A stretch of DNA of 64,000 bases from positions 248,001 through 312,000 of the forward strand of contig NZ_SNWQ01000008.1 of NCBI RefSeq assembly GCF_004361855.1, read 5' to 3'. Numbering within the stretch: the first letter of the stretch is position 1; each line of letters opens with the position of its first letter. Source of the DNA: Kribbella caucasensis. Its GTDB lineage: Bacteria > Actinomycetota > Actinomycetes > Propionibacteriales > Kribbellaceae. The notes under the pieces were generated by a model that was given only the letters and a program-made list of their open reading frames with translations, was not told where the DNA came from and did not search any database. Made by a program: the position numbers and the translations under genes. Below, piece by piece: positions 1 through 64,000 of this stretch.

Positions 1-592
1 ACCACACCGCCCGCGCGATCAGGAAGCCGACGCCCGCCACCAGGGCCCACCAACCGAGCCAGGCCGGCAACGACCGGGAGTCGACGATGATCCAGCCGGC
101 CGCGAGCATGAAGCTGCCGAGCGCGATCCACGAGTTGGCGAATCCCAGGTTGCCCAGATCGAAGGCGAACCGGGCCAGTTGCGGATCCAGGCCGTCGTCC
201 AGCCGGAACTGGCCGACCTGCCAACCGCCGGTCATCACGAGCGCCACGAAGACGATGCCGGAGGCAAGCGCCACCGCCGATCGCCAGGCCGGGTCGCCCT
301 CGGCCTGCCGCAGTACCGCTGACAGGCCGGCCACGAACCAGGCCATCGTCATCAACGCGAGCAGACTCAGGTAGGACCCGGCCGCGTAGAGCGTCTCGTT
401 CTGTGCTTCCAGGAAGTGCAGAATCTCCGCTGCCGGCGCATCGAAGTCCGGCTCCGTCTCGCCTGCCAGTAACAACGACTGGCTGACAATCACCAGGACG
501 AGGGCTGCCAGGCCCGCGATCCCCGTGGCCACCGACATGGTCCGCCATCGCTTGGCGGCGCCCGGCTGCTGATCCAGCCCGATTTCCCCCAT
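1..592 (-). CDS. Integral membrane protein, 3' end beyond window
   Basis: An open frame runs from ATG at 592 to the window edge without a stop, giving about 197 residues; the C terminus is missing. After a short cytoplasmic N terminus (MGEIGLDQQ...) there are at least four hydrophobic stretches, near residues 20-42, 75-95, 107-127 and 150-172, so it is a multi-span membrane protein. I recognise no catalytic motif; general appearance is like small DUF4386/DUF4328-type membrane proteins of actinobacteria, but that is only an impression. It lies downstream of glpD on the same strand but is separated by a strong hairpin terminator, so it is probably a separate transcription unit. Confidence 0.6.
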   Translation of the reverse strand, partial: MGEIGLDQQPGAAKRWRTMSVATGIAGLAALVLVIVSQSLLLAGETEPDFDAPAAEILHFLEAQNETLYAAGSYLSLLALMTMAWFVAGLSAVLRQAEGDPAWRSAVALASGIVFVALVMTGGWQVGQFRLDDGLDPQLARFAFDLGNLGFANSWIALGSFMLAAGWIIVDSRSLPAWLGWWALVAGVGFLIARAVW

Positions 593-602
593 CACAAACC
601 CC

Positions 603-638
603 CTTCGCCCCTGTGTCGAGTAAGACACAGGGGCGAAG
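603..638 (-). terminator. Rho-independent-type hairpin after glpD
   Basis: Perfect 15-bp inverted repeat (603-617 and 624-638) with a 6-nt loop, ending 14 nt downstream of the glpD stop and 10 nt before the next start codon. It most likely ends the glpFKD transcript. Confidence 0.75.
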
Positions 639-652
639 GAGTCGTCCAGATC

Positions 653-2365
653 TCAGGCGGGGGAGACGATGTCGGGGGCCTCGAGGCGGACCTTGTCGGC
701 GGACTCGTCGTCGGGCTGGTCCTGGGAGTCGCGTTCGGACTGGACCCGGCGGATGTAGAAGGAGACCTCGCGGTCGATCGTGGCCTGGTCCCAGCCGAGC
801 TCGGGGGCCATCAACTGTGCGGCTGCCTCGGCCGCGCCGGCTCCCCGGTCCCACGCCTCGATCGAGATGCGGGTACGACGGGCCAGCGCGTCGTCTAGGT
901 GACGGGCACCTTCGGCGCGGGCGGCGTACACGATCTCGGCCTTCAGGTAGTCCTGGGTGCCGGGCAGTTGCTCACCGAGCGACGGATCCTCCTCGACCAG
1001 CGCGAGCACCTCCTCGATCAGCGCGCCGTACCGGTTGAGCAGGTGCTCGATCCGGGCCACGTGCAGGCCGGACCGTTGTGCGATCAGGTGCCGCTGGTTC
1101 CACAACGCCTGGTAGCCGTCAGCGCCGACCAGCGGGATGTTCTTGGTAACGGACTTCGGCACCCGGCCGTCGAGCGCGTTCGCGGCCGCGTCGATCGCGT
1201 CCTTCGCCATCACCCGGTACGTCGTGTACTTGCCCCCGGCAACGACGACCAGACCGGGTGCCGCATGCGCGACGACGTGTTCGCGGGACAGCTTCGACGT
1301 ACTCTCCGACTCCCCCGCCAGCAGCGGCCGGAGCCCGGCGTACACGCCCTCCACGTCCTCCCGGGTCAGCGGCGTGGTGAGCACCGCGTTGACGTGGTCG
1401 AGCAGGTACTCGATGTCCTTGCTGGTCGCGGCGGGGTGCGCCTTGTCCAGGTTCCAGTCGGTGTCCGTGGTGCCGATCAGCCAGTGCCGACCCCACGGGA
1501 TGACGAACAGCACCGACTTCTCGGTCCGCAGGATCATCCCGGTGCTGGACTGGATCCGGTCCTTCGGCACGACGACGTGGATCCCCTTCGAAGCGCGGAC
1601 GTGGTACTGCCCGCGCTCGCCGACCATCGCTTGCGTGTCGTCGGTCCACACCCCGGTCGCGTTCACGACCTGCTTGGCCCGTACTTCGAACTCGCGACCG
1701 CTCTCCAGGTCCTTCGCCTGAACACCCGTCACCCGTTCGCCCTGACGGAGGAAGCCGGTGACCTTGACCCGGTTCGCGACGTGGGCACCGTACGACGCGG
1801 CCGTGCGGGCCAGTTCCATCGTGTGCCGGGCGTCGTCGACCTGGGCGTCGTAGTACTGGAGGGCGCCGATGAGCGCCGACTTCTTCAGGCTCGGGACCAG
1901 CCGCATCGCCCCCCGGCGGGTCAGGTGCCGGTGGATCGGCAGGCCCGCGCCGAGTCCGGAGCTGACCGCCATCCCGTCGTACAGGGCAACGCCGGCGCCG
2001 GCGTAGAACCGCTCCCACCAGCGGTGTTGCAACGGGTAGAGGAACGGGACCGGTTTGACCAGGTGCGGGGCCAGGCGTTGCAGGAGCAGGCCGCGCTCCT
2101 GCAACGCCTCGTGCACCAGCCGGAAGTCGAGCATCTCCAGGTACCGGAGACCACCGTGCACCAGTTTGCTGGACCGGCTGGAGGTGCCGCTGGCGAAATC
2201 GCGGGCCTCCAGCAGTCCGGTGGTCAGGCCCCGGGTGGCGGCGTCGAGGGCCGACCCGGTGCCGACCACCCCGCCACCGACCACCAGGACGTCCAGTTCC
2301 CGGCCGTCCGCCATCGCTTCGATGGCCTTGGTCCTCGCCTGCGGTGACAGAGGTACTACACCCAC
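653..2365 (-). CDS. glpD: FAD-dependent glycerol-3-phosphate dehydrogenase
   Basis: 570 residues, usual for GlpD. Oxidises glycerol-3-phosphate to dihydroxyacetone phosphate at the membrane, passing electrons to the quinone pool. The N-terminal dinucleotide-binding motif VVGGGVVGTG (residues about 28-37) binds FAD; the GTSSRSSKLVHGGLRYLE segment is the family signature, and a C-terminal helical DAO_C domain follows. The start is a GTG at 2365 with GGAAGG nine bases upstream; an in-frame ATG 17 codons later is possible but leaves less sequence before the FAD motif. Last gene of the glpF-glpK-glpD operon, 39 bp after glpK. Confidence 0.95.
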   Translation of the reverse strand: MGVVPLSPQARTKAIEAMADGRELDVLVVGGGVVGTGSALDAATRGLTTGLLEARDFASGTSSRSSKLVHGGLRYLEMLDFRLVHEALQERGLLLQRLAPHLVKPVPFLYPLQHRWWERFYAGAGVALYDGMAVSSGLGAGLPIHRHLTRRGAMRLVPSLKKSALIGALQYYDAQVDDARHTMELARTAASYGAHVANRVKVTGFLRQGERVTGVQAKDLESGREFEVRAKQVVNATGVWTDDTQAMVGERGQYHVRASKGIHVVVPKDRIQSSTGMILRTEKSVLFVIPWGRHWLIGTTDTDWNLDKAHPAATSKDIEYLLDHVNAVLTTPLTREDVEGVYAGLRPLLAGESESTSKLSREHVVAHAAPGLVVVAGGKYTTYRVMAKDAIDAAANALDGRVPKSVTKNIPLVGADGYQALWNQRHLIAQRSGLHVARIEHLLNRYGALIEEVLALVEEDPSLGEQLPGTQDYLKAEIVYAARAEGARHLDDALARRTRISIEAWDRGAGAAEAAAQLMAPELGWDQATIDREVSFYIRRVQSERDSQDQPDDESADKVRLEAPDIVSPA

Positions 2366-2404
2366 TGCGCTGTTCCTTCCGGTTGTCTTGCCGTTACCAC
2401 GTGG

Positions 2405-3922
2405 TCAGGAGACGTCGACCCAGTCAAGTGTGCGCTCGACCGCCTTCTGCCAGCCCGCGTACCCCTTGGCGCGCTGCTCGTCGTCCCACTGCGGCTCCCA
2501 CCGCTTGGCCTCGTTCCAGTTCTGCACCAGGTCTTCCTTGGTGTTCCAGAACCCCACCGCCAGGCCGGCCGCGTACGCCGCCCCGAGCGCGGTCGTCTCA
2601 GCGACGACCGGCTTGCTCACTGACACGCCGAGGATGTCGGCCTGCATCTGCATGCAGAGCTCGTTCGCGGTGACACCACCGTCGACCTTGAGTACTTCGA
2701 GCTTCACGCCGGAGTCCTTCTCCATCGCGTCTGCCACGTCCTTGCTCTGGTAGCAGATCGCTTCCAGTGTTGCGCGAGCCAGGTGCGCGTTGGTGTTGAA
2801 CCTCGACAGGCCGACGATCGCGCCCCGGGCGTCGGACCGCCAGTACGGCGCGAACAGGCCCGAGAACGCGGGGACGAAGTACACGCCGCCGTTGTCCGCG
2901 ACCTGCCGGGCCAGCGTCTCGGTCTCACTCGCACCGGAGATGATGCCGAGCTGGTCCCGGAGCCACTGGACGGCCGAGCCGGTGACCGCGATCGACCCCT
3001 CGAGTGCGTAGACCGGGGCCTCGTCGCCGAACTTGTAGCACATTGTGCTGAGCAGGCCGGACTTCGACCGGACCAGCTCGGTGCCGGTGTTCAGCAGCAT
3101 GAAGTTGCCGGTGCCGTAGGTGTTCTTGGCCTCGCCGGGTTTGAAGCAGACCTGGCCGACCGTGGCCGCCTGCTGGTCGCCGAGGTCGCCCGTCAGCGGG
3201 ACCACCCCACCGAGAGGCCCGCTGGCCAGCGTCTCGCCGTACTTGTTCGGGTCCGACGAAGGACGGATCTCCGGCAACATCTGGCGTGGGATGTTGAAGA
3301 ACGAGATCAGCTCGTCGTCCCAGTCGAGCGTCTCCAGGTTCATCAGCATCGTGCGGCTGGCGTTGGTGACGTCGGTGACGTGTACGCCGCCCTCGGTGCC
3401 GCCGGTCAGGTTCCAGAGCAGCCAGGTGTCGGTGTTGCCGAAGATGGCGTCACCGGCCTCCGCGGCCTCGCGAACCCCTTCGACGTTCTCCAGGATCCAC
3501 TGGACCTTGCCGGCCGAGAAGTACGTCGCCGGCGGGAGCCCGGCCTTCTGCCGGATCACGTCGCCCTTGCCCTCACGTTCGAGGGCAGAGGCGATCCGGT
3601 CGGTCCGGGTGTCCTGCCAGACGATCGCGTTGTAGTAGGGACGGCCGGTCTTGCGGTTCCAGACCACCGACGTCTCGCGCTGGTTCGTGATGCCGAGCGT
3701 CGCCAGGTCGCTCGCCTGCAGACCCTGCGCGTTCATCGCGGTCCTGATCACCGAACTGGTGCGCTCCCAGATCTCCACCGGGTTGTGCTCGACCCAGCCT
3801 GCCTGGGGCAGGATCTGCTCGTGCTCCAGCTGGTGGATGGCCACCTCGTTGCCGGAGTGGTCGAAGGTCATGAAACGGGTGCTCGTGGTGCCCTGGTCCA
3901 CGGCACCGACAAAGTCAGGCAT
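2405..3922 (-). CDS. glpK: Glycerol kinase
   Basis: 505 residues, full length for the FGGY kinase GlpK, which phosphorylates glycerol entering through GlpF. The N-terminal phosphate-1 loop DQGTTSTR (residues about 9-16) and the C-terminal ATPase-fold motifs ([20 protein letters not shown]) are present. ATG at 3922 is preceded by AGGAAAGGA. It sits between glpF and glpD, so uptake, phosphorylation and oxidation of glycerol are encoded in order on one transcript. Confidence 0.96.
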
Positions 3923-3949
3923 GGAAAGTCCTTTCCTGCTGCAGAGTTG

Positions 3950-4798
3950 TCATTGCGCAGCTTCCTCCGGAGCCCGTTCGGGTTGTTCGGCCTCGTCGGC
4001 GATCGGCAGGAACCGACCGATCAGCAGTTCGTAGAGTCCGGCCCCGATCAGGCCGCCGATGAGCGGGCCCACTATCGGTACCCAGAAGTACAGATCGCCG
4101 AACTGATCTCGGAACGCCGTACCGTAGCCGGTGATGAACGAGGCGAGCCGCGGTCCGAAGTCACGAGCGGGGTTGATGGCGTACCCGGCGTTCGTGCCCC
4201 AGGCCATGCCGATGCCGACGACGACCAGGCCGATGATGAACGGTGCCAGGTTGACGCCCGGCGAAATGTTTCGGGCGTCGATGATCGCCAGCACCAGGAA
4301 GAGCAGCAGCGCGGTGCCGATGAGCTGGTCGCGGAAACCGCCCCACATGCCGACACCGATGTCGACGCCGTTGCCCGGCAACGTCGAGAAGACGCCCTGG
4401 CTCTTGATGGTCAGACCGGGGTCGACCTTGTTCAGTCCCTCGGTGTAGTTCCATCGAACCAGCAGCGCGGCCACGAAGGCGCCGAGGAACTGAGCCACCG
4501 AGTAAGGCACCACCTTCTTCCACGAGAAGCCACGGAACACTGCCATCGCCAGGGTGACAGCGGGGTTGATGTGCGCGCCGGTCATCCGGCCGGCCGTGTA
4601 GATGCCGAGCACGACGCCGAGACCCCAGGCCCACGCGATCGAGTCGTGGTCGCCGAGCGCACCGCCGTACGCACCGGCGCCTACCACCACTTGTGCGACC
4701 ACACCGACACCGAACATGATCAGGATGAAGGTGCCCGCGAACTCCGCCGCCAACTCACCGATCAAGGTCTTTTCCTTGACCGCTTCGGTCGTAGCCAT
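3950..4798 (-). CDS. glpF: Glycerol uptake facilitator (MIP/aquaglyceroporin)
   Basis: 282 residues from ATG at 4798, chosen because GGGAGGAC lies just upstream and the protein then begins MATTEAVKEK before the first helix; a longer frame to 4972 would add an unlikely soluble extension. Both pore-forming NPA boxes are present: GAHINPAVT near residues 75-83 and AINPARDFGPR in the second half. The Asp after NPAR is the usual mark of glycerol-conducting rather than water-only channels. Multi-span inner-membrane protein, first gene of the glp operon. Confidence 0.94.
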   Translation of the reverse strand: MATTEAVKEKTLIGELAAEFAGTFILIMFGVGVVAQVVVGAGAYGGALGDHDSIAWAWGLGVVLGIYTAGRMTGAHINPAVTLAMAVFRGFSWKKVVPYSVAQFLGAFVAALLVRWNYTEGLNKVDPGLTIKSQGVFSTLPGNGVDIGVGMWGGFRDQLIGTALLLFLVLAIIDARNISPGVNLAPFIIGLVVVGIGMAWGTNAGYAINPARDFGPRLASFITGYGTAFRDQFGDLYFWVPIVGPLIGGLIGAGLYELLIGRFLPIADEAEQPERAPEEAAQ

Positions 4799-4877
4799 GC
4801 TTGTCCTCCCTTCCAACCCCGTGACAACCACGGAGAACTGGAATCTAGGAGTGTTAGCGGGGCGGCACAACGCTGCA

Positions 4878-4896
4878 CGTTCGACATTGTCGAACG
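4878..4896. promoter_or_regulatory. Palindromic operator candidate for glpFKD
   Basis: Perfect inverted repeat CGTTCGAC-ATT-GTCGAACG, 80-98 bp upstream of the glpF start. Glycerol operons in actinobacteria are commonly controlled by IclR-type (GylR) repressors that bind such short palindromes; no regulator gene lies in the window, so the assignment is an inference. Confidence 0.5.
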
Positions 4897-5049
4897 GCCT
4901 GCTCGTCGTATCAGGCGGCACGCCGGTGCCTCCGAGGTACGTGGGAAAGATTTGCGGCCGGAAGGCAACCAAAAGGTGGGGTCAATGCGTCTTGGCAGGG
5001 TAGGCACTTTGGTGGATCGAGGGCTCGCATGCCGGGGGATGGGGACAGG

Positions 5050-5561
5050 ATGACCGAGTCGGGGGACTTCAGAAGGTTCGCGATCCGGCGGGAGCGCGCG
5101 CTCTACCGGTACGCGCATCTGCTCACCGGCGACCACATCGAGGCCGAACACCTGGTCCGGGACGCACTCGGCCGCACCCAGGCCACCTGGCGCCGGATCA
5201 ACACCGACGCCGAGGCCGAACTCCACACCCGCCGGGCAACACCACAGCCGCCGTCGGCCGCTGGCGCCCCCGAGCCTGGTTCGCAGACCGCTCACGTCCG
5301 GCCGGCGGAGCGGAGTACGACATCGCTGCGCGCACCTGGATCCGCGACGAACTCCAGGCGCTCCCACCCCGCCAGCGCGCGGCGCTCATCCTCCGGTACT
5401 ACGAACACCTCGGCGACACCGAGATCGCCCAGATCCTCGGCTGCTCGATCAGCACCGCCCAGACCACGACCACCCAGGCCCTGCAAAACCTCCGCGCCGG
5501 CCTGGACCCCGATACCGCTCTCCTGATGGACCTGCTCCTCCCCACCCGCCAAGCCGGCTGA
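5050..5561 (+). pseudogene. SigE-family ECF sigma factor, frameshifted
   Basis: Two frames together make one ECF sigma factor. The first, from ATG at 5050, gives sigma region 2 (FRRFAIRRERALYRYAHLLTG). The second, offset by one base, gives region 4: LPPRQRAALILRYYEHLGD followed by an EIAQILGCSISTAQ helix-turn-helix, ending at TGA 5559-5561. The switch lies near 5225-5240, where the conserved NTT..WRPRAW linker appears only in the second frame. Joined length is about 170 residues, usual for the SigE family. A single-base deletion, or a sequencing error, would explain it. The protein is inactive as written. Confidence 0.7.
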
Positions 5562-5566
5562 CCTAA

Positions 5567-6217
5567 AGCTGCCAGCCGGCCCGAAGTTTCGGCGGACTTT
5601 CGGCTCCCAACATTTCGACCAGCCAAGGCGTCACCATCAAGTTCGACCGCCGCAGTAGAACCGCCGAGGGCACCGTCCCCGCCGCGGCTCGCCGCTTCGT
5701 CTTCCTCTTCGACCCCGCGATCTCCTTCAACCTGCGCGACTTCCCCACCTGCGCAGCCACCATTGTCCGTGAACAAGGCCCCACAGCCTGCCCATCCGGA
5801 TCCCAGGTCGGCGGCGGCACCTCAACCGACCTCCAAGGCCGAACCACCCCGGTCTACCTACTCAACACCCGCCACGCGACCGGCGACTACGGCCTCCTGG
5901 TCTCCATCCCCGCCGCGAACGTCCTCCTCGAGCAAACCCTTGAACGGGTCTCCCTCCCCTACCGCAGCACCTACCGCTGGGCCCTCGACGAGATCGTCCC
6001 GCCAACCGCCACCCCACCCCAGGACCGCGCCGGCACCTCCCGCTTCGAACTGACCTTCGGCGCCACCCGCACCATCAACTCCCCCACCGGCCCCCGAACC
6101 GTCAGCCTCGTCCAAAGCTCCGCCCCCACCACCCACCCCCTCCACTTCGCCCTCTGGAGCCACTTCGTCACCGGCCAGACCACACTCCCCACCGCCACCA
6201 CCACAACCACCAACTAA
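5567..6217 (+). pseudogene. Start-less remnant of a hypothetical, probably exported protein
   Basis: A frame open from the TAA at 5564-5566 to TAA at 6215-6217 has strong actinobacterial codon use and a sensible protein (NISTSQGVTIKFDRRSR... RFVFLFDPAISFN), with two Cys and mixed beta-like composition, but no ATG, GTG or TTG near its start. The N terminus, perhaps including a signal peptide, seems lost. It follows the broken sigma factor by a few bases, so the two may have decayed together. Family not recognised. Confidence 0.45.
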
Positions 6218-6324
6218 CCAACGGCCAATGGCAGGTTGCTGGATCGACAGCGGGCAATACAACACGCCATCACCCAGAACGACCGGCTCCTGGCGGTCCG
6301 CAAGAAGTCCGCCCCTACGTCGAC

Positions 6325-6735
6325 TCAATCGCGACCGGGTGACGCGACCGCGAGGGCATTGCGTCTACACGCGTCCGCCAGTCGGTCGTCGTACGTGACG
6401 ACAACGTCGGCGTCGACCAATACGGCCGTGGCCAGATGGATTGCGTCGAGGCTGCGAAGTACAAGCGGTTCGATCCGCCGCGCGATGCTCACGACCTCGG
6501 CCGTCATCGTCCGCTCGTCGATACCGGACATCGCTTCGTCAATCAAGCGGCCGGCAGATGACGTCGCTTTGGCCCGGGCAAGCACCGCGCGAGAGACCTC
6601 GACCCAAGCAAGCGAGGACGACACCAGAAAGTCCGCCTGCTCATTGTGCGAATCCAGAAACTCCACGAACTCATCGGATTCCTGCTCGACAATGACGCGC
6701 TTGATGAGAGCGCTGCTGTCGATATAGACGCGCAT
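6325..6735 (-). CDS. vapC: VapC-type PIN-domain ribonuclease toxin
   Basis: 136 residues. PIN-domain acidic residues are in place: Asp6 in MRVYIDSSAL, Glu46, Asp97 in LDAIHLATA and Asp116 in TYDDRLADA, which together hold Mg2+ for RNA cleavage. Its start codon shares one base with the stop of the upstream antitoxin (TGATG), the usual translational coupling of vapBC pairs. Expected to cleave tRNA or other RNA when released from the antitoxin. Confidence 0.9.
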   Translation of the reverse strand: MRVYIDSSALIKRVIVEQESDEFVEFLDSHNEQADFLVSSSLAWVEVSRAVLARAKATSSAGRLIDEAMSGIDERTMTAEVVSIARRIEPLVLRSLDAIHLATAVLVDADVVVTYDDRLADACRRNALAVASPGRD

Positions 6736-7010
6736 CAGAGGCGGTCGCCGCGATCGAGCAGGTCGAGGCTGCTGGTGCCTTCCGGGAGACGGAGGCGTGG
6801 CCTCACCTTCCGGTAGGGCACCCGCGCCGCACGAACCGATCCCGATGCCCGAGCCACCTCACGATCGCTGGCAGGCCGTTCGTCCTCGACAAGGTGCAGG
6901 TGACGGGCGACCGCCTCCCTGAGGATCTCCTGCTGCGACCTGCCTGTCCGCTCCGCCTCAGCCTGAAGAGCCGATGCCATCTCCGGGCTGAGTCTCAGAT
7001 TCGTGGCCAT
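6735..7010 (-). CDS. vapB: VapB-type antitoxin, ribbon-helix-helix
   Basis: 91 residues. The N-terminal 45 residues (MATNLRLSPEMASALQAEAE...QQEILREAVARHLHL) form a ribbon-helix-helix DNA-binding domain of the Arc/CopG type; the charged C-terminal tail should wrap around VapC. Directly upstream of and overlapping vapC. Likely autorepresses through the inverted repeat just before its start. Confidence 0.85.
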   Translation of the reverse strand: MATNLRLSPEMASALQAEAERTGRSQQEILREAVARHLHLVEDERPASDREVARASGSVRAARVPYRKVRPRLRLPEGTSSLDLLDRGDRL

Positions 7011-7025
7011 ACCCGCGATGCTACT

Positions 7026-7053
7026 ACGTTGGTACCAGAGGCGGTACCAACGT
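7026..7053. promoter_or_regulatory. Inverted repeat operator of vapBC
   Basis: Perfect 11-bp arms ACGTTGGTACC / GGTACCAACGT with a 6-bp spacer, 16-43 bp upstream of vapB. Size and place fit a site for two RHH dimers of the VapBC complex. Confidence 0.65.
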
Positions 7054-7072
7054 GGTCCCCTAGCCGTCAGCG

Positions 7073-8176
7073 TCAGGCCTTGACGGAGTCTCTGCCGGGG
7101 TTGGTTTCTGCGGCCTTCATCGCCGTGGCCTCTTGCTCCGGGGTGGCGTTTTCGGGGAAGTGGCAGGCGGATTGGTGGCCGGGGGCCAGTTGGATCAGTG
7201 GGGGTTCGACAACCTTGCAGATGTCTTGGGCTTTCCAGCAGCGGGTGTGGAAGCGGCAGGCCGGGGGCGGGTTGATGGGGCTGGGGACGTCGCCGACCAG
7301 GCGGATGCGTTCGCGTTTGCTTTTGCGGGCGGTGTCCGGGATCGGGACGGCCGACAGCAGGGCGAGGGTGTAGGGGTGCATCGGCTTCTCGTAGAGGCTG
7401 ACGCGGTCGGCGAGTTCGACGATCTTGCCGAGGTACATGACGGCGACGCGGTCCGAGACATGCCGTACGACGGACAGGTCGTGCGCGATCATCACGTACG
7501 TGAGGTCGAACTCCTCCTGCAGGTCCTCCAGCAGGTTCACCACCTGCGCCTGGATCGACACGTCGAGCGCGGAGACCGGCTCGTCGGCGACGATCAACTT
7601 CGGGCGCAACGCCAGCGTGCGAGCGATACCGATGCGCTGCCGCTGGCCGCCGGAGAACTCGTGCGGGTACCGGTTGTAGTGCTCTGGGCTGAGACCGACG
7701 AGTTCGAGCAGTTCCTGGACGGCCTTCTTCACGCCGTTCTCGGTCTGGACCTTCTGCAGCTTGAACGGCGCACCGACGATCTTGCCGACCGTGTGCCGCG
7801 GGTTCAGCGAACCGTACGGGTCCTGGAAGATCATCTGGACGTCGCGCCGCAGCGGCCGCATCTTGCCCTCGGACATGTGCGTGATGTCCCGGCCCTCGAA
7901 GACGATCCGCCCGTCGGACGGCTCCAGCAGCCGGGTCAGCAGCCGACCGGTCGTCGTCTTGCCGCAGCCGGACTCCCCTACCAGCGACAGCGTCTCGCCC
8001 TTGGTGACGGTGAAGTCCAGCCCGTCGACGGCCTGCACCGCGCCGACCTGACGCTGCAGCAGGCCGCGCCGGATCGGGAAGTGCTTGGTCAGATTGTTGA
8101 CCGACAACAGCTCCTCGCCGATCTCGGGCTCGACGACGCCGGGAACGGCGGTGGGGTCGGTATCAGCAGTCGTCAC
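7073..8176 (-). CDS. Oligopeptide/dipeptide ABC transporter ATP-binding protein (DppF/OppF type)
   Basis: 367 residues. Walker [13 protein letters not shown], signature [13 protein letters not shown], Walker [13 protein letters not shown], and the C-terminal oligopeptide-transporter domain with the [11 protein letters not shown] cysteine cluster (family hallmark) are all present. Last gene of the peptide transporter operon, 13 bp after the partner ATPase. The two ATPases form the heterodimer that energises import. Confidence 0.93.
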
Positions 8177-8189
8177 AGTCGTCGTCCGT

Positions 8190-9218
8190 TCACAGCTTCG
8201 GCTTGATGTCGGTCTCCCACGCCTTCTGGCGCTCCTGCGGGGAGAGGTGGCAGGCGACCATGTGGCCGGCGCCGCTGTCCAGCAACTCGGGCCGCTCGGT
8301 CTCGCTTGCGCCGCCGTTCAGGTGCGCGTAGTTGCAGCGCGGGTTGAACGCACACCCCTTCGGCACGTTGATCAGACTCGGCGGGGTGCCCTTGATCGGG
8401 ATCAGCCGCTCGGTGCGTTCGCGATCGATCCGCGGCATCGAACCGAGCAGGCCCCAGGTGTACGGGTGCTGCGGCCGGTCGAAGATGTCCTCGGCCGTGC
8501 CGTACTCGATCGCGCGGCCGGCGTACATCACCTGGATGTGGTCGGCCAGCTCGGCCACCACCCCGAGGTCGTGGGTGATGATGATGACCGCGGAGTTGAA
8601 CTCGGACTGCAGATCCCGGATCAGGTCCAGGATCTGTGCCTGCACGGTCACGTCCAGCGCGGTCGTCGGCTCGTCCGCGATCAGCAGATCCGGGTCGCAG
8701 GACAGCGCCATCGCGATCATCGCGCGCTGCCGCATACCGCCGGAGAACTGGTGCGGATACGCGTCCACCCGCTTGTCCGGCTGCGGGATCCCGACCCGGT
8801 CGAGCATCTCGATCGCGTGCTTCTTGGCGACCGCCTTGGACACGTTGTTGTGCACCCGGTACGCCTCGATGATCTGGTGCCCGACCGTGTAGTACGGGTG
8901 CATCGCCGACAGCGGATCCTGGAAGATCATCGCCATCCGCTTGCCGCGGAGCAGCCGCACCTCTTCCGAGCTGGAGCTGACCAGCTCCTGCCCGTCCAGC
9001 AGTACCTCGCCGCTGATCCGGGCCGATCCGCCCTTGTGCAGGCCCATGATCGACAGGCTGGTCACACTCTTGCCGGAACCGGATTCGCCCACGATGCCGA
9101 GCGTCTTGCCCCGCTCCAGGTCGAACGACAACCCGTCGACGGACTTGACCAGGCCGTCGTCGGTCGGGAAGTGCACCCGCAGGTCGCGGACCGAGAGGAA
9201 TGCGTTGTCGTTGGTCAT
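8190..9218 (-). CDS. Oligopeptide/dipeptide ABC transporter ATP-binding protein (DppD/OppD type)
   Basis: 342 residues from ATG at 9218. Walker A GESGSGKSVTS, signature FSGGMRQRAMIAMA, Walker B LLIADEPTTALD and a C-terminal CAFNPRCNYA cluster mark the DppD/OppD family. The start overlaps the stop of the upstream permease by four bases (ATGA), fixing the reading frame; the frame stays open further upstream but that part is antisense-style shadow of the permease gene. Confidence 0.93.
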   Translation of the reverse strand: MTNDNAFLSVRDLRVHFPTDDGLVKSVDGLSFDLERGKTLGIVGESGSGKSVTSLSIMGLHKGGSARISGEVLLDGQELVSSSSEEVRLLRGKRMAMIFQDPLSAMHPYYTVGHQIIEAYRVHNNVSKAVAKKHAIEMLDRVGIPQPDKRVDAYPHQFSGGMRQRAMIAMALSCDPDLLIADEPTTALDVTVQAQILDLIRDLQSEFNSAVIIITHDLGVVAELADHIQVMYAGRAIEYGTAEDIFDRPQHPYTWGLLGSMPRIDRERTERLIPIKGTPPSLINVPKGCAFNPRCNYAHLNGGASETERPELLDSGAGHMVACHLSPQERQKAWETDIKPKL

Positions 9219-10240
9219 TTGGCGCGCACTCTCGGGTCGACGACGGCGTACAGGAGGTCGACGATCAGGTTCGCGAGCACGATGAAGACCGCCGCGACCA
9301 GCGTCACGCCGAGGATCTTCGGCAGGTCGTTCGCGACGATGCCGTCGACCGCGTACTTGCCCAGACCCGGCAGGGAGAACGTCTTCTCGGTCAGGACGGC
9401 ACCGCCGAGCAGCAGGCCGACGTCCAGACCGAAGATGGTGAGGATCGGTGTCAACGCTCCACGGAGCCCGTGCTGGACGACGACGTTCCGCTCCTTCAGG
9501 CCTTTCGCCCGGGCCGTCCGGATGAAGTCCTCGTTCATCGTCTCGAGCATGCCTGCCCGGGTCAGCCTGGCGTACTGCGCAGAGAACAGGAAGGCAAGGG
9601 TGATCCAGGGCAGGATCAGTGCCTGCGCCCACAGCACCGGATTGTCGGTGAGCGGGACGAAGGTTCCACCGGGTTTCGTCCAGCCCAGTCGATAGCTGAA
9701 GAACGCCAGCGAGATCAGACCGGTGAAGAAGATCGGCAACGAGACTCCGGCCAGAGCCACCGTCATGGCGGCCCGGTCGAAGATCGAGCCGCGTCTCAAC
9801 GCCGACAACACGCCGATGGCGACACCGAACACCAGCCAGAGGATCGACGCACCGGCTGCCAGCGACAGCGTCACGGGTATTCGGTCGAGCAGTTCGGGCC
9901 ACACCGGCTGCTTGGTGATGAACGAGTACCCCAGGCAGGGCGCGGGACACCGCTCGACGCCGGCGCCGTAGTCGTACTCCGCGCCGACCACGACACCTTT
10001 GGCCCAGTTCCAGTACTGCACTGCGATCGGGTCGTACAGACCGAGCCGCTCGGCGGTCAGTTTGACGGTCTCTTCGGTTGCCGCGCGACCGACGTACCGG
10101 TTCGCCAGCGTCTCCGGCGACGCACCGGCCCAGCGCGGTACCAGATAGAAGATCGAGAAGGTGATCGCGCTCACGATGATGAGCAGACCGATCGCCGCGA
10201 TGAGCCGCCTGACGATGTATGTGATCACAGTGCCCGGCAC
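9215..10240 (-). CDS. Oligopeptide/dipeptide ABC transporter permease (DppB type)
   Basis: About 341 residues with six membrane spans. It begins near YIVRRLIAAIGLLIIVSAITF, the typical DppB first helix, and carries the EAA loop ARAKGLKERNVVVQHGLRGALTP facing the ATPases. A GTG at 10240 or a second GTG at 10228 could be the start; neither has a clear ribosome site because a large hairpin (10243-10277) sits directly upstream. Four-base overlap with the next gene. Confidence 0.9.
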   Translation of the reverse strand: MPGTVITYIVRRLIAAIGLLIIVSAITFSIFYLVPRWAGASPETLANRYVGRAATEETVKLTAERLGLYDPIAVQYWNWAKGVVVGAEYDYGAGVERCPAPCLGYSFITKQPVWPELLDRIPVTLSLAAGASILWLVFGVAIGVLSALRRGSIFDRAAMTVALAGVSLPIFFTGLISLAFFSYRLGWTKPGGTFVPLTDNPVLWAQALILPWITLAFLFSAQYARLTRAGMLETMNEDFIRTARAKGLKERNVVVQHGLRGALTPILTIFGLDVGLLLGGAVLTEKTFSLPGLGKYAVDGIVANDLPKILGVTLVAAVFIVLANLIVDLLYAVVDPRVRAK

Positions 10241-10242
10241 CG

Positions 10243-10277
10243 GTGCCCGGCCCGGGAGATCCTCCCGGGCCGGGCAC
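10243..10277 (-). terminator. Intra-operon hairpin between binding protein and permease
   Basis: Perfect 15-bp GC-rich stem with a 5-nt loop, immediately before the permease start. In binding-protein operons such structures partly stop transcription or protect upstream mRNA so that more binding protein than permease is made; that role is inferred here. Confidence 0.6.
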
Positions 10278-10332
10278 CTGCAGCCTTCACCTACCTAACG
10301 TGAGTACCTGAGAGAGGGTTGTGCTGGATCGG

Positions 10333-12090
10333 TTACTTCACACCCAGGCTCAGGTAGTCGTACATGTTGAACGCCTCGCTGATGAACACGTTGCTGAGGT
10401 TCTTCGGCCGCAGCAGCAGGCTCTTGGCGTACACACCCGGGTAGATCACGGCCTCTTCCATCACGCGCTTGTCGATCGGGGCCCAGAGCTTCTCCCGCTT
10501 GGCGGTGTCCGTCTCGGCAATGGCCGCGTCGAGCATCTTGTCGACCTCGGGGATCCGGACGCTGGTGTTCGACGAACCACCGGCCGGCCGGATGACCCGG
10601 CTGTCGACGATCTGGGACAGGAAGCCGAAGCCGTCGTTCCAGTCCGCGCCCCAGCCGTTGGTGGCCAGGCCGAGGCCGTTCTTGACCACGAAGCCCGGGT
10701 TGCCGGCGTACTGCGAGAAGTAGTCACCCGACGGGTAACCCTTCAGGGTCAGGTTGATACCGAGCGGCTTGAGGGCCTGCTGGAACGCCTCGGCGGTCGC
10801 CTTCTCACGCGGCCGGTCGGAGCGGTAGGCCATGTTGGTGCTGAACCCGTTCGGCTGACCACAAGCGGTCAGGGCTTCCTTCGCCTTGGCCTGGTCGCCC
10901 TTGTTGTCGGGACCGGCCGGGTACAGGTCGAACTTCTCGTAGCCCGGGACCAGCGGCGGCATGATCGTCGTCGCCAGGTCGCCACCGGAGAACGGGCCTC
11001 CGTAAGCGGTCTGGTAGCTGGTCTTGTCCATGCCGTACTCGATCGCCTTGCGGCACTCGATGTTGTCGAACGGCTTCACCGTCGGGTTGATCGAGGTGTA
11101 CCAGAGACGCGCGATGGTGGCGTTGTCCGAGCTCGCCTTGAGGGCCGGGTCCGTCAGCACCTTGCTCAGCGACGCCGGCTGGACACCGGTGCCCTGGACA
11201 TCGATGTCGATGGTGCCGTTGATGACCTGGTTGTCGATGTCGTCGGCGCTGACCTTCAGCGCGACCTCGTACCGGTCCGGCAGCGCCTTGCGGTTCGGGT
11301 CCGTCGCCTGGTCCCACTGGTCGTTGCGGGCCAGCGCGAACGACTTGCCGGGCTGCACGTTCTCGAACTTGTACGGGCCACTGGAGACGATGTGGTTCCG
11401 GTACTTGGCGCCGTCGTCCTTTGCCTCCGGCACCGGCATCGTCTGGGTCAGCTGAGCCAGGTAATCGAAACCACCGAAGCCGTTCTTCAGGTGGAAGACG
11501 ATGGTGTGGTCGTCCGGGGTGGTGATCGCCGAGTCGGTGTTGACACCCTTCGACTTGTACGGGCCCTTGTAGCCGGCCGGCAGGTTCAGGAACGCCTCGA
11601 AGTACGCCGGGCCGTTCGGGAAGGTCTCCTTGTCGGTCGAGCGCAGGACGGCGTGCTTGACGTCCTGCGCCTTGACCTCGGTGCCGTCGTCGTACTTGAC
11701 GCCCTTGCGGATCTTGTACGTCCAGGTCTTACCGCCGTCGCTGGGCACGCCCAGGCTTTCGGCCAGGTCGGGGACCAGTACGTTGCTCTCTTTACCCGGA
11801 GCCGGCTTGAACATCAGCAACGACCGGCCGTAGAGGCGGGCGAAGTTCCAGGCATAGCCGTAGTAGGTCTCACCCGGGTCCAGGGTGTCCCAGTCGTCGG
11901 CGTTGGCCATCTTGATGGTGCCGCCCTTCTTGTCAGAAGGACTCACCACCCCGGTCAGCGCCGCGTTGAACTCGTTCTTGGCCCCAGTGGATCCGTCGCT
12001 GGGGCTCTCGTCGCTGCCGCCACAGGCCGACAGCGCCAGGGCGACGACCGCCGACAACGCGGCGACCGTTCTCAGTCGTTTGATCCTCAT
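10333..12090 (-). CDS. Family 5 peptide-binding lipoprotein of ABC transporter
   Basis: 585 residues. N-terminal lipoprotein signal with lipobox LSAC and lipidated Cys23, followed by an acidic/serine linker and the solute-binding family 5 fold (ends with KNLSNVFISEAFNMYDYLSLG). Captures peptides outside the membrane and hands them to the DppB/DppC pore. Lies between the two permease genes of the operon. Confidence 0.92.
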   Translation of the reverse strand: MRIKRLRTVAALSAVVALALSACGGSDESPSDGSTGAKNEFNAALTGVVSPSDKKGGTIKMANADDWDTLDPGETYYGYAWNFARLYGRSLLMFKPAPGKESNVLVPDLAESLGVPSDGGKTWTYKIRKGVKYDDGTEVKAQDVKHAVLRSTDKETFPNGPAYFEAFLNLPAGYKGPYKSKGVNTDSAITTPDDHTIVFHLKNGFGGFDYLAQLTQTMPVPEAKDDGAKYRNHIVSSGPYKFENVQPGKSFALARNDQWDQATDPNRKALPDRYEVALKVSADDIDNQVINGTIDIDVQGTGVQPASLSKVLTDPALKASSDNATIARLWYTSINPTVKPFDNIECRKAIEYGMDKTSYQTAYGGPFSGGDLATTIMPPLVPGYEKFDLYPAGPDNKGDQAKAKEALTACGQPNGFSTNMAYRSDRPREKATAEAFQQALKPLGINLTLKGYPSGDYFSQYAGNPGFVVKNGLGLATNGWGADWNDGFGFLSQIVDSRVIRPAGGSSNTSVRIPEVDKMLDAAIAETDTAKREKLWAPIDKRVMEEAVIYPGVYAKSLLLRPKNLSNVFISEAFNMYDYLSLGVK

Positions 12091-12139
12091 GGTTGTGGTG
12101 CACCCCTTCTTGTCAGAACCACTGGTGGTGAAAGTCGAG

Positions 12140-13135
12140 TCATCGAGACCGCGGGTCCAGCGCGTCCCGCAGTCCGTCGCCGAACAGGTTGAAGGCCAGC
12201 ACGGTGATGAAGATGGCCAAGCCGGGCCACAACATGAAGTGCGGCATCGTGTAGAAGGTCACCGCGTCGGACAGCATGCCGCCCCAGGTGGCCGTGGGAG
12301 CCCGGACACCGACGCCGAGGAACGACAGCGCGGCCTCGAACAGGATGTTCGTCGGGATCAGCAGCGTCGCGTAGACCAGGATCGGCGCGATCAGGTTCGG
12401 CAGCAGCTCGGTGAACAGGATGTACGGCCGGCGAGCGCCCAGGCTGCGGGCGGCGTCGACGAACTCGCGTTCCCGCAGCGAGATCGTCTGCCCGCGCACG
12501 ATCCGGCCGATGTAGGGCCAGTTGAAGAATCCGATGATGAAGATCAGCAGCACGATCCGCAGCGAGTCGCCCTTCAGGCCGAAGGCGTCGTCCGGGACGA
12601 CCCCGGCCAGCGCGATCGCGAAGACCAGCAGCGGGAAGGCGAGGAAGATGTCCATCAAGCGGCTGATGAAGGCGTCGACCCAGCCGCCGAAGAAGCCGGC
12701 CACGATCCCCAGGGTGGTGCCGATCGCGACCGACAGCAGGGTGGCGAAGAAGGCGATCAGCAGCGAGATCCGGGATCCGTAGATGACCCGGCTCATGATG
12801 TCGCGGCCGTTCACCGGCTCGACCCCGAACGGGTGCTCCCAGCTCATCCCGCCGAACTTCCCGGTCGGGGCGAGGGTGCCGCCGACGGTGTCGATCAGGT
12901 TCTGGTTGAACTGGTTCGGCGGATGCCCGATGAGCTTGATGATCAGGTTGGCGAAGATCGCCATCAGGATCAGCAGGACGATGATGACGAAGCCGCCGAT
13001 CGCGACCTTGTCCCGCTTGAGCCGCATCCACGCGATCTGACCGAGTGAGCGTCCCTCGATCTTGCCCATACCTTTGAGGACGGCCTCCGGATCTGCCGTC
13101 GCCGCGCCGGGCTCGACCTCGAGTGGTGCTGTCAC
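12140..13135 (-). CDS. Oligopeptide/dipeptide ABC transporter permease (DppC type)
   Basis: 331 residues from GTG at 13135, chosen because AGGGGGAG lies about ten bases upstream; the frame is open further but with non-coding-like residues. An N-terminal cytoplasmic segment, one helix (KVAIGGFVIIVLLILMAIFA), then the permease domain with EAA loop DAARSLGARRPYILFTELLP. Ends LFGDGLRDALDPRSR, a conserved DppC tail. Confidence 0.92.
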   Translation of the reverse strand: MTAPLEVEPGAATADPEAVLKGMGKIEGRSLGQIAWMRLKRDKVAIGGFVIIVLLILMAIFANLIIKLIGHPPNQFNQNLIDTVGGTLAPTGKFGGMSWEHPFGVEPVNGRDIMSRVIYGSRISLLIAFFATLLSVAIGTTLGIVAGFFGGWVDAFISRLMDIFLAFPLLVFAIALAGVVPDDAFGLKGDSLRIVLLIFIIGFFNWPYIGRIVRGQTISLREREFVDAARSLGARRPYILFTELLPNLIAPILVYATLLIPTNILFEAALSFLGVGVRAPTATWGGMLSDAVTFYTMPHFMLWPGLAIFITVLAFNLFGDGLRDALDPRSR

Positions 13136-13341
13136 GCGGTGTGCTCCCCCTACCTCGAATCCGTGAAATCCGGCCCACGCCGGAATGGCTGCGGCCCAAA
13201 CCTGCCGCCAGAACTCTCCGGAGTCAAACGCGGAAAGTGCTGCGTTGCCCGATCGTGATGCTGCGGAAATCGTCCCGTATCGTGGACACGTCGCAGTAAA
13301 CCATGTCCTCCCACGCGGCGTCGCGGATGCCTCGCCGAGTG

Positions 13342-14946
13342 TTACTTCTTCAATGCGGAGAAGGACAGGTACGACAGCGGATTCAGCGTCTCGGCGACGT
13401 TTTCCAGGCCCTTGCCGGCCACGACGGTGAACCGGCCCTGCCAACTGGGCAGCACCGGCGCGTCGTGCGCGATCACGTTCTGTGCACTGGCCAGCAGCTC
13501 TTCGCGGTCGAGGTTGTTCTGCTCGGCGACTTCCTGATCCAACAGCTTGTTCGCCGTCTGCGACTTGTAGCCGTTCTGGTAGAGCCCGCTGTCGCGCACG
13601 AACGGGGCCAGATAGTCGTCGGTGTCGGGGTAGTCCGGCAGCCAGCCGGAGTGATAAATATCAAACGCCCCGGCCCGCGCCAGCTGCTGGTACCGAGGCC
13701 ACTCGACCGACAGCAGCGTCACCCGGAACAACCCCGTCGCATCCAGCTGCCGTTTCAGCTCGGTCACTTCAGCCTTCGCGCCGGCGCCGTACTGCGTCGG
13801 CGTCCACCCGAGCGTCAACGGCACCGGCGTGGTGATACCCGCTTCGCGCAGGATCGTCGTGGCCGCTGCCTTGTTCGGATCCTTGTACTCCGCGCGGAAC
13901 GCGTCGACCTGACCCGCGAACCCGGGCGGCACAACGGAGTACAACGGCGTCACGTGGTCGCCGTACGCCTTCTTCACCAGGGCCGGCCGGTCGATCAACT
14001 GCGCCACGGCACGCCGTACTGCGGGCCGTCGGGCCACCGTCGATTTGAAGTGGAAGGAGAAGAACCGGATCTCCGCGGACGCGGCCTCGACCACCTGCAC
14101 CTTGTCCCCAGAGCGCAGCTTGTCCAGGTCGCTCGCGCCGAACCCATGGAACGCCAGATCGGCCTTCCCGGTGGTGACGGCCGACGACAGCGCGGCCGAG
14201 TCGGGGAGCAGGCTGAGCTCGATCCCGTCGTTCTGCGCGGCCCGCGGTCCGCGGTACTTGATGAACTTGGTCAGCACGGCCGACGTACCGGCCTTGTAAG
14301 AGCTGAGCTGGTACGGCCCGCTGCCCATCGCTTTGTCGTTCAACAGCTTCGCGGCCGGGTAGGTCTCCTCGTCCACGATCGAGGCGCCGGTCGTGGTCAG
14401 CAGGTACGGCAGTCGCGCGTCCGGCCGCTTCAGCGTGAACACCGCGGTCAACTCGTCCGGCGTGCTCACGGACGCGACCGTGCTGAACAGTCCGGCCGGG
14501 CCACCCGCGGTCTTGAGCTTGACCATCCGGTCGAAGCTGAACTTCACGTCCGACGACGTCAGCTCGTGCCCGTTCGGGAAGGTCAGCCCGTTCTTCAGGC
14601 TGCAGGTGTACGTCGTGGGCGCGTCGAACTGGCAGTCGGCGGCATCCGGTACCGGGGTCGGTTTGCCCGGCGTGATCGTCAGCAGGGTCTGGAAGAGGTT
14701 CGCCTGCAGGGTGCGCGAGCCGATCTCGTACGGGCCGGCCGGATCGAGCGAGGTGACCGAGTCGGTGGTCGCGACCTTGATCATCACCTGGTTCGGCGTC
14801 GGGCCGGTGTCGTTCTGCTGGTCGCCGTTCTTCCCACACGCCGCCAGCGAGCCGGCCAGCAACCCCACCAGTGCAGCCTGCCCTGCGGACCTCACTACGC
14901 CGGTCCTGGCCACCGCCAGGAGACGACGCTTCACCACCATCACCAC
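13342..14946 (-). CDS. Second family 5 peptide-binding lipoprotein
   Basis: 534 residues with a twin-basic start (VVKRRLL), hydrophobic core and lipobox LAAC (Cys37). Body is the SBP family 5 fold. It is first in the transporter operon and clearly diverged from the 585-residue binding protein downstream, so the transporter may serve two ligands, or one protein may be specialised. Start could also be the Met at residue 3. Confidence 0.88.
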   Translation of the reverse strand: MVMVVKRRLLAVARTGVVRSAGQAALVGLLAGSLAACGKNGDQQNDTGPTPNQVMIKVATTDSVTSLDPAGPYEIGSRTLQANLFQTLLTITPGKPTPVPDAADCQFDAPTTYTCSLKNGLTFPNGHELTSSDVKFSFDRMVKLKTAGGPAGLFSTVASVSTPDELTAVFTLKRPDARLPYLLTTTGASIVDEETYPAAKLLNDKAMGSGPYQLSSYKAGTSAVLTKFIKYRGPRAAQNDGIELSLLPDSAALSSAVTTGKADLAFHGFGASDLDKLRSGDKVQVVEAASAEIRFFSFHFKSTVARRPAVRRAVAQLIDRPALVKKAYGDHVTPLYSVVPPGFAGQVDAFRAEYKDPNKAAATTILREAGITTPVPLTLGWTPTQYGAGAKAEVTELKRQLDATGLFRVTLLSVEWPRYQQLARAGAFDIYHSGWLPDYPDTDDYLAPFVRDSGLYQNGYKSQTANKLLDQEVAEQNNLDREELLASAQNVIAHDAPVLPSWQGRFTVVAGKGLENVAETLNPLSYLSFSALKK

Positions 14947-15001
14947 GTCCCACCCTCTCGTCCCCAGTCACGCCCCGCGGGCACCTCACGAAGGTAGCGC
15001 C

Positions 15002-15652
15002 TCAGTGGAGCAAACGACGCAGGGACTCCGGGGTGATGGGTTCCAGGGACTTGACGACCAGGCGCCGAGGTGCTTCGGGGATCGGCACCCATTGCGGTAC
15101 GGCGACCACGAACGCACCCGCCGCGGTACCGGATTCGGTGCCGCCCGGGGAATCCTCGATCACCACGCAGTCGGCCGGATCGACGCCGAGCGCCCGGGCT
15201 GCGGTCAGGTACGGCTCGGGGTGCGGCTTGCCGTGCTCGACCTCGTCACCGGCGACGATCACGTCGAACAACTCGTCCGGCAGGTGTCCGAGGACCGCGT
15301 CGATCATGACCCGGTGCGACGCCGAAACCAGGGCGCACGGGATCTCTTCTTTGTTCAACGCCTGCAGCAACTCGACCGCCCCGGGCCGCAATTCGACCTC
15401 TTCCCGCAACGTCGCCACCACCTGGCTGAACATCCGCTCGGCCAGTTCGTCGGGGGTGATCCGGCCGGCCGGGATCCGCGCCATCCAGACTTTCAACGCG
15501 TTACTCAGATCGCTGCCGACGAGCGAGACACAATCCTCGGTCGTCCACACCGCTCCGAGCGTTGCCATCAGGTCGATCTGGACCCGGGCCCAGACCGGCT
15601 CGGAGTCGACCAGCGTGCCGTCCATGTCCCAGAGCACCGCGCGCAGGGTCAT
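15002..15652 (-). CDS. HAD-superfamily phosphatase (beta-phosphoglucomutase-like)
   Basis: 216 residues. Motif I DMDGTLVDSEP supplies the nucleophile and acid/base Asp residues, motif II is the SASHRV region, motif III Lys is in HGKPHPEPYL, and motif IV is VVIEDSPGG. The cap inserted after motif I makes it a subfamily IA enzyme, likely acting on small sugar phosphates; substrate unknown. Stands alone, convergent to nothing and about 55 bp after the peptide-binding lipoprotein start region. Confidence 0.85.
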   Translation of the reverse strand: MTLRAVLWDMDGTLVDSEPVWARVQIDLMATLGAVWTTEDCVSLVGSDLSNALKVWMARIPAGRITPDELAERMFSQVVATLREEVELRPGAVELLQALNKEEIPCALVSASHRVMIDAVLGHLPDELFDVIVAGDEVEHGKPHPEPYLTAARALGVDPADCVVIEDSPGGTESGTAAGAFVVAVPQWVPIPEAPRRLVVKSLEPITPESLRRLLH

Positions 15653-15917
15653 GGGGCGATGACGTACTTCGGGTGCGCGGACAACGTGGGCTCCTTTGAG
15701 AGACGGACAGCCCCACCAGTTTCACCTGGGACTCAAGTTCGGAGCACGCCGGGTACCTCGGTACGTCGTACGGCCGACACGTTCCGCTGGGCGTGAAACC
15801 GGACGCACGGTGCTCCCCGGGGACGTAGGCTGGCAGTCCGGCACGCGGTGCGGACGGAGTACTGACTTTGGCAGCTCAGACAGCGGCAGCGACAACGGCT
15901 AGGACAGGGGGTGGCGG

Positions 15918-16763
15918 GTGGTAGACCTCGCTAACCTGCGGGACCCGGTCGTGATCGCCGCGTTCGAGGGCTGGAACGACGCCGCCGAGGCCGCGACCGG
16001 TGCGGTGGACCACCTGATCGACGAGTGGGACGCCGAGCTCGTGACCGAGATCGATCCCGAGGACTACTACGACTTCCAGGTGAACCGGCCGACGGTCGGT
16101 ATCGACGAGGAAGGTGTCCGTGAGATCACCTGGCCGACCACCCGGATGTACCTGGCCCGGCCGGACGACACCGACCGCGACGTACTGCTGATCCGCGGCA
16201 TCGAGCCGAACATGCGCTGGCGGACCTTCTGCCAGGAGCTCCTCGCGGTCGTCGACGAGTCGAACGCGCAACTGGTCGTCGTGCTCGGCGCCCTGCTCGC
16301 CGACTCGCCGCACACCCGCCCGATCCCGGTCAGCGCGACGTCGTCCGATCCCGAGCTGACCGCCTCGTGGAGTCTGGAGCCGTCCAGCTACGAGGGCCCG
16401 ACCGGGATCACCGGTGTCTTCGCCGACCTGTGCAACACCCTCGGCATACCGTCGGTCTCGGTCTGGTCCGCGATCCCCCACTACATCGCCGGTACCCCTT
16501 GCCCGAAGGCGTCCCTCGCCCTCCTCGGCAAGGTCGAGGCGTTGCTGGATCTCCCGATCCCCGAGGGCGACCTGCCCGAACTCGCCCGCGCCTGGCAACG
16601 CGGCGCCGACGAACTCAGCGAGGAAGACCCCGAGGTCGCCGAGTACGTCGCCACCCTCGAACAGCAGCGCGACACCACCGACCTCCCCGAAGCCTCCGGC
16701 GACGCCATCGCCGCCGAATTCGAGCGCTACCTCAGACGCCGCAACAACAACCGCCCCGAATAG
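15918..16763 (+). CDS. PAC2 family protein
   Basis: 281 residues, starting GTG at 15918. The PAC2 (proteasome assembly chaperone-like) fold is shown by FEGWNDAAEAATGAVDHL near the N terminus and by the GALLADSPHTRP and ATSSDPEL motifs. Function in bacteria is unknown; in mycobacteria and streptomycetes a PAC2 gene lies near mshC as here. The C terminus is rich in charged residues. Convergent with mshC. Confidence 0.88.
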   Translation: MVDLANLRDPVVIAAFEGWNDAAEAATGAVDHLIDEWDAELVTEIDPEDYYDFQVNRPTVGIDEEGVREITWPTTRMYLARPDDTDRDVLLIRGIEPNMRWRTFCQELLAVVDESNAQLVVVLGALLADSPHTRPIPVSATSSDPELTASWSLEPSSYEGPTGITGVFADLCNTLGIPSVSVWSAIPHYIAGTPCPKASLALLGKVEALLDLPIPEGDLPELARAWQRGADELSEEDPEVAEYVATLEQQRDTTDLPEASGDAIAAEFERYLRRRNNNRPE

Positions 16764-16811
16764 CCCCGTACGACGACCCGCTCCTTCGTCGCCGGCGGCG
16801 CGTAGTACGGG

Positions 16812-18032
16812 TTAGAGCTTGATGCCGAGTAGGGCATCGGCGGCCTGGGTGATCAGGGCGGGTGAGGTGGGGTCCTCGCCGTTGGTTTCGGACCAGAGGT
16901 CCAGGGCGGCGAGGGCGGCCGGGGTGTCCAGGTCGTTGGTCAGGGCCGAGCGGAGGGCGTCGACCGCGGCGGTGCCGTCGGGGCCGGTGCCTCGGGCGAT
17001 CGCGCCGCGCCAGGTGTCGAGGCGCTTCTGGGCTTCGAGCAGGTCGGCGTCGGTCCAGAACCAGTCGGTCCGGTAGTGGTGGGCCAGCAGCGCCAGCCGG
17101 ATCGCCATCGGGTCGGAGCCGGCCTGGCGTTCGCGGGAGACGAGGACGAGGTTGCCCTTGGATTTCGACATCTTCTCGCCGTCCAGTCCGACCATCGCCT
17201 GGTGGACGTACGCGCGGGCGAACGGGTACTCCCCCGTCGCGCACTGCGCCTCGCTCGCCGACATCTCGTGATGCGGGAAGATCAGGTCCGACCCGCCGCC
17301 CTGGACGTCGATCGTCATCCCGAGGTAGCGCAGCGCGATCGCCGAGCACTCGATGTGCCAACCCGGCCGGCCGCGCCCGAACGGCGAGTCCCAGGCGGGT
17401 TCGCCCGGACGTTCGCGCATCCAGACCAGACAGTCCAGCGGGTCGCGCTTGCCTTCGCGATCGGGGTCGCCGCCGCGCTCGCCGAACAACGCCAGCATGG
17501 TCGCGGCGTCGTACGACGAGATGCTGCCGAACGCCGGGTCCGCCTTGACCGCGAAGTACAGGTCCCCGTCCACGTCGTACACGGCGCCGGCGCGCTGCAG
17601 CTCGGCGATCCGCTCGACCACCAACGGGATCGACTCGACCACGCCGACGTATTCCTGCGGCGGGATCACCCGCAACGCGGTCATGTCGTCGCGGAACAAC
17701 TGGATCTCGCGCTCGGCCAGATCGGCCCACTCGACACCGGTCGCGGTCGCCCGCTCGAGCAGCGGGTCGTCGACGTCGGTGATGTTCTGGGTGTAGTGGA
17801 CGTCGTAGCCGGCGTCGCGCCAGAGGCGGTTGATCAGGTCGAAGGTGACGTACGTCGCCGCGTGGCCCATGTGCGTCGCGTCGTACGGGGTGATGCCGCA
17901 GACGTACATCCTGGCTGGCCCGTCGGCGGCCGGCGGGACCTCGACCGGACCACCCGAGGCGGTGTCGTAGAGGCGAAGACGCCGGGCCGGCCCGGGTACG
18001 ACCGGGATTTCTGGTTTCGTCCACGCCTGCAT
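16812..18032 (-). CDS. mshC: Cysteine--glucosaminyl-inositol ligase of mycothiol synthesis
   Basis: 406 residues. Joins cysteine to GlcN-Ins with ATP, the third step of mycothiol synthesis, the actinobacterial redox thiol. A class I cysteinyl-tRNA-synthetase fold: HIGH-like box HMGH (54-57), KMSKS at 287-291, and zinc ligands Cys45, Cys229 and His254 are present. Shorter than CysS because the tRNA-binding domain is absent. Presence of mshC strongly supports an actinobacterial host. Confidence 0.95.
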
Positions 18033-18128
18033 GAGACGGAGCCTATCCAGTCAGCCATCAACAGACACGAACAGGTTCCACTCCCCGATCCGCCCCGCGC
18101 TCCCGCCCGAAATGCGGTATGAGCGGGA

Positions 18129-18941
18129 TCACCTCCGACGCCAGGCCCGGTCCACGTACGCCGCGAACGGCGTCGCGTCCCGGCCGAGGACCTGGCGTAC
18201 GCCGTCGGCCGGTTCGGCGAGCAGACCGGCCCGGACCAGGTCGAACATGGCGTTCAACTGCTCCACGACGTCCTCGGGGTACCCCTGCGCCCGCAGCTCG
18301 GCCCCGTACTCGGCCGGCGACACGTCGACGTGCGACATCGTCCGCCCCGAGGCGGCCGCGATCTGCGCAACGGCCTCGTCGAAGGTCAACCCCTCCGGAC
18401 CGGACAGGTCGTACCTCCGCCCGTCGTACCCGTCCTCCGTCAGCAGCGTCGCGGCGACCTCTGCCACGTCCTCGACATCCACGAACGGCTCGCGCACCCC
18501 ACCCGTCGGCAACGCCAGCCGCCCGGTCAGCAGCGGTTCGTACCAGAGATCCTCGTCGAAGTTCTGAGCGAAGTTGTTCGACCCGATGATCGTCCACGCG
18601 ACCCCGGATGCCTTCACGGCTCGTTCGGCCTCGGCCATCCCATGCCCGAACACCTCACCGAACCCATCCGCACCACCCCGCCCCGACAACACCACGAACT
18701 TCGCCACCCCCGCGGCAACCGCCTGATCCACGAACGGCTCGATCAGCTTCGGCTCCTCCGGCGCGATCAGATACACGGCAGCGACATCCCGTACGGCGCT
18801 CGCCCAGCTGCCCGAATCCTCCCAATCGAACCGAGTCTCCGAACTCCGCGAGGCCGCCCGCACCGCCACCCCTCGATCACGCAGCCTCCCAACCACCCGC
18901 CGACCGGTCTTACCCGTTGCCCCAAGCACCAAAATCGTCAT
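18129..18941 (-). CDS. NmrA-like NAD(P)-binding oxidoreductase
   Basis: 270 residues starting MTILVLGATGKTGRR, whose GATGKTG is the nucleotide-binding loop of NmrA/azoreductase-type atypical SDRs. Central motifs include VVLSGRGGAD and NFAQNF. Substrate unknown; many relatives are quinone or azo reductases or redox sensors. ATG at 18941 is chosen because the fold starts directly there. Divergent from the adjacent AraC-type regulator gene, which probably controlled it before being frameshifted. Confidence 0.85.
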   Translation of the reverse strand: MTILVLGATGKTGRRVVGRLRDRGVAVRAASRSSETRFDWEDSGSWASAVRDVAAVYLIAPEEPKLIEPFVDQAVAAGVAKFVVLSGRGGADGFGEVFGHGMAEAERAVKASGVAWTIIGSNNFAQNFDEDLWYEPLLTGRLALPTGGVREPFVDVEDVAEVAATLLTEDGYDGRRYDLSGPEGLTFDEAVAQIAAASGRTMSHVDVSPAEYGAELRAQGYPEDVVEQLNAMFDLVRAGLLAEPADGVRQVLGRDATPFAAYVDRAWRRR

Positions 18942-19030
18942 ACCCGAAGTCAATCCGGCCATCCCACCGCGGCCCATGCGCGAAAGTTCCACCCAGATGT
19001 CCATTAGTCCCGCTGCCTACGCTGGGTCCT

Positions 19031-19913
19031 ATGGATCCTCTCGACGACCTGCTCCGAGGTGTCCGTGCCGAGGGCGCGGTGCTCGGTACTCCGGTGCTCC
19101 CGGCTCCGTATGCGCTCCGCTTCACCGACGCCGCCGCGCTGACCTTGATCGCGCCGCTGCGAGGCGAGGCCTGGATCGTGGCGGACGGCTGGGAGCCCAC
19201 ACCCGTACGACCAGGCGACAACGCGATCGTCCTCGGCCCGGCGCCCTTCATCGTCACCGACGACCCGAGGCGCAACGCCCAACCGGTCGACGCGCTCTGC
19301 GACGGCACCGTCAAGGGTTCGACCAGCCGGTACGACGAGTCTGGGCGGCACGGTTCTCCTCGCCGGGGCGTACCACGTTCGGCGGGAGACGCCGCAGCGG
19401 CTGCTTCGCGAGCTGCCACCCGTCCTCGTCCTCACCTCGAACCACGACTGCGGTCCCTTGCGCGACTACCTCGAACTGCAGCTCGCCGCGGGATCCCTCG
19501 GCCGGCAGGTCGGTCTCGATCGGCTGCTCGATTGGTTGCTGGTCTGCACGATGCGCGACTGGTTCGAGCAGAAGTCGCCGCCGTGGTACCAGGCTCTGGG
19601 CGACGACGTGGTCGGTCCGGTGCTGCAGGCCCTGCACAACTCCCCCGGCGCGCCCTGGACCCTGAACAGCCTGGCCGGAGTCGCCAACGTCTCCAGGACC
19701 ACGTTGGCCCGTCGCTTCACCGAACTCGTCGGCGAACCGCCACTGGCCTACCTGACGGATCTGCGAATGACGCACGCCGCCGGCCTGTTGACCGAACCCG
19801 GCGCGACCGTCCAATCAGTGGCTCGCCAGGTGGGCTACGCCGACGCCTTCAGCTTCAGCACCGCCTTCAAACGCAACCGCGGCACCAGCCCAAGCGCCTA
19901 CGCAACGGCCTGA
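19031..19913 (+). pseudogene. AraC-family regulator with cupin domain, frameshifted
   Basis: The first frame from ATG at 19031 encodes an AraC-type cupin sensing domain (MDPLDDLLRGVRAEGAV... WIVADGWEPTPVRPGD). Near 19334-19345 the sense changes by one base into a frame that continues the cupin (LGGTVLLAGAYHVRRETPQRLLRELPP) and carries both helix-turn-helix motifs (NSLAGVANVSRTTLARRF and VQSVARQVGYADAFSFSTAFKR). About 294 residues if repaired. As written the protein is broken. It is divergent from the NmrA-like gene, its presumed target. Confidence 0.75.
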
Positions 19914-19958
19914 CGAACCAGTGCCCGGCAACCGCCGAAGAACGTCCGACCCAGGGTT

Positions 19959-20750
19959 CTAGAACGCCGGCCAGGGAATCGCCGGCCAGTCGTCGCTGGG
20001 GAACGGGTACTTGCCCGTCTTGAGCAATGCAGCGCAACGTTCGCGGGTCGCGGTCAGCTCCACGCCGGTGATCAGCTCGCAGAGCTCGGCACCCAGCCGT
20101 CCGGCCAGCTCGTCGGCCAGCTTCCGGACGTCCTCGAGAAGCTCCGCCGGGATCGTCTCGCCGGCCCATCCCCACAGGACCGTCCGGAGCTTGTCGTCGG
20201 CATTGAAGGTGACCCCGTGGTCCACGCCGAAGATTCGCCCGTCGCCCGGATTCAGGACATGCCCGCCCTTGCGGTCCGCGTTGTTGACCAAGGCATCGAA
20301 CACCGCCATCCGCCGCAACCCGTCCTGGTCGGCGTGCACCAGCGTGACCGGGTTGTGCCGCCCGTCGAGCGCGTCGAGCACGCCGATCCAGCCCGTCGGC
20401 ACCCGCCCCTGCGGCACGATGTCCACCAGCTCGGTCTCACCCGCCGGCAGCTCCGCCTCGTCGATCCACAGCTGCACCATGCCCTCGCCGAGCGGCCCGT
20501 CCCGCAGCAACGTCGGGGGGACGAGCGACCACCCGAGCGCCTCCGACACGACGTACGCCGCGTACTCGCGCTGGGCCAGGGTGCCGTCGGGGAAGTCCCA
20601 CAGCGGGCGCTCGCCCTGGACCGGTTTGTAGACCACAGTCGCGCTCTCACCGGAGAGGCTGACGGATCCCTGGAAGGTGCCGTTCGAGGCGGCCACGAGC
20701 CGACCGTGCAGGGACAACTCTCCCCTGCTGAGCAGGTCGAGGTCGATCAT
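19959..20750 (-). CDS. SCO1664 family protein (PI3/4-kinase-like)
   Basis: 263 residues. Conserved actinobacterial protein family (TIGR03843) with a protein-kinase/PI-kinase-like core: nucleotide-lysine segment VVYKPVQGERPLWDFPDGT, catalytic region DALVNNADRKGGHV and metal motif VDHGVTF. True activity unproven. Its start overlaps the DUF3090 gene by four bases and it belongs to the trio that accompanies mshC in many actinobacteria (Rv2133c-Rv2135c order in mycobacteria). Confidence 0.88.
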   Translation of the reverse strand: MIDLDLLSRGELSLHGRLVAASNGTFQGSVSLSGESATVVYKPVQGERPLWDFPDGTLAQREYAAYVVSEALGWSLVPPTLLRDGPLGEGMVQLWIDEAELPAGETELVDIVPQGRVPTGWIGVLDALDGRHNPVTLVHADQDGLRRMAVFDALVNNADRKGGHVLNPGDGRIFGVDHGVTFNADDKLRTVLWGWAGETIPAELLEDVRKLADELAGRLGAELCELITGVELTATRERCAALLKTGKYPFPSDDWPAIPWPAF

Positions 20751-21322
20751 TCGCGGGTGTGCCTGCGATAGCCGTTGGCGCGGGGACAGATATGGCCGTC
20801 CGCATCGATCGGGCGGCCGCAGAAGGGGCAGCTCGGCCGGCCGGACGCGACCAGGGCCACCGCCCGCCGGGCGAACGCGCGGGCCTGCTCCTCGCTGATC
20901 CGGACGATGAACACCTCGGCGTCGTCGGACTCCATCGCGGCCGTGACCGGGTCGGACTCCTCCAGCTCGACCTGCTCAGTGGTGACGACGGCGAACACCT
21001 CGATCACCACCCGCTCGGCGTCGGCCTCCCAGGCCAGCGTCATGGTGCCGGCCCGGAACTCCTCCTCGATCGGCTGCTCCAGCGGATCGGTGTCCTCTTC
21101 CCCGCCCGGCGGCACGGGATCCCGGTCGAACCGCCGGGCCACCTCGTCAAGCATCACGTCCAGCCGCTCCGCGAGGGCCATCACCTGCTCCTTCTCACAG
21201 GCGACCGAGGTCAGCCGGGCACCGGCCCGGGCCTGCAGGAAGAAGGTCCGGGCACCCGGTTCACCGACGGTGCCTGCGACGAACCGATCCGGATCGTCAT
21301 ACGAATGCACAACGCGCGCCAT
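20747..21322 (-). CDS. DUF3090 family protein
   Basis: 191 residues. Typical DUF3090 (TIGR03847) N terminus RVVHSYDDPDRFVAGTVGEPGARTFFLQ split around residue 20, and a C-terminal CPFCGRP...CPR zinc-ribbon-like motif. Function unknown. Second gene of the phosphomutase-DUF3090-SCO1664 operon, nine bases after the phosphomutase gene. Confidence 0.9.
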   Translation of the reverse strand: MARVVHSYDDPDRFVAGTVGEPGARTFFLQARAGARLTSVACEKEQVMALAERLDVMLDEVARRFDRDPVPPGGEEDTDPLEQPIEEEFRAGTMTLAWEADAERVVIEVFAVVTTEQVELEESDPVTAAMESDDAEVFIVRISEEQARAFARRAVALVASGRPSCPFCGRPIDADGHICPRANGYRRHTRE

Positions 21323-21331
21323 ACCGAAACC

Positions 21332-22042
21332 CTATCGCCCGCCCACTACGGCATCAGACGACTGTACTGCGGGCTTGCGGCGACCGCCCTTCGTCTTGGC
21401 CGGGGGCTTCGGCATCAACGAGGCCAACTCGCTGCCGGTGTCGTTCAGCCGGACCAGGAACGGCCGGGTCGGGGTGTAGCTGATGATCGTGGTCGACGCG
21501 GTGTCCACGACGATCCGCTGGAACGTGTCCAGATGCTGACCGAGCGCGTCCGCCACGATCGCCTTGATCACGTCACCATGTGAGACCGCGACCCAGAGCG
21601 CATCCGGTCCGTGGCTGGCCGCCAGCGCCGTGTTGTGCTCGCGGACCGCGTCGACCGCGCGCTGCTGCATCCCGCGCATCGACTCTCCGTTCGGGAACGT
21701 GACGGCCGACGGGTGCTGCTGGACGACCGGCCAGAGCGGGTCCTTCATAAGCGCGGACAGCTGCTGCCCGGTCCAGTCGCCGTACCCGCACTCGGTCAGC
21801 CGCCGATCCGTTGCCGGACGCAACACCTGGTGGTGCTTGGCGATCGCGGCCGCGGTCTGCTTGCAGCGATCCAGCGGCGAGGTCACGATCGCGGCCAGCG
21901 GCAACCCGGCCAGCCGCTCCCCGACCGCGGCCGCCTGCTGCAGCCCGGCCTCGTCCAGCTTGACCCCTGGTGTCCGGCCGGCCAGGACACCGGAGGTGTT
22001 CGCGCTGCTGCGACCGTGCCGGACCAGAATCACCGTGGGCAT
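21332..22042 (-). CDS. Histidine phosphatase family protein (MSMEG_4193-type phosphomutase)
   Basis: 236 residues from ATG at 22042; start chosen because the fold begins at once with VILVRHGRSSAN, holding the phospho-accepting His9. Other catalytic parts are TSPLDRCKQTA (Arg) and AVSHGDVIKA (second His). Family TIGR03848, found only near mshC and DUF3090 genes in actinobacteria; its substrate is unknown. C terminus is lysine/arginine rich. Confidence 0.9.
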   Translation of the reverse strand: MPTVILVRHGRSSANTSGVLAGRTPGVKLDEAGLQQAAAVGERLAGLPLAAIVTSPLDRCKQTAAAIAKHHQVLRPATDRRLTECGYGDWTGQQLSALMKDPLWPVVQQHPSAVTFPNGESMRGMQQRAVDAVREHNTALAASHGPDALWVAVSHGDVIKAIVADALGQHLDTFQRIVVDTASTTIISYTPTRPFLVRLNDTGSELASLMPKPPAKTKGGRRKPAVQSSDAVVGGR

Positions 22043-22148
22043 GACCGCACGGTATCCGGTCCGGGCAAGTCCCCGGCAACCACAGTGCAACGACCGCGGC
22101 AACCAGGCGATCCCGCGTCCGCAGTACCGGCGGTGCCATCATAGTGCT

Positions 22149-23123
22149 GTGATCGTCGACTGCGGGGTGTACGCCAAGGGGGAGCGGCAGGACCTGCCCA
22201 AGGACCCGGAGACCGTGGCCCAGGCGATCGACGACAACGGCGAGTGCTTCGGCTGGGTCGGCCTGCACGAACCCACTCCGGCCGAGATGCACCGGGTCCA
22301 GCAGCTGTTCGACCTGCACGAACTCGCCGTCGAGGACGCGCTGCAGGCTCATCAGCGCCCCAAGGTCGAACGCTTCGGCGACTCGATCGTCGTCGTCCTC
22401 CGCACGCTCTGGTACATCGACGAGGAAGACGCCGTGGAGACCGGCCAGGTCAGCGTCTTCGTCGGCAAGCGGTACGTCGTCACCGTGCGGCACGGCGAAG
22501 GGGCCCCGCTGTCCACCGCCCGCCAGGAACTCGAGGAACGCGCCTCCGTCCTGGGCCACGGCCCGGCCGCCGTCCTGTGGGCGATCTGCGACTCGATCGT
22601 CGACGGCTACGAGTCGGTCGCCGAGCAGGTCGAGGTGGACGTCGACGAGGTGGAGACCTCGGTCTTCTCCGCCGAACGCACCAGCGACGCCGAGCGGATC
22701 TACCTGCTCAAGCGTGAGGTGCTCGAGATGCGCCGCGCGATCGGCCCGCTGACCGAGCCGATGGAATCCTTCGCCCACGGCGCGGTCCCACTGATCAGCC
22801 CCGAAGCCGCCCCCTTCTTCCGCGACGTCGCCGACCACGTGGTCCGGGTCGCCGACCAGACCGACGCCCTCAACACCCTGCTCAGCTCGGCCCTGAACGC
22901 CCACCTGGCCCGCGTCTCGGTCCAGCAGAACGAAGACATGCGCCGCATCGCCGCCTGGGTCGGGATCGCGGCCGCCCTGACCGCGATCGCCGGCATCTAC
23001 GGCATGAACTTCGACAACATGCCCGAACTCCGCTGGTACTACGGCTACTACGCCTGCCTCACCGTGATGGCCGTCACCAGCACCACCATGTACGCCGCCT
23101 TCCGCCGCGCCGGCTGGCTCTAA
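22149..23123 (+). CDS. CorA-family Mg2+/Co2+ transporter
   Basis: 324 residues from GTG at 22149. Large cytoplasmic N-terminal domain with coiled helices (residues about 1-260), then two membrane spans at the C terminus; the family signature GMN occurs in IYGMNFDNMPE right after the first span. Pentameric channel for Mg2+, possibly Co2+ or Zn2+. The frame continues upstream but lacks any relation to CorA there. Divergent from the phosphomutase operon. Confidence 0.92.
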   Translation: MIVDCGVYAKGERQDLPKDPETVAQAIDDNGECFGWVGLHEPTPAEMHRVQQLFDLHELAVEDALQAHQRPKVERFGDSIVVVLRTLWYIDEEDAVETGQVSVFVGKRYVVTVRHGEGAPLSTARQELEERASVLGHGPAAVLWAICDSIVDGYESVAEQVEVDVDEVETSVFSAERTSDAERIYLLKREVLEMRRAIGPLTEPMESFAHGAVPLISPEAAPFFRDVADHVVRVADQTDALNTLLSSALNAHLARVSVQQNEDMRRIAAWVGIAAALTAIAGIYGMNFDNMPELRWYYGYYACLTVMAVTSTTMYAAFRRAGWL

Positions 23124-23151
23124 CCCCACCAGCCCGGCGCCGTACCCGTCC

Positions 23152-23979
23152 TCAGGTCGCCGTGATCGTGCTGGTCGCCAGCAGGATCAAAATGACGATG
23201 CCGATCAAAATCCGGTAGAAGGCGAACACCTCGGTCGTGTGCTTCGCCACGAACCGGATCAACCACGCCACCGACGCGTACGCGACCACGAAACTGACAA
23301 CCGTCCCCACCAGAACCGGCACCAGTCCCACGCTCCCATCCAGCGCATGCGGCAACTCAAACACCGCAGCCCCCACCAGCGCCGGAATCCCCAGCAGGAA
23401 CGCCATCCGCGTCGCCGCGACCCGATCCAGCCCGCAGAACAACCCGGCCGAGATCGTCGCCCCCGACCGCGAGACCCCTGGGATCAGCGCGAGGCACTGG
23501 ATCACGCCCATCACGATCGCGTCGATCCAGGTGATCCGCGTCAACGGCCGGTCCTTCCGGCCCATCCGCTCGGCCGCCACCATCACGAACGACCACGCGA
23601 TCAGCGACCCCGCCACCCACCACAGACTGCGCAGCGGCCCCGCGATGATGTGCCGGCCGAGGAACCCGACGATGCAGATCGGCAGCGACCCGACGATCAC
23701 GAACCACCCCATCCGGTGGTCGAACTCACCCCGGTACTCCGGATGGCGCAACCCCTTGAACCACGCCACGGCGTACGTCCGGATGTCCTTCCACATGAAG
23801 AACACCACGGCCGCGATCGCGCCGAACTGGATCACCGCGGTGAACGCCGTGATCGCCGGGTCGTCGATCTTCTGGCCGAGCATCTTCGACGCGATGGTCA
23901 GGTGCCCGGTGCTGGAAACCGGCAGGAATTCGGTGAGCCCCTCGACGATGCCGAGGATGATGGCGTCCCAGATGGACAT
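23152..23979 (-). CDS. uppP: Undecaprenyl-diphosphatase
   Basis: 275 residues, multi-span membrane protein. Catalytic motifs GLTEFLPVSSTGHL (residues 14-27) and LALIPGVSRSGATI are both intact. Recycles the lipid carrier of cell wall synthesis and gives bacitracin resistance. In mycobacteria uppP also follows the Rv2133c-Rv2135c trio, so the order here is ancestral. Seven bases after the LLM oxidoreductase gene, likely co-transcribed with it. Confidence 0.95.
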   Translation of the reverse strand: MSIWDAIILGIVEGLTEFLPVSSTGHLTIASKMLGQKIDDPAITAFTAVIQFGAIAAVVFFMWKDIRTYAVAWFKGLRHPEYRGEFDHRMGWFVIVGSLPICIVGFLGRHIIAGPLRSLWWVAGSLIAWSFVMVAAERMGRKDRPLTRITWIDAIVMGVIQCLALIPGVSRSGATISAGLFCGLDRVAATRMAFLLGIPALVGAAVFELPHALDGSVGLVPVLVGTVVSFVVAYASVAWLIRFVAKHTTEVFAFYRILIGIVILILLATSTITAT

Positions 23980-23985
23980 ACGCGG

Positions 23986-25044
23986 TCAGTCACCGACCCC
24001 GGCGAGCTCGAGCGCCTCGGCGACCGTGCGCAACGTGTCGATCCGGGCCTCGACGGTCGGCTCGAAGGGGGTCAGCGCGACGGTGGTCGCGCCCGCCTCG
24101 GCGTACGCGGTGAGCTTGTCGGCCATCCGCTCCTTGCCGCCGAGCAGCGAGATCGAGTCGATGAAGCCCTGCGGTACGGCGGCCATCGCCTCCCGGTGCT
24201 TCTTGGCCAGATAGAGGTCCTGGACCTCCTTCGCCTCGTCGGCGTACCCCATCCGGACCGCGAGGGCGTTGTAGAAGTTCTTCTCCCGGCTGCCCATGCC
24301 GCCGATGTACAGGGCCGTGTAGCCCCGGATCGGGTCGGCGGCCGCGGCGATGTCCTCGCCGGCCACGACCGGGACCGACACCACCGTGTCGAAGCCGTCC
24401 AGGCCGAGACCGGGCTGACGGACCTCGCGGCCCGTCCTGATGTGGTTCAACTGCTCTCCCAGATAGGTGGGGTCGTTCAGGATGCCGAGCCAGCCGTCGG
24501 CGATCTCGCCGGCCAGTTCGAGGTTCTTCGGCCCGACCGCGGCAAGGTACACCGGGACATGATCGCGGACCGGCCGGATCGTCAGTTTGAGCGGTTTGCC
24601 CGGCCCGTCCGGCAGCGGCAGGGTGAAGTGCTCACCTTCGAACGCGACGGTCTCACGGCGCATCGCCGCGTTGACGATCGCCACGTACTCGCGGGTGCGG
24701 CCCAACGGCTTGTCGAACCGGACGCCGTGCCAGCCTTCGGACACCTGCGGCCCGGACACGCCCAGGCCGAGCCGGAACCGGCCGCCGGACAGCTTGTCCA
24801 GGGTGGCGGCCGTCATCGCGGTCATCGCCGGCGTCCGGGCCGGGATCTGGAACACCGCCGCGCCGACGTCGATGGTCGAGGTCTGAGCGGCGATCCAGCT
24901 CAGCAGCGTGGCGGCGTCGGAGCCGTACGCCTCCGCGGCCCAGGTGACCGAGTACCCGAGCCGTTCGGCCTCCCTCACCACCCGCAAGTGATCCAGATGG
25001 TCGTCGCCGCCGTAGACGAAGCCGATGTTCAGTCCGAGTCGCAT
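23986..25044 (-). CDS. LLM-class F420-dependent oxidoreductase
   Basis: 352 residues from ATG at 25044 (MRLGLNIGFVYGGDD). Luciferase-like TIM barrel: WAAEAYGSDAATLLSW, AAVFQIPARTPAMTAMTA and RFRLGLGVSGPQVSEGWHG segments match the F420-using branch (TIGR03559-like). Substrate unknown. The frame is open further upstream but with no family similarity. Upstream of uppP on the same strand, divergent from the aldo/keto reductase gene. Confidence 0.88.
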   Translation of the reverse strand: MRLGLNIGFVYGGDDHLDHLRVVREAERLGYSVTWAAEAYGSDAATLLSWIAAQTSTIDVGAAVFQIPARTPAMTAMTAATLDKLSGGRFRLGLGVSGPQVSEGWHGVRFDKPLGRTREYVAIVNAAMRRETVAFEGEHFTLPLPDGPGKPLKLTIRPVRDHVPVYLAAVGPKNLELAGEIADGWLGILNDPTYLGEQLNHIRTGREVRQPGLGLDGFDTVVSVPVVAGEDIAAAADPIRGYTALYIGGMGSREKNFYNALAVRMGYADEAKEVQDLYLAKKHREAMAAVPQGFIDSISLLGGKERMADKLTAYAEAGATTVALTPFEPTVEARIDTLRTVAEALELAGVGD

Positions 25045-25095
25045 GACAGGCGAGCCTAACGAGCCGTTGTCGGTGCCCCGCAATAGGCTCGGTAC

Positions 25096-26037
25096 ATGCA
25101 GCAGCGCTATCTCGGTCACAGTGGCCTCGCGGTCAGCAGACTGGGCCTGGGGACGATGTCCTGGGGCCGGGACACCGACGAGCACGAGGCGCGCGAGCAG
25201 CTGGCCGCGTTCGTGTCCGCGGGTGGCACCCTGATCGACACCGCCGCGGCGTACGGGGACGGCGACAGTGAGCGGCTGATCGGCAACCTGCTCGGCGACG
25301 TGGTCGACCGCGACGACCTGGTGATCGCCACCAAGGCGGGTTTCAGCGTACGGCGGGGCGAGCGGCTCACCGATACCTCCCGTGGCGCCCTGCTCCGCGA
25401 TCTGGACAGCTCACTCCGCCGGCTCAACGTGGAGCACATCGACCTCTGGCAGTTGCACACCTGGTCCGACGACGTGCCGCTGGAGGAGACGTTGTCGGCG
25501 CTGGACCACGCGGTCAACTCCGGCAAGGTCCGGTACGTCGGCATCTCGAACTACGCCGGCTGGAAGTCCGCCCGCGCCGTCACCTGGCAGCAGGCCTGGC
25601 CCGGTCGCGCGGTCCCGGTCTCCAACCAGGTGGAGTACTCGCTGCTCGCCCGGGACGCGGAGGCGGACGCCATCCGGGCGGCGGGCGGACTCGGCATCGG
25701 CGTACTGGCGTGGTCGCCGCTTGGCCGCGGCGTGTTGACCGGGAAGTACCGGACCGGGATCCCGGCCGACTCGCGGGCCGCATCTCAGCATCTGTCCAGA
25801 TTCGTCGACCCCTACCTCGATGGACGAGGTTCGGGCATCGTTGAAGCCGTGGCCCGGGCGGCTGACGGGCTCGGCTGGACCCCGCTCGAAGTGGCGCTGA
25901 CCTGGGTCCGGGACCGGCCCGGCGTGACCGCCGCGATCGTCGGGGCCCGGACGGCGATGCAGCTCAAGTCGGTGCTGGGGACCGAGGAGCTCGCCTTGCC
26001 GCCCGCGATCGTGGCGGCGCTGGAGGATGTTTCGTGA
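25096..26037 (+). CDS. Aldo/keto reductase
   Basis: 313 residues. NADPH-dependent TIM-barrel reductase; catalytic set visible as Asp in LIDTAAAYG, Tyr in AAAYGDGDSE, Lys in VIATKAG and His in LWQLHTW. C-terminal NADPH-binding AAIVGARTAMQL. Substrate not predictable. ATG at 25096 lies 51 bp from the divergent LLM gene start. Confidence 0.92.
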   Translation: MQQRYLGHSGLAVSRLGLGTMSWGRDTDEHEAREQLAAFVSAGGTLIDTAAAYGDGDSERLIGNLLGDVVDRDDLVIATKAGFSVRRGERLTDTSRGALLRDLDSSLRRLNVEHIDLWQLHTWSDDVPLEETLSALDHAVNSGKVRYVGISNYAGWKSARAVTWQQAWPGRAVPVSNQVEYSLLARDAEADAIRAAGGLGIGVLAWSPLGRGVLTGKYRTGIPADSRAASQHLSRFVDPYLDGRGSGIVEAVARAADGLGWTPLEVALTWVRDRPGVTAAIVGARTAMQLKSVLGTEELALPPAIVAALEDVS

Positions 26038-26057
26038 AGTAGTGGTGGAGGTGCAGA

Positions 26058-26243
26058 TTGGCCGAATACGAACTGCAGCAGTTCGAGTTGTCCAGGACGG
26101 AGTCGCGGGGGGCTGTCCGGCGGCTGCTCACCGAGCACGCCGAGTACGGCGGCTGGGAGCTGGCCCGGCTCCGCCGATATCCCGACGGCACCCGCAGGGT
26201 CTGGCTCCGCCGCCGCATCATCAAGGTGATGCGCACGTTCTAG
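26058..26243 (+). CDS. DUF5703 family small protein
   Basis: 61 residues. TTG start at 26058 with GGAGGTG seven bases upstream; an in-frame stop at 26040-26042 rules out a longer product. Sequence (EYELQQFELSR... GGWELARLRRYPDGTRRVWLRRRI) matches the small actinobacterial DUF5703 family, function unknown. Twenty bases after the aldo/keto reductase stop, so probably co-transcribed. Confidence 0.8.
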   Translation: MAEYELQQFELSRTESRGAVRRLLTEHAEYGGWELARLRRYPDGTRRVWLRRRIIKVMRTF

Positions 26244-26252
26244 GAGCTCAGC

Positions 26253-27257
26253 TCAGTGGCCGCCGAGCAGGGTCGCGACGAGCTCGCGGCGGCTGCCGAC
26301 GCCGACCTTGTCGAAGGCTGCCCGGACATGCTCCTGGACCGTGTGCGGCGACAGGTGCAGCCGCTCGACGATCTGCCGGGTCGAGCAGCCCTGCAGAAGT
26401 AGTTCGGTCACCCGTTGCTGTGCCGGAGTGAGACCGTGAACGTCGAGCAGGAACGAGCCGAGCTGCTTGGCCGTGGCCGGCTCGACGACGACGGCGATCT
26501 GCTCGCCATCCGCACCCCGCAGCGTCGAGGCATGCACGGCCAGCCATTGCCCGGCTGGTGTTCTCACCTTCAGCACCGGCGCCGCCGAAAGTTCGTGCAC
26601 TCGCCGTAACTGCGCAGCCGCCGCCCGTACGGCGACCGGCAGCTCGGTCCGTCGTTCCGGATCCAGCTGAGCCAGCCAGTACTCCGCCTCTGTGCTGATC
26701 GACACTACGTCCAGCCCCGTATCGAGGACGACCACGCCGGGGCCGACGTCCGTGGATGCCGTGGTCCCGCCCAGCAGGCTCCGGCGCAGTCCCTCGGCCA
26801 GGTGCGGGGCGACTCGGCGTACCAGCCGGAGCTCCCGATCGGAGAAGCCGAACTCGGCGTCCTCCCGATGCAGACAGATCACGCCCCAGCACCTGCCGCC
26901 CGACACCAGCGCGGCCCGCAACTCGTCGCCGAGCCCGAGGGGCGCCATCACCTCGACGTACCGCGAACTCGCCGACCGATCGCCCCGGGTCGCATGGTCG
27001 ACCGAGCTGACCGGGTCGCTCGCCTGGGCCAGCTCGGCGAACTTGTTCACGTCGGCCCGGCCGAACTCGTTGGCCATGAACTCCCCGCTTGCCGACCGCA
27101 ACGGATCGTCGGCGAACGCGCTGGTGAACAACAGCGTGGCCGGGTCGACGGTGGCGAAGAAGGCGGCGTCGACAGTCAGCAGGCCGCGGAGCCGGTCGAG
27201 CGTCTCGGCGCGCAGCCGGTCGGTCTCCAGTCCTGCGTAGCAGCGCCGGATCAGCAC
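26253..27257 (-). CDS. LuxR-family transcriptional regulator with GAF-like sensor
   Basis: 334 residues. The N-terminal ~180 residues resemble a GAF sensor (VDAAFFATVDPATLLFTSA... VICLHRED), the C-terminal 65 residues a LuxR helix-turn-helix (LTPAQQRVTELLLQG, then LHLSPHTVQEHVRAAFDKVG). Start GTG at 27257 has no ribosome site, because the sequence upstream belongs to a truncated SnoaL-like gene; translation may instead be coupled to that frame. Ligand and targets unknown. Confidence 0.8.
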   Translation of the reverse strand: MLIRRCYAGLETDRLRAETLDRLRGLLTVDAAFFATVDPATLLFTSAFADDPLRSASGEFMANEFGRADVNKFAELAQASDPVSSVDHATRGDRSASSRYVEVMAPLGLGDELRAALVSGGRCWGVICLHREDAEFGFSDRELRLVRRVAPHLAEGLRRSLLGGTTASTDVGPGVVVLDTGLDVVSISTEAEYWLAQLDPERRTELPVAVRAAAAQLRRVHELSAAPVLKVRTPAGQWLAVHASTLRGADGEQIAVVVEPATAKQLGSFLLDVHGLTPAQQRVTELLLQGCSTRQIVERLHLSPHTVQEHVRAAFDKVGVGSRRELVATLLGGH

Positions 27258-27588
27258 GTCCAGACGGTTCCAGCGCGACCGCCCGGCCCGTCGGCGCGAC
27301 CCCCATCACCTCACCCTTCTGGTGCCCAGTCGCGGTGAACCGCTCGACCACGAGATCACCCTCGGCGATCAGGTCGTGCACTTCGCTGTGCCAATCCGGG
27401 AAGCCGGCCCGCATCATTGCCCCGGCGACCCGCATCCCCTCCCGGTCGGCGGAGACCCCGAACGGCGGGTCGTGGTTGACGAAGTCCTCGGCGAGGTATG
27501 TGTCGACCGCGCCCGGATCCCCCTTGCTGAACAGTCCGTCGATGAAGTCGCGGACGATCCCCTTGTTCTGCTCTGTCGAAGTAGTCAT
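27258..27588 (-). pseudogene. SnoaL-like/ester cyclase gene, C terminus lost
   Basis: From ATG at 27588 the frame gives MTTSTEQNKGIVRDFIDGLF..., the start of a SnoaL-like polyketide-cyclase-fold protein (DFVNHDPPFG, GHQKGEVMGVAPTGRAVAL). Family members are about 135-145 residues; here the match stops near residue 110, where the LuxR gene begins in another frame. The frame itself reads on in antisense-like sequence. A deletion has probably joined the two genes. Confidence 0.6.
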
Positions 27589-27629
27589 GCCCCGATCGTC
27601 CGGCCTCACCGGCGACCGGAGTACCCCGA

Positions 27630-27752
27630 CTAGTTGGGGTTTTGTCCGAGGTCGTGCCGGACCCAGACGTTGGGTTCGACGTACACGGCGTGGTCGTGGC
27701 CGTCGACGATGTCAGGCCGCTCGGCCAGCGTGGTGATCACGATCTCGGACAT
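27630..27752 (-). pseudogene. Possible N-terminal fragment of a GNAT acetyltransferase
   Basis: A 40-residue frame starts MSEIVITTLAERPDIVDG, like the start of many actinobacterial GNAT proteins, but stops soon after. It overlaps the 3' end of the MFS gene by 41 bases on the same strand. Weak evidence; may be meaningless. Confidence 0.25.
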
Positions 27753-28977
27753 GCCCGGCAGTGTCGCAGGCCGCCGTCTCATCCGCAGCCCGATTTCGCC
27801 CCGTCTTTTGCGTACCCGTCGCCAGCACACCCATCGCCACCGCCGCCGTCAGGACGCCCGCGCCGATCAACGTGTGCTCCGCACCAACCACCGCTATCAC
27901 CGGACCACCGAGCAAGAGTCCCGCCGAACTACTCGCGTTCACCACCACACTCTGCCCCGACAGCAACGTCCGTCGCTCCGCACCCGTCGACGACCTGGTG
28001 ATCAGTGCCGAGATGGCCGCGATCCCCAGTACGACGGTCGCTCCGGACAACGCAGCCAGTACTGCGACCGCGGCCGGCGTGGTCCACACCCCCATCCCGA
28101 CCCAGCACAACCCCATGACCGTCCAGGCGAGACTCGAGACGGGCACCGGGGCGAACCGACGGACTACGGCCACCGAGATCACCGTGCCCAGCACCGAGCC
28201 CACGCCGTACCCGGACATCCCGGCGGCGAGATAGACGCCCGGTTGGTTGCGCTGGGCACCGATCACCGACAGACCGAGGGTGAACGCGAACCAGGTGAGA
28301 CAGCCGGTCCCCCGCGCGATCCACCCATACAGGATGTCGCGGCGACCAACCAGGCTGGCCCGGATCGACGGTGTCGCTACCTCGCCGTCGCGGGGTCGAT
28401 CGGCCTTCACCGAGCACGCGAGTACGCCGGCGGCCAGCACCGTCCCGGCCTCGACCCACAACAACTGGTTGGTGAAGCCCGCCGCGATCGCGAGCGCGCC
28501 GATGGGCGGACCGATCACCATGCCCACCCGCCGCAACCCGTCCTGCCAGGTCAGCAGTACGACTGCCTTGTCGGCACCCCACCGATCTCCGGTGTCCGCG
28601 AGCAATGCAGAGCGTCCCGGCGTGGACAGGGCGTCGGCACAACCGAGCAGCAGCCCGCTGGCGATCAGCACAGCGGCGTGCAGTACGCCGAGCGCGGCAG
28701 CCCCCGGCACCATCGCGAGCGCGACCGCGGAAACCACGGCCACCACGGCCAATCGCGGACCCGAGTCGACCCATTGCCGCGCGCGCCGAGCCCACCAAGG
28801 AGACAGCACGACAGGTAGACCGGATGCTCCGCCGGCCAGTCCGGTCGCGGCGACCGAACCCGTCTCGGCCAGCACCACCAACGGCAGCGCGACCTGCGCG
28901 ATCCGGAAGGCGAGATCCGCCGAACCAGCACCGGCCAACAGAACCAGCGCATCCCGACGGGCTCTCATGCCTTTCAT
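27712..28977 (-). CDS. MFS transporter
   Basis: 421 residues from ATG at 28977 (an ATG nine bases later is equally possible). About 12 hydrophobic spans; loops fit the drug-exporter type of the major facilitator superfamily (SPWWARRARQWVDSGPRL after span 2, CADALSTPGRSALLADTGDRW in the middle loop). Export substrate unknown. Divergent from the adjacent LysR gene, which is its probable regulator. Confidence 0.85.
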   Translation of the reverse strand: MKGMRARRDALVLLAGAGSADLAFRIAQVALPLVVLAETGSVAATGLAGGASGLPVVLSPWWARRARQWVDSGPRLAVVAVVSAVALAMVPGAAALGVLHAAVLIASGLLLGCADALSTPGRSALLADTGDRWGADKAVVLLTWQDGLRRVGMVIGPPIGALAIAAGFTNQLLWVEAGTVLAAGVLACSVKADRPRDGEVATPSIRASLVGRRDILYGWIARGTGCLTWFAFTLGLSVIGAQRNQPGVYLAAGMSGYGVGSVLGTVISVAVVRRFAPVPVSSLAWTVMGLCWVGMGVWTTPAAVAVLAALSGATVVLGIAAISALITRSSTGAERRTLLSGQSVVVNASSSAGLLLGGPVIAVVGAEHTLIGAGVLTAAVAMGVLATGTQKTGRNRAADETAACDTAGHVRDRDHHAGRAA

Positions 28978-29016
28978 TCTTGGCTGTTCGATACTCGACC
29001 GGTAGCCGGCGGCAAC

Positions 29017-29029
29017 TGACCTCATGTCA
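29017..29029. promoter_or_regulatory. Possible LysR box between MFS and LysR genes
   Basis: TGAC-CTCAT-GTCA is a short dyad of the T-N11-A form bound by LysR-type regulators, in the 64-bp divergent gap. Short enough to occur by chance. Confidence 0.35.
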
Positions 29030-29041
29030 TAGCCTTTCCCT

Positions 29042-29911
29042 ATGGCCTCATCACCGTCGGTCGAGGATCTCCGGCTCGTGCTGGCGATCAGCCGGACCGG
29101 CTCGGTCGGGACGGCGGCCCGCGAGCTCCGGATCTCCCAACCGTCGGCCTCCCAGCGCCTGGCCCGGCTGGAGCGCACCTGCGAGGTACGCCTGTTCGAG
29201 CGAGACACCCGCGGTGCCAGGCCAACAGTCGCCGGCGCCGAGCTCGCCCAGCGCGCCGAACACATCCTCGGCCACCTCGACGAGGTGTACGCCGCCACCC
29301 GCGCCGCGGCTGGCGGGCCTCGGCTGGTGGTCGGCACGTTCGCCAGCCTGGCGCCGATCCTGTTCCCCGTGCTCGACGCATCGCTGGCCGAACTGGACAT
29401 CGAACAGCAGGTCGATCACGGCCACTTCCTGGTCGAAAAGGTTGCCGAGGGCACCATGGACGCCGCGTTCATCGCGATCGCCGACCAGATGGCGCTCCCC
29501 CGCGGTACCGTCACCCGCCCGGTCGGACGGGACGAGCTGGTGCTGTTCGTACCGCCCGGCGTGGCCTTGCCGGGCCGGGGCAAGCAGCCGCTGAAGGACC
29601 GCCAGATCCCGTTCTCCACCTACGACCGCGGCGCCGAGGAGATCCGTGCCCGGCTGATCGCTTTTGGCGCACGGGCACGCCATGGCGTCACCCTCGGCAC
29701 CACCGTCGCCATGGCCCGCCGCAGCTCCCACCTGGCCCTGGTCCCACGGAGCGCGCTGTCGGGTGAGCTCCGCCCGGGCGAACAACTCGTCCCGGCCCCC
29801 TTCCGCTACCGCCTCACCCTCAGCCTCGTGACCAGCCCAACCCCACCCGCACGCCTGACCCGCCTACTCCCCCACCTCCGCAAAACGATCAACCTGTCCC
29901 GCCCAAGCTGA
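29042..29911 (+). CDS. LysR-family transcriptional regulator
   Basis: 289 residues. Winged helix-turn-helix at residues about 6-60 (ISRTGSVGTAARELRISQPS, LFERDTRGARPTVAG), then the periplasmic-binding-type effector domain from about residue 90. Divergently arranged with an MFS gene, the classic layout for a LysR regulator and its target exporter. Effector unknown. Confidence 0.9.
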   Translation: MASSPSVEDLRLVLAISRTGSVGTAARELRISQPSASQRLARLERTCEVRLFERDTRGARPTVAGAELAQRAEHILGHLDEVYAATRAAAGGPRLVVGTFASLAPILFPVLDASLAELDIEQQVDHGHFLVEKVAEGTMDAAFIAIADQMALPRGTVTRPVGRDELVLFVPPGVALPGRGKQPLKDRQIPFSTYDRGAEEIRARLIAFGARARHGVTLGTTVAMARRSSHLALVPRSALSGELRPGEQLVPAPFRYRLTLSLVTSPTPPARLTRLLPHLRKTINLSRPS

Positions 29912-29981
29912 CGGGAACTCAGTGGTTCTGCGGTAGCTGACCTGTTAGCTTGCCCTGAGCCATCCTTCGAGGAGCTGAGAG

Positions 29982-30008
29982 ATGCCCGGTCAACCCTGCA
30001 CGCGCTGA
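29982..30008 (+). CDS. Eight-residue leader peptide of MFS gene
   Basis: ATG at 29982 with a strong GAGGAG seven bases upstream opens an 8-codon frame, MPGQPCTR, that ends 63 bases before the MFS start. The good ribosome site, tiny size and the alternative hairpins just downstream suggest a regulatory upstream ORF rather than chance. Confidence 0.5.
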   Translation: MPGQPCTR

Positions 30009-30024
30009 CTCATTCCTGTCACCG

Positions 30025-30078
30025 CGTGCTGCTCAGATTTGCAGCACGGTAACTCGTTGGGAGTTCTTGCTGTGCTGC
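30025..30078 (+). promoter_or_regulatory. Alternative-pairing RNA (attenuator) covering MFS start
   Basis: Three short arms are mutually exclusive: GTGCTGC at 30026-30032, GCAGCAC at 30041-30047, and GTGCTGC again at 30072-30078, where GTG is the MFS start codon. The middle arm can pair with the first (perfect 8-bp stem, loop 30033-30040) or with the start site, hiding it together with the ribosome site at 30059-30062. A ribosome stalled on the leader peptide would cover or free the first arm. Confidence 0.5.
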
Positions 30079-31331
30079 CCTCTTCTCTGTGGCGCAACCG
30101 TGATTTCCTGAAACTCTGGGTGGGGCAGACCGCCTCACAGTTCGGCAGTCAGGCCGGTCAGGTGACGCTGCCACTCGTCGCCGTCGTCGCGCTCGGCGCG
30201 GAAGCCGGCCAACTCGGAGAACTCCGCGCGGCCCAGCAGATCCCGGTTCTGCTGCTGTCGCTCTTCGTCGGCGTCTGGGTGGACCGCTGGCGCGTCCGCA
30301 CCGTGATGATGCTCGCCGACCTCGCCCGCGCCCTCGTACTGATGGCCATCCCGATCGCCTACCTGCTCGGCGCCCTCGGCGTAGCCCTGCTCTTCGCAGT
30401 CGCCTTCGTAGTCGGCGTCTTCACCGTCTGCTTCGACGTCGCATACCAGGCCTCGTTGGTACGACTAGTCGACCGCGACGAGCTCGCCCAGGGCGCCAGC
30501 ATCCTGGAAAGCAGCAGATCACTGGCCCAAATCGGCGGCCCCGCACTCGGCGGCGGCCTGGTATCTCTGCTGTCCGCGCCCCTCGCGATCATCTCCGGCG
30601 CCGTCTTCTTCGCTCTGTCGTCCATCTCCATCAGCCGGATCCACCGCTCCGAGGTCCCAGACCACGGCGGCCCGGCGCACGGCGTACTGAGGTCGATCCG
30701 CCAAGGACTCAGCGTCGTGGCCCGGGACCCCTCACTGCGAACCGTGGGGGTCATCTCGGGGATCTTCCAGTTCTCGTTCGCCGCGTTCATGACGATCTAC
30801 CTCGTCTTCCTCCCGCGCACGCTCGAACTGTCCGGAGCCGCGATCGGCCTCACCCTCGCAGCCTTGGGCCCCGGCGCCCTCCTCGGCTCGCTCCTCGCGG
30901 CCACCCTCCCCCGGCGCCTGGGCTACGGCCCAGTCCTGGTCGCCGGAGCCGCCATCGCCGACGCCGCCCTGATCGGCGTCCCGCTACTACACGGCTCAGG
31001 CGCGGTGACGATCGTCTTGCTGGTCGCCATCAACTTCACCTTCGGCGTGTTCGGCCAGACCGTCGACGTCTGCGTCGTAGTCGTCCGCCAAACCATCACC
31101 CCACTCCACCTCCAGGGCCGAGTAGCCGCCACCATCAACTTCGCCACCCTCGGCCTAGCCCCCATCGGCTCCCTAACCGGCGGCTACCTGGCCGCCCACC
31201 TAACCCCCCGCACCGCCCTACTCATCACCGCCCTCGCCCTCCTCTCCTCCCCCACCTGCATGCTCCTATCCCCCCTGTCCCGCCTGGGTCGAACCCTCCC
31301 GCTACCTCCTGAAGAGCGGGGGCGGGCGTAG
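30072..31331 (+). CDS. MFS efflux transporter
   Basis: 419 residues from GTG at 30072, preceded by GGGAG with nine-base spacing; the frame is open upstream but inside the leader region. About 12 spans; starts LPSSLWRNRDFLKLWVGQTASQ, typical of the macrolide-type MFS exporters (enterobactin exporter/MefA-like group). Middle loop HRSEVPDHGGPAHGVLRSI. Substrate unknown, but a leader peptide with alternative RNA folds would fit an inducible antibiotic exporter. Confidence 0.88.
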   Translation: MLPSSLWRNRDFLKLWVGQTASQFGSQAGQVTLPLVAVVALGAEAGQLGELRAAQQIPVLLLSLFVGVWVDRWRVRTVMMLADLARALVLMAIPIAYLLGALGVALLFAVAFVVGVFTVCFDVAYQASLVRLVDRDELAQGASILESSRSLAQIGGPALGGGLVSLLSAPLAIISGAVFFALSSISISRIHRSEVPDHGGPAHGVLRSIRQGLSVVARDPSLRTVGVISGIFQFSFAAFMTIYLVFLPRTLELSGAAIGLTLAALGPGALLGSLLAATLPRRLGYGPVLVAGAAIADAALIGVPLLHGSGAVTIVLLVAINFTFGVFGQTVDVCVVVVRQTITPLHLQGRVAATINFATLGLAPIGSLTGGYLAAHLTPRTALLITALALLSSPTCMLLSPLSRLGRTLPLPPEERGRA

Positions 31332-31339
31332 TACCGGGC

Positions 31340-32671
31340 TCAGGCTTGGGCGAGGAAGCGGTCCAGGACTCGGGAGCCGAATTCGAGGGAGGCGGTGGGG
31401 ACTCGTTCGTCGATGCCGTGGAACATGCCCATGAAGTCGAGGTCGGGCGGCAGCTGGAGCGGTACGAACCCGAAGCAGCGGATGCCGAGGCGGGACCACG
31501 ACTTCGCGTCCGTGCCGCCCGACATCAGCAGCGGCGCGGTCCGGCTCTGCGGGTCCTCGGCCGCGAGGCACGCCTTCATCGCCTCGACCAGGCCGCCGCT
31601 GAACTCCGTTTCCAGCGCGATGTCCTCGATCACGGTCTCCCGCCGCACCTTGTCGCCGAGCAGTTCGTCGATGGTGGTGAAGAACTCCTCCTCGTACCCC
31701 GGCAGGAACCGCCCGTCGACATGCGCCTCCGCGTCGCCCGGGATCACGTTCACCTTGTACCCCGCGCTCAGCATCGTCGGGTTCGCCGTGTTCCGGATCG
31801 TCGCCCCGAACATCCGGGTGAAACTACCCAGCGTCGCCAGCGTGGCCGTCATGTCGTCCGGATCCAGCTCGATCCCGAGCACCTCTTCCAGCGTCTCGAG
31901 GAACTCCTTCACCGTCGGCGTGATCCGCAGCGGCCACTCGTGGTTGCCGATCCGGGTGACCGCCTCGACCAGGTTCGTCACCGCGTTGTCGTTGTTCACC
32001 ATCGACCCGTGACCCGCCGTACCGCGGGCCTTGAGCCGCATCCAGTTCATGCCCTTCTCGGCCGTCTCGATCAGGTACAGCCGCAGATCGTCCTGCACCG
32101 TGATCGAGAACCCACCCACCTCGCCGATCCCCTCGGTGCAGTCGGCCACCGTGTCCGGGTGGTTCTTCATCAGCCACTGCGCGCCGTACAAGCCGCCGGC
32201 CTCCTCGTCCGCCGTGAACACCAACCGCACCGGACGCCGCGGTTTCACCCCAGCCCGCTGCCGAGCCCGGACCACCGACAACACCATCGCGTCGAAGTCC
32301 TTCATGTCCACCGCACCCCGGCCCCACACGCACCCGTCGAAGATCTCCCCCGCGAACGGGTCCACCTTCCAGTCCTTCGGATCAGCCGGTACGACGTCCA
32401 GGTGCCCGTGCACGAGCAGGGGATCCGCTCCCTCGTCCTCGCCTTCCCAGTGCGCCACCAACGTTGCCCGCCCCGGCTCGGACTCGTAGATCGTCGACTC
32501 GATCCCGACCTCATCCAGCTTCGCCGCCACGTACTCCGCGGCCCCCCGCTCACCGTTGCTCTTCCCGTTCCCGTAGTTCGTCGTATCGAACCGGATCAGG
32601 TCACTGCACAGCCCCACCACCTCCGCGTCCGGGCGGTACGGCGGTCGGTCGGGGGTCGTCGGAGAAGTCAT
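31340..32671 (-). CDS. M20 family metallopeptidase
   Basis: 443 residues, cytoplasmic. Zinc site residues appear in HGHLDVVP (His, Asp) and WGRGAVDMKDF (Asp); the EEAGG motif supplies the catalytic Glu. A dimerisation domain is inserted in the middle (residues about 190-330). Acts as a carboxypeptidase, dipeptidase or deacylase; M20/M25/M40 members of this length in actinobacteria are of uncertain substrate. Tail to tail with the MFS gene, 8 bp apart. Confidence 0.9.
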   Translation of the reverse strand: MTSPTTPDRPPYRPDAEVVGLCSDLIRFDTTNYGNGKSNGERGAAEYVAAKLDEVGIESTIYESEPGRATLVAHWEGEDEGADPLLVHGHLDVVPADPKDWKVDPFAGEIFDGCVWGRGAVDMKDFDAMVLSVVRARQRAGVKPRRPVRLVFTADEEAGGLYGAQWLMKNHPDTVADCTEGIGEVGGFSITVQDDLRLYLIETAEKGMNWMRLKARGTAGHGSMVNNDNAVTNLVEAVTRIGNHEWPLRITPTVKEFLETLEEVLGIELDPDDMTATLATLGSFTRMFGATIRNTANPTMLSAGYKVNVIPGDAEAHVDGRFLPGYEEEFFTTIDELLGDKVRRETVIEDIALETEFSGGLVEAMKACLAAEDPQSRTAPLLMSGGTDAKSWSRLGIRCFGFVPLQLPPDLDFMGMFHGIDERVPTASLEFGSRVLDRFLAQA

Positions 32672-32771
32672 GCCCCCATCCTCCCCTGCCCGATGTGAAT
32701 TTCACCCGTGGGGTTTGCTAAGGTTCTCCGGTCAGCGTCACTCCGGCCCACCCGGAGCGACCAGACCACTC

Positions 32772-32857
32772 GTCCGGGTGGCGGAATAGGCAGACGCGCT
32801 AGCTTGAGGTGCTAGTGCCCTTCGCGGGGCGTGGGGGTTCAAGTCCCCCCTCGGACA
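32772..32857 (+). tRNA. tRNA-Leu (anticodon GAG)
   Basis: 86 nt with full cloverleaf: acceptor GTCCGGG/CTCGGAC, anticodon stem CTAGC/GCTAG around TTGAGGT, long class II variable arm (GTGCCCTTCGCGGGGC), T-loop TTCAAGT. Discriminator A; CCA is not encoded. Confidence 0.96.
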
Positions 32858-32881
32858 CTGGAACAACTGTTTCAGCTAGAG

Positions 32882-32908
32882 AAGGCGGCACGCTCTGTGC
32901 CGCCTTTT
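32882..32908 (+). terminator. Terminator of tRNA-Leu
   Basis: AAGGCGGCAC - GCTCT - GTGCCGCCTT hairpin followed by TT, 25 bases after the tRNA. Confidence 0.85.
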
Positions 32909-32958
32909 GTCATTGAGGACTGCACCGGCCGACCGCGGTTTGCGACCCGCCAGCGCAG

Positions 32959-33545
32959 TCAACTTGCCCTCGGCGATCGCATCAGCTCGTACCGCCGGGG
33001 AGCTGGAGCTCTGGGACGTCATCAGCCGCAGCTGTACGTCCCGTTCCACGCCGACGGGATCATCAGCCAGTTCGAGGGCTACAGCAAGCTGGAGGACCTG
33101 GACTGGGACGGCGACCAGCGCCGGTACGGCGACATTCACCGGCTCGACCGAATCCTGGAGGCCGAAGGTGATACGCCCAACCGCTACATGATCTCCAAGC
33201 AGGCAGACACGCTCATGCTGTTCTACCTGCTCTCCGCGGAGGAGCTCACGGTGCTCTTCGAACGGCTCGGCTACTCGTTCGATCCCGCCGACCAGATTCC
33301 CCGAACCATCGAGTACTACCTGAGCCGGACCGCGCACGGGTCGACACTCTCCCGCCTGGTGCACTCCTGGGTTCTCGCCCGGCTCGACAGGCGCCGGTCG
33401 TGGGAGTTCTTCCTCGACGCGCTGCACAGCGACGTCGAAGATGTCCAGGGCGGAACCACCGCCGAGGGATACACCTTGGCGCCATGGCCGGCACCGTCGA
33501 CCTCGCCCAGCTGACCCCGCGCCTACCAAGGACTTTCGGTCCGTT
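32959..33545 (+). pseudogene. Glycoside hydrolase family 65 fragment, frameshifted
   Basis: Carries the C-terminal part of a GH65 phosphorylase/trehalase: TAGELELWDVISR in one frame, then LYVPFHADGIISQFEGY, YGDIHRLDRILEAEGD, ISKQADTLMLFYLLS and RTAHGSTLSRLVHSWVLAR in a second, then GIHLGAMAGTVDLAQ in a third. Frame changes lie near 33030 and 33470. Only about 195 of some 780 residues remain; the catalytic Glu lies in the lost or disordered part. Dead gene, next to tRNA-Leu. Confidence 0.8.
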
Positions 33546-33737
33546 GTCGGTGCCACGAGGTTGTCGACGCCGTACGTGGACAGGTCAGCGAAGCGGCACC
33601 GTCCGCGGGGCATTGCCGACAATCAGCACATCCGTGGTGATCAGTGCGCCTCCTCGGTGGTGGCGAGCACCAGGTCGTAGTGGACGGTGTAGTAGGGCTG
33701 GTCGGGGGTCGCGCCGTCGGGAGCCGGCGTCCCGGCC

Positions 33738-34307
33738 GCGTGTTCGCTGCTCACCCTCGAAGGAATCAGCCTGAAGATCTCCAGCATCACCTACCTGCTC
33801 GGCCGCCGGCGGCGCCGCGAAGCCACACTCGAGCTCGGCCTGATCGCCGTCCACCTGACCGGGTACTTCGGTGGACTCCTCCTCATCATGTCGCCCCAGA
33901 AAGCGATCGTCTTCGCCGTACTCCACCATGCCCTGTTCGGGCTGCATCTCGGCAGCGTCTTCGCCCCGAACCACAAGGGCATGGAGATGCCCGACGGTGA
34001 CACCCGATGGGGACACCTCGAGAAGCAGGTCCGCACATCCCGAAACGTCAACGGCAACCCGGTCACCGACTGGCTGATGGGCGGCCTGAACTGCCAGATC
34101 GAACACCACCTGTTCCCGAACATGCCCCGCGCCAACCTGCGCCACGCCCAAGGCGCCGTCCGCGCCTACTGCCAGCACGTCGGAGTCCCCTACCTGTCCA
34201 CCGGCATCGTCGACTCCTACGCCCAAGGACTGCGCCACATGCACGAAGTCGGCCAGCAACTACGCCACCCGACCGCCGTCTCGGCAGCAACCACTCAAGC
34301 CTCATGA
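33738..34307 (+). pseudogene. Fatty-acid desaturase, N-terminal half missing
   Basis: About 189 residues from the C-terminal half of a membrane desaturase: SLKISSITYLLG, GLHLGSVFAPNHKGMEMP, and the third histidine box QIEHHLFPNMPR. The first two histidine boxes that complete the diiron site are absent and there is no start codon before 33888, so it should be inactive. The stop overlaps the next small frame by four bases (ATGA), so the old operon order is kept. Confidence 0.75.
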
Positions 34308-34546
34308 GCGCGCAGCGCAACAGCCCCGACGATCGACCCGACCACGATCTACACCGACTGGATCACCTTCAGCTGCCGGCTCACGTGAGTGTGTGGGTGC
34401 ACGGTGCCTGGCGTCCCGGATGGCTTATCGCCTGTGACAACCAGACGTCCGGCTGGCACGGCCTCGTCCAGTACCAGGACGAGCACCACGCCGAGATCAC
34501 CGCATGGATGGCGGCCGAACAGATCATTCCCGGCGGCGACCGATAG
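34304..34546 (+). CDS. Small hypothetical protein
   Basis: 80 residues from ATG at 34304, coupled by ATGA to the desaturase fragment. The core VSVWVHGAWRPGWLIACDNQ followed by GWHGLVQYQDEHHAEITAWM is rich in Trp and His and looks like a small beta-barrel protein. Family unknown to me. It appears intact although its neighbours are broken, so it may or may not still be used. Confidence 0.55.
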   Translation: MSAQRNSPDDRPDHDLHRLDHLQLPAHVSVWVHGAWRPGWLIACDNQTSGWHGLVQYQDEHHAEITAWMAAEQIIPGGDR

Positions 34547-34567
34547 CCAGCCGACACCGCGCACGCG

Positions 34568-35620
34568 TTGGACGCACACACCCCCGGCGATGGGCATGCC
34601 TGGCTGGACCTGTCCTCCGACTGGGAACGCGTCGGCCCAGCGATCACCGAAGCCCTCCTTACCCCGTTTCCTCCCATCCGAGCGGGGACCGATCTGCTCA
34701 GCCACCTGTTGGGCCCGCGGGGCCTGAAGCGGCTGCGGCTTCTCATCGGCCCGGTTCGGTCCGTCGGCGACAAACAGTTCGCGGGCGAAGCCGCCAAGTT
34801 GCTGGTAGCAACCAATTCCCAACAGGCGGACATCGCGCCGACCACCCCGGGCTCGGGACTGATGGGCTGGCTGCTGGTCATGATCGCCCAGCAGTACGGA
34901 TACCCTGTCCCCCGCGGCGGCGCCGGACGCCTGTCACAGGCACTGGCCGACCGCTTCACGGCCGGCGGCGGCACGATCGTTTGCCAGGCCCCGTGTCGAC
35001 CAGATCGTCATCCGCGACGGCCGGGCCGTCGCAGTACGGACTGCCGACGGCAGAGAGTACTCCGCCAGCCGCGCGATTCTCGCCGACGTCCCGGCACCTG
35101 CTCTCTACTGTCATCTGATCCCACGGCAAGACCTGCCCTCGCACGTTTGGCAACGGTTGCGGTTCTTCAAGTGGGACCCCGACGACGGCCGATCCGAGCC
35201 GTTCTCCGGCCGGCACCGAGTCGGCCTGGGCCTACACGCACGTACCGCAACGGATCCGCGGCGATGCCCCGCGGCAGGATCAACGGCGACTGGGATCCCG
35301 CGGACACTGCGGCGATGACCGAACGGATCGAGACTAAGATCGAGGAGTACGCCCCGGGCTTCACCGACAGGATCACCGCCCGCCGGGTTCTCACATCGCC
35401 GGAGCTGGAGCGGCGCGACGCAACCTCGTCGGCGGCGCGGTCAACGGCGGGACCTCGGGCCTGAGGCAAGAACTCGTACTCCGCCCGATGCCTGGCCTAG
35501 GCCGGGCCGAAACGGCCATCAAGTCGCTCTACCTCGCCTCCTCCTCGGCTCACCCTGGAGGTGGAGTACACGGCGTGTGGTTCCAACGCAGCCCGCGCCG
35601 CACTCCTCCACGCCCGCTAA
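34568..35620 (+). pseudogene. Phytoene-dehydrogenase-like FAD oxidoreductase, multiply frameshifted
   Basis: Pieces of one CrtI/phytoene-desaturase-like oxidoreductase appear in succession in different frames: GTDLLSHLLGPRGLKRL and GYPVPRGGAGRLSQALADRF, then VDQIVIRDGRAVAVRTADG, then TYRNGSAAMPRGRINGDWDP and GFTDRITARRVLTSPELE, then NLVGGAVNGGTSGLRQE, and last GSNAARAALLHAR with stop at 35618-35620. At least three shifts. The N-terminal FAD loop is missing. The pattern is true decay rather than a single read error. Confidence 0.75.
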
Positions 35621-36561
35621 CTGCGAACCGTCTTCCAGCCGGCGGCAACCAGAACGGAGGCCACCGCTGTACCGCCTATGGCCCGCAGCCAATGCCGCCC
35701 CCAGCGACCGTACTCTCCGTCGCCAGCTGGGCAGGGGACCATGACGTTGCCCGGGTGCGGGCCGATCTCCTCGCGAGACAGCGCTCCGGCCCTCATCAGC
35801 GGAGTCACCAGGACGTCGAAGAACGCAGGCAGGTTGCGGAAACCGAACACGGTGAGGCCGTTTGCCACCCCGACAGACACCGAGCGGCTGGGACGGTCGG
35901 CCAGACGGAGGATCCGCCGAGCGACCTTCTCCGGCGGATCGATCGGAGGCGGCGGACGACCGATCCGGCCGGCATAGTTCGCGGCCTGCGAGTACGCAGG
36001 GGTGTTCACCGACCCCGGCCAGACGAGCGCGACCTCGACCCCGGGATCGGATCTGACTTCGATCTGCCACGAGCGGGTCAAACCGTGGACAGCCCACTTG
36101 CTGGCGACGTACGCACTCAGGTACGGCGTTGCGATCATCCCCAGCAAGGAGCCGACCACGATCAACGTGCCACCCCCTTGGCGCCGGAATCCGTGCAGAG
36201 CCGAGCGTCCGACGTTCGCCGTGCCCCGGACGTTGACACAGACCACTTGGTCAAAGATGTCGCTCGGAACGTCCTCGAACCGTCCATACGCCAGGACTGC
36301 CGCGGCGTGGACGACAACATCGACCCTTCCGAAGCGCCGCTCCGCAGCCTCCATCAGCGCATCGACCTCCGCAGCCTGCAACACGTCCGTCGGCACGGCC
36401 AGTACGTCGCCGCCGTCGGCCGTGCAGAGCCTCGCCGCAACCGCGAGGCTGTCCGACGAGCGCCCGGCCAGCACCAGCCGAGCGCCTTGCCGAGCGAACG
36501 CCCGCGCTGTCGCGAGTCCGATACCACTCGAGGCCCCGGTTACCACGACGACTCGGGTCAC
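35617..36561 (-). CDS. SDR-family oxidoreductase
   Basis: 314 residues. Classical short-chain dehydrogenase core: TGASSGIG at residues 8-15, VNVRGTANV, and the catalytic YVASK; a C-terminal extension of about 80 residues reaches a hydrophobic segment (WLRAIGGTAVASVLVAAGW) that may touch the membrane. Follows and overlaps the alcohol dehydrogenase gene by four bases, so the two are one operon. Substrate unknown. Its 3' end overlaps the end of the broken FAD oxidoreductase. Confidence 0.88.
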   Translation of the reverse strand: MTRVVVVTGASSGIGLATARAFARQGARLVLAGRSSDSLAVAARLCTADGGDVLAVPTDVLQAAEVDALMEAAERRFGRVDVVVHAAAVLAYGRFEDVPSDIFDQVVCVNVRGTANVGRSALHGFRRQGGGTLIVVGSLLGMIATPYLSAYVASKWAVHGLTRSWQIEVRSDPGVEVALVWPGSVNTPAYSQAANYAGRIGRPPPPIDPPEKVARRILRLADRPSRSVSVGVANGLTVFGFRNLPAFFDVLVTPLMRAGALSREEIGPHPGNVMVPCPAGDGEYGRWGRHWLRAIGGTAVASVLVAAGWKTVRS

Positions 36562-37730
36562 GGCGTCAACAGCACCTTCACAGCACCGTCCTGCTTCTTC
36601 TGGAACATCTCGTAAGCCGCCGGGCCTTCTGACAGCGGAAGCCGATGAGTCGCGAATCCGTCGACACCTAGTGGGTCCTCGTCACTCAACAGCGGCAGGA
36701 TGTCGTCGACCCACCGACGTACGTTGGCCTGCCCCATCCTGAGCTGGATCTGCTTGTCGAACATCGTCAACATCGGCAGCGGATCGGCCGCACCGCCGTA
36801 CACGCCGCTCAACGAGATCGTGCCGCCGCGGCGGACCAGCTCGATCGCGAGGTAGAACGCCGCAAGCCGGTCAACACCGACAGTCTCCATCATCTTCTCG
36901 GCGATCCCATCCGGGAGAAGTCCGACAAGCTTGTGCGCGGCCTGCGCCTTCGGCGATCCGTGCGCTTCCATGCCGACGGCATCTATCACGGAGTCCGCAC
37001 CACGACCATCGGTGAGCTGGTGCACCTGCTCGGCGACCTCGTCGGAGTACTCGAGGATCTCGACGCCGCGGTCCTGGGCGCGCTTGAGTCGCTCAGGCAC
37101 CAGATCGATCCCGATGACCCGATACCCGCGGTGCAGCCCAATCCTGGCCGCCATCTCTCCGATCGGTCCGAGACCGATGACCGCCAAAGTTCCACCATCC
37201 GGCACGCCCCCGTACTCGACTGCCTGCCAGGCGGTCGGCAGCACGTCGGACAGGAAGACAAAACGATCGTCCGCCGGGCCGGCAGGCACCACGATAGGCC
37301 CGTATTGCGCCTGCGGCACACGCAGATACTCGGCTTGACCGCCGGGCACCTGCCCATAGAGTCTCGTGTAGCCGAAGAGCGCTGCGCCCATCCCCTCGTC
37401 ACGAACCTGGGTGGTCTCGCACTGCGACTGCAAGCCACGGTCGCACATGTAGCAGCGGCCGCAGGCGATCCCGAAGGGAATGACCACCCGGTCTCCCGCC
37501 GTCAGGTTCGTCACCTCCGCCCCGGTCTCGACCACGATGCCCATCGGCTCATGCCCCAGCACGTCACCTGGCTCCAGGTATGGGCCCATCACCTCGTACA
37601 AGTGGAGGTCCGATCCGCAGATCCCGGTCGACGTGACCTCGATGATGGCGTCCGTCGGCTCCTGTATTGCCGGATCCGGTACATCTGAATACTCGATCTT
37701 CCGCTTTCCCTGCCATGTCAAAGCTTTCAT
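36558..37730 (-). CDS. Zinc-dependent alcohol dehydrogenase (FdhA-like)
   Basis: 390 residues. Medium-chain dehydrogenase: catalytic zinc ligands in GICGSDLHLYE and GHEPMGIVVE, structural zinc cluster CGRCYMCDRGLQSQC, Rossmann loop GLGPIGEMAA. The long insertion typical of glutathione-independent formaldehyde dehydrogenases is present. Probably oxidises an aldehyde or alcohol with NAD. First gene of the two-gene unit with the SDR; a SigF-like promoter lies directly before the start. Confidence 0.9.
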   Translation of the reverse strand: MKALTWQGKRKIEYSDVPDPAIQEPTDAIIEVTSTGICGSDLHLYEVMGPYLEPGDVLGHEPMGIVVETGAEVTNLTAGDRVVIPFGIACGRCYMCDRGLQSQCETTQVRDEGMGAALFGYTRLYGQVPGGQAEYLRVPQAQYGPIVVPAGPADDRFVFLSDVLPTAWQAVEYGGVPDGGTLAVIGLGPIGEMAARIGLHRGYRVIGIDLVPERLKRAQDRGVEILEYSDEVAEQVHQLTDGRGADSVIDAVGMEAHGSPKAQAAHKLVGLLPDGIAEKMMETVGVDRLAAFYLAIELVRRGGTISLSGVYGGAADPLPMLTMFDKQIQLRMGQANVRRWVDDILPLLSDEDPLGVDGFATHRLPLSEGPAAYEMFQKKQDGAVKVLLTP

Positions 37731-37738
37731 GCCCCCTG

Positions 37739-37763
37739 GTACCCCGAATGCCGACGGCGAACC
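37739..37763 (-). promoter_or_regulatory. SigB/SigF-like promoter of ADH-SDR operon
   Basis: On the minus strand GGTT (37763-37760), 15-bp spacer, GGGTAC (37744-37739), matching the actinobacterial SigB/SigF pattern GTTT/GGTT-N15-GGGTA. The transcript would start almost at the ATG (37730), i.e. leaderless. Confidence 0.55.
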
Positions 37764-37795
37764 GGTAGCGGTTGCTCGCTGGGTACCGGTTGTGA

Positions 37796-38233
37796 ATGAG
37801 CGAGAACGAGCGTCTGATCCATGCGTCCGTCGAGGACGTCTTCGCCGTACTCACCGACGGATGGAGCTACGCGTCCTGGGTGGTCGGCGCTTCTCGAATC
37901 CGCGACGTCGAGGCCGGCTGGCCACAGCCCGGGCACAGCATCCACCACTCCGTCGGCGTCTGGCCCTTGCTCATCGATGACGCCACCACGGTCGAGCAGT
38001 ACGAGCCCCTGCGCCTGCTCCGACTGAAGGTCCGCGCCTGGCCGACCGGTGAAGGAATTGTCGACTTCGTGGCGAACGACCAGGACGGCCAGTGCCACCT
38101 GATCATGCGTGAACACACCTCGAAAGGGCCGGCTACACTCATTCCGGACGCGGTGATCGACCCTGTCCTGCACCTGCGTAATGCAGAGACTCTCGAACGT
38201 TTGGCGCTGCTGGCCGAGGGCCGCAACTCTTAG
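37796..38233 (+). CDS. SRPBCC family protein
   Basis: 145 residues of START/Bet v1-like fold (IHASVEDVFAVLTDGWSYASWVVGASRIRDVE...), with a hydrophobic-ligand cavity but no catalytic motif. These proteins bind lipids or help in stress; function here unknown. ATG at 37796 is ten bases after a GGGTAC motif that lacks a good -35 partner. Divergent from the alcohol dehydrogenase operon. Confidence 0.85.
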   Translation: MSENERLIHASVEDVFAVLTDGWSYASWVVGASRIRDVEAGWPQPGHSIHHSVGVWPLLIDDATTVEQYEPLRLLRLKVRAWPTGEGIVDFVANDQDGQCHLIMREHTSKGPATLIPDAVIDPVLHLRNAETLERLALLAEGRNS

Positions 38234-38440
38234 CCGATCGAACTGTCGCGAAGGCTCGCTCTCCCTCGGCGATGTGTGTGCTGGGCTGTCCTCGTTCGCA
38301 CAGTCGCCGTTGAAGGGATGCATGGATCGCGGCGGCGCGGGTACCCAAAGCGCGCACGGACCGAGTTCGTGCTGGGTGGCTCCCGGTCCAAGGCGGACGC
38401 CTGTCGGGAGCCGCCTGTGCCGGACGACGGAAGGCAGACG

Positions 38441-39319
38441 ATGAGCACAGATCCGCGCAACCGGTACCCCGGACCCGAGCAGCAGGAGCCCGATCAGCAG
38501 GAGCACCCCGGGCACAGCGCCGCGATGAACCCCGAGCCCGACTACGGCGAACAGACCTACCGAGGCAACGGCAAGCTCGCCGGGCGACGAGCCCTCATCA
38601 CCGGAGGCGACTCCGGCATCGGACGTGCGGTCGCCCTCGCCTACGCCCGGGAAGGTGCCGACGTGATGATCTCCCACCTTGCCGCCGAGGAGGCCGACGC
38701 CCGCGAGACCTGCCGCCTGGTCAGAGACGCCGGGAGTACGGCGGCCTCACTGGCCGGAGACATCCAGGACGAGGCACACTGCCGACGACTGGTCGACCAG
38801 TGCGTCGAAGAGCTCGGCGGGCTCGACATCCTGGTCAACAACGCCGCCTACCAGATGTCCCGCGACAGTATCGCCGACATCTCGACCGAACAGTTCGACC
38901 AGGTCATGAAGACCAACGTCTACGCGATGTTCTGGCTCTGCAAGGCTGCCCTTCCACACCTGTCGGAAGGATCGGCGATCATCAACACCACTTCCATCCA
39001 GGCCTACGAACCTTCGCCGAACCTGCTCGACTACGCGACCAGTAAGGCCGCCATTCTCAACTTCACCAAGGGACTGGCACAGGAGCTTGCACCCAAAGGC
39101 ATTCGCGTCAACGCCGTCGCACCCGGCCCGATCTGGACACCTCTCATCCCGGCCACCATGCCGGCGGAGAAGGTCGGCGAATTCGGCGCCGACACCCCAC
39201 TCGGTCGCGCCGGGCAACCCGCCGAACTCGCACCGGCCTACGTCTTCCTCGCCTCCGACGACTCCACGTACATCACCGGCGAACGCATCGGCGCCACCGG
39301 CGGCCGACCACTCCCCTGA
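38441..39319 (+). CDS. SDR-family oxidoreductase (YhdF/GolD-like)
   Basis: 292 residues from ATG at 38441. A Pro/Gln-rich N-terminal tail of about 45 residues precedes the SDR core: TGGDSGIGRAVALAYAREGAD, NNAAYQMS, catalytic YATSK. The tail plus core is characteristic of the SDR group related to B. subtilis YhdF/YhxC general-stress dehydrogenases. Substrate unknown. The frame is open upstream to 38276, but those residues look random. Confidence 0.9.
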   Translation: MSTDPRNRYPGPEQQEPDQQEHPGHSAAMNPEPDYGEQTYRGNGKLAGRRALITGGDSGIGRAVALAYAREGADVMISHLAAEEADARETCRLVRDAGSTAASLAGDIQDEAHCRRLVDQCVEELGGLDILVNNAAYQMSRDSIADISTEQFDQVMKTNVYAMFWLCKAALPHLSEGSAIINTTSIQAYEPSPNLLDYATSKAAILNFTKGLAQELAPKGIRVNAVAPGPIWTPLIPATMPAEKVGEFGADTPLGRAGQPAELAPAYVFLASDDSTYITGERIGATGGRPLP

Positions 39320-39377
39320 TCCACGCCGACGACCACCGGTACAGGCCAGGCACTCAACGCGAACGAGAGCAATTGAC

Positions 39378-40331
39378 CTACGACCGCGGGGCGGAGTCGG
39401 CCTTGACGGCGTTTCGCTCGCCGAGAGGACGAGGCTCCCCCTTCGTGGTGTCCCGCGCCGTCTGCTGCTCGGCCTCCGCATTGATCTCGGCTCCGAGCAG
39501 TACGGCGTACGCGGTGAGCCACAGCCACAACATCAAGACCACCACCGCGGCCAGACTGCCGTACGTCTTGGCATAGTTGCCGAACGTCTCGACATAGATC
39601 GAGAAGCCGATCGATGCGATCAGCCAGATGACGGTGGCGATGACGGCTCCCGTGGACACCCAGCGGATGCGCGGCGCGTCCCGATCCGGCCCCAGCCGGT
39701 AAATGACGGCAAGCGCCACCGTGATCAGAACAACGGCGAGTGCCAGTCGTGCCACCTCCAGCAGGATCCGAACTGGCGTTGCCACGTCGTTCCCGATCGC
39801 CGCGCCGGCCGCGAACAGGCCGACCGCGAGCAGGACGAAGACGATCGCGCCCAGGGTCATGCCCAGAGCCAGTAGCTTCCGGCGGACGAACCCGCGCGTC
39901 TCCTCCTCGTCGTACGCGAGGTTCACCGCAGTGAGCAGGTACCCCACGCCTCCGGACGCGCTCCACAGCGCGGCCGCCACGGCGACCGCGACGCCGATCC
40001 CCAACCCCTGCCGCGGCGCCGAGGTCAGAGCGTCGAGCTGTTGGAGCAGCAGATCGCGTCCTGACGCCGGCATGGCTGCGGTCAGGTCCTTGGCCTGGTC
40101 GCGGATCTTTGCCGGATCCGCAACCAGCCCGTAGGCCAGCACCGCGGCGACGACGGCCGGAAACAGCGAGAGGAACGCGAAGAACGCGACGCCGGCCGCA
40201 AGCAGCGGAACCTGGTCGGCCTTGGCCTCAGCCCAGGCTCGCCGGATCACCTGCCACCAGCCGGTCGCCGGAATCTCCGTCGGCTTGTCGGCATCCACTC
40301 CTGGAACGTCCAGCCGTCGCTCGCCGCTCAT
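39378..40331 (-). CDS. YihY/virulence factor BrkB family membrane protein
   Basis: 317 residues with six spans (residues about 40-290). Starts MSGERRLDVPG; the AWAEAKADQVPLLAAGVAFF entry into span 1 and LWSASGGVGYLLTAVNLAY are family signatures. Role unclear (formerly taken for RNase BN). Last of four overlapping genes (41361-42101, 40939-41364, 40331-40963, this one), joined by 1-25 base overlaps, so it acts with DUF3618 and holin-like proteins at the membrane. Confidence 0.9.
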   Translation of the reverse strand: MSGERRLDVPGVDADKPTEIPATGWWQVIRRAWAEAKADQVPLLAAGVAFFAFLSLFPAVVAAVLAYGLVADPAKIRDQAKDLTAAMPASGRDLLLQQLDALTSAPRQGLGIGVAVAVAAALWSASGGVGYLLTAVNLAYDEEETRGFVRRKLLALGMTLGAIVFVLLAVGLFAAGAAIGNDVATPVRILLEVARLALAVVLITVALAVIYRLGPDRDAPRIRWVSTGAVIATVIWLIASIGFSIYVETFGNYAKTYGSLAAVVVLMLWLWLTAYAVLLGAEINAEAEQQTARDTTKGEPRPLGERNAVKADSAPRS

Positions 40332-40963
40332 CAGCCCGAGGTACCGGCCTGGCGGACGTTGTCCGTCGAGTCCTTCGCGCCGTCCGCCACCTGCTGAGCC
40401 GCCGACCGGCCCTCGTCCGCCACCTCGGTTGCTGCCTGAGATGCGGACTGCTTGACGTTGTCGACCGCCTGCTGGCCCGGCTCCTGTAGATTTTCCTTGA
40501 CCTCTCGGGCCAGCTGTGCGGCCTGCTCCTTCACAGGACCGGCGGCCTCCATCGCCTTGTCCTTGGTCTGCCGTGCCAGCTCGCGTTCCCGCGTCGAAGC
40601 AGGGAGTACGGCGGCCACGACCCACCCCGCCCCGAAGGCGATCATGCCGGCGGCCAGCGGCGTACCGCGGGTCCGCGCGCGAGCCATGTCCGGTGCTGAA
40701 CCGACAGCGTCACCGACCTTGCTACCCGCGTCCTGCACCGTCGACACTGCCGAACCCGCGGTGTCGCTCATCGATCCGCCGACCGACTCCGCCGAGCCCA
40801 TCACGTGCTCCTTCAGCCGGTGGACCCCGCCGCGGGCCCGGTCGACCCGCCGGCCGATGACGCGACTGGGGCTGACCTTCTCCGTCAGGGCGTCGACGTC
40901 GCGGCCCACGTCGCGCCGCGTCTGCTCGATGTTCCGCTTCAGCTCTTCCGGGTCTTCAGCCAT
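40331..40963 (-). CDS. DUF3618 domain-containing protein
   Basis: 210 residues. N-terminal DUF3618 domain (EELKRNIEQTRRDVGRDVDALTEKVSPSRV), a single membrane segment (GMIAFGAGWVVAAVLPAS), then an amphipathic Ala/Gln/Lys-rich helix resembling LEA/apolipoprotein-type repeats. Likely a membrane-bound stress protein. Stop and next start share one base (TGATG). Overlaps the holin-like gene by 25 bases. Confidence 0.85.
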   Translation of the reverse strand: MAEDPEELKRNIEQTRRDVGRDVDALTEKVSPSRVIGRRVDRARGGVHRLKEHVMGSAESVGGSMSDTAGSAVSTVQDAGSKVGDAVGSAPDMARARTRGTPLAAGMIAFGAGWVVAAVLPASTRERELARQTKDKAMEAAGPVKEQAAQLAREVKENLQEPGQQAVDNVKQSASQAATEVADEGRSAAQQVADGAKDSTDNVRQAGTSG

Positions 40964-41364
40964 TTCGCGTCCTCCTTGAGTGATTCGACCGTTTCGTCGG
41001 GTTTCGGGTTGACCTCCTGAAGCTCCTTGCGTCCCTTCGCCGCCAGAACGGCGGCGACGACCGCCCAGATAGCGGCGACGATAAGCGCTGCCCAGATGAG
41101 ATCCATTGCCTCGTCCAGAGCCCACATCACGGTGAAGGAAAGGAAGAGGGCCATCAGCCAGCCGGCGAAGGCCGCGCCGCCGAGCATGCCCGCGCCCTTG
41201 CCCGCCTTCTTCGCCTCCGTCTGGAGCTCGGCCTTGGCCAGCGCCAGCTCCTGGCGGGTCAGCTGTCCCAGATCGGTGGTCAGCTGGGAGACCAGCTCAC
41301 CGACCGACTCGTCCATCGACAGCCGCGCCCGACCACTGTCGGGTGGTGATCCGCTGACGGTCAT
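40939..41364 (-). CDS. Phage-holin-like (DUF1469/YqjE) membrane protein
   Basis: 141 residues. Amphipathic N-terminal helix (SVGELVSQLTTDLGQLTRQE), then two hydrophobic spans (AGMLGGAAFAGWLMALFLSF and LIWAALIVAAIWAVVAAVLA), then a charged tail. Putative actinobacterial holin superfamily; usually found beside DUF3618 and YihY genes in stress islands rather than in prophages. Confidence 0.85.
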   Translation of the reverse strand: MTVSGSPPDSGRARLSMDESVGELVSQLTTDLGQLTRQELALAKAELQTEAKKAGKGAGMLGGAAFAGWLMALFLSFTVMWALDEAMDLIWAALIVAAIWAVVAAVLAAKGRKELQEVNPKPDETVESLKEDAKWLKTRKS

Positions 41365-42101
41365 CTCAGCGCCTCGTTCGATCCCGGCCCGATCCTGGGC
41401 GTGACCGGTGCTCCCGGATCCGGGTCGGGCGCTACCGGCGTGGGCGCCGGAGGTGGCGCCGAGGTCGGCGCGACCGGTGGGGCGTTCACCGGTGCCGGGG
41501 GCGGTGCGACGAGATAGTCGTCGGCGGCAGCCCCTCCGACCGACTGCTCCGGCATACCGACGCCGCTCGGCGAGCCGGTGTTGCTCGGCGTACCGGTGCC
41601 GCCTGCTGCCAAGGAACGCGTGAGGCGGCCGGCTACAACGCCGGCGGCCACGGCTGCCAGCAGGAACGTGCCTGGCTTGCGCCGCGCGAAACCGCGGACC
41701 TCTTCCAGCAAGTCGCCAGGCTCGTGCTTCTGTAGAAAGTCCGCGGCCTGATCCGTGAAGTCGGCACCTTGCCGCGCCAGCTGAGCCCCCAGGCCGGATT
41801 CACCGTGCTCGGCCATCCCGCGCAGCTCGTCGCTCACCGAACGAAGGCCGTTGGTGGCCCGTTCCTCCTGCTGGCCAGCCTGCCCGACCAACTCCTCCCG
41901 CGTCTGGCTGGCCAGCCGCCGGGCCTGCTCACGGGCATCCAACGTCACGTCCGATGCCTTCTCCTTGACGGTCCCCGCAACCTGGCGAGTGGCCTCGACC
42001 GACGTCTCATTCAGCTGCCCGGCTTCCTCCCGGGCAGCCTCGGTCACGCCTTCTGCTGGTGGACTCTCGGCGTCCACCCGATGATTCGTCGTATGCGTCA
42101 T
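41361..42101 (-). CDS. Hypothetical membrane-associated protein, apolipoprotein-like helix
   Basis: 246 residues from ATG at 42101, with GGAAGGAG eight bases upstream. Residues 15-130 form a long charged amphipathic helix with TRQVAGTVKEKASDV repeats, then a single span (TFLLAAVAAGVVAGRL) and a Pro/Ala-rich tail of about 70 residues (PPPAPVNAPPVAPTSAPPPA) that may cross the cell wall. First gene of the envelope operon. Family not named with confidence. Confidence 0.8.
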   Translation of the reverse strand: MTHTTNHRVDAESPPAEGVTEAAREEAGQLNETSVEATRQVAGTVKEKASDVTLDAREQARRLASQTREELVGQAGQQEERATNGLRSVSDELRGMAEHGESGLGAQLARQGADFTDQAADFLQKHEPGDLLEEVRGFARRKPGTFLLAAVAAGVVAGRLTRSLAAGGTGTPSNTGSPSGVGMPEQSVGGAAADDYLVAPPPAPVNAPPVAPTSAPPPAPTPVAPDPDPGAPVTPRIGPGSNEALR

Positions 42102-42451
42102 GTGACGGCTCCTTCCAGGAGCATTGATTGACTTTGCGAGACCCGCGGTTGATCCGCCGTACGAGAAGGACGGCGACATGCGTCGAGGGGGTGGCCTGCT
42201 CATGCCAGAGGGCGCAGCATCTCTGCGCAACAAGGACTTCCTGAAATGGCACTTGTCCGTACCACACCACTGAAACCAGACGCCCGGTACCCGCAGCCAA
42301 ACAGACAGTCCGAGCGGTTGATTGGTGGTGGATGTCATCTGACGCCTTCTTCTGATCGGCTGCCTAGGTAGCCCAACAGAGCCTCAACAAACCTCCATGT
42401 CGCCAAGCGTCCGATGTTTGTCAGCCGCGGTCGAAATCAGCGCTACTCCAC
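42102..42451. other. Divergent intergenic region without gene
   Basis: About 350 bp between the envelope operon and the heptose operon. No convincing coding frame. It should hold the promoter of the envelope operon; a GGGTACC motif on the minus strand (around 42286-42292) lacks a matching -35 box. Confidence 0.5.
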
Positions 42452-42476
42452 GTGTAGGAGGCGCTTTGCGGGGTAC
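42452..42476 (+). promoter_or_regulatory. SigB/SigF-like promoter of heptose operon
   Basis: GTGT (42452-42455), 15-bp spacer, GGGTAC (42471-42476). The 12 bases GGGTACCTACGC at 42471-42482 recur exactly before the hemerythrin gene (62365-62376). Confidence 0.5.
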
Positions 42477-42506
42477 CTACGCGTCTCGTTCGAGGAGGTG
42501 GACACG

Positions 42507-44141
42507 ATGCGGGTGCTGGGGGTGAACGCGATTTTCCACGATCCGTCGGCGGCCTTGGTCGTCGACGGCAGGATCGTCGCGGCGGCAGAGGAAGAGCGGT
42601 TCAGCCGGCGCAAGCATGGAAAGCGCCCGGTGCCGTGGTCGGCGTGGGAACTGCCCGAACAGGCGATGCGATGGTGCCTCCAAGAGGCCGGCCTTCGGCC
42701 CGAGGACATCGACGTGGTGGGCTACTCGTTCGACCCCGCGCTGTGTGTCGACCTGGCCGAACTGGGCGTGTCCGACCCCGGCGATCGGGTGCGAACCGAC
42801 TACGCCCGCCGTGCGCCCAAGTTTCTCAGCGCGGCTCTGCGCGGCCTGGATCCGGCCAAGGGGACGTTCGTGCCGCATCATGTCGCTCATGCCGCGTCCG
42901 CCGGCCTGGCAGCGCCGTACCAGCAGAGCGCCTGCCTCGTTCTCGATGGCCGGGGCGAGCGGGCCTCGCATCTGGCGGGCAGGTACGACGGACCAGAGCT
43001 GCAAGTGTTGGCCACACAGGAGCTGCCCCACTCGCTCGGTTTGCTGTACGAGGACCTGACCGACCACCTCGGGTTCCTCCGCTCGAGCGATGAATACAAA
43101 GTGATGGCGTATGCCTCCTACGGCAAGCCACGCCACCTTGCCGACTTCCGAGAACTGGTCCGGACGACAGATGACGGCGGATTCCGGACGGCGAAGGTGG
43201 ACTGGTCGGCGTACGCACCGAAGGTCGAACCTGGCGACCAACTCACAGGCGCCCATGCGGACCTTGCCTGCAGCGTGCAGCGACGGCTGGAGGAGGTCAT
43301 GCTCGAGCTCGCGACATGGCTGCACGAGCAGACCGGCACACGGGCGCTGACCATGGCCGGCGGCACCGCCCTCAACTGTGTAGCCAACTCGGTCCTGGCC
43401 CGTAAGGGTCCGTACGACCACGTCTGGGTCCAGCCTGCCGCGGGAGACGCTGGTACGGCGCTGGGTGCCGCCCTTCAACTGAGTGCCGCAAGCGGACGAC
43501 CCGAACCGATGCGAACACCCGCACTCGGGCGTGGCTGGACCGACGAGCAACTGAGGGCACGACTCGAGCAGGCCGCGCTGCCCTTCGAGACACCCACGGA
43601 CCTGGCGGCAGTGATCGCACAAGAGTTGGCTGACGACCGGATTGTCGCCTGGTATCAAGGCAGGTCGGAGTGCGGACCACGTGCCCTCGGACATCGTTCG
43701 TTGCTCGCACATCCCGGGCGTCGGAAGAACCTGGAGCGTCTCAACGACATCAAAGGCCGCGAACAGTTCCGGCCGATCGCGCCGCTGGTGCTGGCAGACC
43801 GCGCCGCCGAGATCTTCGACGGCCCACTCCCCAGCCCCTACATGCTCTTCGTGCACGACGTCTCACCAGCTTGGCAGCAACGGATCCCGGCGGTCGTCCA
43901 CGTCGACGGGACCGCGCGCATCCAGACGGTGGACCCGGCGGACGAGTCGCTGCTGGCAAGGCTTCTCGATCAGTTCGAGCTGCGCACCGGGCTACCAGTT
44001 CTGGTCAACACCAGTCTCAACACCGCCGGACGCCCAATGGTCGACAGCCCGTCGGATGCGCTCGAGCTGTTCGGCTCGACGCCTGCGGACGTGCTTGTCA
44101 TCGGCCCTCATGTCGTACGGCGGGCGGGAGCGTTCCGTTGA
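42507..44141 (+). CDS. Carbamoyltransferase (NodU/CmcH family)
   Basis: 544 residues from ATG at 42507 after GAGGAGG. Transfers carbamoyl from carbamoyl phosphate to a hydroxyl, often of a sugar. Family motifs: GVNAIFHDPSAALVVDGRIV, HHVAHAASA (metal His), SSDEYKVMAYASYG, GGTALNCVANS, CGPRALGHRSLLA and LVNTSLNTAGRPMVDS, so both the Kae1-like and YrdC-like halves are complete. First gene of a nine-gene overlapping operon with heptose enzymes, so the acceptor is probably a heptose or the glycan carrying it. Confidence 0.93.
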   Translation: MRVLGVNAIFHDPSAALVVDGRIVAAAEEERFSRRKHGKRPVPWSAWELPEQAMRWCLQEAGLRPEDIDVVGYSFDPALCVDLAELGVSDPGDRVRTDYARRAPKFLSAALRGLDPAKGTFVPHHVAHAASAGLAAPYQQSACLVLDGRGERASHLAGRYDGPELQVLATQELPHSLGLLYEDLTDHLGFLRSSDEYKVMAYASYGKPRHLADFRELVRTTDDGGFRTAKVDWSAYAPKVEPGDQLTGAHADLACSVQRRLEEVMLELATWLHEQTGTRALTMAGGTALNCVANSVLARKGPYDHVWVQPAAGDAGTALGAALQLSAASGRPEPMRTPALGRGWTDEQLRARLEQAALPFETPTDLAAVIAQELADDRIVAWYQGRSECGPRALGHRSLLAHPGRRKNLERLNDIKGREQFRPIAPLVLADRAAEIFDGPLPSPYMLFVHDVSPAWQQRIPAVVHVDGTARIQTVDPADESLLARLLDQFELRTGLPVLVNTSLNTAGRPMVDSPSDALELFGSTPADVLVIGPHVVRRAGAFR

Positions 44142-45583
44142 GCGGCCTCACCATCGTGATCCCGACGATCGGCCGTAGCTGCCTGACGAATCTGATCGCC
44201 GATCTCGCATCGCAACAGTTGCACGAGGCAACGATCTGCGTGGTGGACGACCGCCCGGATCCGGACCGTCCGCTGACCTGTGCTCACCGCGTACTGCGCT
44301 CCGGCGGCCGAGGTCCGGCCGCCGCCCGCAACGTCGGCTGGCGAGCGGCAGACACCGAGTGGATCGCTTTCCTGGACGACGACGTACGACTCCCTGAGGG
44401 CTGGCTCTCTGCGCTGTACGACGATCTTCGGCGGGTCGACGACCGCGTTGCCGGCGTACAAGGTGTGATCGAGGTACCGACCTCGGCGAAGCCTACCGAC
44501 TGGGAACGCAGTACGGCGGGACTTGAACGCGCCAGATGGGCTACCGCGGACATGGCGTATCGCCGCGCCGCGCTGGAGCAGGTGGGCGGATTCGACGAGC
44601 GGTTCCCCAGGGCTTTCCGCGAAGATGCCGATCTGGCGCTGCGGATGAGGCGCCATGGCTGGAGGCTTGTCGAGGGACACCGGCACGTGATCCATCCCGT
44701 GCGCAACGAGGGCTTTTGGATCAGCGTCCAAGTGCAACGCGGCAATGCCGACGACGCGCTGATGCGCGCCGCCCATGGCCGGCGCTGGCGCACCCTGGCC
44801 GAGTGTCCACCGGGCCGGCTCGAGTGGCACGTCGCGACGGTGCTCTGCGCGGCCGCTGCTGTCCTGATCACCAGGAAAGCCACCGCGATCTGGGTCCTTC
44901 TGACCGCCGACTTCGCCCGGCGTCGCATCATGCCCGGTCCGCGGACCTCAGACGAGGTTATTCGAATGGCGGTCACGTCTGCCGTCCTGCCCTTCGCTGC
45001 TGTCTGGCATCGCGCGCGTGGATCATGGCGGCATCGCGGCAGTAAGGCTTGGACGGGAAATGTCAGCGCCGTCCTCTTCGATCGAGACGGAACGCTCATC
45101 CAGGACGTGCCCTACAACGGCGATCCCGATCAGGTGCACCCCGTGCCACAGGCTCACGAAGCACTGCGCAGGCTGAAGCGGGCCGGACTGGCTGTCGGGG
45201 TGATCACGAACCAGTCCGGGATCGGCCGAGACCTGATCACTGCCGAAGAGGTTGCCGCGGTCAACAGACGGATCGACGAGTTGCTCGGTCCGTTCGACAC
45301 CTGGCAGGTCTGTCCGCACTCGGAGGCCGACGGCTGCGCCTGCCGTAAGCCCGCGGCAGGACTCGTTCTGGCAGCGGCTGCAGACCTCGGCGTCCCACCG
45401 AGCCACGTGGTGGTCATCGGCGACATTGGCTCCGATGTCGCCGCCGCCGAAGCCGCGGGGGCTCGCTCTGTGCTGGTGCCCAACGAGAAGACCCGTGCAG
45501 ACGAGGTGCGGGCGGCCCGCATCGTGCGGCCAGATCTCCTCGCCGCGGTCGACCACGTACTGGAGAACGGACGGCGTCGATGA
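44138..45583 (+). CDS. Fusion of family 2 glycosyltransferase and GmhB-like HAD phosphatase
   Basis: 481 residues from TTG at 44138, overlapping the carbamoyltransferase stop. Residues 1-230 are a GT-A family 2 glycosyltransferase (IPTIGR, metal-binding LDDDV at 79-83, catalytic FREDADLALR). A linker with two hydrophobic stretches follows (230-295). Residues 309-481 are a HAD-IIIA phosphatase like heptose-1,7-bisphosphate phosphatase GmhB: DRDGT with Asp315 and Asp317, TNQSGIGRD, zinc set Cys392-His394-Cys400-Cys402, and GDIGSD. Joining glycan assembly with heptose-bisphosphate dephosphorylation in one chain is unusual. Confidence 0.85.
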   Translation: MSGLTIVIPTIGRSCLTNLIADLASQQLHEATICVVDDRPDPDRPLTCAHRVLRSGGRGPAAARNVGWRAADTEWIAFLDDDVRLPEGWLSALYDDLRRVDDRVAGVQGVIEVPTSAKPTDWERSTAGLERARWATADMAYRRAALEQVGGFDERFPRAFREDADLALRMRRHGWRLVEGHRHVIHPVRNEGFWISVQVQRGNADDALMRAAHGRRWRTLAECPPGRLEWHVATVLCAAAAVLITRKATAIWVLLTADFARRRIMPGPRTSDEVIRMAVTSAVLPFAAVWHRARGSWRHRGSKAWTGNVSAVLFDRDGTLIQDVPYNGDPDQVHPVPQAHEALRRLKRAGLAVGVITNQSGIGRDLITAEEVAAVNRRIDELLGPFDTWQVCPHSEADGCACRKPAAGLVLAAAADLGVPPSHVVVIGDIGSDVAAAEAAGARSVLVPNEKTRADEVRAARIVRPDLLAAVDHVLENGRRR

Positions 45584-46578
45584 GAACCGTGCTGATCATC
45601 CGGATGGACAACGACGGCGACGTCCTGCTGGCCGGCCCCGCCGTCCGGGCCGTCGCGGCGACCGATCGGGTCGTGCTGCTGGTGGCGCCCTCAGGTGAAC
45701 AAGCAGCGAGGCTGCTACCAGGTGTCCGCGACGTGTACGTCTGGCCGTGCCCGTGGACAGGTTTCGATCCGCCGCAGGTCGACCGGCGCAGCGTGAACAC
45801 GCTGATCGATGCACTGGCGATCCAGCATATCGGCGCGGCGATCGTGCTCACGTCGTACCACCAGAGCCCGTTGCCGATGGCCCTGATCCTGCGTATGGCC
45901 GGTATCAAGTTCGTCGCCGCCGACTCGGAGGACTACCCGGGATCACTCCTGGATCTGCGGCACCGGGCCGCCTGCGGTCATGAGGTCGAGCGCTCGCTGG
46001 CACTGGTGAGGGCGCTGGGCTACAACCTGCCGAACGGTGACGACGGCCGGCTGATGATCAAGGATGCTCTGCCGGCCGTTGACGACGGGCCGTTCATCGT
46101 CGTCCATCCCAGTGCGTCGGTGCCCGCCAGGACCGCCTCCGCGGATCACTGGACAGCGATGGTCAAGGCCCTCGCGGCCGATGGGAACAGGGTCGTGGTC
46201 ACCGGCTCGGCAGCTGAACGGGACCTGACCGCGAAAGTTGCCGGAAGCAACGCGGTCGATCTCGGCGGCCGCACCAGCTACCGGCAACTGGCGGCGCTGC
46301 TGCGGGCCGCCCGCGTGGTCGTCGTCGGGAACACTGGTCCCGCACATCTCGCCGCCGCCGTCGGAACCCCGGTGGTGTCGCTCTTCTCCCCCGTCGTGCC
46401 CGCTGACCAATGGGCGCCCTGGCGGGTGCCCTCCGTCGTCCTGGGCGACCAGCAGGCCCCGTGCCGCGCCTCGCGAGCGAGGGTTTGCCCGATCCCCGGG
46501 CACCCCTGCCTGGACGACGTGGCGCCGGAGGAAGTGGTCACTGCCACTCGCACGTTGATCGAGGAGGTCGCCGCATGA
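45580..46578 (+). CDS. Glycosyltransferase family 9 (heptosyltransferase-like)
   Basis: 332 residues. GT-B fold: N-terminal VLIIRMDNDGDVLLAGPAVRA, C-terminal donor region VVVHPSAS-type (FIVVHPSASVPAR) and GNTGPAHLAAAVGTPVVSLF, which in WaaC/WaaF contacts ADP-heptose. Family 9 members normally transfer heptose in lipopolysaccharide; an actinobacterium has no LPS, so the acceptor is another glycan. Overlaps both neighbours by four bases. Confidence 0.88.
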   Translation: MRTVLIIRMDNDGDVLLAGPAVRAVAATDRVVLLVAPSGEQAARLLPGVRDVYVWPCPWTGFDPPQVDRRSVNTLIDALAIQHIGAAIVLTSYHQSPLPMALILRMAGIKFVAADSEDYPGSLLDLRHRAACGHEVERSLALVRALGYNLPNGDDGRLMIKDALPAVDDGPFIVVHPSASVPARTASADHWTAMVKALAADGNRVVVTGSAAERDLTAKVAGSNAVDLGGRTSYRQLAALLRAARVVVVGNTGPAHLAAAVGTPVVSLFSPVVPADQWAPWRVPSVVLGDQQAPCRASRARVCPIPGHPCLDDVAPEEVVTATRTLIEEVAA

Positions 46579-47534
46579 GGATCCTGGCATGGCATGTCCA
46601 CGCGGCCTGGATGACATCGTTCGTCCAAGGCGCGCACGAGTACTACGTCCCGGTGCTGTCGGATCGTGGACCGGACGGCATGGGACGCGCGCAGACATAC
46701 CCGTGGCCCGACTCCGTGCGGGAGCTGACCCCCGAAGAGCTTCGGCGGACCGACTTCGACGTGGTCGTTCTTCAGCGCCCCCACGAACTCGAGCTTTTCC
46801 ACCGCTGGACCGGCCATGCACTCGGCCGGAACGGCCGACCTGCCGTGTACGTCGAGCACAACACACCAAGGGGGGATGTCAACGACTGGCGTCACCCGCT
46901 GGCCGACCGCGGCGACATCCCCATCGTGCACGTGACAGAGTTCAACCGGACGATGTGGGACAACGGTCTCGCGCCCGCAGAGGTGATCGAGCACGGTGTT
47001 CCGGACTACGGGTACCAGTACACCGGAACCCTCGACTCACTCGTCGTCTCGATCAACGAACCCGTCCGGCGGTCACGAGTCGCGGGTTTGGATCTGGTCG
47101 CCACCATCGCCGAGCAGGTACCGGTCAGCGTTTACGGCCTGGGTACGGAGGAGCTGTCCGCGCGGATCCACCGCGGACTGGCCGTCACGGGCTCGCTGTC
47201 CCAGGACGAGTTGCACCGGCGGATGGCGATGCACTTCGCATACCTGCACCCGTACCGCTGGACCAGTCTCGGTTTGGCACTGATCGAGGCGATGACGCTG
47301 GGCATGCCCGTCCTCGTCGTCGCGGCCACTGCCGCACCGGAGGCTGTCCCGCCCGAGACGGGAGTCGTCACCTCGAGGCTCGATCTACTGGCGCGCACCG
47401 CGTCGCGCTGGCTGTCGGACCCCGACGAGGCCCGTCGATGCGGTCTCGCGGCGAGAGCACACGCGCTGGCTCATTTCGGGCTGCCGAGGTTCCTCGACGA
47501 CTGGGACCGCATGCTGAAGGAGGTTTGCCGATGA
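46575..47534 (+). CDS. Glycosyltransferase (GT4-like)
   Basis: 319 residues from ATG at 46575, coupled by ATGA overlap. A GT-B protein with the C-terminal retaining-type signature HPYRWTSLGLALIEAMTLGMPVLV; the N-terminal acceptor half (ILAWHVHAAWMTSFVQG, VYVEHNTPRGDVNDW) is conserved only in small actinobacterial clusters as far as I can tell. Donor unknown; a nucleotide heptose is possible. Confidence 0.8.
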   Translation: MRILAWHVHAAWMTSFVQGAHEYYVPVLSDRGPDGMGRAQTYPWPDSVRELTPEELRRTDFDVVVLQRPHELELFHRWTGHALGRNGRPAVYVEHNTPRGDVNDWRHPLADRGDIPIVHVTEFNRTMWDNGLAPAEVIEHGVPDYGYQYTGTLDSLVVSINEPVRRSRVAGLDLVATIAEQVPVSVYGLGTEELSARIHRGLAVTGSLSQDELHRRMAMHFAYLHPYRWTSLGLALIEAMTLGMPVLVVAATAAPEAVPPETGVVTSRLDLLARTASRWLSDPDEARRCGLAARAHALAHFGLPRFLDDWDRMLKEVCR

Positions 47535-48733
47535 GAATCGCGATGGTGTCCGAGCACGCCAGCCCGCTGGCCGTACTCGGCGGTGCCGACGCGGGTGGAC
47601 AGAACGTCCATGTGGCGGCGCTCTCCCAGGCACTCGCCGGCCGCGGTCATCAGGTCGAGATCTACACGCGACGTGATGACCCCGACAGCCCGGAGCGCGT
47701 GCCGTTGGGCGCAGGCGTTGACGTGGTCCATGTACCAGCCGGACCCGCCCAGCAGGTTCCGAAGGACAGCCTGCTGCCGTACATGCAGACGTTCGGGCAG
47801 TGGATCGGGCAGCGCTGGTCCCAGGATCCCCCGGACGTCGTACATGCTCACTTCTGGATGTCGGGCGTCGCCTGCCTCGAGGCGCGCCGCGCGGTTTCCT
47901 TTCCGCTCGCGCAGACGTTCCACGCCCTCGGTGTGGTGAAACGCCGCCACCAGGGTGCCGCCGACACCAGTCCACACCGGCGGGTGGAATTCGAGGCTCG
48001 GTTGGCGTCCGAGGCGGACGCCGTCATCGCGACCGCCACCGACGAAGTACGTGAGCTACTGGCTCTCGGAGCACCCGCTGGTTCGCTGCACGTCGTTCCC
48101 TGTGGCGTGGAAATCTTCAAGCCCTCGCTGCCGCAGGATCACTGGTGGCACGGCCATGACGGGCGCATCCTCTCCCTCGGCCGTTTGGTCGAACGCAAAG
48201 GTGTCGACACCGTTCTCGAGGCCGTCAGCCGGCTTCCTCGAGCGGAGCTCGTCGTCGCCGGCGGCCCCACTGACGTCTTCGAGGATGATCCTGAGGTACG
48301 GCGGTTGCGTGCGGAAGCGGAGCGTCTCGGGGTGGCGGATCGAGTCCACCTGGTCGGTGCGGTGTCCCGGACCGACATACCCGCGCTGATCCGTTCCGCT
48401 GACGTGGTCGTGTGTACACCCTGGTACGAACCATTCGGCATCGTGCCGCTGGAAGCGATGTCCTGCGGCCGGCCGGTCGTCGCCGCCGCGGTCGGTGGCC
48501 TGCTCGATACCGTTGTCGACGGCGTCACCGGCATCCACGTCCCGCCGAAAGATCCCGAGCGACTGGCCGCAGTGCTCGCCGAGCTCCTCGGCAATCCGCC
48601 ACTGCGTAGACGGCTGGGCCGCGCCGGCGCGGCAAGGGTGGCGCAGCGATACACCTGGACGACCGTTGCGGCCGAGACCGAGGACGTCTACAGCCGCATC
48701 ATGGCGCCGCTGCCCACGGGCAGGACACGCTGA
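47531..48733 (+). CDS. Glycosyltransferase family 4
   Basis: 400 residues. Retaining GT-B enzyme: N-terminal glycine loop GGADAGGQNVHVAALSQAL resembles sucrose-phosphate-synthase/MshA-type transferases; C-terminal donor motif CTPWYEPFGIVPLEAMSCG with the EX7E pair. It shares four bases with the gene before and one with gmhA after it. Confidence 0.9.
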   Translation: MRIAMVSEHASPLAVLGGADAGGQNVHVAALSQALAGRGHQVEIYTRRDDPDSPERVPLGAGVDVVHVPAGPAQQVPKDSLLPYMQTFGQWIGQRWSQDPPDVVHAHFWMSGVACLEARRAVSFPLAQTFHALGVVKRRHQGAADTSPHRRVEFEARLASEADAVIATATDEVRELLALGAPAGSLHVVPCGVEIFKPSLPQDHWWHGHDGRILSLGRLVERKGVDTVLEAVSRLPRAELVVAGGPTDVFEDDPEVRRLRAEAERLGVADRVHLVGAVSRTDIPALIRSADVVVCTPWYEPFGIVPLEAMSCGRPVVAAAVGGLLDTVVDGVTGIHVPPKDPERLAAVLAELLGNPPLRRRLGRAGAARVAQRYTWTTVAAETEDVYSRIMAPLPTGRTR

Positions 48734-49341
48734 TGGCAGGATTCGGATCGCTCACCCAACATCTCGTGCATCTACACGACGGACTGGTGAGCCTGGAACG
48801 CCAGGACTCGACCATCGATGCCTGTGGCCGTGAGCTGGCCGACCTCCTGTCGAGCGGCCACCGACTACTTGCTGCAGGCAACGGTGGGAGCGCGGCCGAG
48901 GCACAGCACTTGACCGCCGAGCTGGTCGGCCGCTTCGAGGCGCCGGACCGGCCCCCGCTGTCCGCCATCGCTCTGCACGCCGAGACGTCGAGCCTGACGG
49001 CGATCGGCAACGACTTCGGTCCTGACGACATCTTTGCCCGCCAGGTCCGAGCGCACGGGCGTCCAGGCGACGTCCTGCTGCTGCTGTCCACGAGCGGCCA
49101 CAGCACGAACCTGCTGACGGCCGCCACGACGGCGCGGTCCGGTGGACTTCAGGTCTGGGCTTTCACGGGACCGCGACCGAATCCGCTGGCAGCCGCGGCA
49201 GACCGGGCCGTCGCGGTCGAGTCCCCGGCGCCCACCGCCGTACAGGAAGTCCAGCTTGTCGCGGTGCACGCCTTGTGTTCGGCGGTCGAGCGCCATCTGC
49301 ACACCGTCGATCCGCACGACCTCGAGAAGGTGAGCCGATGA
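48733..49341 (+). CDS. gmhA: Sedoheptulose-7-phosphate isomerase
   Basis: 202 residues, SIS fold, usual GmhA length. Converts sedoheptulose-7-phosphate to glycero-manno-heptose-7-phosphate, first step of nucleotide-heptose synthesis. Motifs AAGNGGSAAEAQHLTAELVG (phosphate binding, catalytic Glu) and LLLLSTSGHSTNLL are complete; His in VQLVAVHALCSAVE is the second catalytic residue. ATG shares one base with the stop of the glycosyltransferase. Confidence 0.92.
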   Translation: MAGFGSLTQHLVHLHDGLVSLERQDSTIDACGRELADLLSSGHRLLAAGNGGSAAEAQHLTAELVGRFEAPDRPPLSAIALHAETSSLTAIGNDFGPDDIFARQVRAHGRPGDVLLLLSTSGHSTNLLTAATTARSGGLQVWAFTGPRPNPLAAAADRAVAVESPAPTAVQEVQLVAVHALCSAVERHLHTVDPHDLEKVSR

Positions 49342-50681
49342 CCATACGGGTCCTGGTGGTCGGGGACGTCATGCTCGACCGTGACATCGAAGGCGACGTA
49401 CACCGAGTGAGTCCCGACGCGCCTGTTCCTGTCGTTCAGGTCGAAGGCACCAGCGAGCGTGCCGGCGGTGCGGGTCTCGCGGCCGTCCTGCTCGCACGGG
49501 AGGGCGTCGAAGTCCGGCTGGCGACCGCGCTGGCCGATGACGAGCCCGCCAAGCGACTCGCCGCGTTGTTGACCGAACGCGTGCCGGTGACGGCGATTCT
49601 GGGCTCCGCCGGCACCCGGTGCAAAACGAGAATACGCAGCGCCGGGCAGTCGCTGCTGCGGCTGGATATCGAGACACCGGACGGTTTCGACGACGCGTGT
49701 GATGTCGCTGCCCTGGAAGAAGAGCTCGACCAGGCCGACGCAGTCCTGGTCTCGGATTACGCCGGCGGTGTGGTCAGCCATCCGGAGGTCCATCGGGTGC
49801 TGCGCCGGTGGGCCCCCCAGCGGGCCATGGTGTGGGACCCGCACCCGCGCGGCGCCGCGCTCGTGCCCGGGCTGACCCTCGCAACCCCCAACCGGGCCGA
49901 GGCCCGTCACTTCAGCGGCAACCCGTCGGCACCACTCGACGTGCTCGCGGCCGAGCTTCGCGACCGGTGGCAGGCCTGGGCTGTCGCGGTCACGGATGGC
50001 GGGGCCGGTGTCTTCACCGCAGCCGGGGGCACGCCGCCGTTCTTCGCGCCGGCACCGTTCAACCACTCCGGCGATGCCTGCGGCGCCGGCGATCGCTTCG
50101 CCGGTACGGCGGCAGTCAAGCTCGGAGCAGGTGCGACGGCCCGGTCCGCCATCGCGGCTGCAGTCGACGACACGGCCAGTTGGCTCGCCGCCGGAGGCGT
50201 CAGCGCCAAGGCGGTTGTCGGTGGAGCAGCATCGGGGGTGGATGCCGCCGCGGTCATTCGCCGCGTCCATGCGGCCGGTGGCACTGTGGTGGCCACCGGT
50301 GGCTGCTTCGATGTTCTGCACGCCGGCCACATCGCCAGTCTGGAGGCCGCGAGGCGGCTGGGCGACGCGTTGATCGTTCTGGTCAACTCCGACGCCAGCG
50401 TCCAACGACTGAAGGGCGCCGACCGCCCGATCAACCCGGAGCAGGACCGCTGCCGGGTGCTCGAGTCGTTGCGATGCGTCGACGCGGCCATCGTGTTCGG
50501 TGGCAACGACCCGTGCGAGCTGCTCGATGAACTGCGGCCCGACGTCTGGGCCAAGGGTGGCGACTACACGGAGGAGATGTTGCCTGAAGCACCGGTCGTC
50601 AGGAGCTGGGGCGGCCGCGTCGTGCTCGTTCCGTACCTGCCGGGACGATCCACCACCTCGATCTTGGAAGGAAGAACCTGA
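49338..50681 (+). CDS. hldE: Bifunctional heptose-7-phosphate kinase / heptose-1-phosphate nucleotidyltransferase
   Basis: 447 residues from ATG at 49338 (ATGA overlap). Residues 1-300 are a PfkB-type sugar kinase with GDVMLDRD, GGAGLAAVLLAREG and the catalytic NHSGDACGAGDRF; residues 310-447 are a nucleotidyltransferase with GGCFDVLHAGH (the HxGH site) and the LKGADRPINPEQDR segment. Makes heptose-1,7-bisphosphate and, after GmhB-type dephosphorylation, ADP- or GDP-heptose. Both halves appear intact. Confidence 0.93.
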   Translation: MTIRVLVVGDVMLDRDIEGDVHRVSPDAPVPVVQVEGTSERAGGAGLAAVLLAREGVEVRLATALADDEPAKRLAALLTERVPVTAILGSAGTRCKTRIRSAGQSLLRLDIETPDGFDDACDVAALEEELDQADAVLVSDYAGGVVSHPEVHRVLRRWAPQRAMVWDPHPRGAALVPGLTLATPNRAEARHFSGNPSAPLDVLAAELRDRWQAWAVAVTDGGAGVFTAAGGTPPFFAPAPFNHSGDACGAGDRFAGTAAVKLGAGATARSAIAAAVDDTASWLAAGGVSAKAVVGGAASGVDAAAVIRRVHAAGGTVVATGGCFDVLHAGHIASLEAARRLGDALIVLVNSDASVQRLKGADRPINPEQDRCRVLESLRCVDAAIVFGGNDPCELLDELRPDVWAKGGDYTEEMLPEAPVVRSWGGRVVLVPYLPGRSTTSILEGRT

Positions 50682-51367
50682 TGAGCCTGGCCCGAGTGGT
50701 CGTCACCGGTGGCGCCAGCGGACTTGGTGCCGCCGTGGTCGCAGCCGTGCGCAAACATGGTGGAACGGCGATCGCGCTCGACCGGCACAAGCCGTCAACG
50801 GACGATGTGCCGTGGATCGAGGTCGACCTCGCCGATCCTGCCGCCGCCGAACCGGCCCTCGCCGCGGCCGAGGACGCGATCGGCGGACTGACCGGCGTGG
50901 TGACGGCTGCGGGAATCGACGCCTGCGGCCGGATTGAGGACGTGTCACTGGACGATTGGGTTCGGGTGATCCAGGTCAACCTCATCGGTACGGCGGCGGT
51001 CGCGCGGGCGGCGGTGCCACGGTTGGAGAGGAGCCATGGGCGGATCGTCACCGTCGCCTCCACCCTCGGTCTACGGGCGCTGAGCGACGCCACAGCTTAC
51101 TGCGCGTCCAAGTTCGGCGTGGCCGGATTCAGCCGGGCACTGGCGGTGGAGACAGCGGGACGGGTCGGTGTCACCATGCTGGTGCCGGGCGGGATGCGGA
51201 CCTCCTTCTTCGATGGGCGACCGGAGCAGTACAAACCTGGTGACGACGCGATGCTGAACGATCCGGAAGCCGTTGCGGAGAGCGTCATTCACGCGCTGAG
51301 CCAACCCGACGGCGTCGAGATCCGCGAACTCGTGGTCTGTCCGTCGGTCGAGCCCTCCTGGCCGTGA
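50681..51367 (+). CDS. SDR-family oxidoreductase
   Basis: 228 residues. Classical SDR: TGGASGLGAAVV at the N terminus, VTAAGIDACG, catalytic Ser in TVASTLG and YCASK. Could alter the sugar (oxidation or epimerisation through a keto form) within the heptose pathway; exact reaction unknown. Start shares one base with the hldE stop; stop overlaps the next gene by four. Confidence 0.85.
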   Translation: MSLARVVVTGGASGLGAAVVAAVRKHGGTAIALDRHKPSTDDVPWIEVDLADPAAAEPALAAAEDAIGGLTGVVTAAGIDACGRIEDVSLDDWVRVIQVNLIGTAAVARAAVPRLERSHGRIVTVASTLGLRALSDATAYCASKFGVAGFSRALAVETAGRVGVTMLVPGGMRTSFFDGRPEQYKPGDDAMLNDPEAVAESVIHALSQPDGVEIRELVVCPSVEPSWP

Positions 51368-52290
51368 CGGCTCTCCTCGCTCTGCGCGCCCTCGGTCTGG
51401 GTGACGCGCTGACCGGTGTCCCCGCGTTGCGCGGTCTTCGACGCCGGTACGCCGACCACCTGCTTCTTCTGGCCGGGCCCGAGCCGGTGTCCAACTGGCT
51501 TGCCAGTCTCGGGGTGGTCGACGGCGTCGTGTCGACGACTGATCTGTCTGGGCGACCGCCCGGACGCCGGCTGGGTTCCCATGTGGCCGTGAATCTGCAC
51601 GGGCGCGGGCCGCAGAGCCATCAGTTGCTGCAGGCTGCGGCACCTCGCGAGTTGATCGCGTTCGACTCTGCGGCCGCCGGTCACCTCGCGGGTTGCCGAT
51701 GGTTCGTCGACGAGCACGAGGTGGGTCGATGGTGCCGTCTCGTTGCCAGCGTCGGCGCTTCATGCGATGCGGCGGACCTGCGGCTGCCGATCACCGCAGC
51801 GAGCGATCGGGCGGTGGTGATCCATCCGGGCGCGGCGAGTATGGCGAGGCGGTGGCCGGTCACGCGGTGGGCGCACGTCGCCGCTCACTTGCGCTCCGAC
51901 GGGCATCACGTCGTACTGACCGGAACGGAAGCCGAGTTGTGCCAGGCATTGTCGGTGGCCTCGGGGGCCGAGAACCTGAGCGGGCGACTGGGTATCCACC
52001 AGTTGGCCGAGCGCGTCGCGTCGGCGGCATTGGTGTTGTGCGGCGACACCGGCATCGCGCATCTGGCCACAGCCCTCGGTGTTCGGTCGGTGACACTGTT
52101 CGGGCCGGTTCCGCCTACGTGGTGGGGTCCTGCGATCGACCTCGACCTGCACACCGTGCTCTATCACGGCAGCCGCGTGGGCGATCCGCATGCCGACCGG
52201 CCCGACGAAGGGCTGTTGCGAATCAGTGTCACCGAGGTGCTGACCGCGGCACGGGCACAGCTTGCCGGAACCAGGCCACCGTCGACATGA
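51364..52290 (+). CDS. Glycosyltransferase family 9, second copy
   Basis: 308 residues. GT9 features: [20 protein letters not shown] at the start, [19 protein letters not shown] and [23 protein letters not shown] in the donor half. Distinct from the family 9 enzyme at 45.6 kb, so two heptosyl additions are likely. Last gene of the operon; its last 62 bases overlap the convergent NAD-dependent sugar enzyme gene. Confidence 0.88.
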
Positions 52291-53191
52291 GTCCACCCCG
52301 CCAGTCGACCGTGGGTTTCCAGCCCAAGACCTGAGTGGCGAGCGTCGTGTCCGGGCGTCGTACGCCGGGATCGTCGACCGGGCGGTCCACGAACTCGATG
52401 GTCGAGTCCGAACCTGTCGCGGCAATGACGTCCTGAGCGATGCATAGAACTGAGCGCTCGTCCGGATTGCCGATGTTGATCGGCCCGGCATGATCGCTGA
52501 ACGCGAGCCGGAGGATGCCGTCGACGGTATCGGAGACATGGCACACCGACCGGGTCTGGCTGCCGTCACCGGCCACCGTCAGCGGATCGCCGGCCAGTGC
52601 CTGCCGGACGAAGGTTGGAATCGCGCGGCCGTCGTCGGGCCGCATCCGCGGTCCATAAGTGTTGAAGATGCGGACTATCGCCGTGTCAACGCCCTCGCTG
52701 CCCCGATAAGCGGTGGTGAGCGCCTCGGCATAGCGCTTTGCCTCGTCGTACACCCCGCGCGGACCTATGGGATTGACGTGTCCCCAGTACGTCTCGGGTT
52801 GCGGGTGCACCTGCGGGTCGCCGTACACCTCCGACGTACTGGCGAGCAGGAACCGGGCGTTCTTCTCCTTCGCCAGGCCGAGCGAGTGCCACGTGCCGAT
52901 CGCACCGACCTTGAGCGTCTGGATCGGCAGCCGGAGGTAGTCGACCGGGGACGCCGGACTGGCGAAGTGAAGCACGACGTCTACGTCGCCCGCGACGTGG
53001 ACGAACCCGGTCAGATCGCAACGCGTGAAGGTGAACTCGGGCCGCTCCATCAGGTGGGCGATATTGGCCGGCGTGCCGGTCAGCAGGCTGTCCAGGCAGG
53101 TCACTCGATGCCCGTCCGCGAGCAGTCGCTCACACAGGTGACTCCCCAAGAATCCTGCCCCACCGGTAACCACCACGTGCGCATGCTCCAT
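52229..53191 (-). CDS. NAD-dependent nucleotide-sugar epimerase/decarboxylase (UXS-like)
   Basis: 320 residues. Extended [21 protein letters not shown] loop, [11 protein letters not shown], catalytic Thr/Ser in [10 protein letters not shown] and the YxxxK pair in [11 protein letters not shown]. The SPASPxxY and [10 protein letters not shown] motifs are those of UDP-glucuronate decarboxylase and its relatives; it could alternatively act as the heptose epimerase of the convergent operon. Start ATG at 53191 directly after a consensus SigB/SigF-type promoter. Confidence 0.88.
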
Positions 53192-53200
53192 CCGGCCTGG

Positions 53201-53225
53201 GTACCCCTGCCGCTCCCCTGAAAAC
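53201..53225 (-). promoter_or_regulatory. Consensus SigB/SigF promoter of UXS-like gene
   Basis: Minus strand GTTT (53225-53222), 15-bp spacer, GGGTAC (53206-53201): a full match to the SigB/SigF consensus. Ends ten bases before the ATG, so the mRNA is nearly leaderless. Confidence 0.7.
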
Positions 53226-53292
53226 GCTCAGCTCTGTGGTGGTGACCTCGGTCAGCTGTGCACTCACAAGCTGGATGGAATCCGCCGTGGCA

Positions 53293-54075
53293 TCAGGCGG
53301 CCAGTGCGTCTTGGAGGATGCTCATGATCCGGCGCAGAAGCCGCGAGACCTGCATCTGGCTGACCCCAATCTCAGCGGCGATCTCGGCCTGGCTCCAGTG
53401 ATCGATCATCCGCCGGCGGAGGATCAGCTTGTCCCGAGCGGCGAGGTTCTCGACCGCCGGGCGCAGCGTCTCGAGCTGGTTGACCAGCTCGAACGTGTTC
53501 TCCTGGTCCGGCATCAGGCTGCCGAGCGACATCGCGGACTCGACGCCCACCGGAGCGTCCAGCGACACTGGACGAAAGCATCCCAAGGCACGTTGCGCAT
53601 CCCTGACATCCCCGAGTGGTACGCCGATACGGTCGGCCAACTCCTGGTCGGTCGGCCAGCGGTGCAACCGCGCAGCCAGCTCACCCTCGACGGCATTGAT
53701 GGACGCCTGCAGGTTCTGGATTCGCCGCGGCGGCCGAACACTCCACGCGTAGTCCCGGAAATGCCGCTTGAGCTCGCCTCGAATGGTCGGGAAGGCATAC
53801 GACCGGAAGTCCGTGTCCGGCCCTGGTACGTATCCCTGCACCGCTTTCACGAGTCCGACGTACGCGACCTGGAACAACTCCTCCCGCTCCACCCCCCGTC
53901 CGTCGTACCGTAACGCGAGCGACCGCGCCATCGCGGTACCCTGCACGATCGCTTCAGAGAGCAGGTCCGCGCGACGAGCACCGGCGGCGTTGGCCGCGTC
54001 GCGAAGCAGAGTCTCGGTGAGTGTGCGCTGTTGTTCCCAAGGCACAGGCGACGCAGATACAGAACAACTAGTCAT
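53293..54075 (-). CDS. SigB/SigF/SigG-family RNA polymerase sigma factor
   Basis: 260 residues from ATG at 54075. Sigma region 2 (SLALRYDGRGVEREELFQVA, then GLVKAVQGYVPG and FRSYAFPTIRGELKRHFRDY), region 3 (WPTDQELADRIGVPLGDVR) and region 4 with helix-turn-helix (WSQAEIAAEIGVSQMQVSRLL) are all present, the pattern of stress/sporulation sigma factors. No anti-sigma gene is next to it. Lies just before the UXS-like gene promoter. Start could be further upstream, up to 54174. Confidence 0.93.
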   Translation of the reverse strand: MTSCSVSASPVPWEQQRTLTETLLRDAANAAGARRADLLSEAIVQGTAMARSLALRYDGRGVEREELFQVAYVGLVKAVQGYVPGPDTDFRSYAFPTIRGELKRHFRDYAWSVRPPRRIQNLQASINAVEGELAARLHRWPTDQELADRIGVPLGDVRDAQRALGCFRPVSLDAPVGVESAMSLGSLMPDQENTFELVNQLETLRPAVENLAARDKLILRRRMIDHWSQAEIAAEIGVSQMQVSRLLRRIMSILQDALAA

Positions 54076-54394
54076 CAGATCGACACTGGGGCGATCAATC
54101 CCGCAAAAGCTGGCACCGTCTTGACCATGGCGAGTTCGTCCCAGGTTCCCCTGGTCTGCAGTACCCCGGGTCATGCAGGGTCATTCACAGTCGGTTGCAC
54201 TTCAGACGGGAAGTCGGATGTCTGCTCGGCCGCTCAGTTCGCGGTGGCTCCGAGCGCGCAAGGGCGTGTAGAGCCGCGAGTAAGTGATCGTGCGTCGGGG
54301 CACCTAAGGGATACAGCGCCGGTCCGCCCCGGGCCGACTGAAACGTCGGGGCGTCGGCGTTCAACAGCGCAGCGCTGGGCCGCCCAAGCGGCTG
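54076..54394. other. Divergent intergenic region without gene
   Basis: About 320 bp between the sigma gene and the desaturase leader hairpin. No convincing coding frame; should hold both promoters. A GGGTAC on the minus strand (GTACCC at 54161-54166) lacks a GTTT-type -35 partner. Confidence 0.5.
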
Positions 54395-54432
54395 CTCACC
54401 AACCCCACCCGCGCTGGTGTGGGGTTGGTGAG
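54395..54432 (+). promoter_or_regulatory. Large hairpin in desaturase leader
   Basis: Perfect 14-bp stem CTCACCAACCCCAC / GTGGGGTTGGTGAG with a 10-nt loop, 25 bases before the desaturase ATG. No T-run follows, so a role in mRNA stability or translation is more likely than termination. Confidence 0.5.
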
Positions 54433-54456
54433 GAGACCAACATCTAGGAGTGGGAC

Positions 54457-55491
54457 ATGACGTCAGCAGCAGATTCCGGTGAGTCGCCTCCGGGCGAATT
54501 CCAACCCGTTGGTGGCAACCTCGAGCGTGGGCTCATCTGGGTGTTCATCGTCGTGCCCACTCTCGCGCTACTGCCAGGGATCTTCTTCGCCTGGGGCGGC
54601 TGGATCGGCTGGCGCGACATCGTCCTCCTGGTCGTGTTCTACGTGATCACCGCCACCGGCATAGGCGCCGGTTACCACCGAGGCTTCACCCACGGCTCCT
54701 TCAAGAGCAAGCGTGGCCTCAAGATCGGACTCGCAATCGCCGGCAGTATGGCGCTTGAAGGACCCGTCATCCGCTGGGTGGCCGACCACCGCAAACACCA
54801 CAAGTTCTCCGACAGAGAGGGCGATCCACACTCGCCCTGGCGCTACGGCACCACCGCTTGGGCGGTGACCAAGGGGTTCATCTTCGCCCATGTCGGGTGG
54901 GTGCTCTGGGGCAAGGATCGCGCCGACCCGAAGCACTACGCCCCAGACCTCCTGAACGACCGCGACATGGTTTGGATTTCGCGGCACTTCCGTGAACTGG
55001 CGGCGATCTCTCTGCTGGCACCTGCGCTCATCGGCGGGCTGTGGCGCATGTCGTGGCACGGTGCCGCTACCGGATTCTTCTGGGGCACTCTGGTCCGTAT
55101 CGCCTTGATGCACCACGTCACATTCTCGATCAATTCAATCTGTCATCTCACCGGCGAGAAGCCCTTCGAGTCCCGCGACCGGTCAGGGAACGTCTGGTGG
55201 CTGGCCGTCCTGAGTCAGGGCGAGTCATGGCACAACCTCCACCACGCCGACCCCACGTGCGCACGCCACGGCGTACTCAAGGGACAGATCGACATCAACG
55301 CCTGGTTCATCAAGCGATTCGAACGGCTCGGCTGGGTGTACAACGTCAAATGGCCAGACCAGGAACGCCTCCAGAAGAAGCGTGCGGCCATAGCTTGCGC
55401 GGCGAGCTCGCGCATACCAGCAGGAGGAAAAGAAGGACACCGCCGTGGAGTGCGACGGCAAGACCCAGAACAGCCACAACCGCCAGGCTGA
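54457..55491 (+). CDS. Acyl-CoA/stearoyl desaturase (delta-9 type)
   Basis: 344 residues. Membrane diiron desaturase with all three histidine boxes: HRGFTH (74-79), HRKHH (111-115) and HNLHH in the second half. Four hydrophobic spans. Adds a double bond to fatty acyl chains, making the membrane more fluid in the cold or under stress. ATG at 54457 after TAGGAG. The last ~35 residues (RRGVRRQDPEQPQ) are unlike the family and may be a run-on tail. Confidence 0.92.
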   Translation: MTSAADSGESPPGEFQPVGGNLERGLIWVFIVVPTLALLPGIFFAWGGWIGWRDIVLLVVFYVITATGIGAGYHRGFTHGSFKSKRGLKIGLAIAGSMALEGPVIRWVADHRKHHKFSDREGDPHSPWRYGTTAWAVTKGFIFAHVGWVLWGKDRADPKHYAPDLLNDRDMVWISRHFRELAAISLLAPALIGGLWRMSWHGAATGFFWGTLVRIALMHHVTFSINSICHLTGEKPFESRDRSGNVWWLAVLSQGESWHNLHHADPTCARHGVLKGQIDINAWFIKRFERLGWVYNVKWPDQERLQKKRAAIACAASSRIPAGGKEGHRRGVRRQDPEQPQPPG

Positions 55492-55552
55492 CTGTCAGAG
55501 CTCGCGGCGGGTACCTGGAGTCGGCACGGTACCGCGATGCAAGGATTCAACT

Positions 55553-56293
55553 TTGTCTACAGGTCGAAAAGTCATCGATGTCATCCGGGGATCCACCGAA
55601 GCGGTGGTGCGGGAGACCTTCCGCCGGATCGCTGCCGTCCGGGGTGCCGCTGCCGTTCACCCCCACGGGGTGGCGTTCAAGGCCGAACTCGAGTTGGTTG
55701 CCCCGCTTCCTGAAGGCCGGTACGACGCTGTGGCGCGACTCTCCAAAGGCGCAGGCACCCCCGGCGACCAGGTCGACGTCCTCGGACTGGCAATCCGCGT
55801 GCAACCAGCAGCCGAGGCCGGATCCTGGGATCTACTGCTGTCCAGCGCAGGACAAGGCCGCCTGACCCGATGCTTGCCGGTCCCCGCCGGTGACTGGAGC
55901 ACCGCGCGGTACAGCACGCTGGCGCCGTACGAATTCCACCACCGGTGGATATGGCTCATGGCTACGCCCCGGGGTCCAAAGGTCGGCCACTCATCTGTGA
56001 TCAAGCTCGACCACAACGCACCCGAGGGGTTCACCCTCGCGATCGCCAGCCAAACAGGAGGCTGGCTCACCGTCGGCCGCCTGACTCTGCTGACCCCGCT
56101 CACGGACACGGGCGATCGGTTCGACCCGATGCTCAACTCCCCACCCGGCTGGCGGTTGGCGCCCGCGTGGTTGCGGACGATCCGGGAGATGGCCTACCAG
56201 GGCAGCCGCCGCGGACACAACGGAACTCCTGCGGCGAGGCCTCCCGCCGACAGCTCACCACAGGCGACAGCGCCGGGAGCCAGCGACGGGTAA
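55553..56293 (+). CDS. Catalase-superfamily-like protein
   Basis: About 246 residues from TTG at 55553 (AAGGA seven bases before). VRGAAAVHPHGVAFKAELEL, ARLSKGAGTPGDQVDVLGLAIRV (split) and the following beta strands look like the small catalase-related family (HPHG and R-S-K-G patterns of the catalase core without its C-terminal helices). The heme-ligand Tyr region cannot be placed with certainty. Start uncertain. Confidence 0.6.
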   Translation: MSTGRKVIDVIRGSTEAVVRETFRRIAAVRGAAAVHPHGVAFKAELELVAPLPEGRYDAVARLSKGAGTPGDQVDVLGLAIRVQPAAEAGSWDLLLSSAGQGRLTRCLPVPAGDWSTARYSTLAPYEFHHRWIWLMATPRGPKVGHSSVIKLDHNAPEGFTLAIASQTGGWLTVGRLTLLTPLTDTGDRFDPMLNSPPGWRLAPAWLRTIREMAYQGSRRGHNGTPAARPPADSSPQATAPGASDG

Positions 56294-56325
56294 CCCTCCC
56301 AACCCACTAGCGCTCTTCGCCACCA

Positions 56326-56821
56326 TCATTCGGCCGGCCCCAACAGGTCGGCCCGGGAGACGGTCAGGTAGACCACCAGCGCCAGGATCGCAGCCAGGAA
56401 GACGGCGCTCGTGCCGGTGGTCCCGAGGCCCAGGCCGCCGTCATCGCGGGACTGCGAAAGGTAATCGCCGATCGACGCACCGAGTGGGCGAGTCAGCACA
56501 TAGGCGATCCAGAACGACAGCACCGCACCCAGCCGCAGGCCGTAGTGCGCGATCGCGACGGCTCCGATGATCCGCCCGAAAATCACAGCCGAGACCCAGT
56601 AACCGAGGCTGAGCTGCTCAGCCGCCAGGTCACCCGCCGCGGTCCCCAGCGCGAACGTGAACAAGATGGCCATCCAGTACCAGGCCTCCCGGCGCCGGGT
56701 GATGATGCTGTGGATCGACAGCGTGCCCTCCCGGCCGTACCAGACGGCGACCGTCGTACCGAGAAACCTTGATCAGCCAGAAGTAGGCAGTCACCTCCGG
56801 GACCTTGCTGAGCAGTTTCAC
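56326..56821 (-). pseudogene. COG4705-type membrane protein with internal deletion and frameshift
   Basis: N-terminal KVPEVTAYFWLIKV in one frame (ATG at 56821) is followed, one base shifted near 56764, by LGTTVAVWYGREGTLSIHSI and AWYWMAILFTFALGTAAGDL. Intact relatives have about 80 more residues between these parts and are near 260 residues; here about 165 remain. Broken twice, so probably non-functional. Confidence 0.65.
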
Positions 56822-57107
56822 ACCAGCCGGGCTGGACGCCGAGCGCGTCAGATCAGAAGTCGTGCGCAGGACCGTAGTGGCGGCGACCTGAGCGCACGCT
56901 GAGTAACAGCGAAGACACTGTCTCGTTCAGTGCGGTTCTGGTCAACGATTACCGCCCACGCCCCAAGCTCCAGGCACGTAACCCGCAAGCAAGGCCGACT
57001 TCCAGCTGGACCGGCCTAGGCGCCGGTCCATCCGGCCTCTGGCCCCCAGTGCTAGCCCCCAGTTCTGGAGAGGTCAGCCGACGCCCGAAAGAAACACAGA
57101 GCCGGAC

Positions 57108-58100
57108 TCATCCTGCGGCCGTATCAGCCCCGCGCAGATAGCGAGCGGACACCTTCCATTCGGTCAGCAGCTGCTCGGCGAACAGGTTGTCCACCGCAAG
57201 CGAACAGCGTGCCCCGAACAGTACGTCGCCGATCGCGTCGGGGTGTTGTTGCACATAGCTGCCGCAGAGATCGTGCGCCGCGATCTGCTCGTGGACCGCG
57301 TCCGCTTCGACATGCTCTGTGAAGTAACGTGCCTGTTCTTCCGAGGCGCCTAGTCTGGTGGCTCCGGCAGCGTACTGACGATTGGGAAGAGTGGACGTCA
57401 TCTCGAGTGCTGCCAGGTGACCGAGGAGCGCGCCAGTCCAACGGCGATGGACCGCGAACAGCGACATCACATTCGACACGGCCAATGTGACGGCCGGCAC
57501 CGCCGAGACGTAACAGCCGTAGCTGTCGTCGAGCCCGAGCCAGCGCATCGTCGTACGGAACAGCTCGGAATGCATCCGGTCCCGGCGGCCACCACCGTAC
57601 TCGTCGGCTTCGATCTCGACCAACGCCGCCTTGGCAGCGCCGTCCAGGCGCGGGATGGCGAAGCTGTGCGGGTCGGCCTCCTTGAGCTGGTAGACAGACC
57701 GGTGCAGAACGAACTGGCGGAACCGCTCCATCGTGGCGTGCCGACGCAGGTACGGCGCCAGCCGTGGACCGTCATCGGCGTCGATCAATGCTCGCAGCTG
57801 CTCCGCGACCGGTTGATCAGTTGGACAGATCCGGCAGTTGGCTTCCAGCCAGTCGATCCAGGGCCGCTCCAACCGTGCGCGGAGAGCAATGATGCCCGGA
57901 TCCCATTGGCGATCGGGGTCTACCTCGTCGAAGCCGCGATACTGCAGCTCGTAGGCGACCCAGAGGGCCAACTGCAGATCATCGTCGGCGAACGGCCGAC
58001 CGGATGGCCTGACTTCGATGGTTCGGTCTCCATCGTCGCCACCCGTGAGCCGGTCGTTCAACCAGGCGCTGAGCGGCCCACGTGGCGGTGGTAGCTGCAT
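57108..58100 (-). CDS. Iron-containing redox enzyme (heme-oxygenase-like diiron oxidase family)
   Basis: 330 residues from ATG at 58100, GAGGAG upstream. All-helical heme-oxygenase-like fold; likely metal ligands Glu167 (EADEYGGG), His177 (RMHSELF), Glu233 (LEMTS), and His263, Asp267, His270 (EHVEADAVHE). Enzymes of this group (UndA, BesC, SznF kin) use O2 and two irons to cleave or hydroxylate amino acids or fatty acids. Divergent from the CDGSH gene by about 85 bp. Substrate unknown. Confidence 0.85.
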   Translation of the reverse strand: MQLPPPRGPLSAWLNDRLTGGDDGDRTIEVRPSGRPFADDDLQLALWVAYELQYRGFDEVDPDRQWDPGIIALRARLERPWIDWLEANCRICPTDQPVAEQLRALIDADDGPRLAPYLRRHATMERFRQFVLHRSVYQLKEADPHSFAIPRLDGAAKAALVEIEADEYGGGRRDRMHSELFRTTMRWLGLDDSYGCYVSAVPAVTLAVSNVMSLFAVHRRWTGALLGHLAALEMTSTLPNRQYAAGATRLGASEEQARYFTEHVEADAVHEQIAAHDLCGSYVQQHPDAIGDVLFGARCSLAVDNLFAEQLLTEWKVSARYLRGADTAAG

Positions 58101-58186
58101 GATCTTCTCCTCGAGGCATCGGGCTGCGGCCCCGGTACCCGCCGGAAAACCATCGTGAATCACCCTCAGGTGGGTACTACCTGTTC

Positions 58187-58396
58187 ATGACCACGAAGGA
58201 CGACAGCGCGACACAGATCCGCCCCTACCCGGACGGTCCGATCCTGGTCCGCGGCGACTTCCTGCTCTTGGACGAGGACGGCGATCCGATTCCGGCTCCA
58301 CGCCGTACCATCGCACTGTGCCGCTGCGGCCGCACCGCCATACCTCCCTTCTGCGACGGCACCCACACCCTGCCCCGCCACGCCACGGCAAGCTGA
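58187..58396 (+). CDS. CDGSH iron-sulfur domain protein
   Basis: 69 residues. The CRCGRTAIPPFCDGTH stretch gives the three Cys and one His that bind a 2Fe-2S cluster (CXCX-S/T-X3-P-X-CDG-H). Likely an electron or cluster carrier. Divergent from the diiron oxidase gene, which may be its partner, as these two genes lie together in several actinobacteria. Confidence 0.92.
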   Translation: MTTKDDSATQIRPYPDGPILVRGDFLLLDEDGDPIPAPRRTIALCRCGRTAIPPFCDGTHTLPRHATAS

Positions 58397-58587
58397 GCCA
58401 AGACGTTTCCACCAGAAGTAGATACCGCGGTTGTCAACGGGTCGAGCACCTCGTACGACGCCGGAGCGTTGCGCCGCGGCGCCGAGGGTTGACTTACGCG
58501 CCGGGGGTAACCGGGGGGTCGCGGGGTTCAGAGGAGAGCCTCAGGAACGCCGGTGCGCGCTGCGCCCGGCGCGGACTGGAGGCTTGC

Positions 58588-59802
58588 GTGGCCAACGCCG
58601 AGTCTGTCCACCCCGCAGCGGGGGTGGGGCTGAGCGATCCGCTGCTGAGCGCGTCCATGATCGATCGGAGCGGATTCCAAGGGTCTTCTGGCGCTCCGCC
58701 GTCCGGCCGGTGGGCCGGCGCGCCCCTCGACACTGCGCTGCTCCGGTCGCTGTTTTCTAGCACCGTCGCCGGAACCGTGGGTTTCGAGGAGGAGCTACTG
58801 CTGGTGCACCGGGGGAGCTGGCTGCCCGCGAATGCCGCCGCCGTGCTGGCGGGCATCGGCGACCCGCGGGTGAAGCCGGAGCTGCCGGCCTGCCAACTCG
58901 AGATCGCGACCTCTGTTCACGAGGACGTGGCGGACGCTGTCGAGGAGTTGGGCTCGTGCCGAGCGCTGGTCGCCGCCGCCTGCGGCCCCGACCTGGCCGC
59001 GATCGCCGCGCCGGTTCACCCGCTCCTCGACGGACCCACCGCACTGTCGCCCACGGAGCGGGCCGCCGGGCTCGGGGCACGCTACCGCGAGGTGATCGGT
59101 CGGCAGCTGGTCTCCTCGTTGCAAGTGCACCTGGCCTTTGGCGATGCCGACTGCACGCTGGGCGTCTACCACGCGTTGCGGAACCTTCTCCCGGAGCTGG
59201 CCGCGCTGGCCGGGGCCGCTCCCTTCGCTGCCGGACGGGACACCGGCCTGTGCTCTGTGCGTCCGGTGATCGCCTCCCAGCTGCCCCGCCAGGGCGTGCC
59301 TCCGGTCATCACCTCCTGGGAGCAGCTCGCCGACGACCTCGCCTGGGTGGTCCGAGGGGGCGCTGTGACCGACGCTTCGGAGTGGTGGTGGGAGCTCCGA
59401 CCGCATGTCCGCTTCGGCACGCTGGAGCTGCGGGTCCTCGACGTGCAGGCGACCGTGGATCGGACCAGTGCGGTCGCCCGGCTCGTGCACGCGCTCGCTG
59501 CCAGGCTTGCCGACCTGCACCACCTCGGCGAGCTCCAATCGCCGGCGCCGACCTGGAGGATCGCGGAGAACCGGTGGGCCGCGCTCCGCGACGGTGTCCG
59601 GGGAGAACTCCTCGACCTCCGCACCGGCGAGGCCCGATCCACCCGCCGCTGCCTTCACGACCTCATCGACGCCGCCGAGCCCCACGCGCCGGGCGGCCTG
59701 GACGACGTACGAGCGATGGTGGAGGACCCACCGGTGGAGCACCTCCGAGCGCTCGGTCCTGAACGCGTGGTGCCATGGCTCGCGGAGGTGTTCACCGCAT
59801 GA
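58588..59802 (+). CDS. YbdK-type carboxylate-amine ligase (GCS2 family)
   Basis: 404 residues from GTG at 58588, with GGAGG six bases upstream; an ATG 23 codons later (58657) is an alternative. ATP-dependent ligase of the glutamate-cysteine ligase 2 fold: GTVGFEEELLLV (metal Glu), PACQLEIATSVHED, VHLAFGDADCTL and RPHVRFGTLELRVLDVQATV. Family members join a carboxylate to an amine, not always glutamate to cysteine. Its stop overlaps the methyltransferase start by four bases. Confidence 0.88.
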   Translation: MANAESVHPAAGVGLSDPLLSASMIDRSGFQGSSGAPPSGRWAGAPLDTALLRSLFSSTVAGTVGFEEELLLVHRGSWLPANAAAVLAGIGDPRVKPELPACQLEIATSVHEDVADAVEELGSCRALVAAACGPDLAAIAAPVHPLLDGPTALSPTERAAGLGARYREVIGRQLVSSLQVHLAFGDADCTLGVYHALRNLLPELAALAGAAPFAAGRDTGLCSVRPVIASQLPRQGVPPVITSWEQLADDLAWVVRGGAVTDASEWWWELRPHVRFGTLELRVLDVQATVDRTSAVARLVHALAARLADLHHLGELQSPAPTWRIAENRWAALRDGVRGELLDLRTGEARSTRRCLHDLIDAAEPHAPGGLDDVRAMVEDPPVEHLRALGPERVVPWLAEVFTA

Positions 59803-60449
59803 AACTGCTGACCCTTCCAGGCGTCTTCGCCCCGATCTCCGACTCGTGGATGCTGGCCGACGCCATCCGCCAGGAGGCCATCGGTCCGGGCTCGCAGGCG
59901 CTCGATGTGTGCACCGGGAGCGGTGTTCTCGCCCTCACCGCCGCCGAGTGCGGCGCGACCACGACCGCGATCGACGTCTCTCGGCGAGCGCTGCTCACTG
60001 TCCGGCTCAACGCGTTCCGGTCCGGCCTGCGCGTCCGGGCGCTCCGGGGCCGGACGTTCGCGCCCGTGGCCGGCGAGCGGTTCGACTTGATCGTGAGCAA
60101 CCCGCCCTACGTGCCGTCACCGAAGCCCGACGTGCCCCGCAATGGCGCCAGCCGGGCGTGGGAGGCGGGTCACGACGGCCGAATTGTTCTCGACGCGCTG
60201 TGCGACGGGGCCCCTGCCCACCTGCGCCCCGGTGGGGCGCTGCTCCTCGTGCACTCGTCCCTCATCGGCATCGACACCACCTTGCAGCGGCTGCGACGGG
60301 TCGGTCTGGTGGACGTCGAGGTGCGAGCATGCGAGCGGGGTCCGCTGGGCCCGCTGATGCGAGCGCAGCAGGCCGCAGGGACGATCCCCTCCGACGTCGA
60401 CGAGGAGGACGTGGTGATCATCCGGGCGAGCGCCCCACCGGCCCGCTGA
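59799..60449 (+). CDS. HemK2/MTQ2-like SAM-dependent methyltransferase
   Basis: 216 residues. SAM-binding loop LDVCTGSGVLALTAAE and the NPPY motif (VSNPPYVPSP) put it among N5-glutamine or amino-group methyltransferases such as HemK/PrmC and MTQ2. It has no N-terminal substrate-binding domain of PrmC. Follows the YbdK-type ligase by ATGA overlap, so both may work on the same small molecule or peptide. Confidence 0.88.
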   Translation: MKLLTLPGVFAPISDSWMLADAIRQEAIGPGSQALDVCTGSGVLALTAAECGATTTAIDVSRRALLTVRLNAFRSGLRVRALRGRTFAPVAGERFDLIVSNPPYVPSPKPDVPRNGASRAWEAGHDGRIVLDALCDGAPAHLRPGGALLLVHSSLIGIDTTLQRLRRVGLVDVEVRACERGPLGPLMRAQQAAGTIPSDVDEEDVVIIRASAPPAR

Positions 60450-60763
60450 TGACAGTCGTCTGACCCATACCCGATCCTCGCCGTAGGTGGTCCCGACCGC
60501 TTTCGGACTCGGCCGGCAGCAACAGGTGGATGCATTTCAGCCTTCGCCACGGCGCTGACCATGCTCGGAGGCATGCGTCTTGCTGGACGGCCACCACGGA
60601 GCCATCTCCGCCAACCCAGTCCGCGAGATCGAGCCGATCGAGGCAGAGGCCAGCCGTACTTCGCTGGCTCGAGAGCGATGGGGGCGCCATGCGGAGAGAG
60701 CGACGATTCGGCGGTCGGGATCGGGGTACCGCTGCCGCGACCTAGTGATCAAGGGGCGCCGCC
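60450..60763. other. Intergenic region without recognised gene
   Basis: 314 bp. Open frames here show no family likeness. A GGGTAC at 60724-60729 lies 35 bases before the peptidase start but has no GTTT-type -35 box. Confidence 0.45.
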
Positions 60764-62128
60764 GTGATGGAACCCGGGAACACAGTGCGTATGGAAAGAG
60801 GCGCGGGGCGTCTCAGCCTTCTGGTCGTCGTGGCGGCTCTGGTCGCCGTGATCGCCTTGGTGTCCCGGAATCGACCGGACGACGGCCAGGGCCTCGACGG
60901 CCTATCGCTGGGGCGTACCTCCCCCACCACGGACGTCACCGGCGCTGCACAACGCAGTCTGGTCGACTACTGGTCCGCCGAACTGCCCAAGGTCTACCAG
61001 CAGGAGTTCGTGGAACTCGCCGGTGGCTTTCAGCCGAAGACTCCACAGAGCCGGCCCTTCTCCTGCGGTGGCCAGCCGCAGACGTACGCCGACCTGCGCG
61101 GTAACGCGTTCTACTGCGGTGCCGGCGACGACTACATCGCGTGGGACGACGCCGGACTGTTTCCGCGGCTGACCGAACAGTTCGGCAGCGTCGCGCCGGC
61201 CATCGTGCTCGCCCACGAGCTGGGTCACGCCATCCAGGCACGCGTCCGCGTCGAGGCGGTCTCGGTCGTTCGTGAACTGCAGGCCGACTGCTTCGCCGGA
61301 TCATGGACTCGCTTCGCCGAAACCTCCACAACTGACGCGATCAGCCTGACTGACGGTGCACTCGACAGCGCGGTGGCGACGATCCTGACGTTGCGAGACC
61401 AGCCTGGCACCGCGGCCACGGCTCCACAGGCCCACGGCCTGGGGTTCGATCGGGTCAACGCGTTCCAGACCGGTTATGAACAAGGCGCTGAGCGTTGTGC
61501 ACAGTTTCCGCAGCAGGGTGTGGTCTCCACCGAACTGCCGTTCCGAACGGCGACCGAGGCAGCGACCGGCGGCAACCTGCCCTACCCGGAAACCGTGGAG
61601 CTTCTTTCCGGAACCCTCAACGACTTCTGGTCGACCGCTGTACCCCAGCTTCGCACCGGCGAGACGTTCACCGCACCCACGCTGAACGCGACGGACGCGG
61701 ACAAGCTGCCGACCTGTCCCGGAGACCTCGAGCAGGGCGGCCTCTCGCAGTACTGTGCCGCGACAGCATCGATCGATTGGCTGACCTCGCGGGTTCAGAC
61801 TGCCCATGAGCGCATCGGTGACCTGGCCACTGGAGCAGTACTCAGCCAAGCATGGGCGGAAGCCGCGCAGAGCCAGTCCGGCCTGCAAACCACCGGCCGG
61901 CAGGCCGGACTGCAGCGCGACTGCTTCACCGGCGCGTGGCTCGCGTACCTCGCCCAAGGCGACCTGCCCAGCTCTCAACTGTCCCCCGGCGACCTCGACG
62001 AAGCGCTCACCGAGATCGTCGCGAGCAGTTTCACCGAAGACGGCCGGCGAATGGACCGCGGCGGCGCCTTCGAGCGCTCCAAATCACTGCGCGCCGGAGT
62101 GTTCGAAGGCCTGACGAGCTGCCTGTGA
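60764..62128 (+). CDS. Membrane-anchored neutral zinc metallopeptidase (YpfJ-like)
   Basis: 454 residues; GTG at 60764 or the adjacent ATG at 60767. One N-terminal span (residues about 17-35), then an extracellular peptidase domain with HELGHAIQ zinc site and ELQADCFAG third-ligand region, followed by a repeat-like second half that also has a QRDCFTGAW motif. Several Cys may form disulfides. Substrate unknown. Confidence 0.88.
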   Translation: MMEPGNTVRMERGAGRLSLLVVVAALVAVIALVSRNRPDDGQGLDGLSLGRTSPTTDVTGAAQRSLVDYWSAELPKVYQQEFVELAGGFQPKTPQSRPFSCGGQPQTYADLRGNAFYCGAGDDYIAWDDAGLFPRLTEQFGSVAPAIVLAHELGHAIQARVRVEAVSVVRELQADCFAGSWTRFAETSTTDAISLTDGALDSAVATILTLRDQPGTAATAPQAHGLGFDRVNAFQTGYEQGAERCAQFPQQGVVSTELPFRTATEAATGGNLPYPETVELLSGTLNDFWSTAVPQLRTGETFTAPTLNATDADKLPTCPGDLEQGGLSQYCAATASIDWLTSRVQTAHERIGDLATGAVLSQAWAEAAQSQSGLQTTGRQAGLQRDCFTGAWLAYLAQGDLPSSQLSPGDLDEALTEIVASSFTEDGRRMDRGGAFERSKSLRAGVFEGLTSCL

Positions 62129-62345
62129 GCTCACACTGGGCAGCTCAGTCCACACCGGTTGGGCGCCCCCGGTGCGGTGTCGGGGGCGACCGTCGGGTCT
62201 GTGGCCGCGACAGGATCCGGCTCTCCCGCTGCCACCAGGTGGACCAGGCGGTCGTCCCGTCCTGCGCACGCCGTCCCTGCGCTCGTTCGCCGTCACCGCC
62301 TCGGTACCCCGCCCCCGCGACATTCAGACGGCAGCAGACACACGT

Positions 62346-62370
62346 GCTTGCAAGGCCTCCCGGGGGGTAC
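62346..62370 (+). promoter_or_regulatory. SigB/SigF-like promoter of hemerythrin gene
   Basis: GCTT (62346-62349), 15-bp spacer, GGGTAC (62365-62370). The -35 box is weak, but GGGTACCTACGC recurs exactly at 42471-42482 before the heptose operon. Confidence 0.45.
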
Positions 62371-62406
62371 CTACGCACTTCCACCACTACGTAGGAGGAG
62401 AAGCTG

Positions 62407-62976
62407 ATGACTTCCACCGACGGCGACACCAATCGGGACATGATCGACGTCCTCACCGCGGACCACAGAGAGGTCGAGAACCTCACCGATCAGATCACGG
62501 CCACCGTCGACCCGGAAGAACGCCGGGACCTGGCCGACCAGCTCATCGCGGAACTGGTGCGGCACTCGGTCGCCGAAGAGATGTACGTCTATCCAGCGAT
62601 GCGCGACCACCTGCCGAACGGTGAGCAAGCCGTCGAGCACGACATCCAGGAACACAAGGAACTCGAGACGCTGATGAAACAGCTGGAGGGCGCCGACACG
62701 GACAGCGCCGAGTTCGAGGACGTGCTCGGGAACCTACGGCAAGCACTCCTCGACCACGTGCAGGACGAGGAGACCACGCAGTTCCCGCAACTGCGGGCCC
62801 ATGTCCCTGCCGCCACGCTGGTCGAGCTGAAGGAAAAGGTCGAGCTGGCGAAGAAGGTCGCACCCACCAGGCCACATCCGGCCGCACCGAACGCCGAGCT
62901 TTTCCACAAGCTCGTCGGTCCCGGAGTGGGACTGGTCGACCGGCTCCGGGACAGGCTCACCGGCCGCTCGACCTAG
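62407..62976 (+). CDS. Hemerythrin-domain (HHE) protein
   Basis: 189 residues. HHE cation-binding motifs: DVLTADHREVENL, RHSVAEEMYVYPAM, EHKELETLM and HVQDEETTQFPQL supply the His and Glu ligands of a diiron site that binds O2 or NO. C-terminal helix-rich tail (KVAPTRPHPAAP...) of 40 residues. Common in actinobacterial stress regulons. GTAGGAGGAG precedes the ATG. Confidence 0.92.
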   Translation: MTSTDGDTNRDMIDVLTADHREVENLTDQITATVDPEERRDLADQLIAELVRHSVAEEMYVYPAMRDHLPNGEQAVEHDIQEHKELETLMKQLEGADTDSAEFEDVLGNLRQALLDHVQDEETTQFPQLRAHVPAATLVELKEKVELAKKVAPTRPHPAAPNAELFHKLVGPGVGLVDRLRDRLTGRST

Positions 62977-63052
62977 CAGACATCCGCCACGGCTGCGGGT
63001 TTGCCGCGCCCGGGCCGGGGCACTGGCTGCCTTTCGCGAAAAGGAGTCGCCC

Positions 63053-64000
63053 ATGCGCGCCATGGTCTACCGAGGTCCGTACCGGATCCGCGTCGAGGAC
63101 AAACCGCGCCCGGCGATCGAACATCCGAACGACGCGATCGTCAGAGTCACCCGGGCCGCCATCTGCGGCTCGGACCTGCATCTGTACCACGGGATGATGC
63201 CGGATACCCGGGTCGGCATGACGTTCGGGCACGAGTTCATCGGAGTCGTGGACGAGGTCGGCCCCTCGGTCCAGACCCGGCAGCCCGGTGACCGGGTGAT
63301 GGTGCCGTTCAACATCTTCTGCGGGACCTGCTTCTTCTGTGCCCGCGGCCTGTACGCCAACTGTCACAACGTCAATCCGAACGCGACGGCGGTCGGCGGT
63401 ATCTACGGCTATTCCCACACCTGCGGCGGGTACGACGGCGGCCAGGCGGAGTACGTCCGGGTGCCGTTCGCCGACGTGGGCCCCAGCCCGATCCCCGACT
63501 GGATGGACGACGAGGACGCCGTACTGCTGACCGACGCGGTCGCCACCGGCTACTTCGGCGCCCAACTCGGCGACATCGGCGAGGGCGACGTCGTCGTCGT
63601 GTTCGGCGCCGGCCCGGTCGGTCTGTCCGCCGCCAAGTCGTCCTGGCTGATGGGAGCCGGGCGGGTCATCGTCATCGATCACCTCGAGTACCGGCTGGCC
63701 AAGGCACGCACCTTCGCCCACGCCGAAACCCACAACTTCACTGAGCACGCCGATGTCGTCGTACTGCTGAAGAAACTTACCGACCGCCTCGGCGCCGACG
63801 TGGCGATCGACGCCGTCGGCGCCGAGGCCGACGGCAACCTACTGCAGCACATCACGTCGGCGAAACTGAAACTGCAGGGCGGCTCCCCCATTGCGCTCAA
63901 CTGGGCCATCGACTCGGTCCGGAAGGGTGGCACCGTGTCCGTGATGGGCGCCTACGGCCCGATGTTCAGCGCGGTCAAGTTCGGCGACGCGATGAACAAG
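63053..64000 (+). CDS. Zinc-dependent alcohol dehydrogenase, 3' end beyond window
   Basis: 316 residues visible; no stop before the window end. ATG at 63053 after AAGGAG. Catalytic zinc segment AICGSDLHLYHG and GHEFIGVVDE, structural zinc cluster CGTCFFCARGLYANC, Rossmann GAGPVGLSAAKSS. Similar in type to the FdhA-like enzyme at 36.6 kb and likely also an aldehyde/alcohol dehydrogenase of the stress set. Complete members have about 390 residues. Confidence 0.9.
   Translation, partial: MRAMVYRGPYRIRVEDKPRPAIEHPNDAIVRVTRAAICGSDLHLYHGMMPDTRVGMTFGHEFIGVVDEVGPSVQTRQPGDRVMVPFNIFCGTCFFCARGLYANCHNVNPNATAVGGIYGYSHTCGGYDGGQAEYVRVPFADVGPSPIPDWMDDEDAVLLTDAVATGYFGAQLGDIGEGDVVVVFGAGPVGLSAAKSSWLMGAGRVIVIDHLEYRLAKARTFAHAETHNFTEHADVVVLLKKLTDRLGADVAIDAVGAEADGNLLQHITSAKLKLQGGSPIALNWAIDSVRKGGTVSVMGAYGPMFSAVKFGDAMNK

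Follow-up and report, generated by a model that had tools for sequence, protein, structure and literature searches.

What would an actinobacterium without lipopolysaccharide (LPS) do with a set of enzymes for making nucleotide-linked heptose? The question is raised by a locus of Kribbella caucasensis within the window, that is, the whole 64,000-nucleotide stretch of DNA that was analysed. An earlier note had described the locus as an operon for a heptose- and carbamoyl-bearing glycan in an organism without LPS. The genome agrees with this description: GT9 enzymes and a carbamoyltransferase stand in one unit, and no LpxC match was obtained in the whole 9.46-Mb genome (four of 14 control genomes were positive in the same search). 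The reading that we favour, and consider reasonably probable, is that a cwg-type unit of ten genes directs the stress-controlled assembly, in the cytosol, of a short carbamoylated oligosaccharide of heptose and pentose, probably for the cell envelope.

Table 1. Features of the locus (positions in the window).
Feature	Position	Strand	Support
O-carbamoyltransferase (GdmN/TobZ/NodU family), CarbT	42507..44141	+	PF02543, PF16861; GdmN 286 bits, TobZ 264-267 bits
GT2 glycosyltransferase fused to GmhB-type HAD-IIIA phosphatase	44138..45583	+	PF00535, TIGR01656, TIGR01662
GT9 (heptosyltransferase-type) a	45580..46578	+	PF01075; heptosyltransferase I 2gt1/6dfe, 36 bits
GT4-like GT-B glycosyltransferase (GT4a)	46575..47534	+	PF00534
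GT4 glycosyltransferase (GT4b)	47531..48733	+	Tll1590 229 bits, MshA 164 bits
GmhA-type sedoheptulose-7-phosphate isomerase	48733..49341	+	SIS; phosphoheptose isomerase 5i01, 126 bits
HldE-type bifunctional heptose-7-P kinase / heptose-1-P nucleotidyltransferase	49338..50681	+	PfkB + cytidylyltransferase-like
Classical SDR oxidoreductase	50681..51367	+	PF00106
GT9 (heptosyltransferase-type) b	51364..52290	+	PF01075; heptosyltransferase II 1psw, 40 bits
UDP-glucuronate decarboxylase (UDP-xylose synthase, UXS)-like	52229..53191	-	UXS1 334 bits
Conserved 9-mer AGCGCTACT just upstream of -35 element	42439..42447	+	identical in 8/8 aligned genus loci
SigB-type promoter motif GTGTAG-N13-GGGTAC before nine-gene operon	42452..42476	+	motif conserved in genus
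SigB-type motif GTTTTC-N13-GGGTAC directly before tenth gene	53201..53225	-	equivalent sites in genus
SigB/SigF/SigG-family sigma factor gene, neighbour of unit	53293..54174	-	TIGR02980 193 bits, cut-off 234

Nine complete open reading frames occupy positions 42507-52290 of the plus strand, with successive overlaps of 4, 4, 4, 4, 1, 4, 1 and 4 bases; this is the arrangement described earlier, and the enzyme kinds then proposed are matched by Pfam or NCBIfam profiles for all nine genes (Table 1). The end coordinate given at that time, 53191, is in fact the start codon of a tenth, UXS-like gene that had been overlooked, and the predicted composition of the product changes with it. The tenth gene (52229-53191) is convergent and overlaps the last GT9 gene by 62 bases. 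It is kept with the operon in all seven operon-bearing relatives of the same genus, and each of the seven relatives with a strong HldE match has all ten genes. The operon is real, and its convergent tenth gene is part of the unit.

The heptose pathway was judged by residues. Glu63 of the GmhA-type protein is present in 87/87 homologues and His179 in 86/87; the GAGD Asp and HxGH His of HldE are invariant (88/88); and the HAD part has the DxD motif and the Cys/His loop, as judged from alignment to solved structures alone. These are the catalytic residues of the respective enzymes. All three parts retain them. The earlier proposal of a GmhA/GmhB/HldE route from sedoheptulose-7-phosphate to NDP-heptose is plausible. 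None of the operon's heptose-type proteins reaches its heptose-specific NCBIfam cut-off: the HldE profile gives 279 bits against 521, rfaE_dom_II 175 against 181.5, rfaE_dom_I 154 against 345, GmhA 156 against 276 and GmhB 117 against 178. The heptose-enzyme names used here thus rest on catalytic residues and synteny. The HAD part passes the broader TIGR01656 'histidinol-phosphate phosphatase domain' (117 bits, cut-off 84); its best solved match is the heptose-1,7-bisphosphate phosphatase 4pnh, and HisB matches too. GT2 and HAD are likewise fused, as judged from a single match of more than 430 aa, at 28 of the 80 named loci. Near residue 235, the GT2 part contains a stretch of borderline hydropathy.

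The operon shares the first three enzyme types of the ADP-heptose pathway (GmhA, HldE, GmhB, HldD), together with their catalytic residues, but differs from it in two respects. Firstly, no protein in the genome scores above the HldD cut-off (best 94 against 274.6 bits), and D-glycero-D-manno-heptose is therefore the expected form of the sugar; the tenth gene, tried as HldD, was rejected at 53 bits. Secondly, the operon's HldE carries the Arg preceding STT (found in 76 of 88 homologues) that is associated with CTP/UTP use (PMC11461863). The earlier note placed heptose mainly in Gram-negative LPS and in a few secondary metabolites or S-layer glycans. Besides those of bacteria, functional NDP-heptose enzymes have been published for archaea, viruses and some eukaryotes (PMC11461863, a commentary on Tang et al. 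2024).

The unit had been thought to be of unknown kind. Judged from gene content and order, it is closely related to the Streptomyces cwg operon, itself biochemically unsolved, and so is not an orphan. The description of the S. coelicolor operon (SCO6179-6190) is credited to Hong et al. 2002; PMC6767563 regards it as a target of sigma-E, and it responds to cell-wall antibiotic. Induction by vancomycin counts among the marks of cwg. Two further papers report salt activation of cwgA without sigE upregulation (PMC13011467), in keeping with the favoured reading, and the choice of SCO6185 (cwgG) as a gene whose expression is among the steadiest in S. coelicolor (PMC4630627), the latter counting against strong inducibility in that species. 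The papers found still qualify cwg as 'putative', 'tentative' or 'predicted' in its role as a cell-wall-glycan operon. Of 392 genomes of a single genus, seven have the published cwg promoter when at most two mismatches are allowed; the exact sequence occurs in one of them, G421, the sole locus read, where it lies 147 bp before the first gene. In five named Streptomyces loci, a search for it ahead of the UXS-like gene gave no match. The G421 order is UXS-like, CarbT, GT2, HAD, GT9, GT4, GT4, GmhA, HldE, GT9, GT2, GT2. Ten of these 12 gene kinds, from UXS-like to the second GT9, are common to the present unit, with 44-68% identity and nine of the ten genes in the same order.

There are also differences. 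The UXS-like gene, first and co-directional in cwg, is last and convergent in the window and in 7/7 relatives; GT2 and HAD are fused; and an SDR is added, which has a match at ≥40% identity in 67 of 80 named loci and none (E 1e-5) in the G421 cwg locus. The two trailing GT2 genes are not part of the unit here, and the last of them has no match in the genome at E 1e-20, in a search run without a positive control. Finally, where cwg has a sigma-E promoter, the motif upstream here is of SigB type. The Cellulomonas/Georgenia-type loci (e.g. L041, L050, L054) have the same ten genes in the same order and a convergent UXS-like gene; in a midpoint-rooted carbamoyltransferase tree, the host genus falls together with a clade made up mainly of Micrococcales (99/97). 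Within the host genus the unit, present in 8 of 38 genomes, is an accessory element and is absent from the corresponding site in one relative, G015; no useful repeats were found at the segment borders. What is new here is an accessory host-genus variant of cwg that lies behind conserved SigB-type motifs and has no strict sigma-E site.

The carbamoyltransferase has both Carbam_trans domains, as in TobZ/NodU-type O-carbamoyltransferases, and its His124, His128, Asp147, Arg392 and Arg397 are invariant in 48/48 homologues. The tenth protein has UXS1 as closest solved relative (334 bits, against 132 for the next enzyme of a different kind), with Ser120, Glu121, Tyr148 and Lys152, the Ser-Glu pair and YxxxK motif, invariant in 44/44. 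Since this gene matches UDP-glucuronate decarboxylase, a pentose donor is likely to be made besides NDP-heptose. Co-occurrence was counted from both sides. Among 148 genomes of the class, 22 of 26 strong CarbT matches have an HldE match no farther than 10 kb away, but CarbT was seen in no more than 42 of the 80 named HldE loci. The UXS-like gene was seen in 36 of the 80 (both counts within the sequence stretch available, which is below 21 kb for 20 loci), and the two genes are therefore modules. That the nearest solved carbamoyltransferases are the antibiotic enzymes GdmN and TobZ, and that NDP-heptose use has been named for Streptomyces septacidin (PMC11461863), would suit a secondary-metabolite cluster that places heptose and carbamoyl on an antibiotic-like scaffold, as would the patchy distribution in the genus. 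The ten genes, however, include no scaffold genes, related sets occur in many actinobacterial families, and the S. coelicolor set is under envelope-stress control; we regard this origin as very improbable.

In the favoured reading, an envelope oligosaccharide, the GmhA-type isomerase would act on sedoheptulose-7-P, the HldE kinase domain would phosphorylate heptose-7-P, the GmhB-type domain would take off the 7-phosphate and the second HldE domain would activate heptose-1-P. The UXS-like protein would provide UDP-xylose or another UDP-glucuronate-derived pentose, in favour of which a UDP-glucose-dehydrogenase-type cluster lies near the operon in 15 of 80 named loci. In the cytosol, the five glycosyltransferases (GT2, two GT9, two GT4) would assemble an oligosaccharide of short and defined length, with heptose added by the GT9 enzymes. 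The carbamoyltransferase would cap a single hydroxyl; heptose is a plausible site, since HepII of the Pseudomonas LPS core is modified in this way. In GT9b, Trp164 and DTG are invariant in 76/76 homologues and Pro165 is kept in 74/76; GT9a lacks this RWP motif. The precedent for carbamoyl-heptose is WapO of Pseudomonas (PMC8005017): the LPS inner-core genes have heptose, heptosyltransferases and heptose carbamoylation in common with the operon, a likeness of function. Unlike that system, the host genome gives no LpxC match and the operon has GT4, GT2, SDR and UXS-like genes in addition. Heptose is a constituent of neither wall polymer that PMC11481543 names for S. coelicolor, and hence no known structure matches the predicted product. 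NDP-heptose, UDP-pentose, carbamate, five glycosyltransferases and no export gene of its own together offer a testable composition for the cwg product.

As the ten genes encode no flippase, polymerase or ligase, export and attachment would have to rely on genes located elsewhere. The same lack is compatible with a soluble small oligosaccharide (a compatible-solute-like or signalling glycoside), made entirely in the cytosol by a pathway that a GT4 enzyme would begin on a small acceptor carrying phosphate. Hydropathy gives no strong membrane segment (top 19-residue mean 2.04, in GT4a, a soluble-type GT-B fold), and the few recurring extra genes named in 80 loci include no exporter, polymerase or ligase. 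These are an aldehyde-dehydrogenase cluster (38 loci), a GT2 cluster (23) and a UDP-glucose-dehydrogenase-type cluster (15; one member checked by Pfam); clusters of 40, 35 and 18 loci resemble antisense shadows of these. As the survey used mechanical ORF calls, kept clusters in at least six loci, and had ten representatives read and two Pfam-checked, a rarer exporter could escape it. GT4b is nearest to Tll1590, called a sucrose-phosphate synthase, and MshA. In MshA, Lys78, Tyr110, Thr134 and Arg154 probably bind the acceptor phosphate; the Lys78 and Arg154 equivalents are invariant in 80/80, but the other two positions are Phe and Ala in all 80. GT4a (AlphaFold mean pLDDT 90.3) matches GT4-type enzymes in the PDB with varied acceptors; among them are TarM, PimB' and PglA, which act on polymers or lipids and so speak against a soluble product. 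SigB-type promoter motifs would fit a soluble product; against it, export genes could lie elsewhere and the homologous cwg operon answers to cell-wall antibiotic (PMC6767563). On balance we think a soluble product improbable, and retain the envelope oligosaccharide.

Control of the unit was assessed by comparison with published promoters of SigB homologues (PMC8346170), the motif being a GNNT-type -35 and a GGGTAC-type -10 spaced by 12-15 nt. It is present at both predicted sites, and promoter function is inferred from it. The operon's motif lies at -55 to -65 in 8/8 host-genus loci, and the 9-mer AGCGCTACT beside it has a single occurrence on the two strands of the window. Upstream of CarbT in other genera, the Cellulomonas/Georgenia type differing here from the host, the motif was found in one of 39 regions (L094, Micromonospora), and in 2.4% of shuffles. 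The tenth gene has an equivalent site at -30 to -34 in six of eight genus loci (L036 has none; L038 has a different site at -64), compared with 3 of 36 in other genera and 1.5% of shuffles. A strict sigma-E site, GAAC-N15-19-CGTC, is absent from the 400 bp upstream in all eight host-genus loci. In S. coelicolor, sigma-E controls the homologous operon; the host genus has SigB-type motifs instead and, since both transcription units lie behind them, would probably make the glycan under general (osmotic, envelope or stationary) stress. The former guess of stress control gains support from these motifs, and the variant would provide a second kind of organism and condition for switching a cwg-type unit on.

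A sigma gene of the same subfamily adjoins the operon in six of the eight operon genomes (the window and five of seven relatives). One bolder conjecture, which we hold to be rather unlikely, is that the cwg-type product is not a wall polymer but a stress metabolite, namely a short carbamoylated oligosaccharide of heptose and xylose in soluble or lipid-linked form, and that in the host genus a self-contained cassette of ~10.9 kb has repeatedly settled beside SigB-family sigma genes, exchanging sigma-E for SigB-type control. The sigma gene lies outside the segment missing in G015. A dedicated sigma factor for the operon was considered and is unsupported: the linked copies do not form a single clade, and two genomes without a strong HldE match, G005 and G015, also carry close orthologues (80-86%). 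Sigma matches of E 1e-68 or better are present in 8/8 operon genomes and 8/30 others (one-sided Fisher 2.6e-4, uncorrected for kinship).

The earlier note had described a stretch of nine overlapping plus-strand genes ending at 53191. Nine such genes are indeed present, overlapping by 4, 4, 4, 4, 1, 4, 1 and 4 bases in turn, while 53191 turned out to mark the start codon of a tenth, minus-strand gene; the unit thus consists of ten genes. Domain searches give the order carbamoyltransferase (CarbT), GT2 fused to a HAD-IIIA phosphatase (GT2/HAD), GT9, GT4-like, GT4, GmhA, HldE, SDR and GT9. For CarbT, a start at 42507 is the preferred prediction over a longer ORF from 42414, since the former has a GGAGG-type site in front of it and the promoter motif upstream.

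Features of the ten-gene unit and its surroundings (window positions)
Feature	Position	Strand	Remark
SigB-type motif before CarbT	42452-42476	+	GTGTAG-N13-GGGTAC
Nine overlapping genes	42507-52290	+	
Tenth gene (UXS-like)	52229-53191	-	62-base overlap with last GT9
SigB-type motif before tenth gene	53201-53225	-	GTTTTC-N13-GGGTAC
SigB-type site near sigma gene	54186-54161	-	

The family of the window's genome comprises 38 genomes (own included) of one genus. In eight of these the HldE match is strong (E below 1e-50; next best 2.6e-22), and absence from the other 30 is based on this HldE search. All ten genes occur in the same order, convergent gene included, in 7/7 relatives. In the same-genus genome G015, where the family search gave no strong HldE match, a single contig matches the window up to 42394 and, 41 bases further on and in unchanged orientation, again from 53289. 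The ten genes together with the two promoter motifs thus form a single present/absent segment of about 10.9 kb. Its flanks are unlike among most operon genomes (they are common to loci L032/L033 and to L034/L035). The eight genus carbamoyltransferases form one clade (100/100), which, with midpoint rooting, clusters with a mostly Micrococcales clade (99/97) rather than with the two Nocardioidaceae sequences; among genomes listed from the rest of the order, none of ten gave a match at the thresholds used. The unit was likely, though not provably, gained from elsewhere.

Upstream of CarbT, all eight genus loci carry GTGTA and, 13-14 bases beyond the -35 hexamer, GGGTAC; the motif starts at -55 to -65, AGCGCTACT lies just before it, and the DNA around is otherwise poorly conserved. 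With a slightly looser pattern, such a site is found in 1/39 CarbT upstream regions of other genera and in 2.4% of shuffles; the window has 15 of them, both strands counted. Chance occurrence at one place in 8/8 loci is thus unlikely, although these loci are related to each other. GTTT...GGGTAC precedes the start codon of the tenth gene in six of the eight loci; L038 has a different SigB-type site at -64, and L036 has none before this gene. The closeness of this motif to the start codon suggests a leaderless transcript. In other genera, 3/36 UXS-like genes are preceded by a site of this type; at locus L113 it lies 37 bases before the gene.

Promoters of the nine S. coelicolor SigB homologues, as presented in PMC8346170, resemble the window motifs. 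In the same species, salt is reported to activate cwgA without sigE upregulation (PMC13011467), which agrees with SigB-type control; that SCO6185 (cwgG) was picked as a reference gene for its stable expression (PMC4630627) does not fit stress control. A SigB/F/G-family gene adjoins the unit in the window and in 5/7 relatives. Its role as a dedicated regulator is not supported: the linked copies are not one clade, and homologues also occur in some genomes of the genus that lack a strong HldE match. Several of the window's SigB-type sites lie between 53 and 63 kb, around this sigma gene, and a second gene of the same subfamily lies outside the window, ~19 kb beyond the first (G000:C8:320727-321458). 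Among the matches listed, SigB-family homologues also occur within 10 kb of cwg-type loci L064, L069, L085, L093, L043, L052 and L113 (Microbacteriaceae, Mycobacteriaceae).

The link to cwg, the S. coelicolor operon SCO6179-6190 predicted to make a cell-wall glycan, comes from its promoter, printed in PMC6767563 together with its 147 bp distance to the start codon. The exact sequence is found in 1/392 genomes of one genus, taken to be Streptomyces, and ends 147 bp before a UXS-like ORF. Twelve genes follow in the order UXS-like, CarbT, GT2, HAD, GT9, GT4, GT4, GmhA, HldE, GT9 and two GT2-like (only the last of the twelve was named by Pfam), and ten have 44-68% identity to proteins of the window. 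This order and these matches place the window's operon, by homology, in the cwg type, a kind already known. Compared with cwg, it stands out by (i) SigB-type motifs, (ii) a convergent UXS-like gene, (iii) a fused GT2-HAD, (iv) an added SDR and (v) its being an accessory segment, a variant that is new as far as our searches go. The structure of the cwg product is not given in the passages on cwg examined here.

GmhA (5i01, 126 bits), the HldE kinase (4e84) and transferase (5x9q, a putative cytidylyltransferase) domains and HAD (4pnh) match structures of heptose enzymes or their relatives, with key residues conserved. None of them reaches a heptose-specific NCBIfam cut-off, and the HAD part lies above the histidinol-phosphatase domain cut-off. 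At its end the transferase reads YLPGRSTT. In the motif (F/L)XXGXSTT, an Arg as fifth residue is reported to permit CDP- and UDP-heptose (PMC11461863). The window protein has Tyr at the first place instead of F/L, and Arg is found in 76/88 homologues. A genome search found no HldD above cut-off. The tenth protein scores 334 bits against UXS1 and 132 against the next enzyme. The predicted donors would be NDP-D,D-heptose and UDP-pentose. CarbT matches GdmN and TobZ, and carbamoylation of heptose through WapO in Pseudomonas core LPS provides a precedent (PMC8005017). The product would be a short oligosaccharide bearing a carbamoyl group; none of the ten genes encodes a polymerase, flippase or ligase, which argues for defined length. 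GT4b resembles enzymes with small acceptors, and the predicted GT4a fold (pLDDT 90) matches small-acceptor GT4 enzymes, e.g. BshA and Tll1590, as well as TarM, PimB' and PglA. The product is probably bound for the envelope, with the unit probably under stress control; a soluble product is a less likely alternative.

Species genomes were scanned with the genus HldE alignment. In the best 80 of at least 527 relatives (60 of these loci span at least 21 kb), gene counts at 40% identity or more are GmhA 80, GT9a 74, GT4b 73, GT2/HAD 72, GT4a 71, SDR 67, GT9b 65, CarbT 42 and UXS-like 36. Within the class (148 genomes, own included), HldE is present in 33 (E up to 1e-60) and a strong CarbT in 26 (E below 1e-200), not counting a 27th of 42% identity. 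For 22 of these 26 CarbT matches, an HldE match is located no more than 10 kb away on the same contig, and ten of the 33 HldE genomes have no strong CarbT. Nine Microbacteriaceae/Brevibacterium-type loci (L043, L044, L064, L069, L085, L090, L093, L101, L108) carry, on the opposite strand, GT9 genes and a second HldE with 36-39% identity to the window's, which suggests that these loci combine two heptose pathways. In 38/80 cases, a gene of the aldehyde dehydrogenase family lies near the cwg-type locus, mostly on the opposite strand (representative L100:15817-17649).
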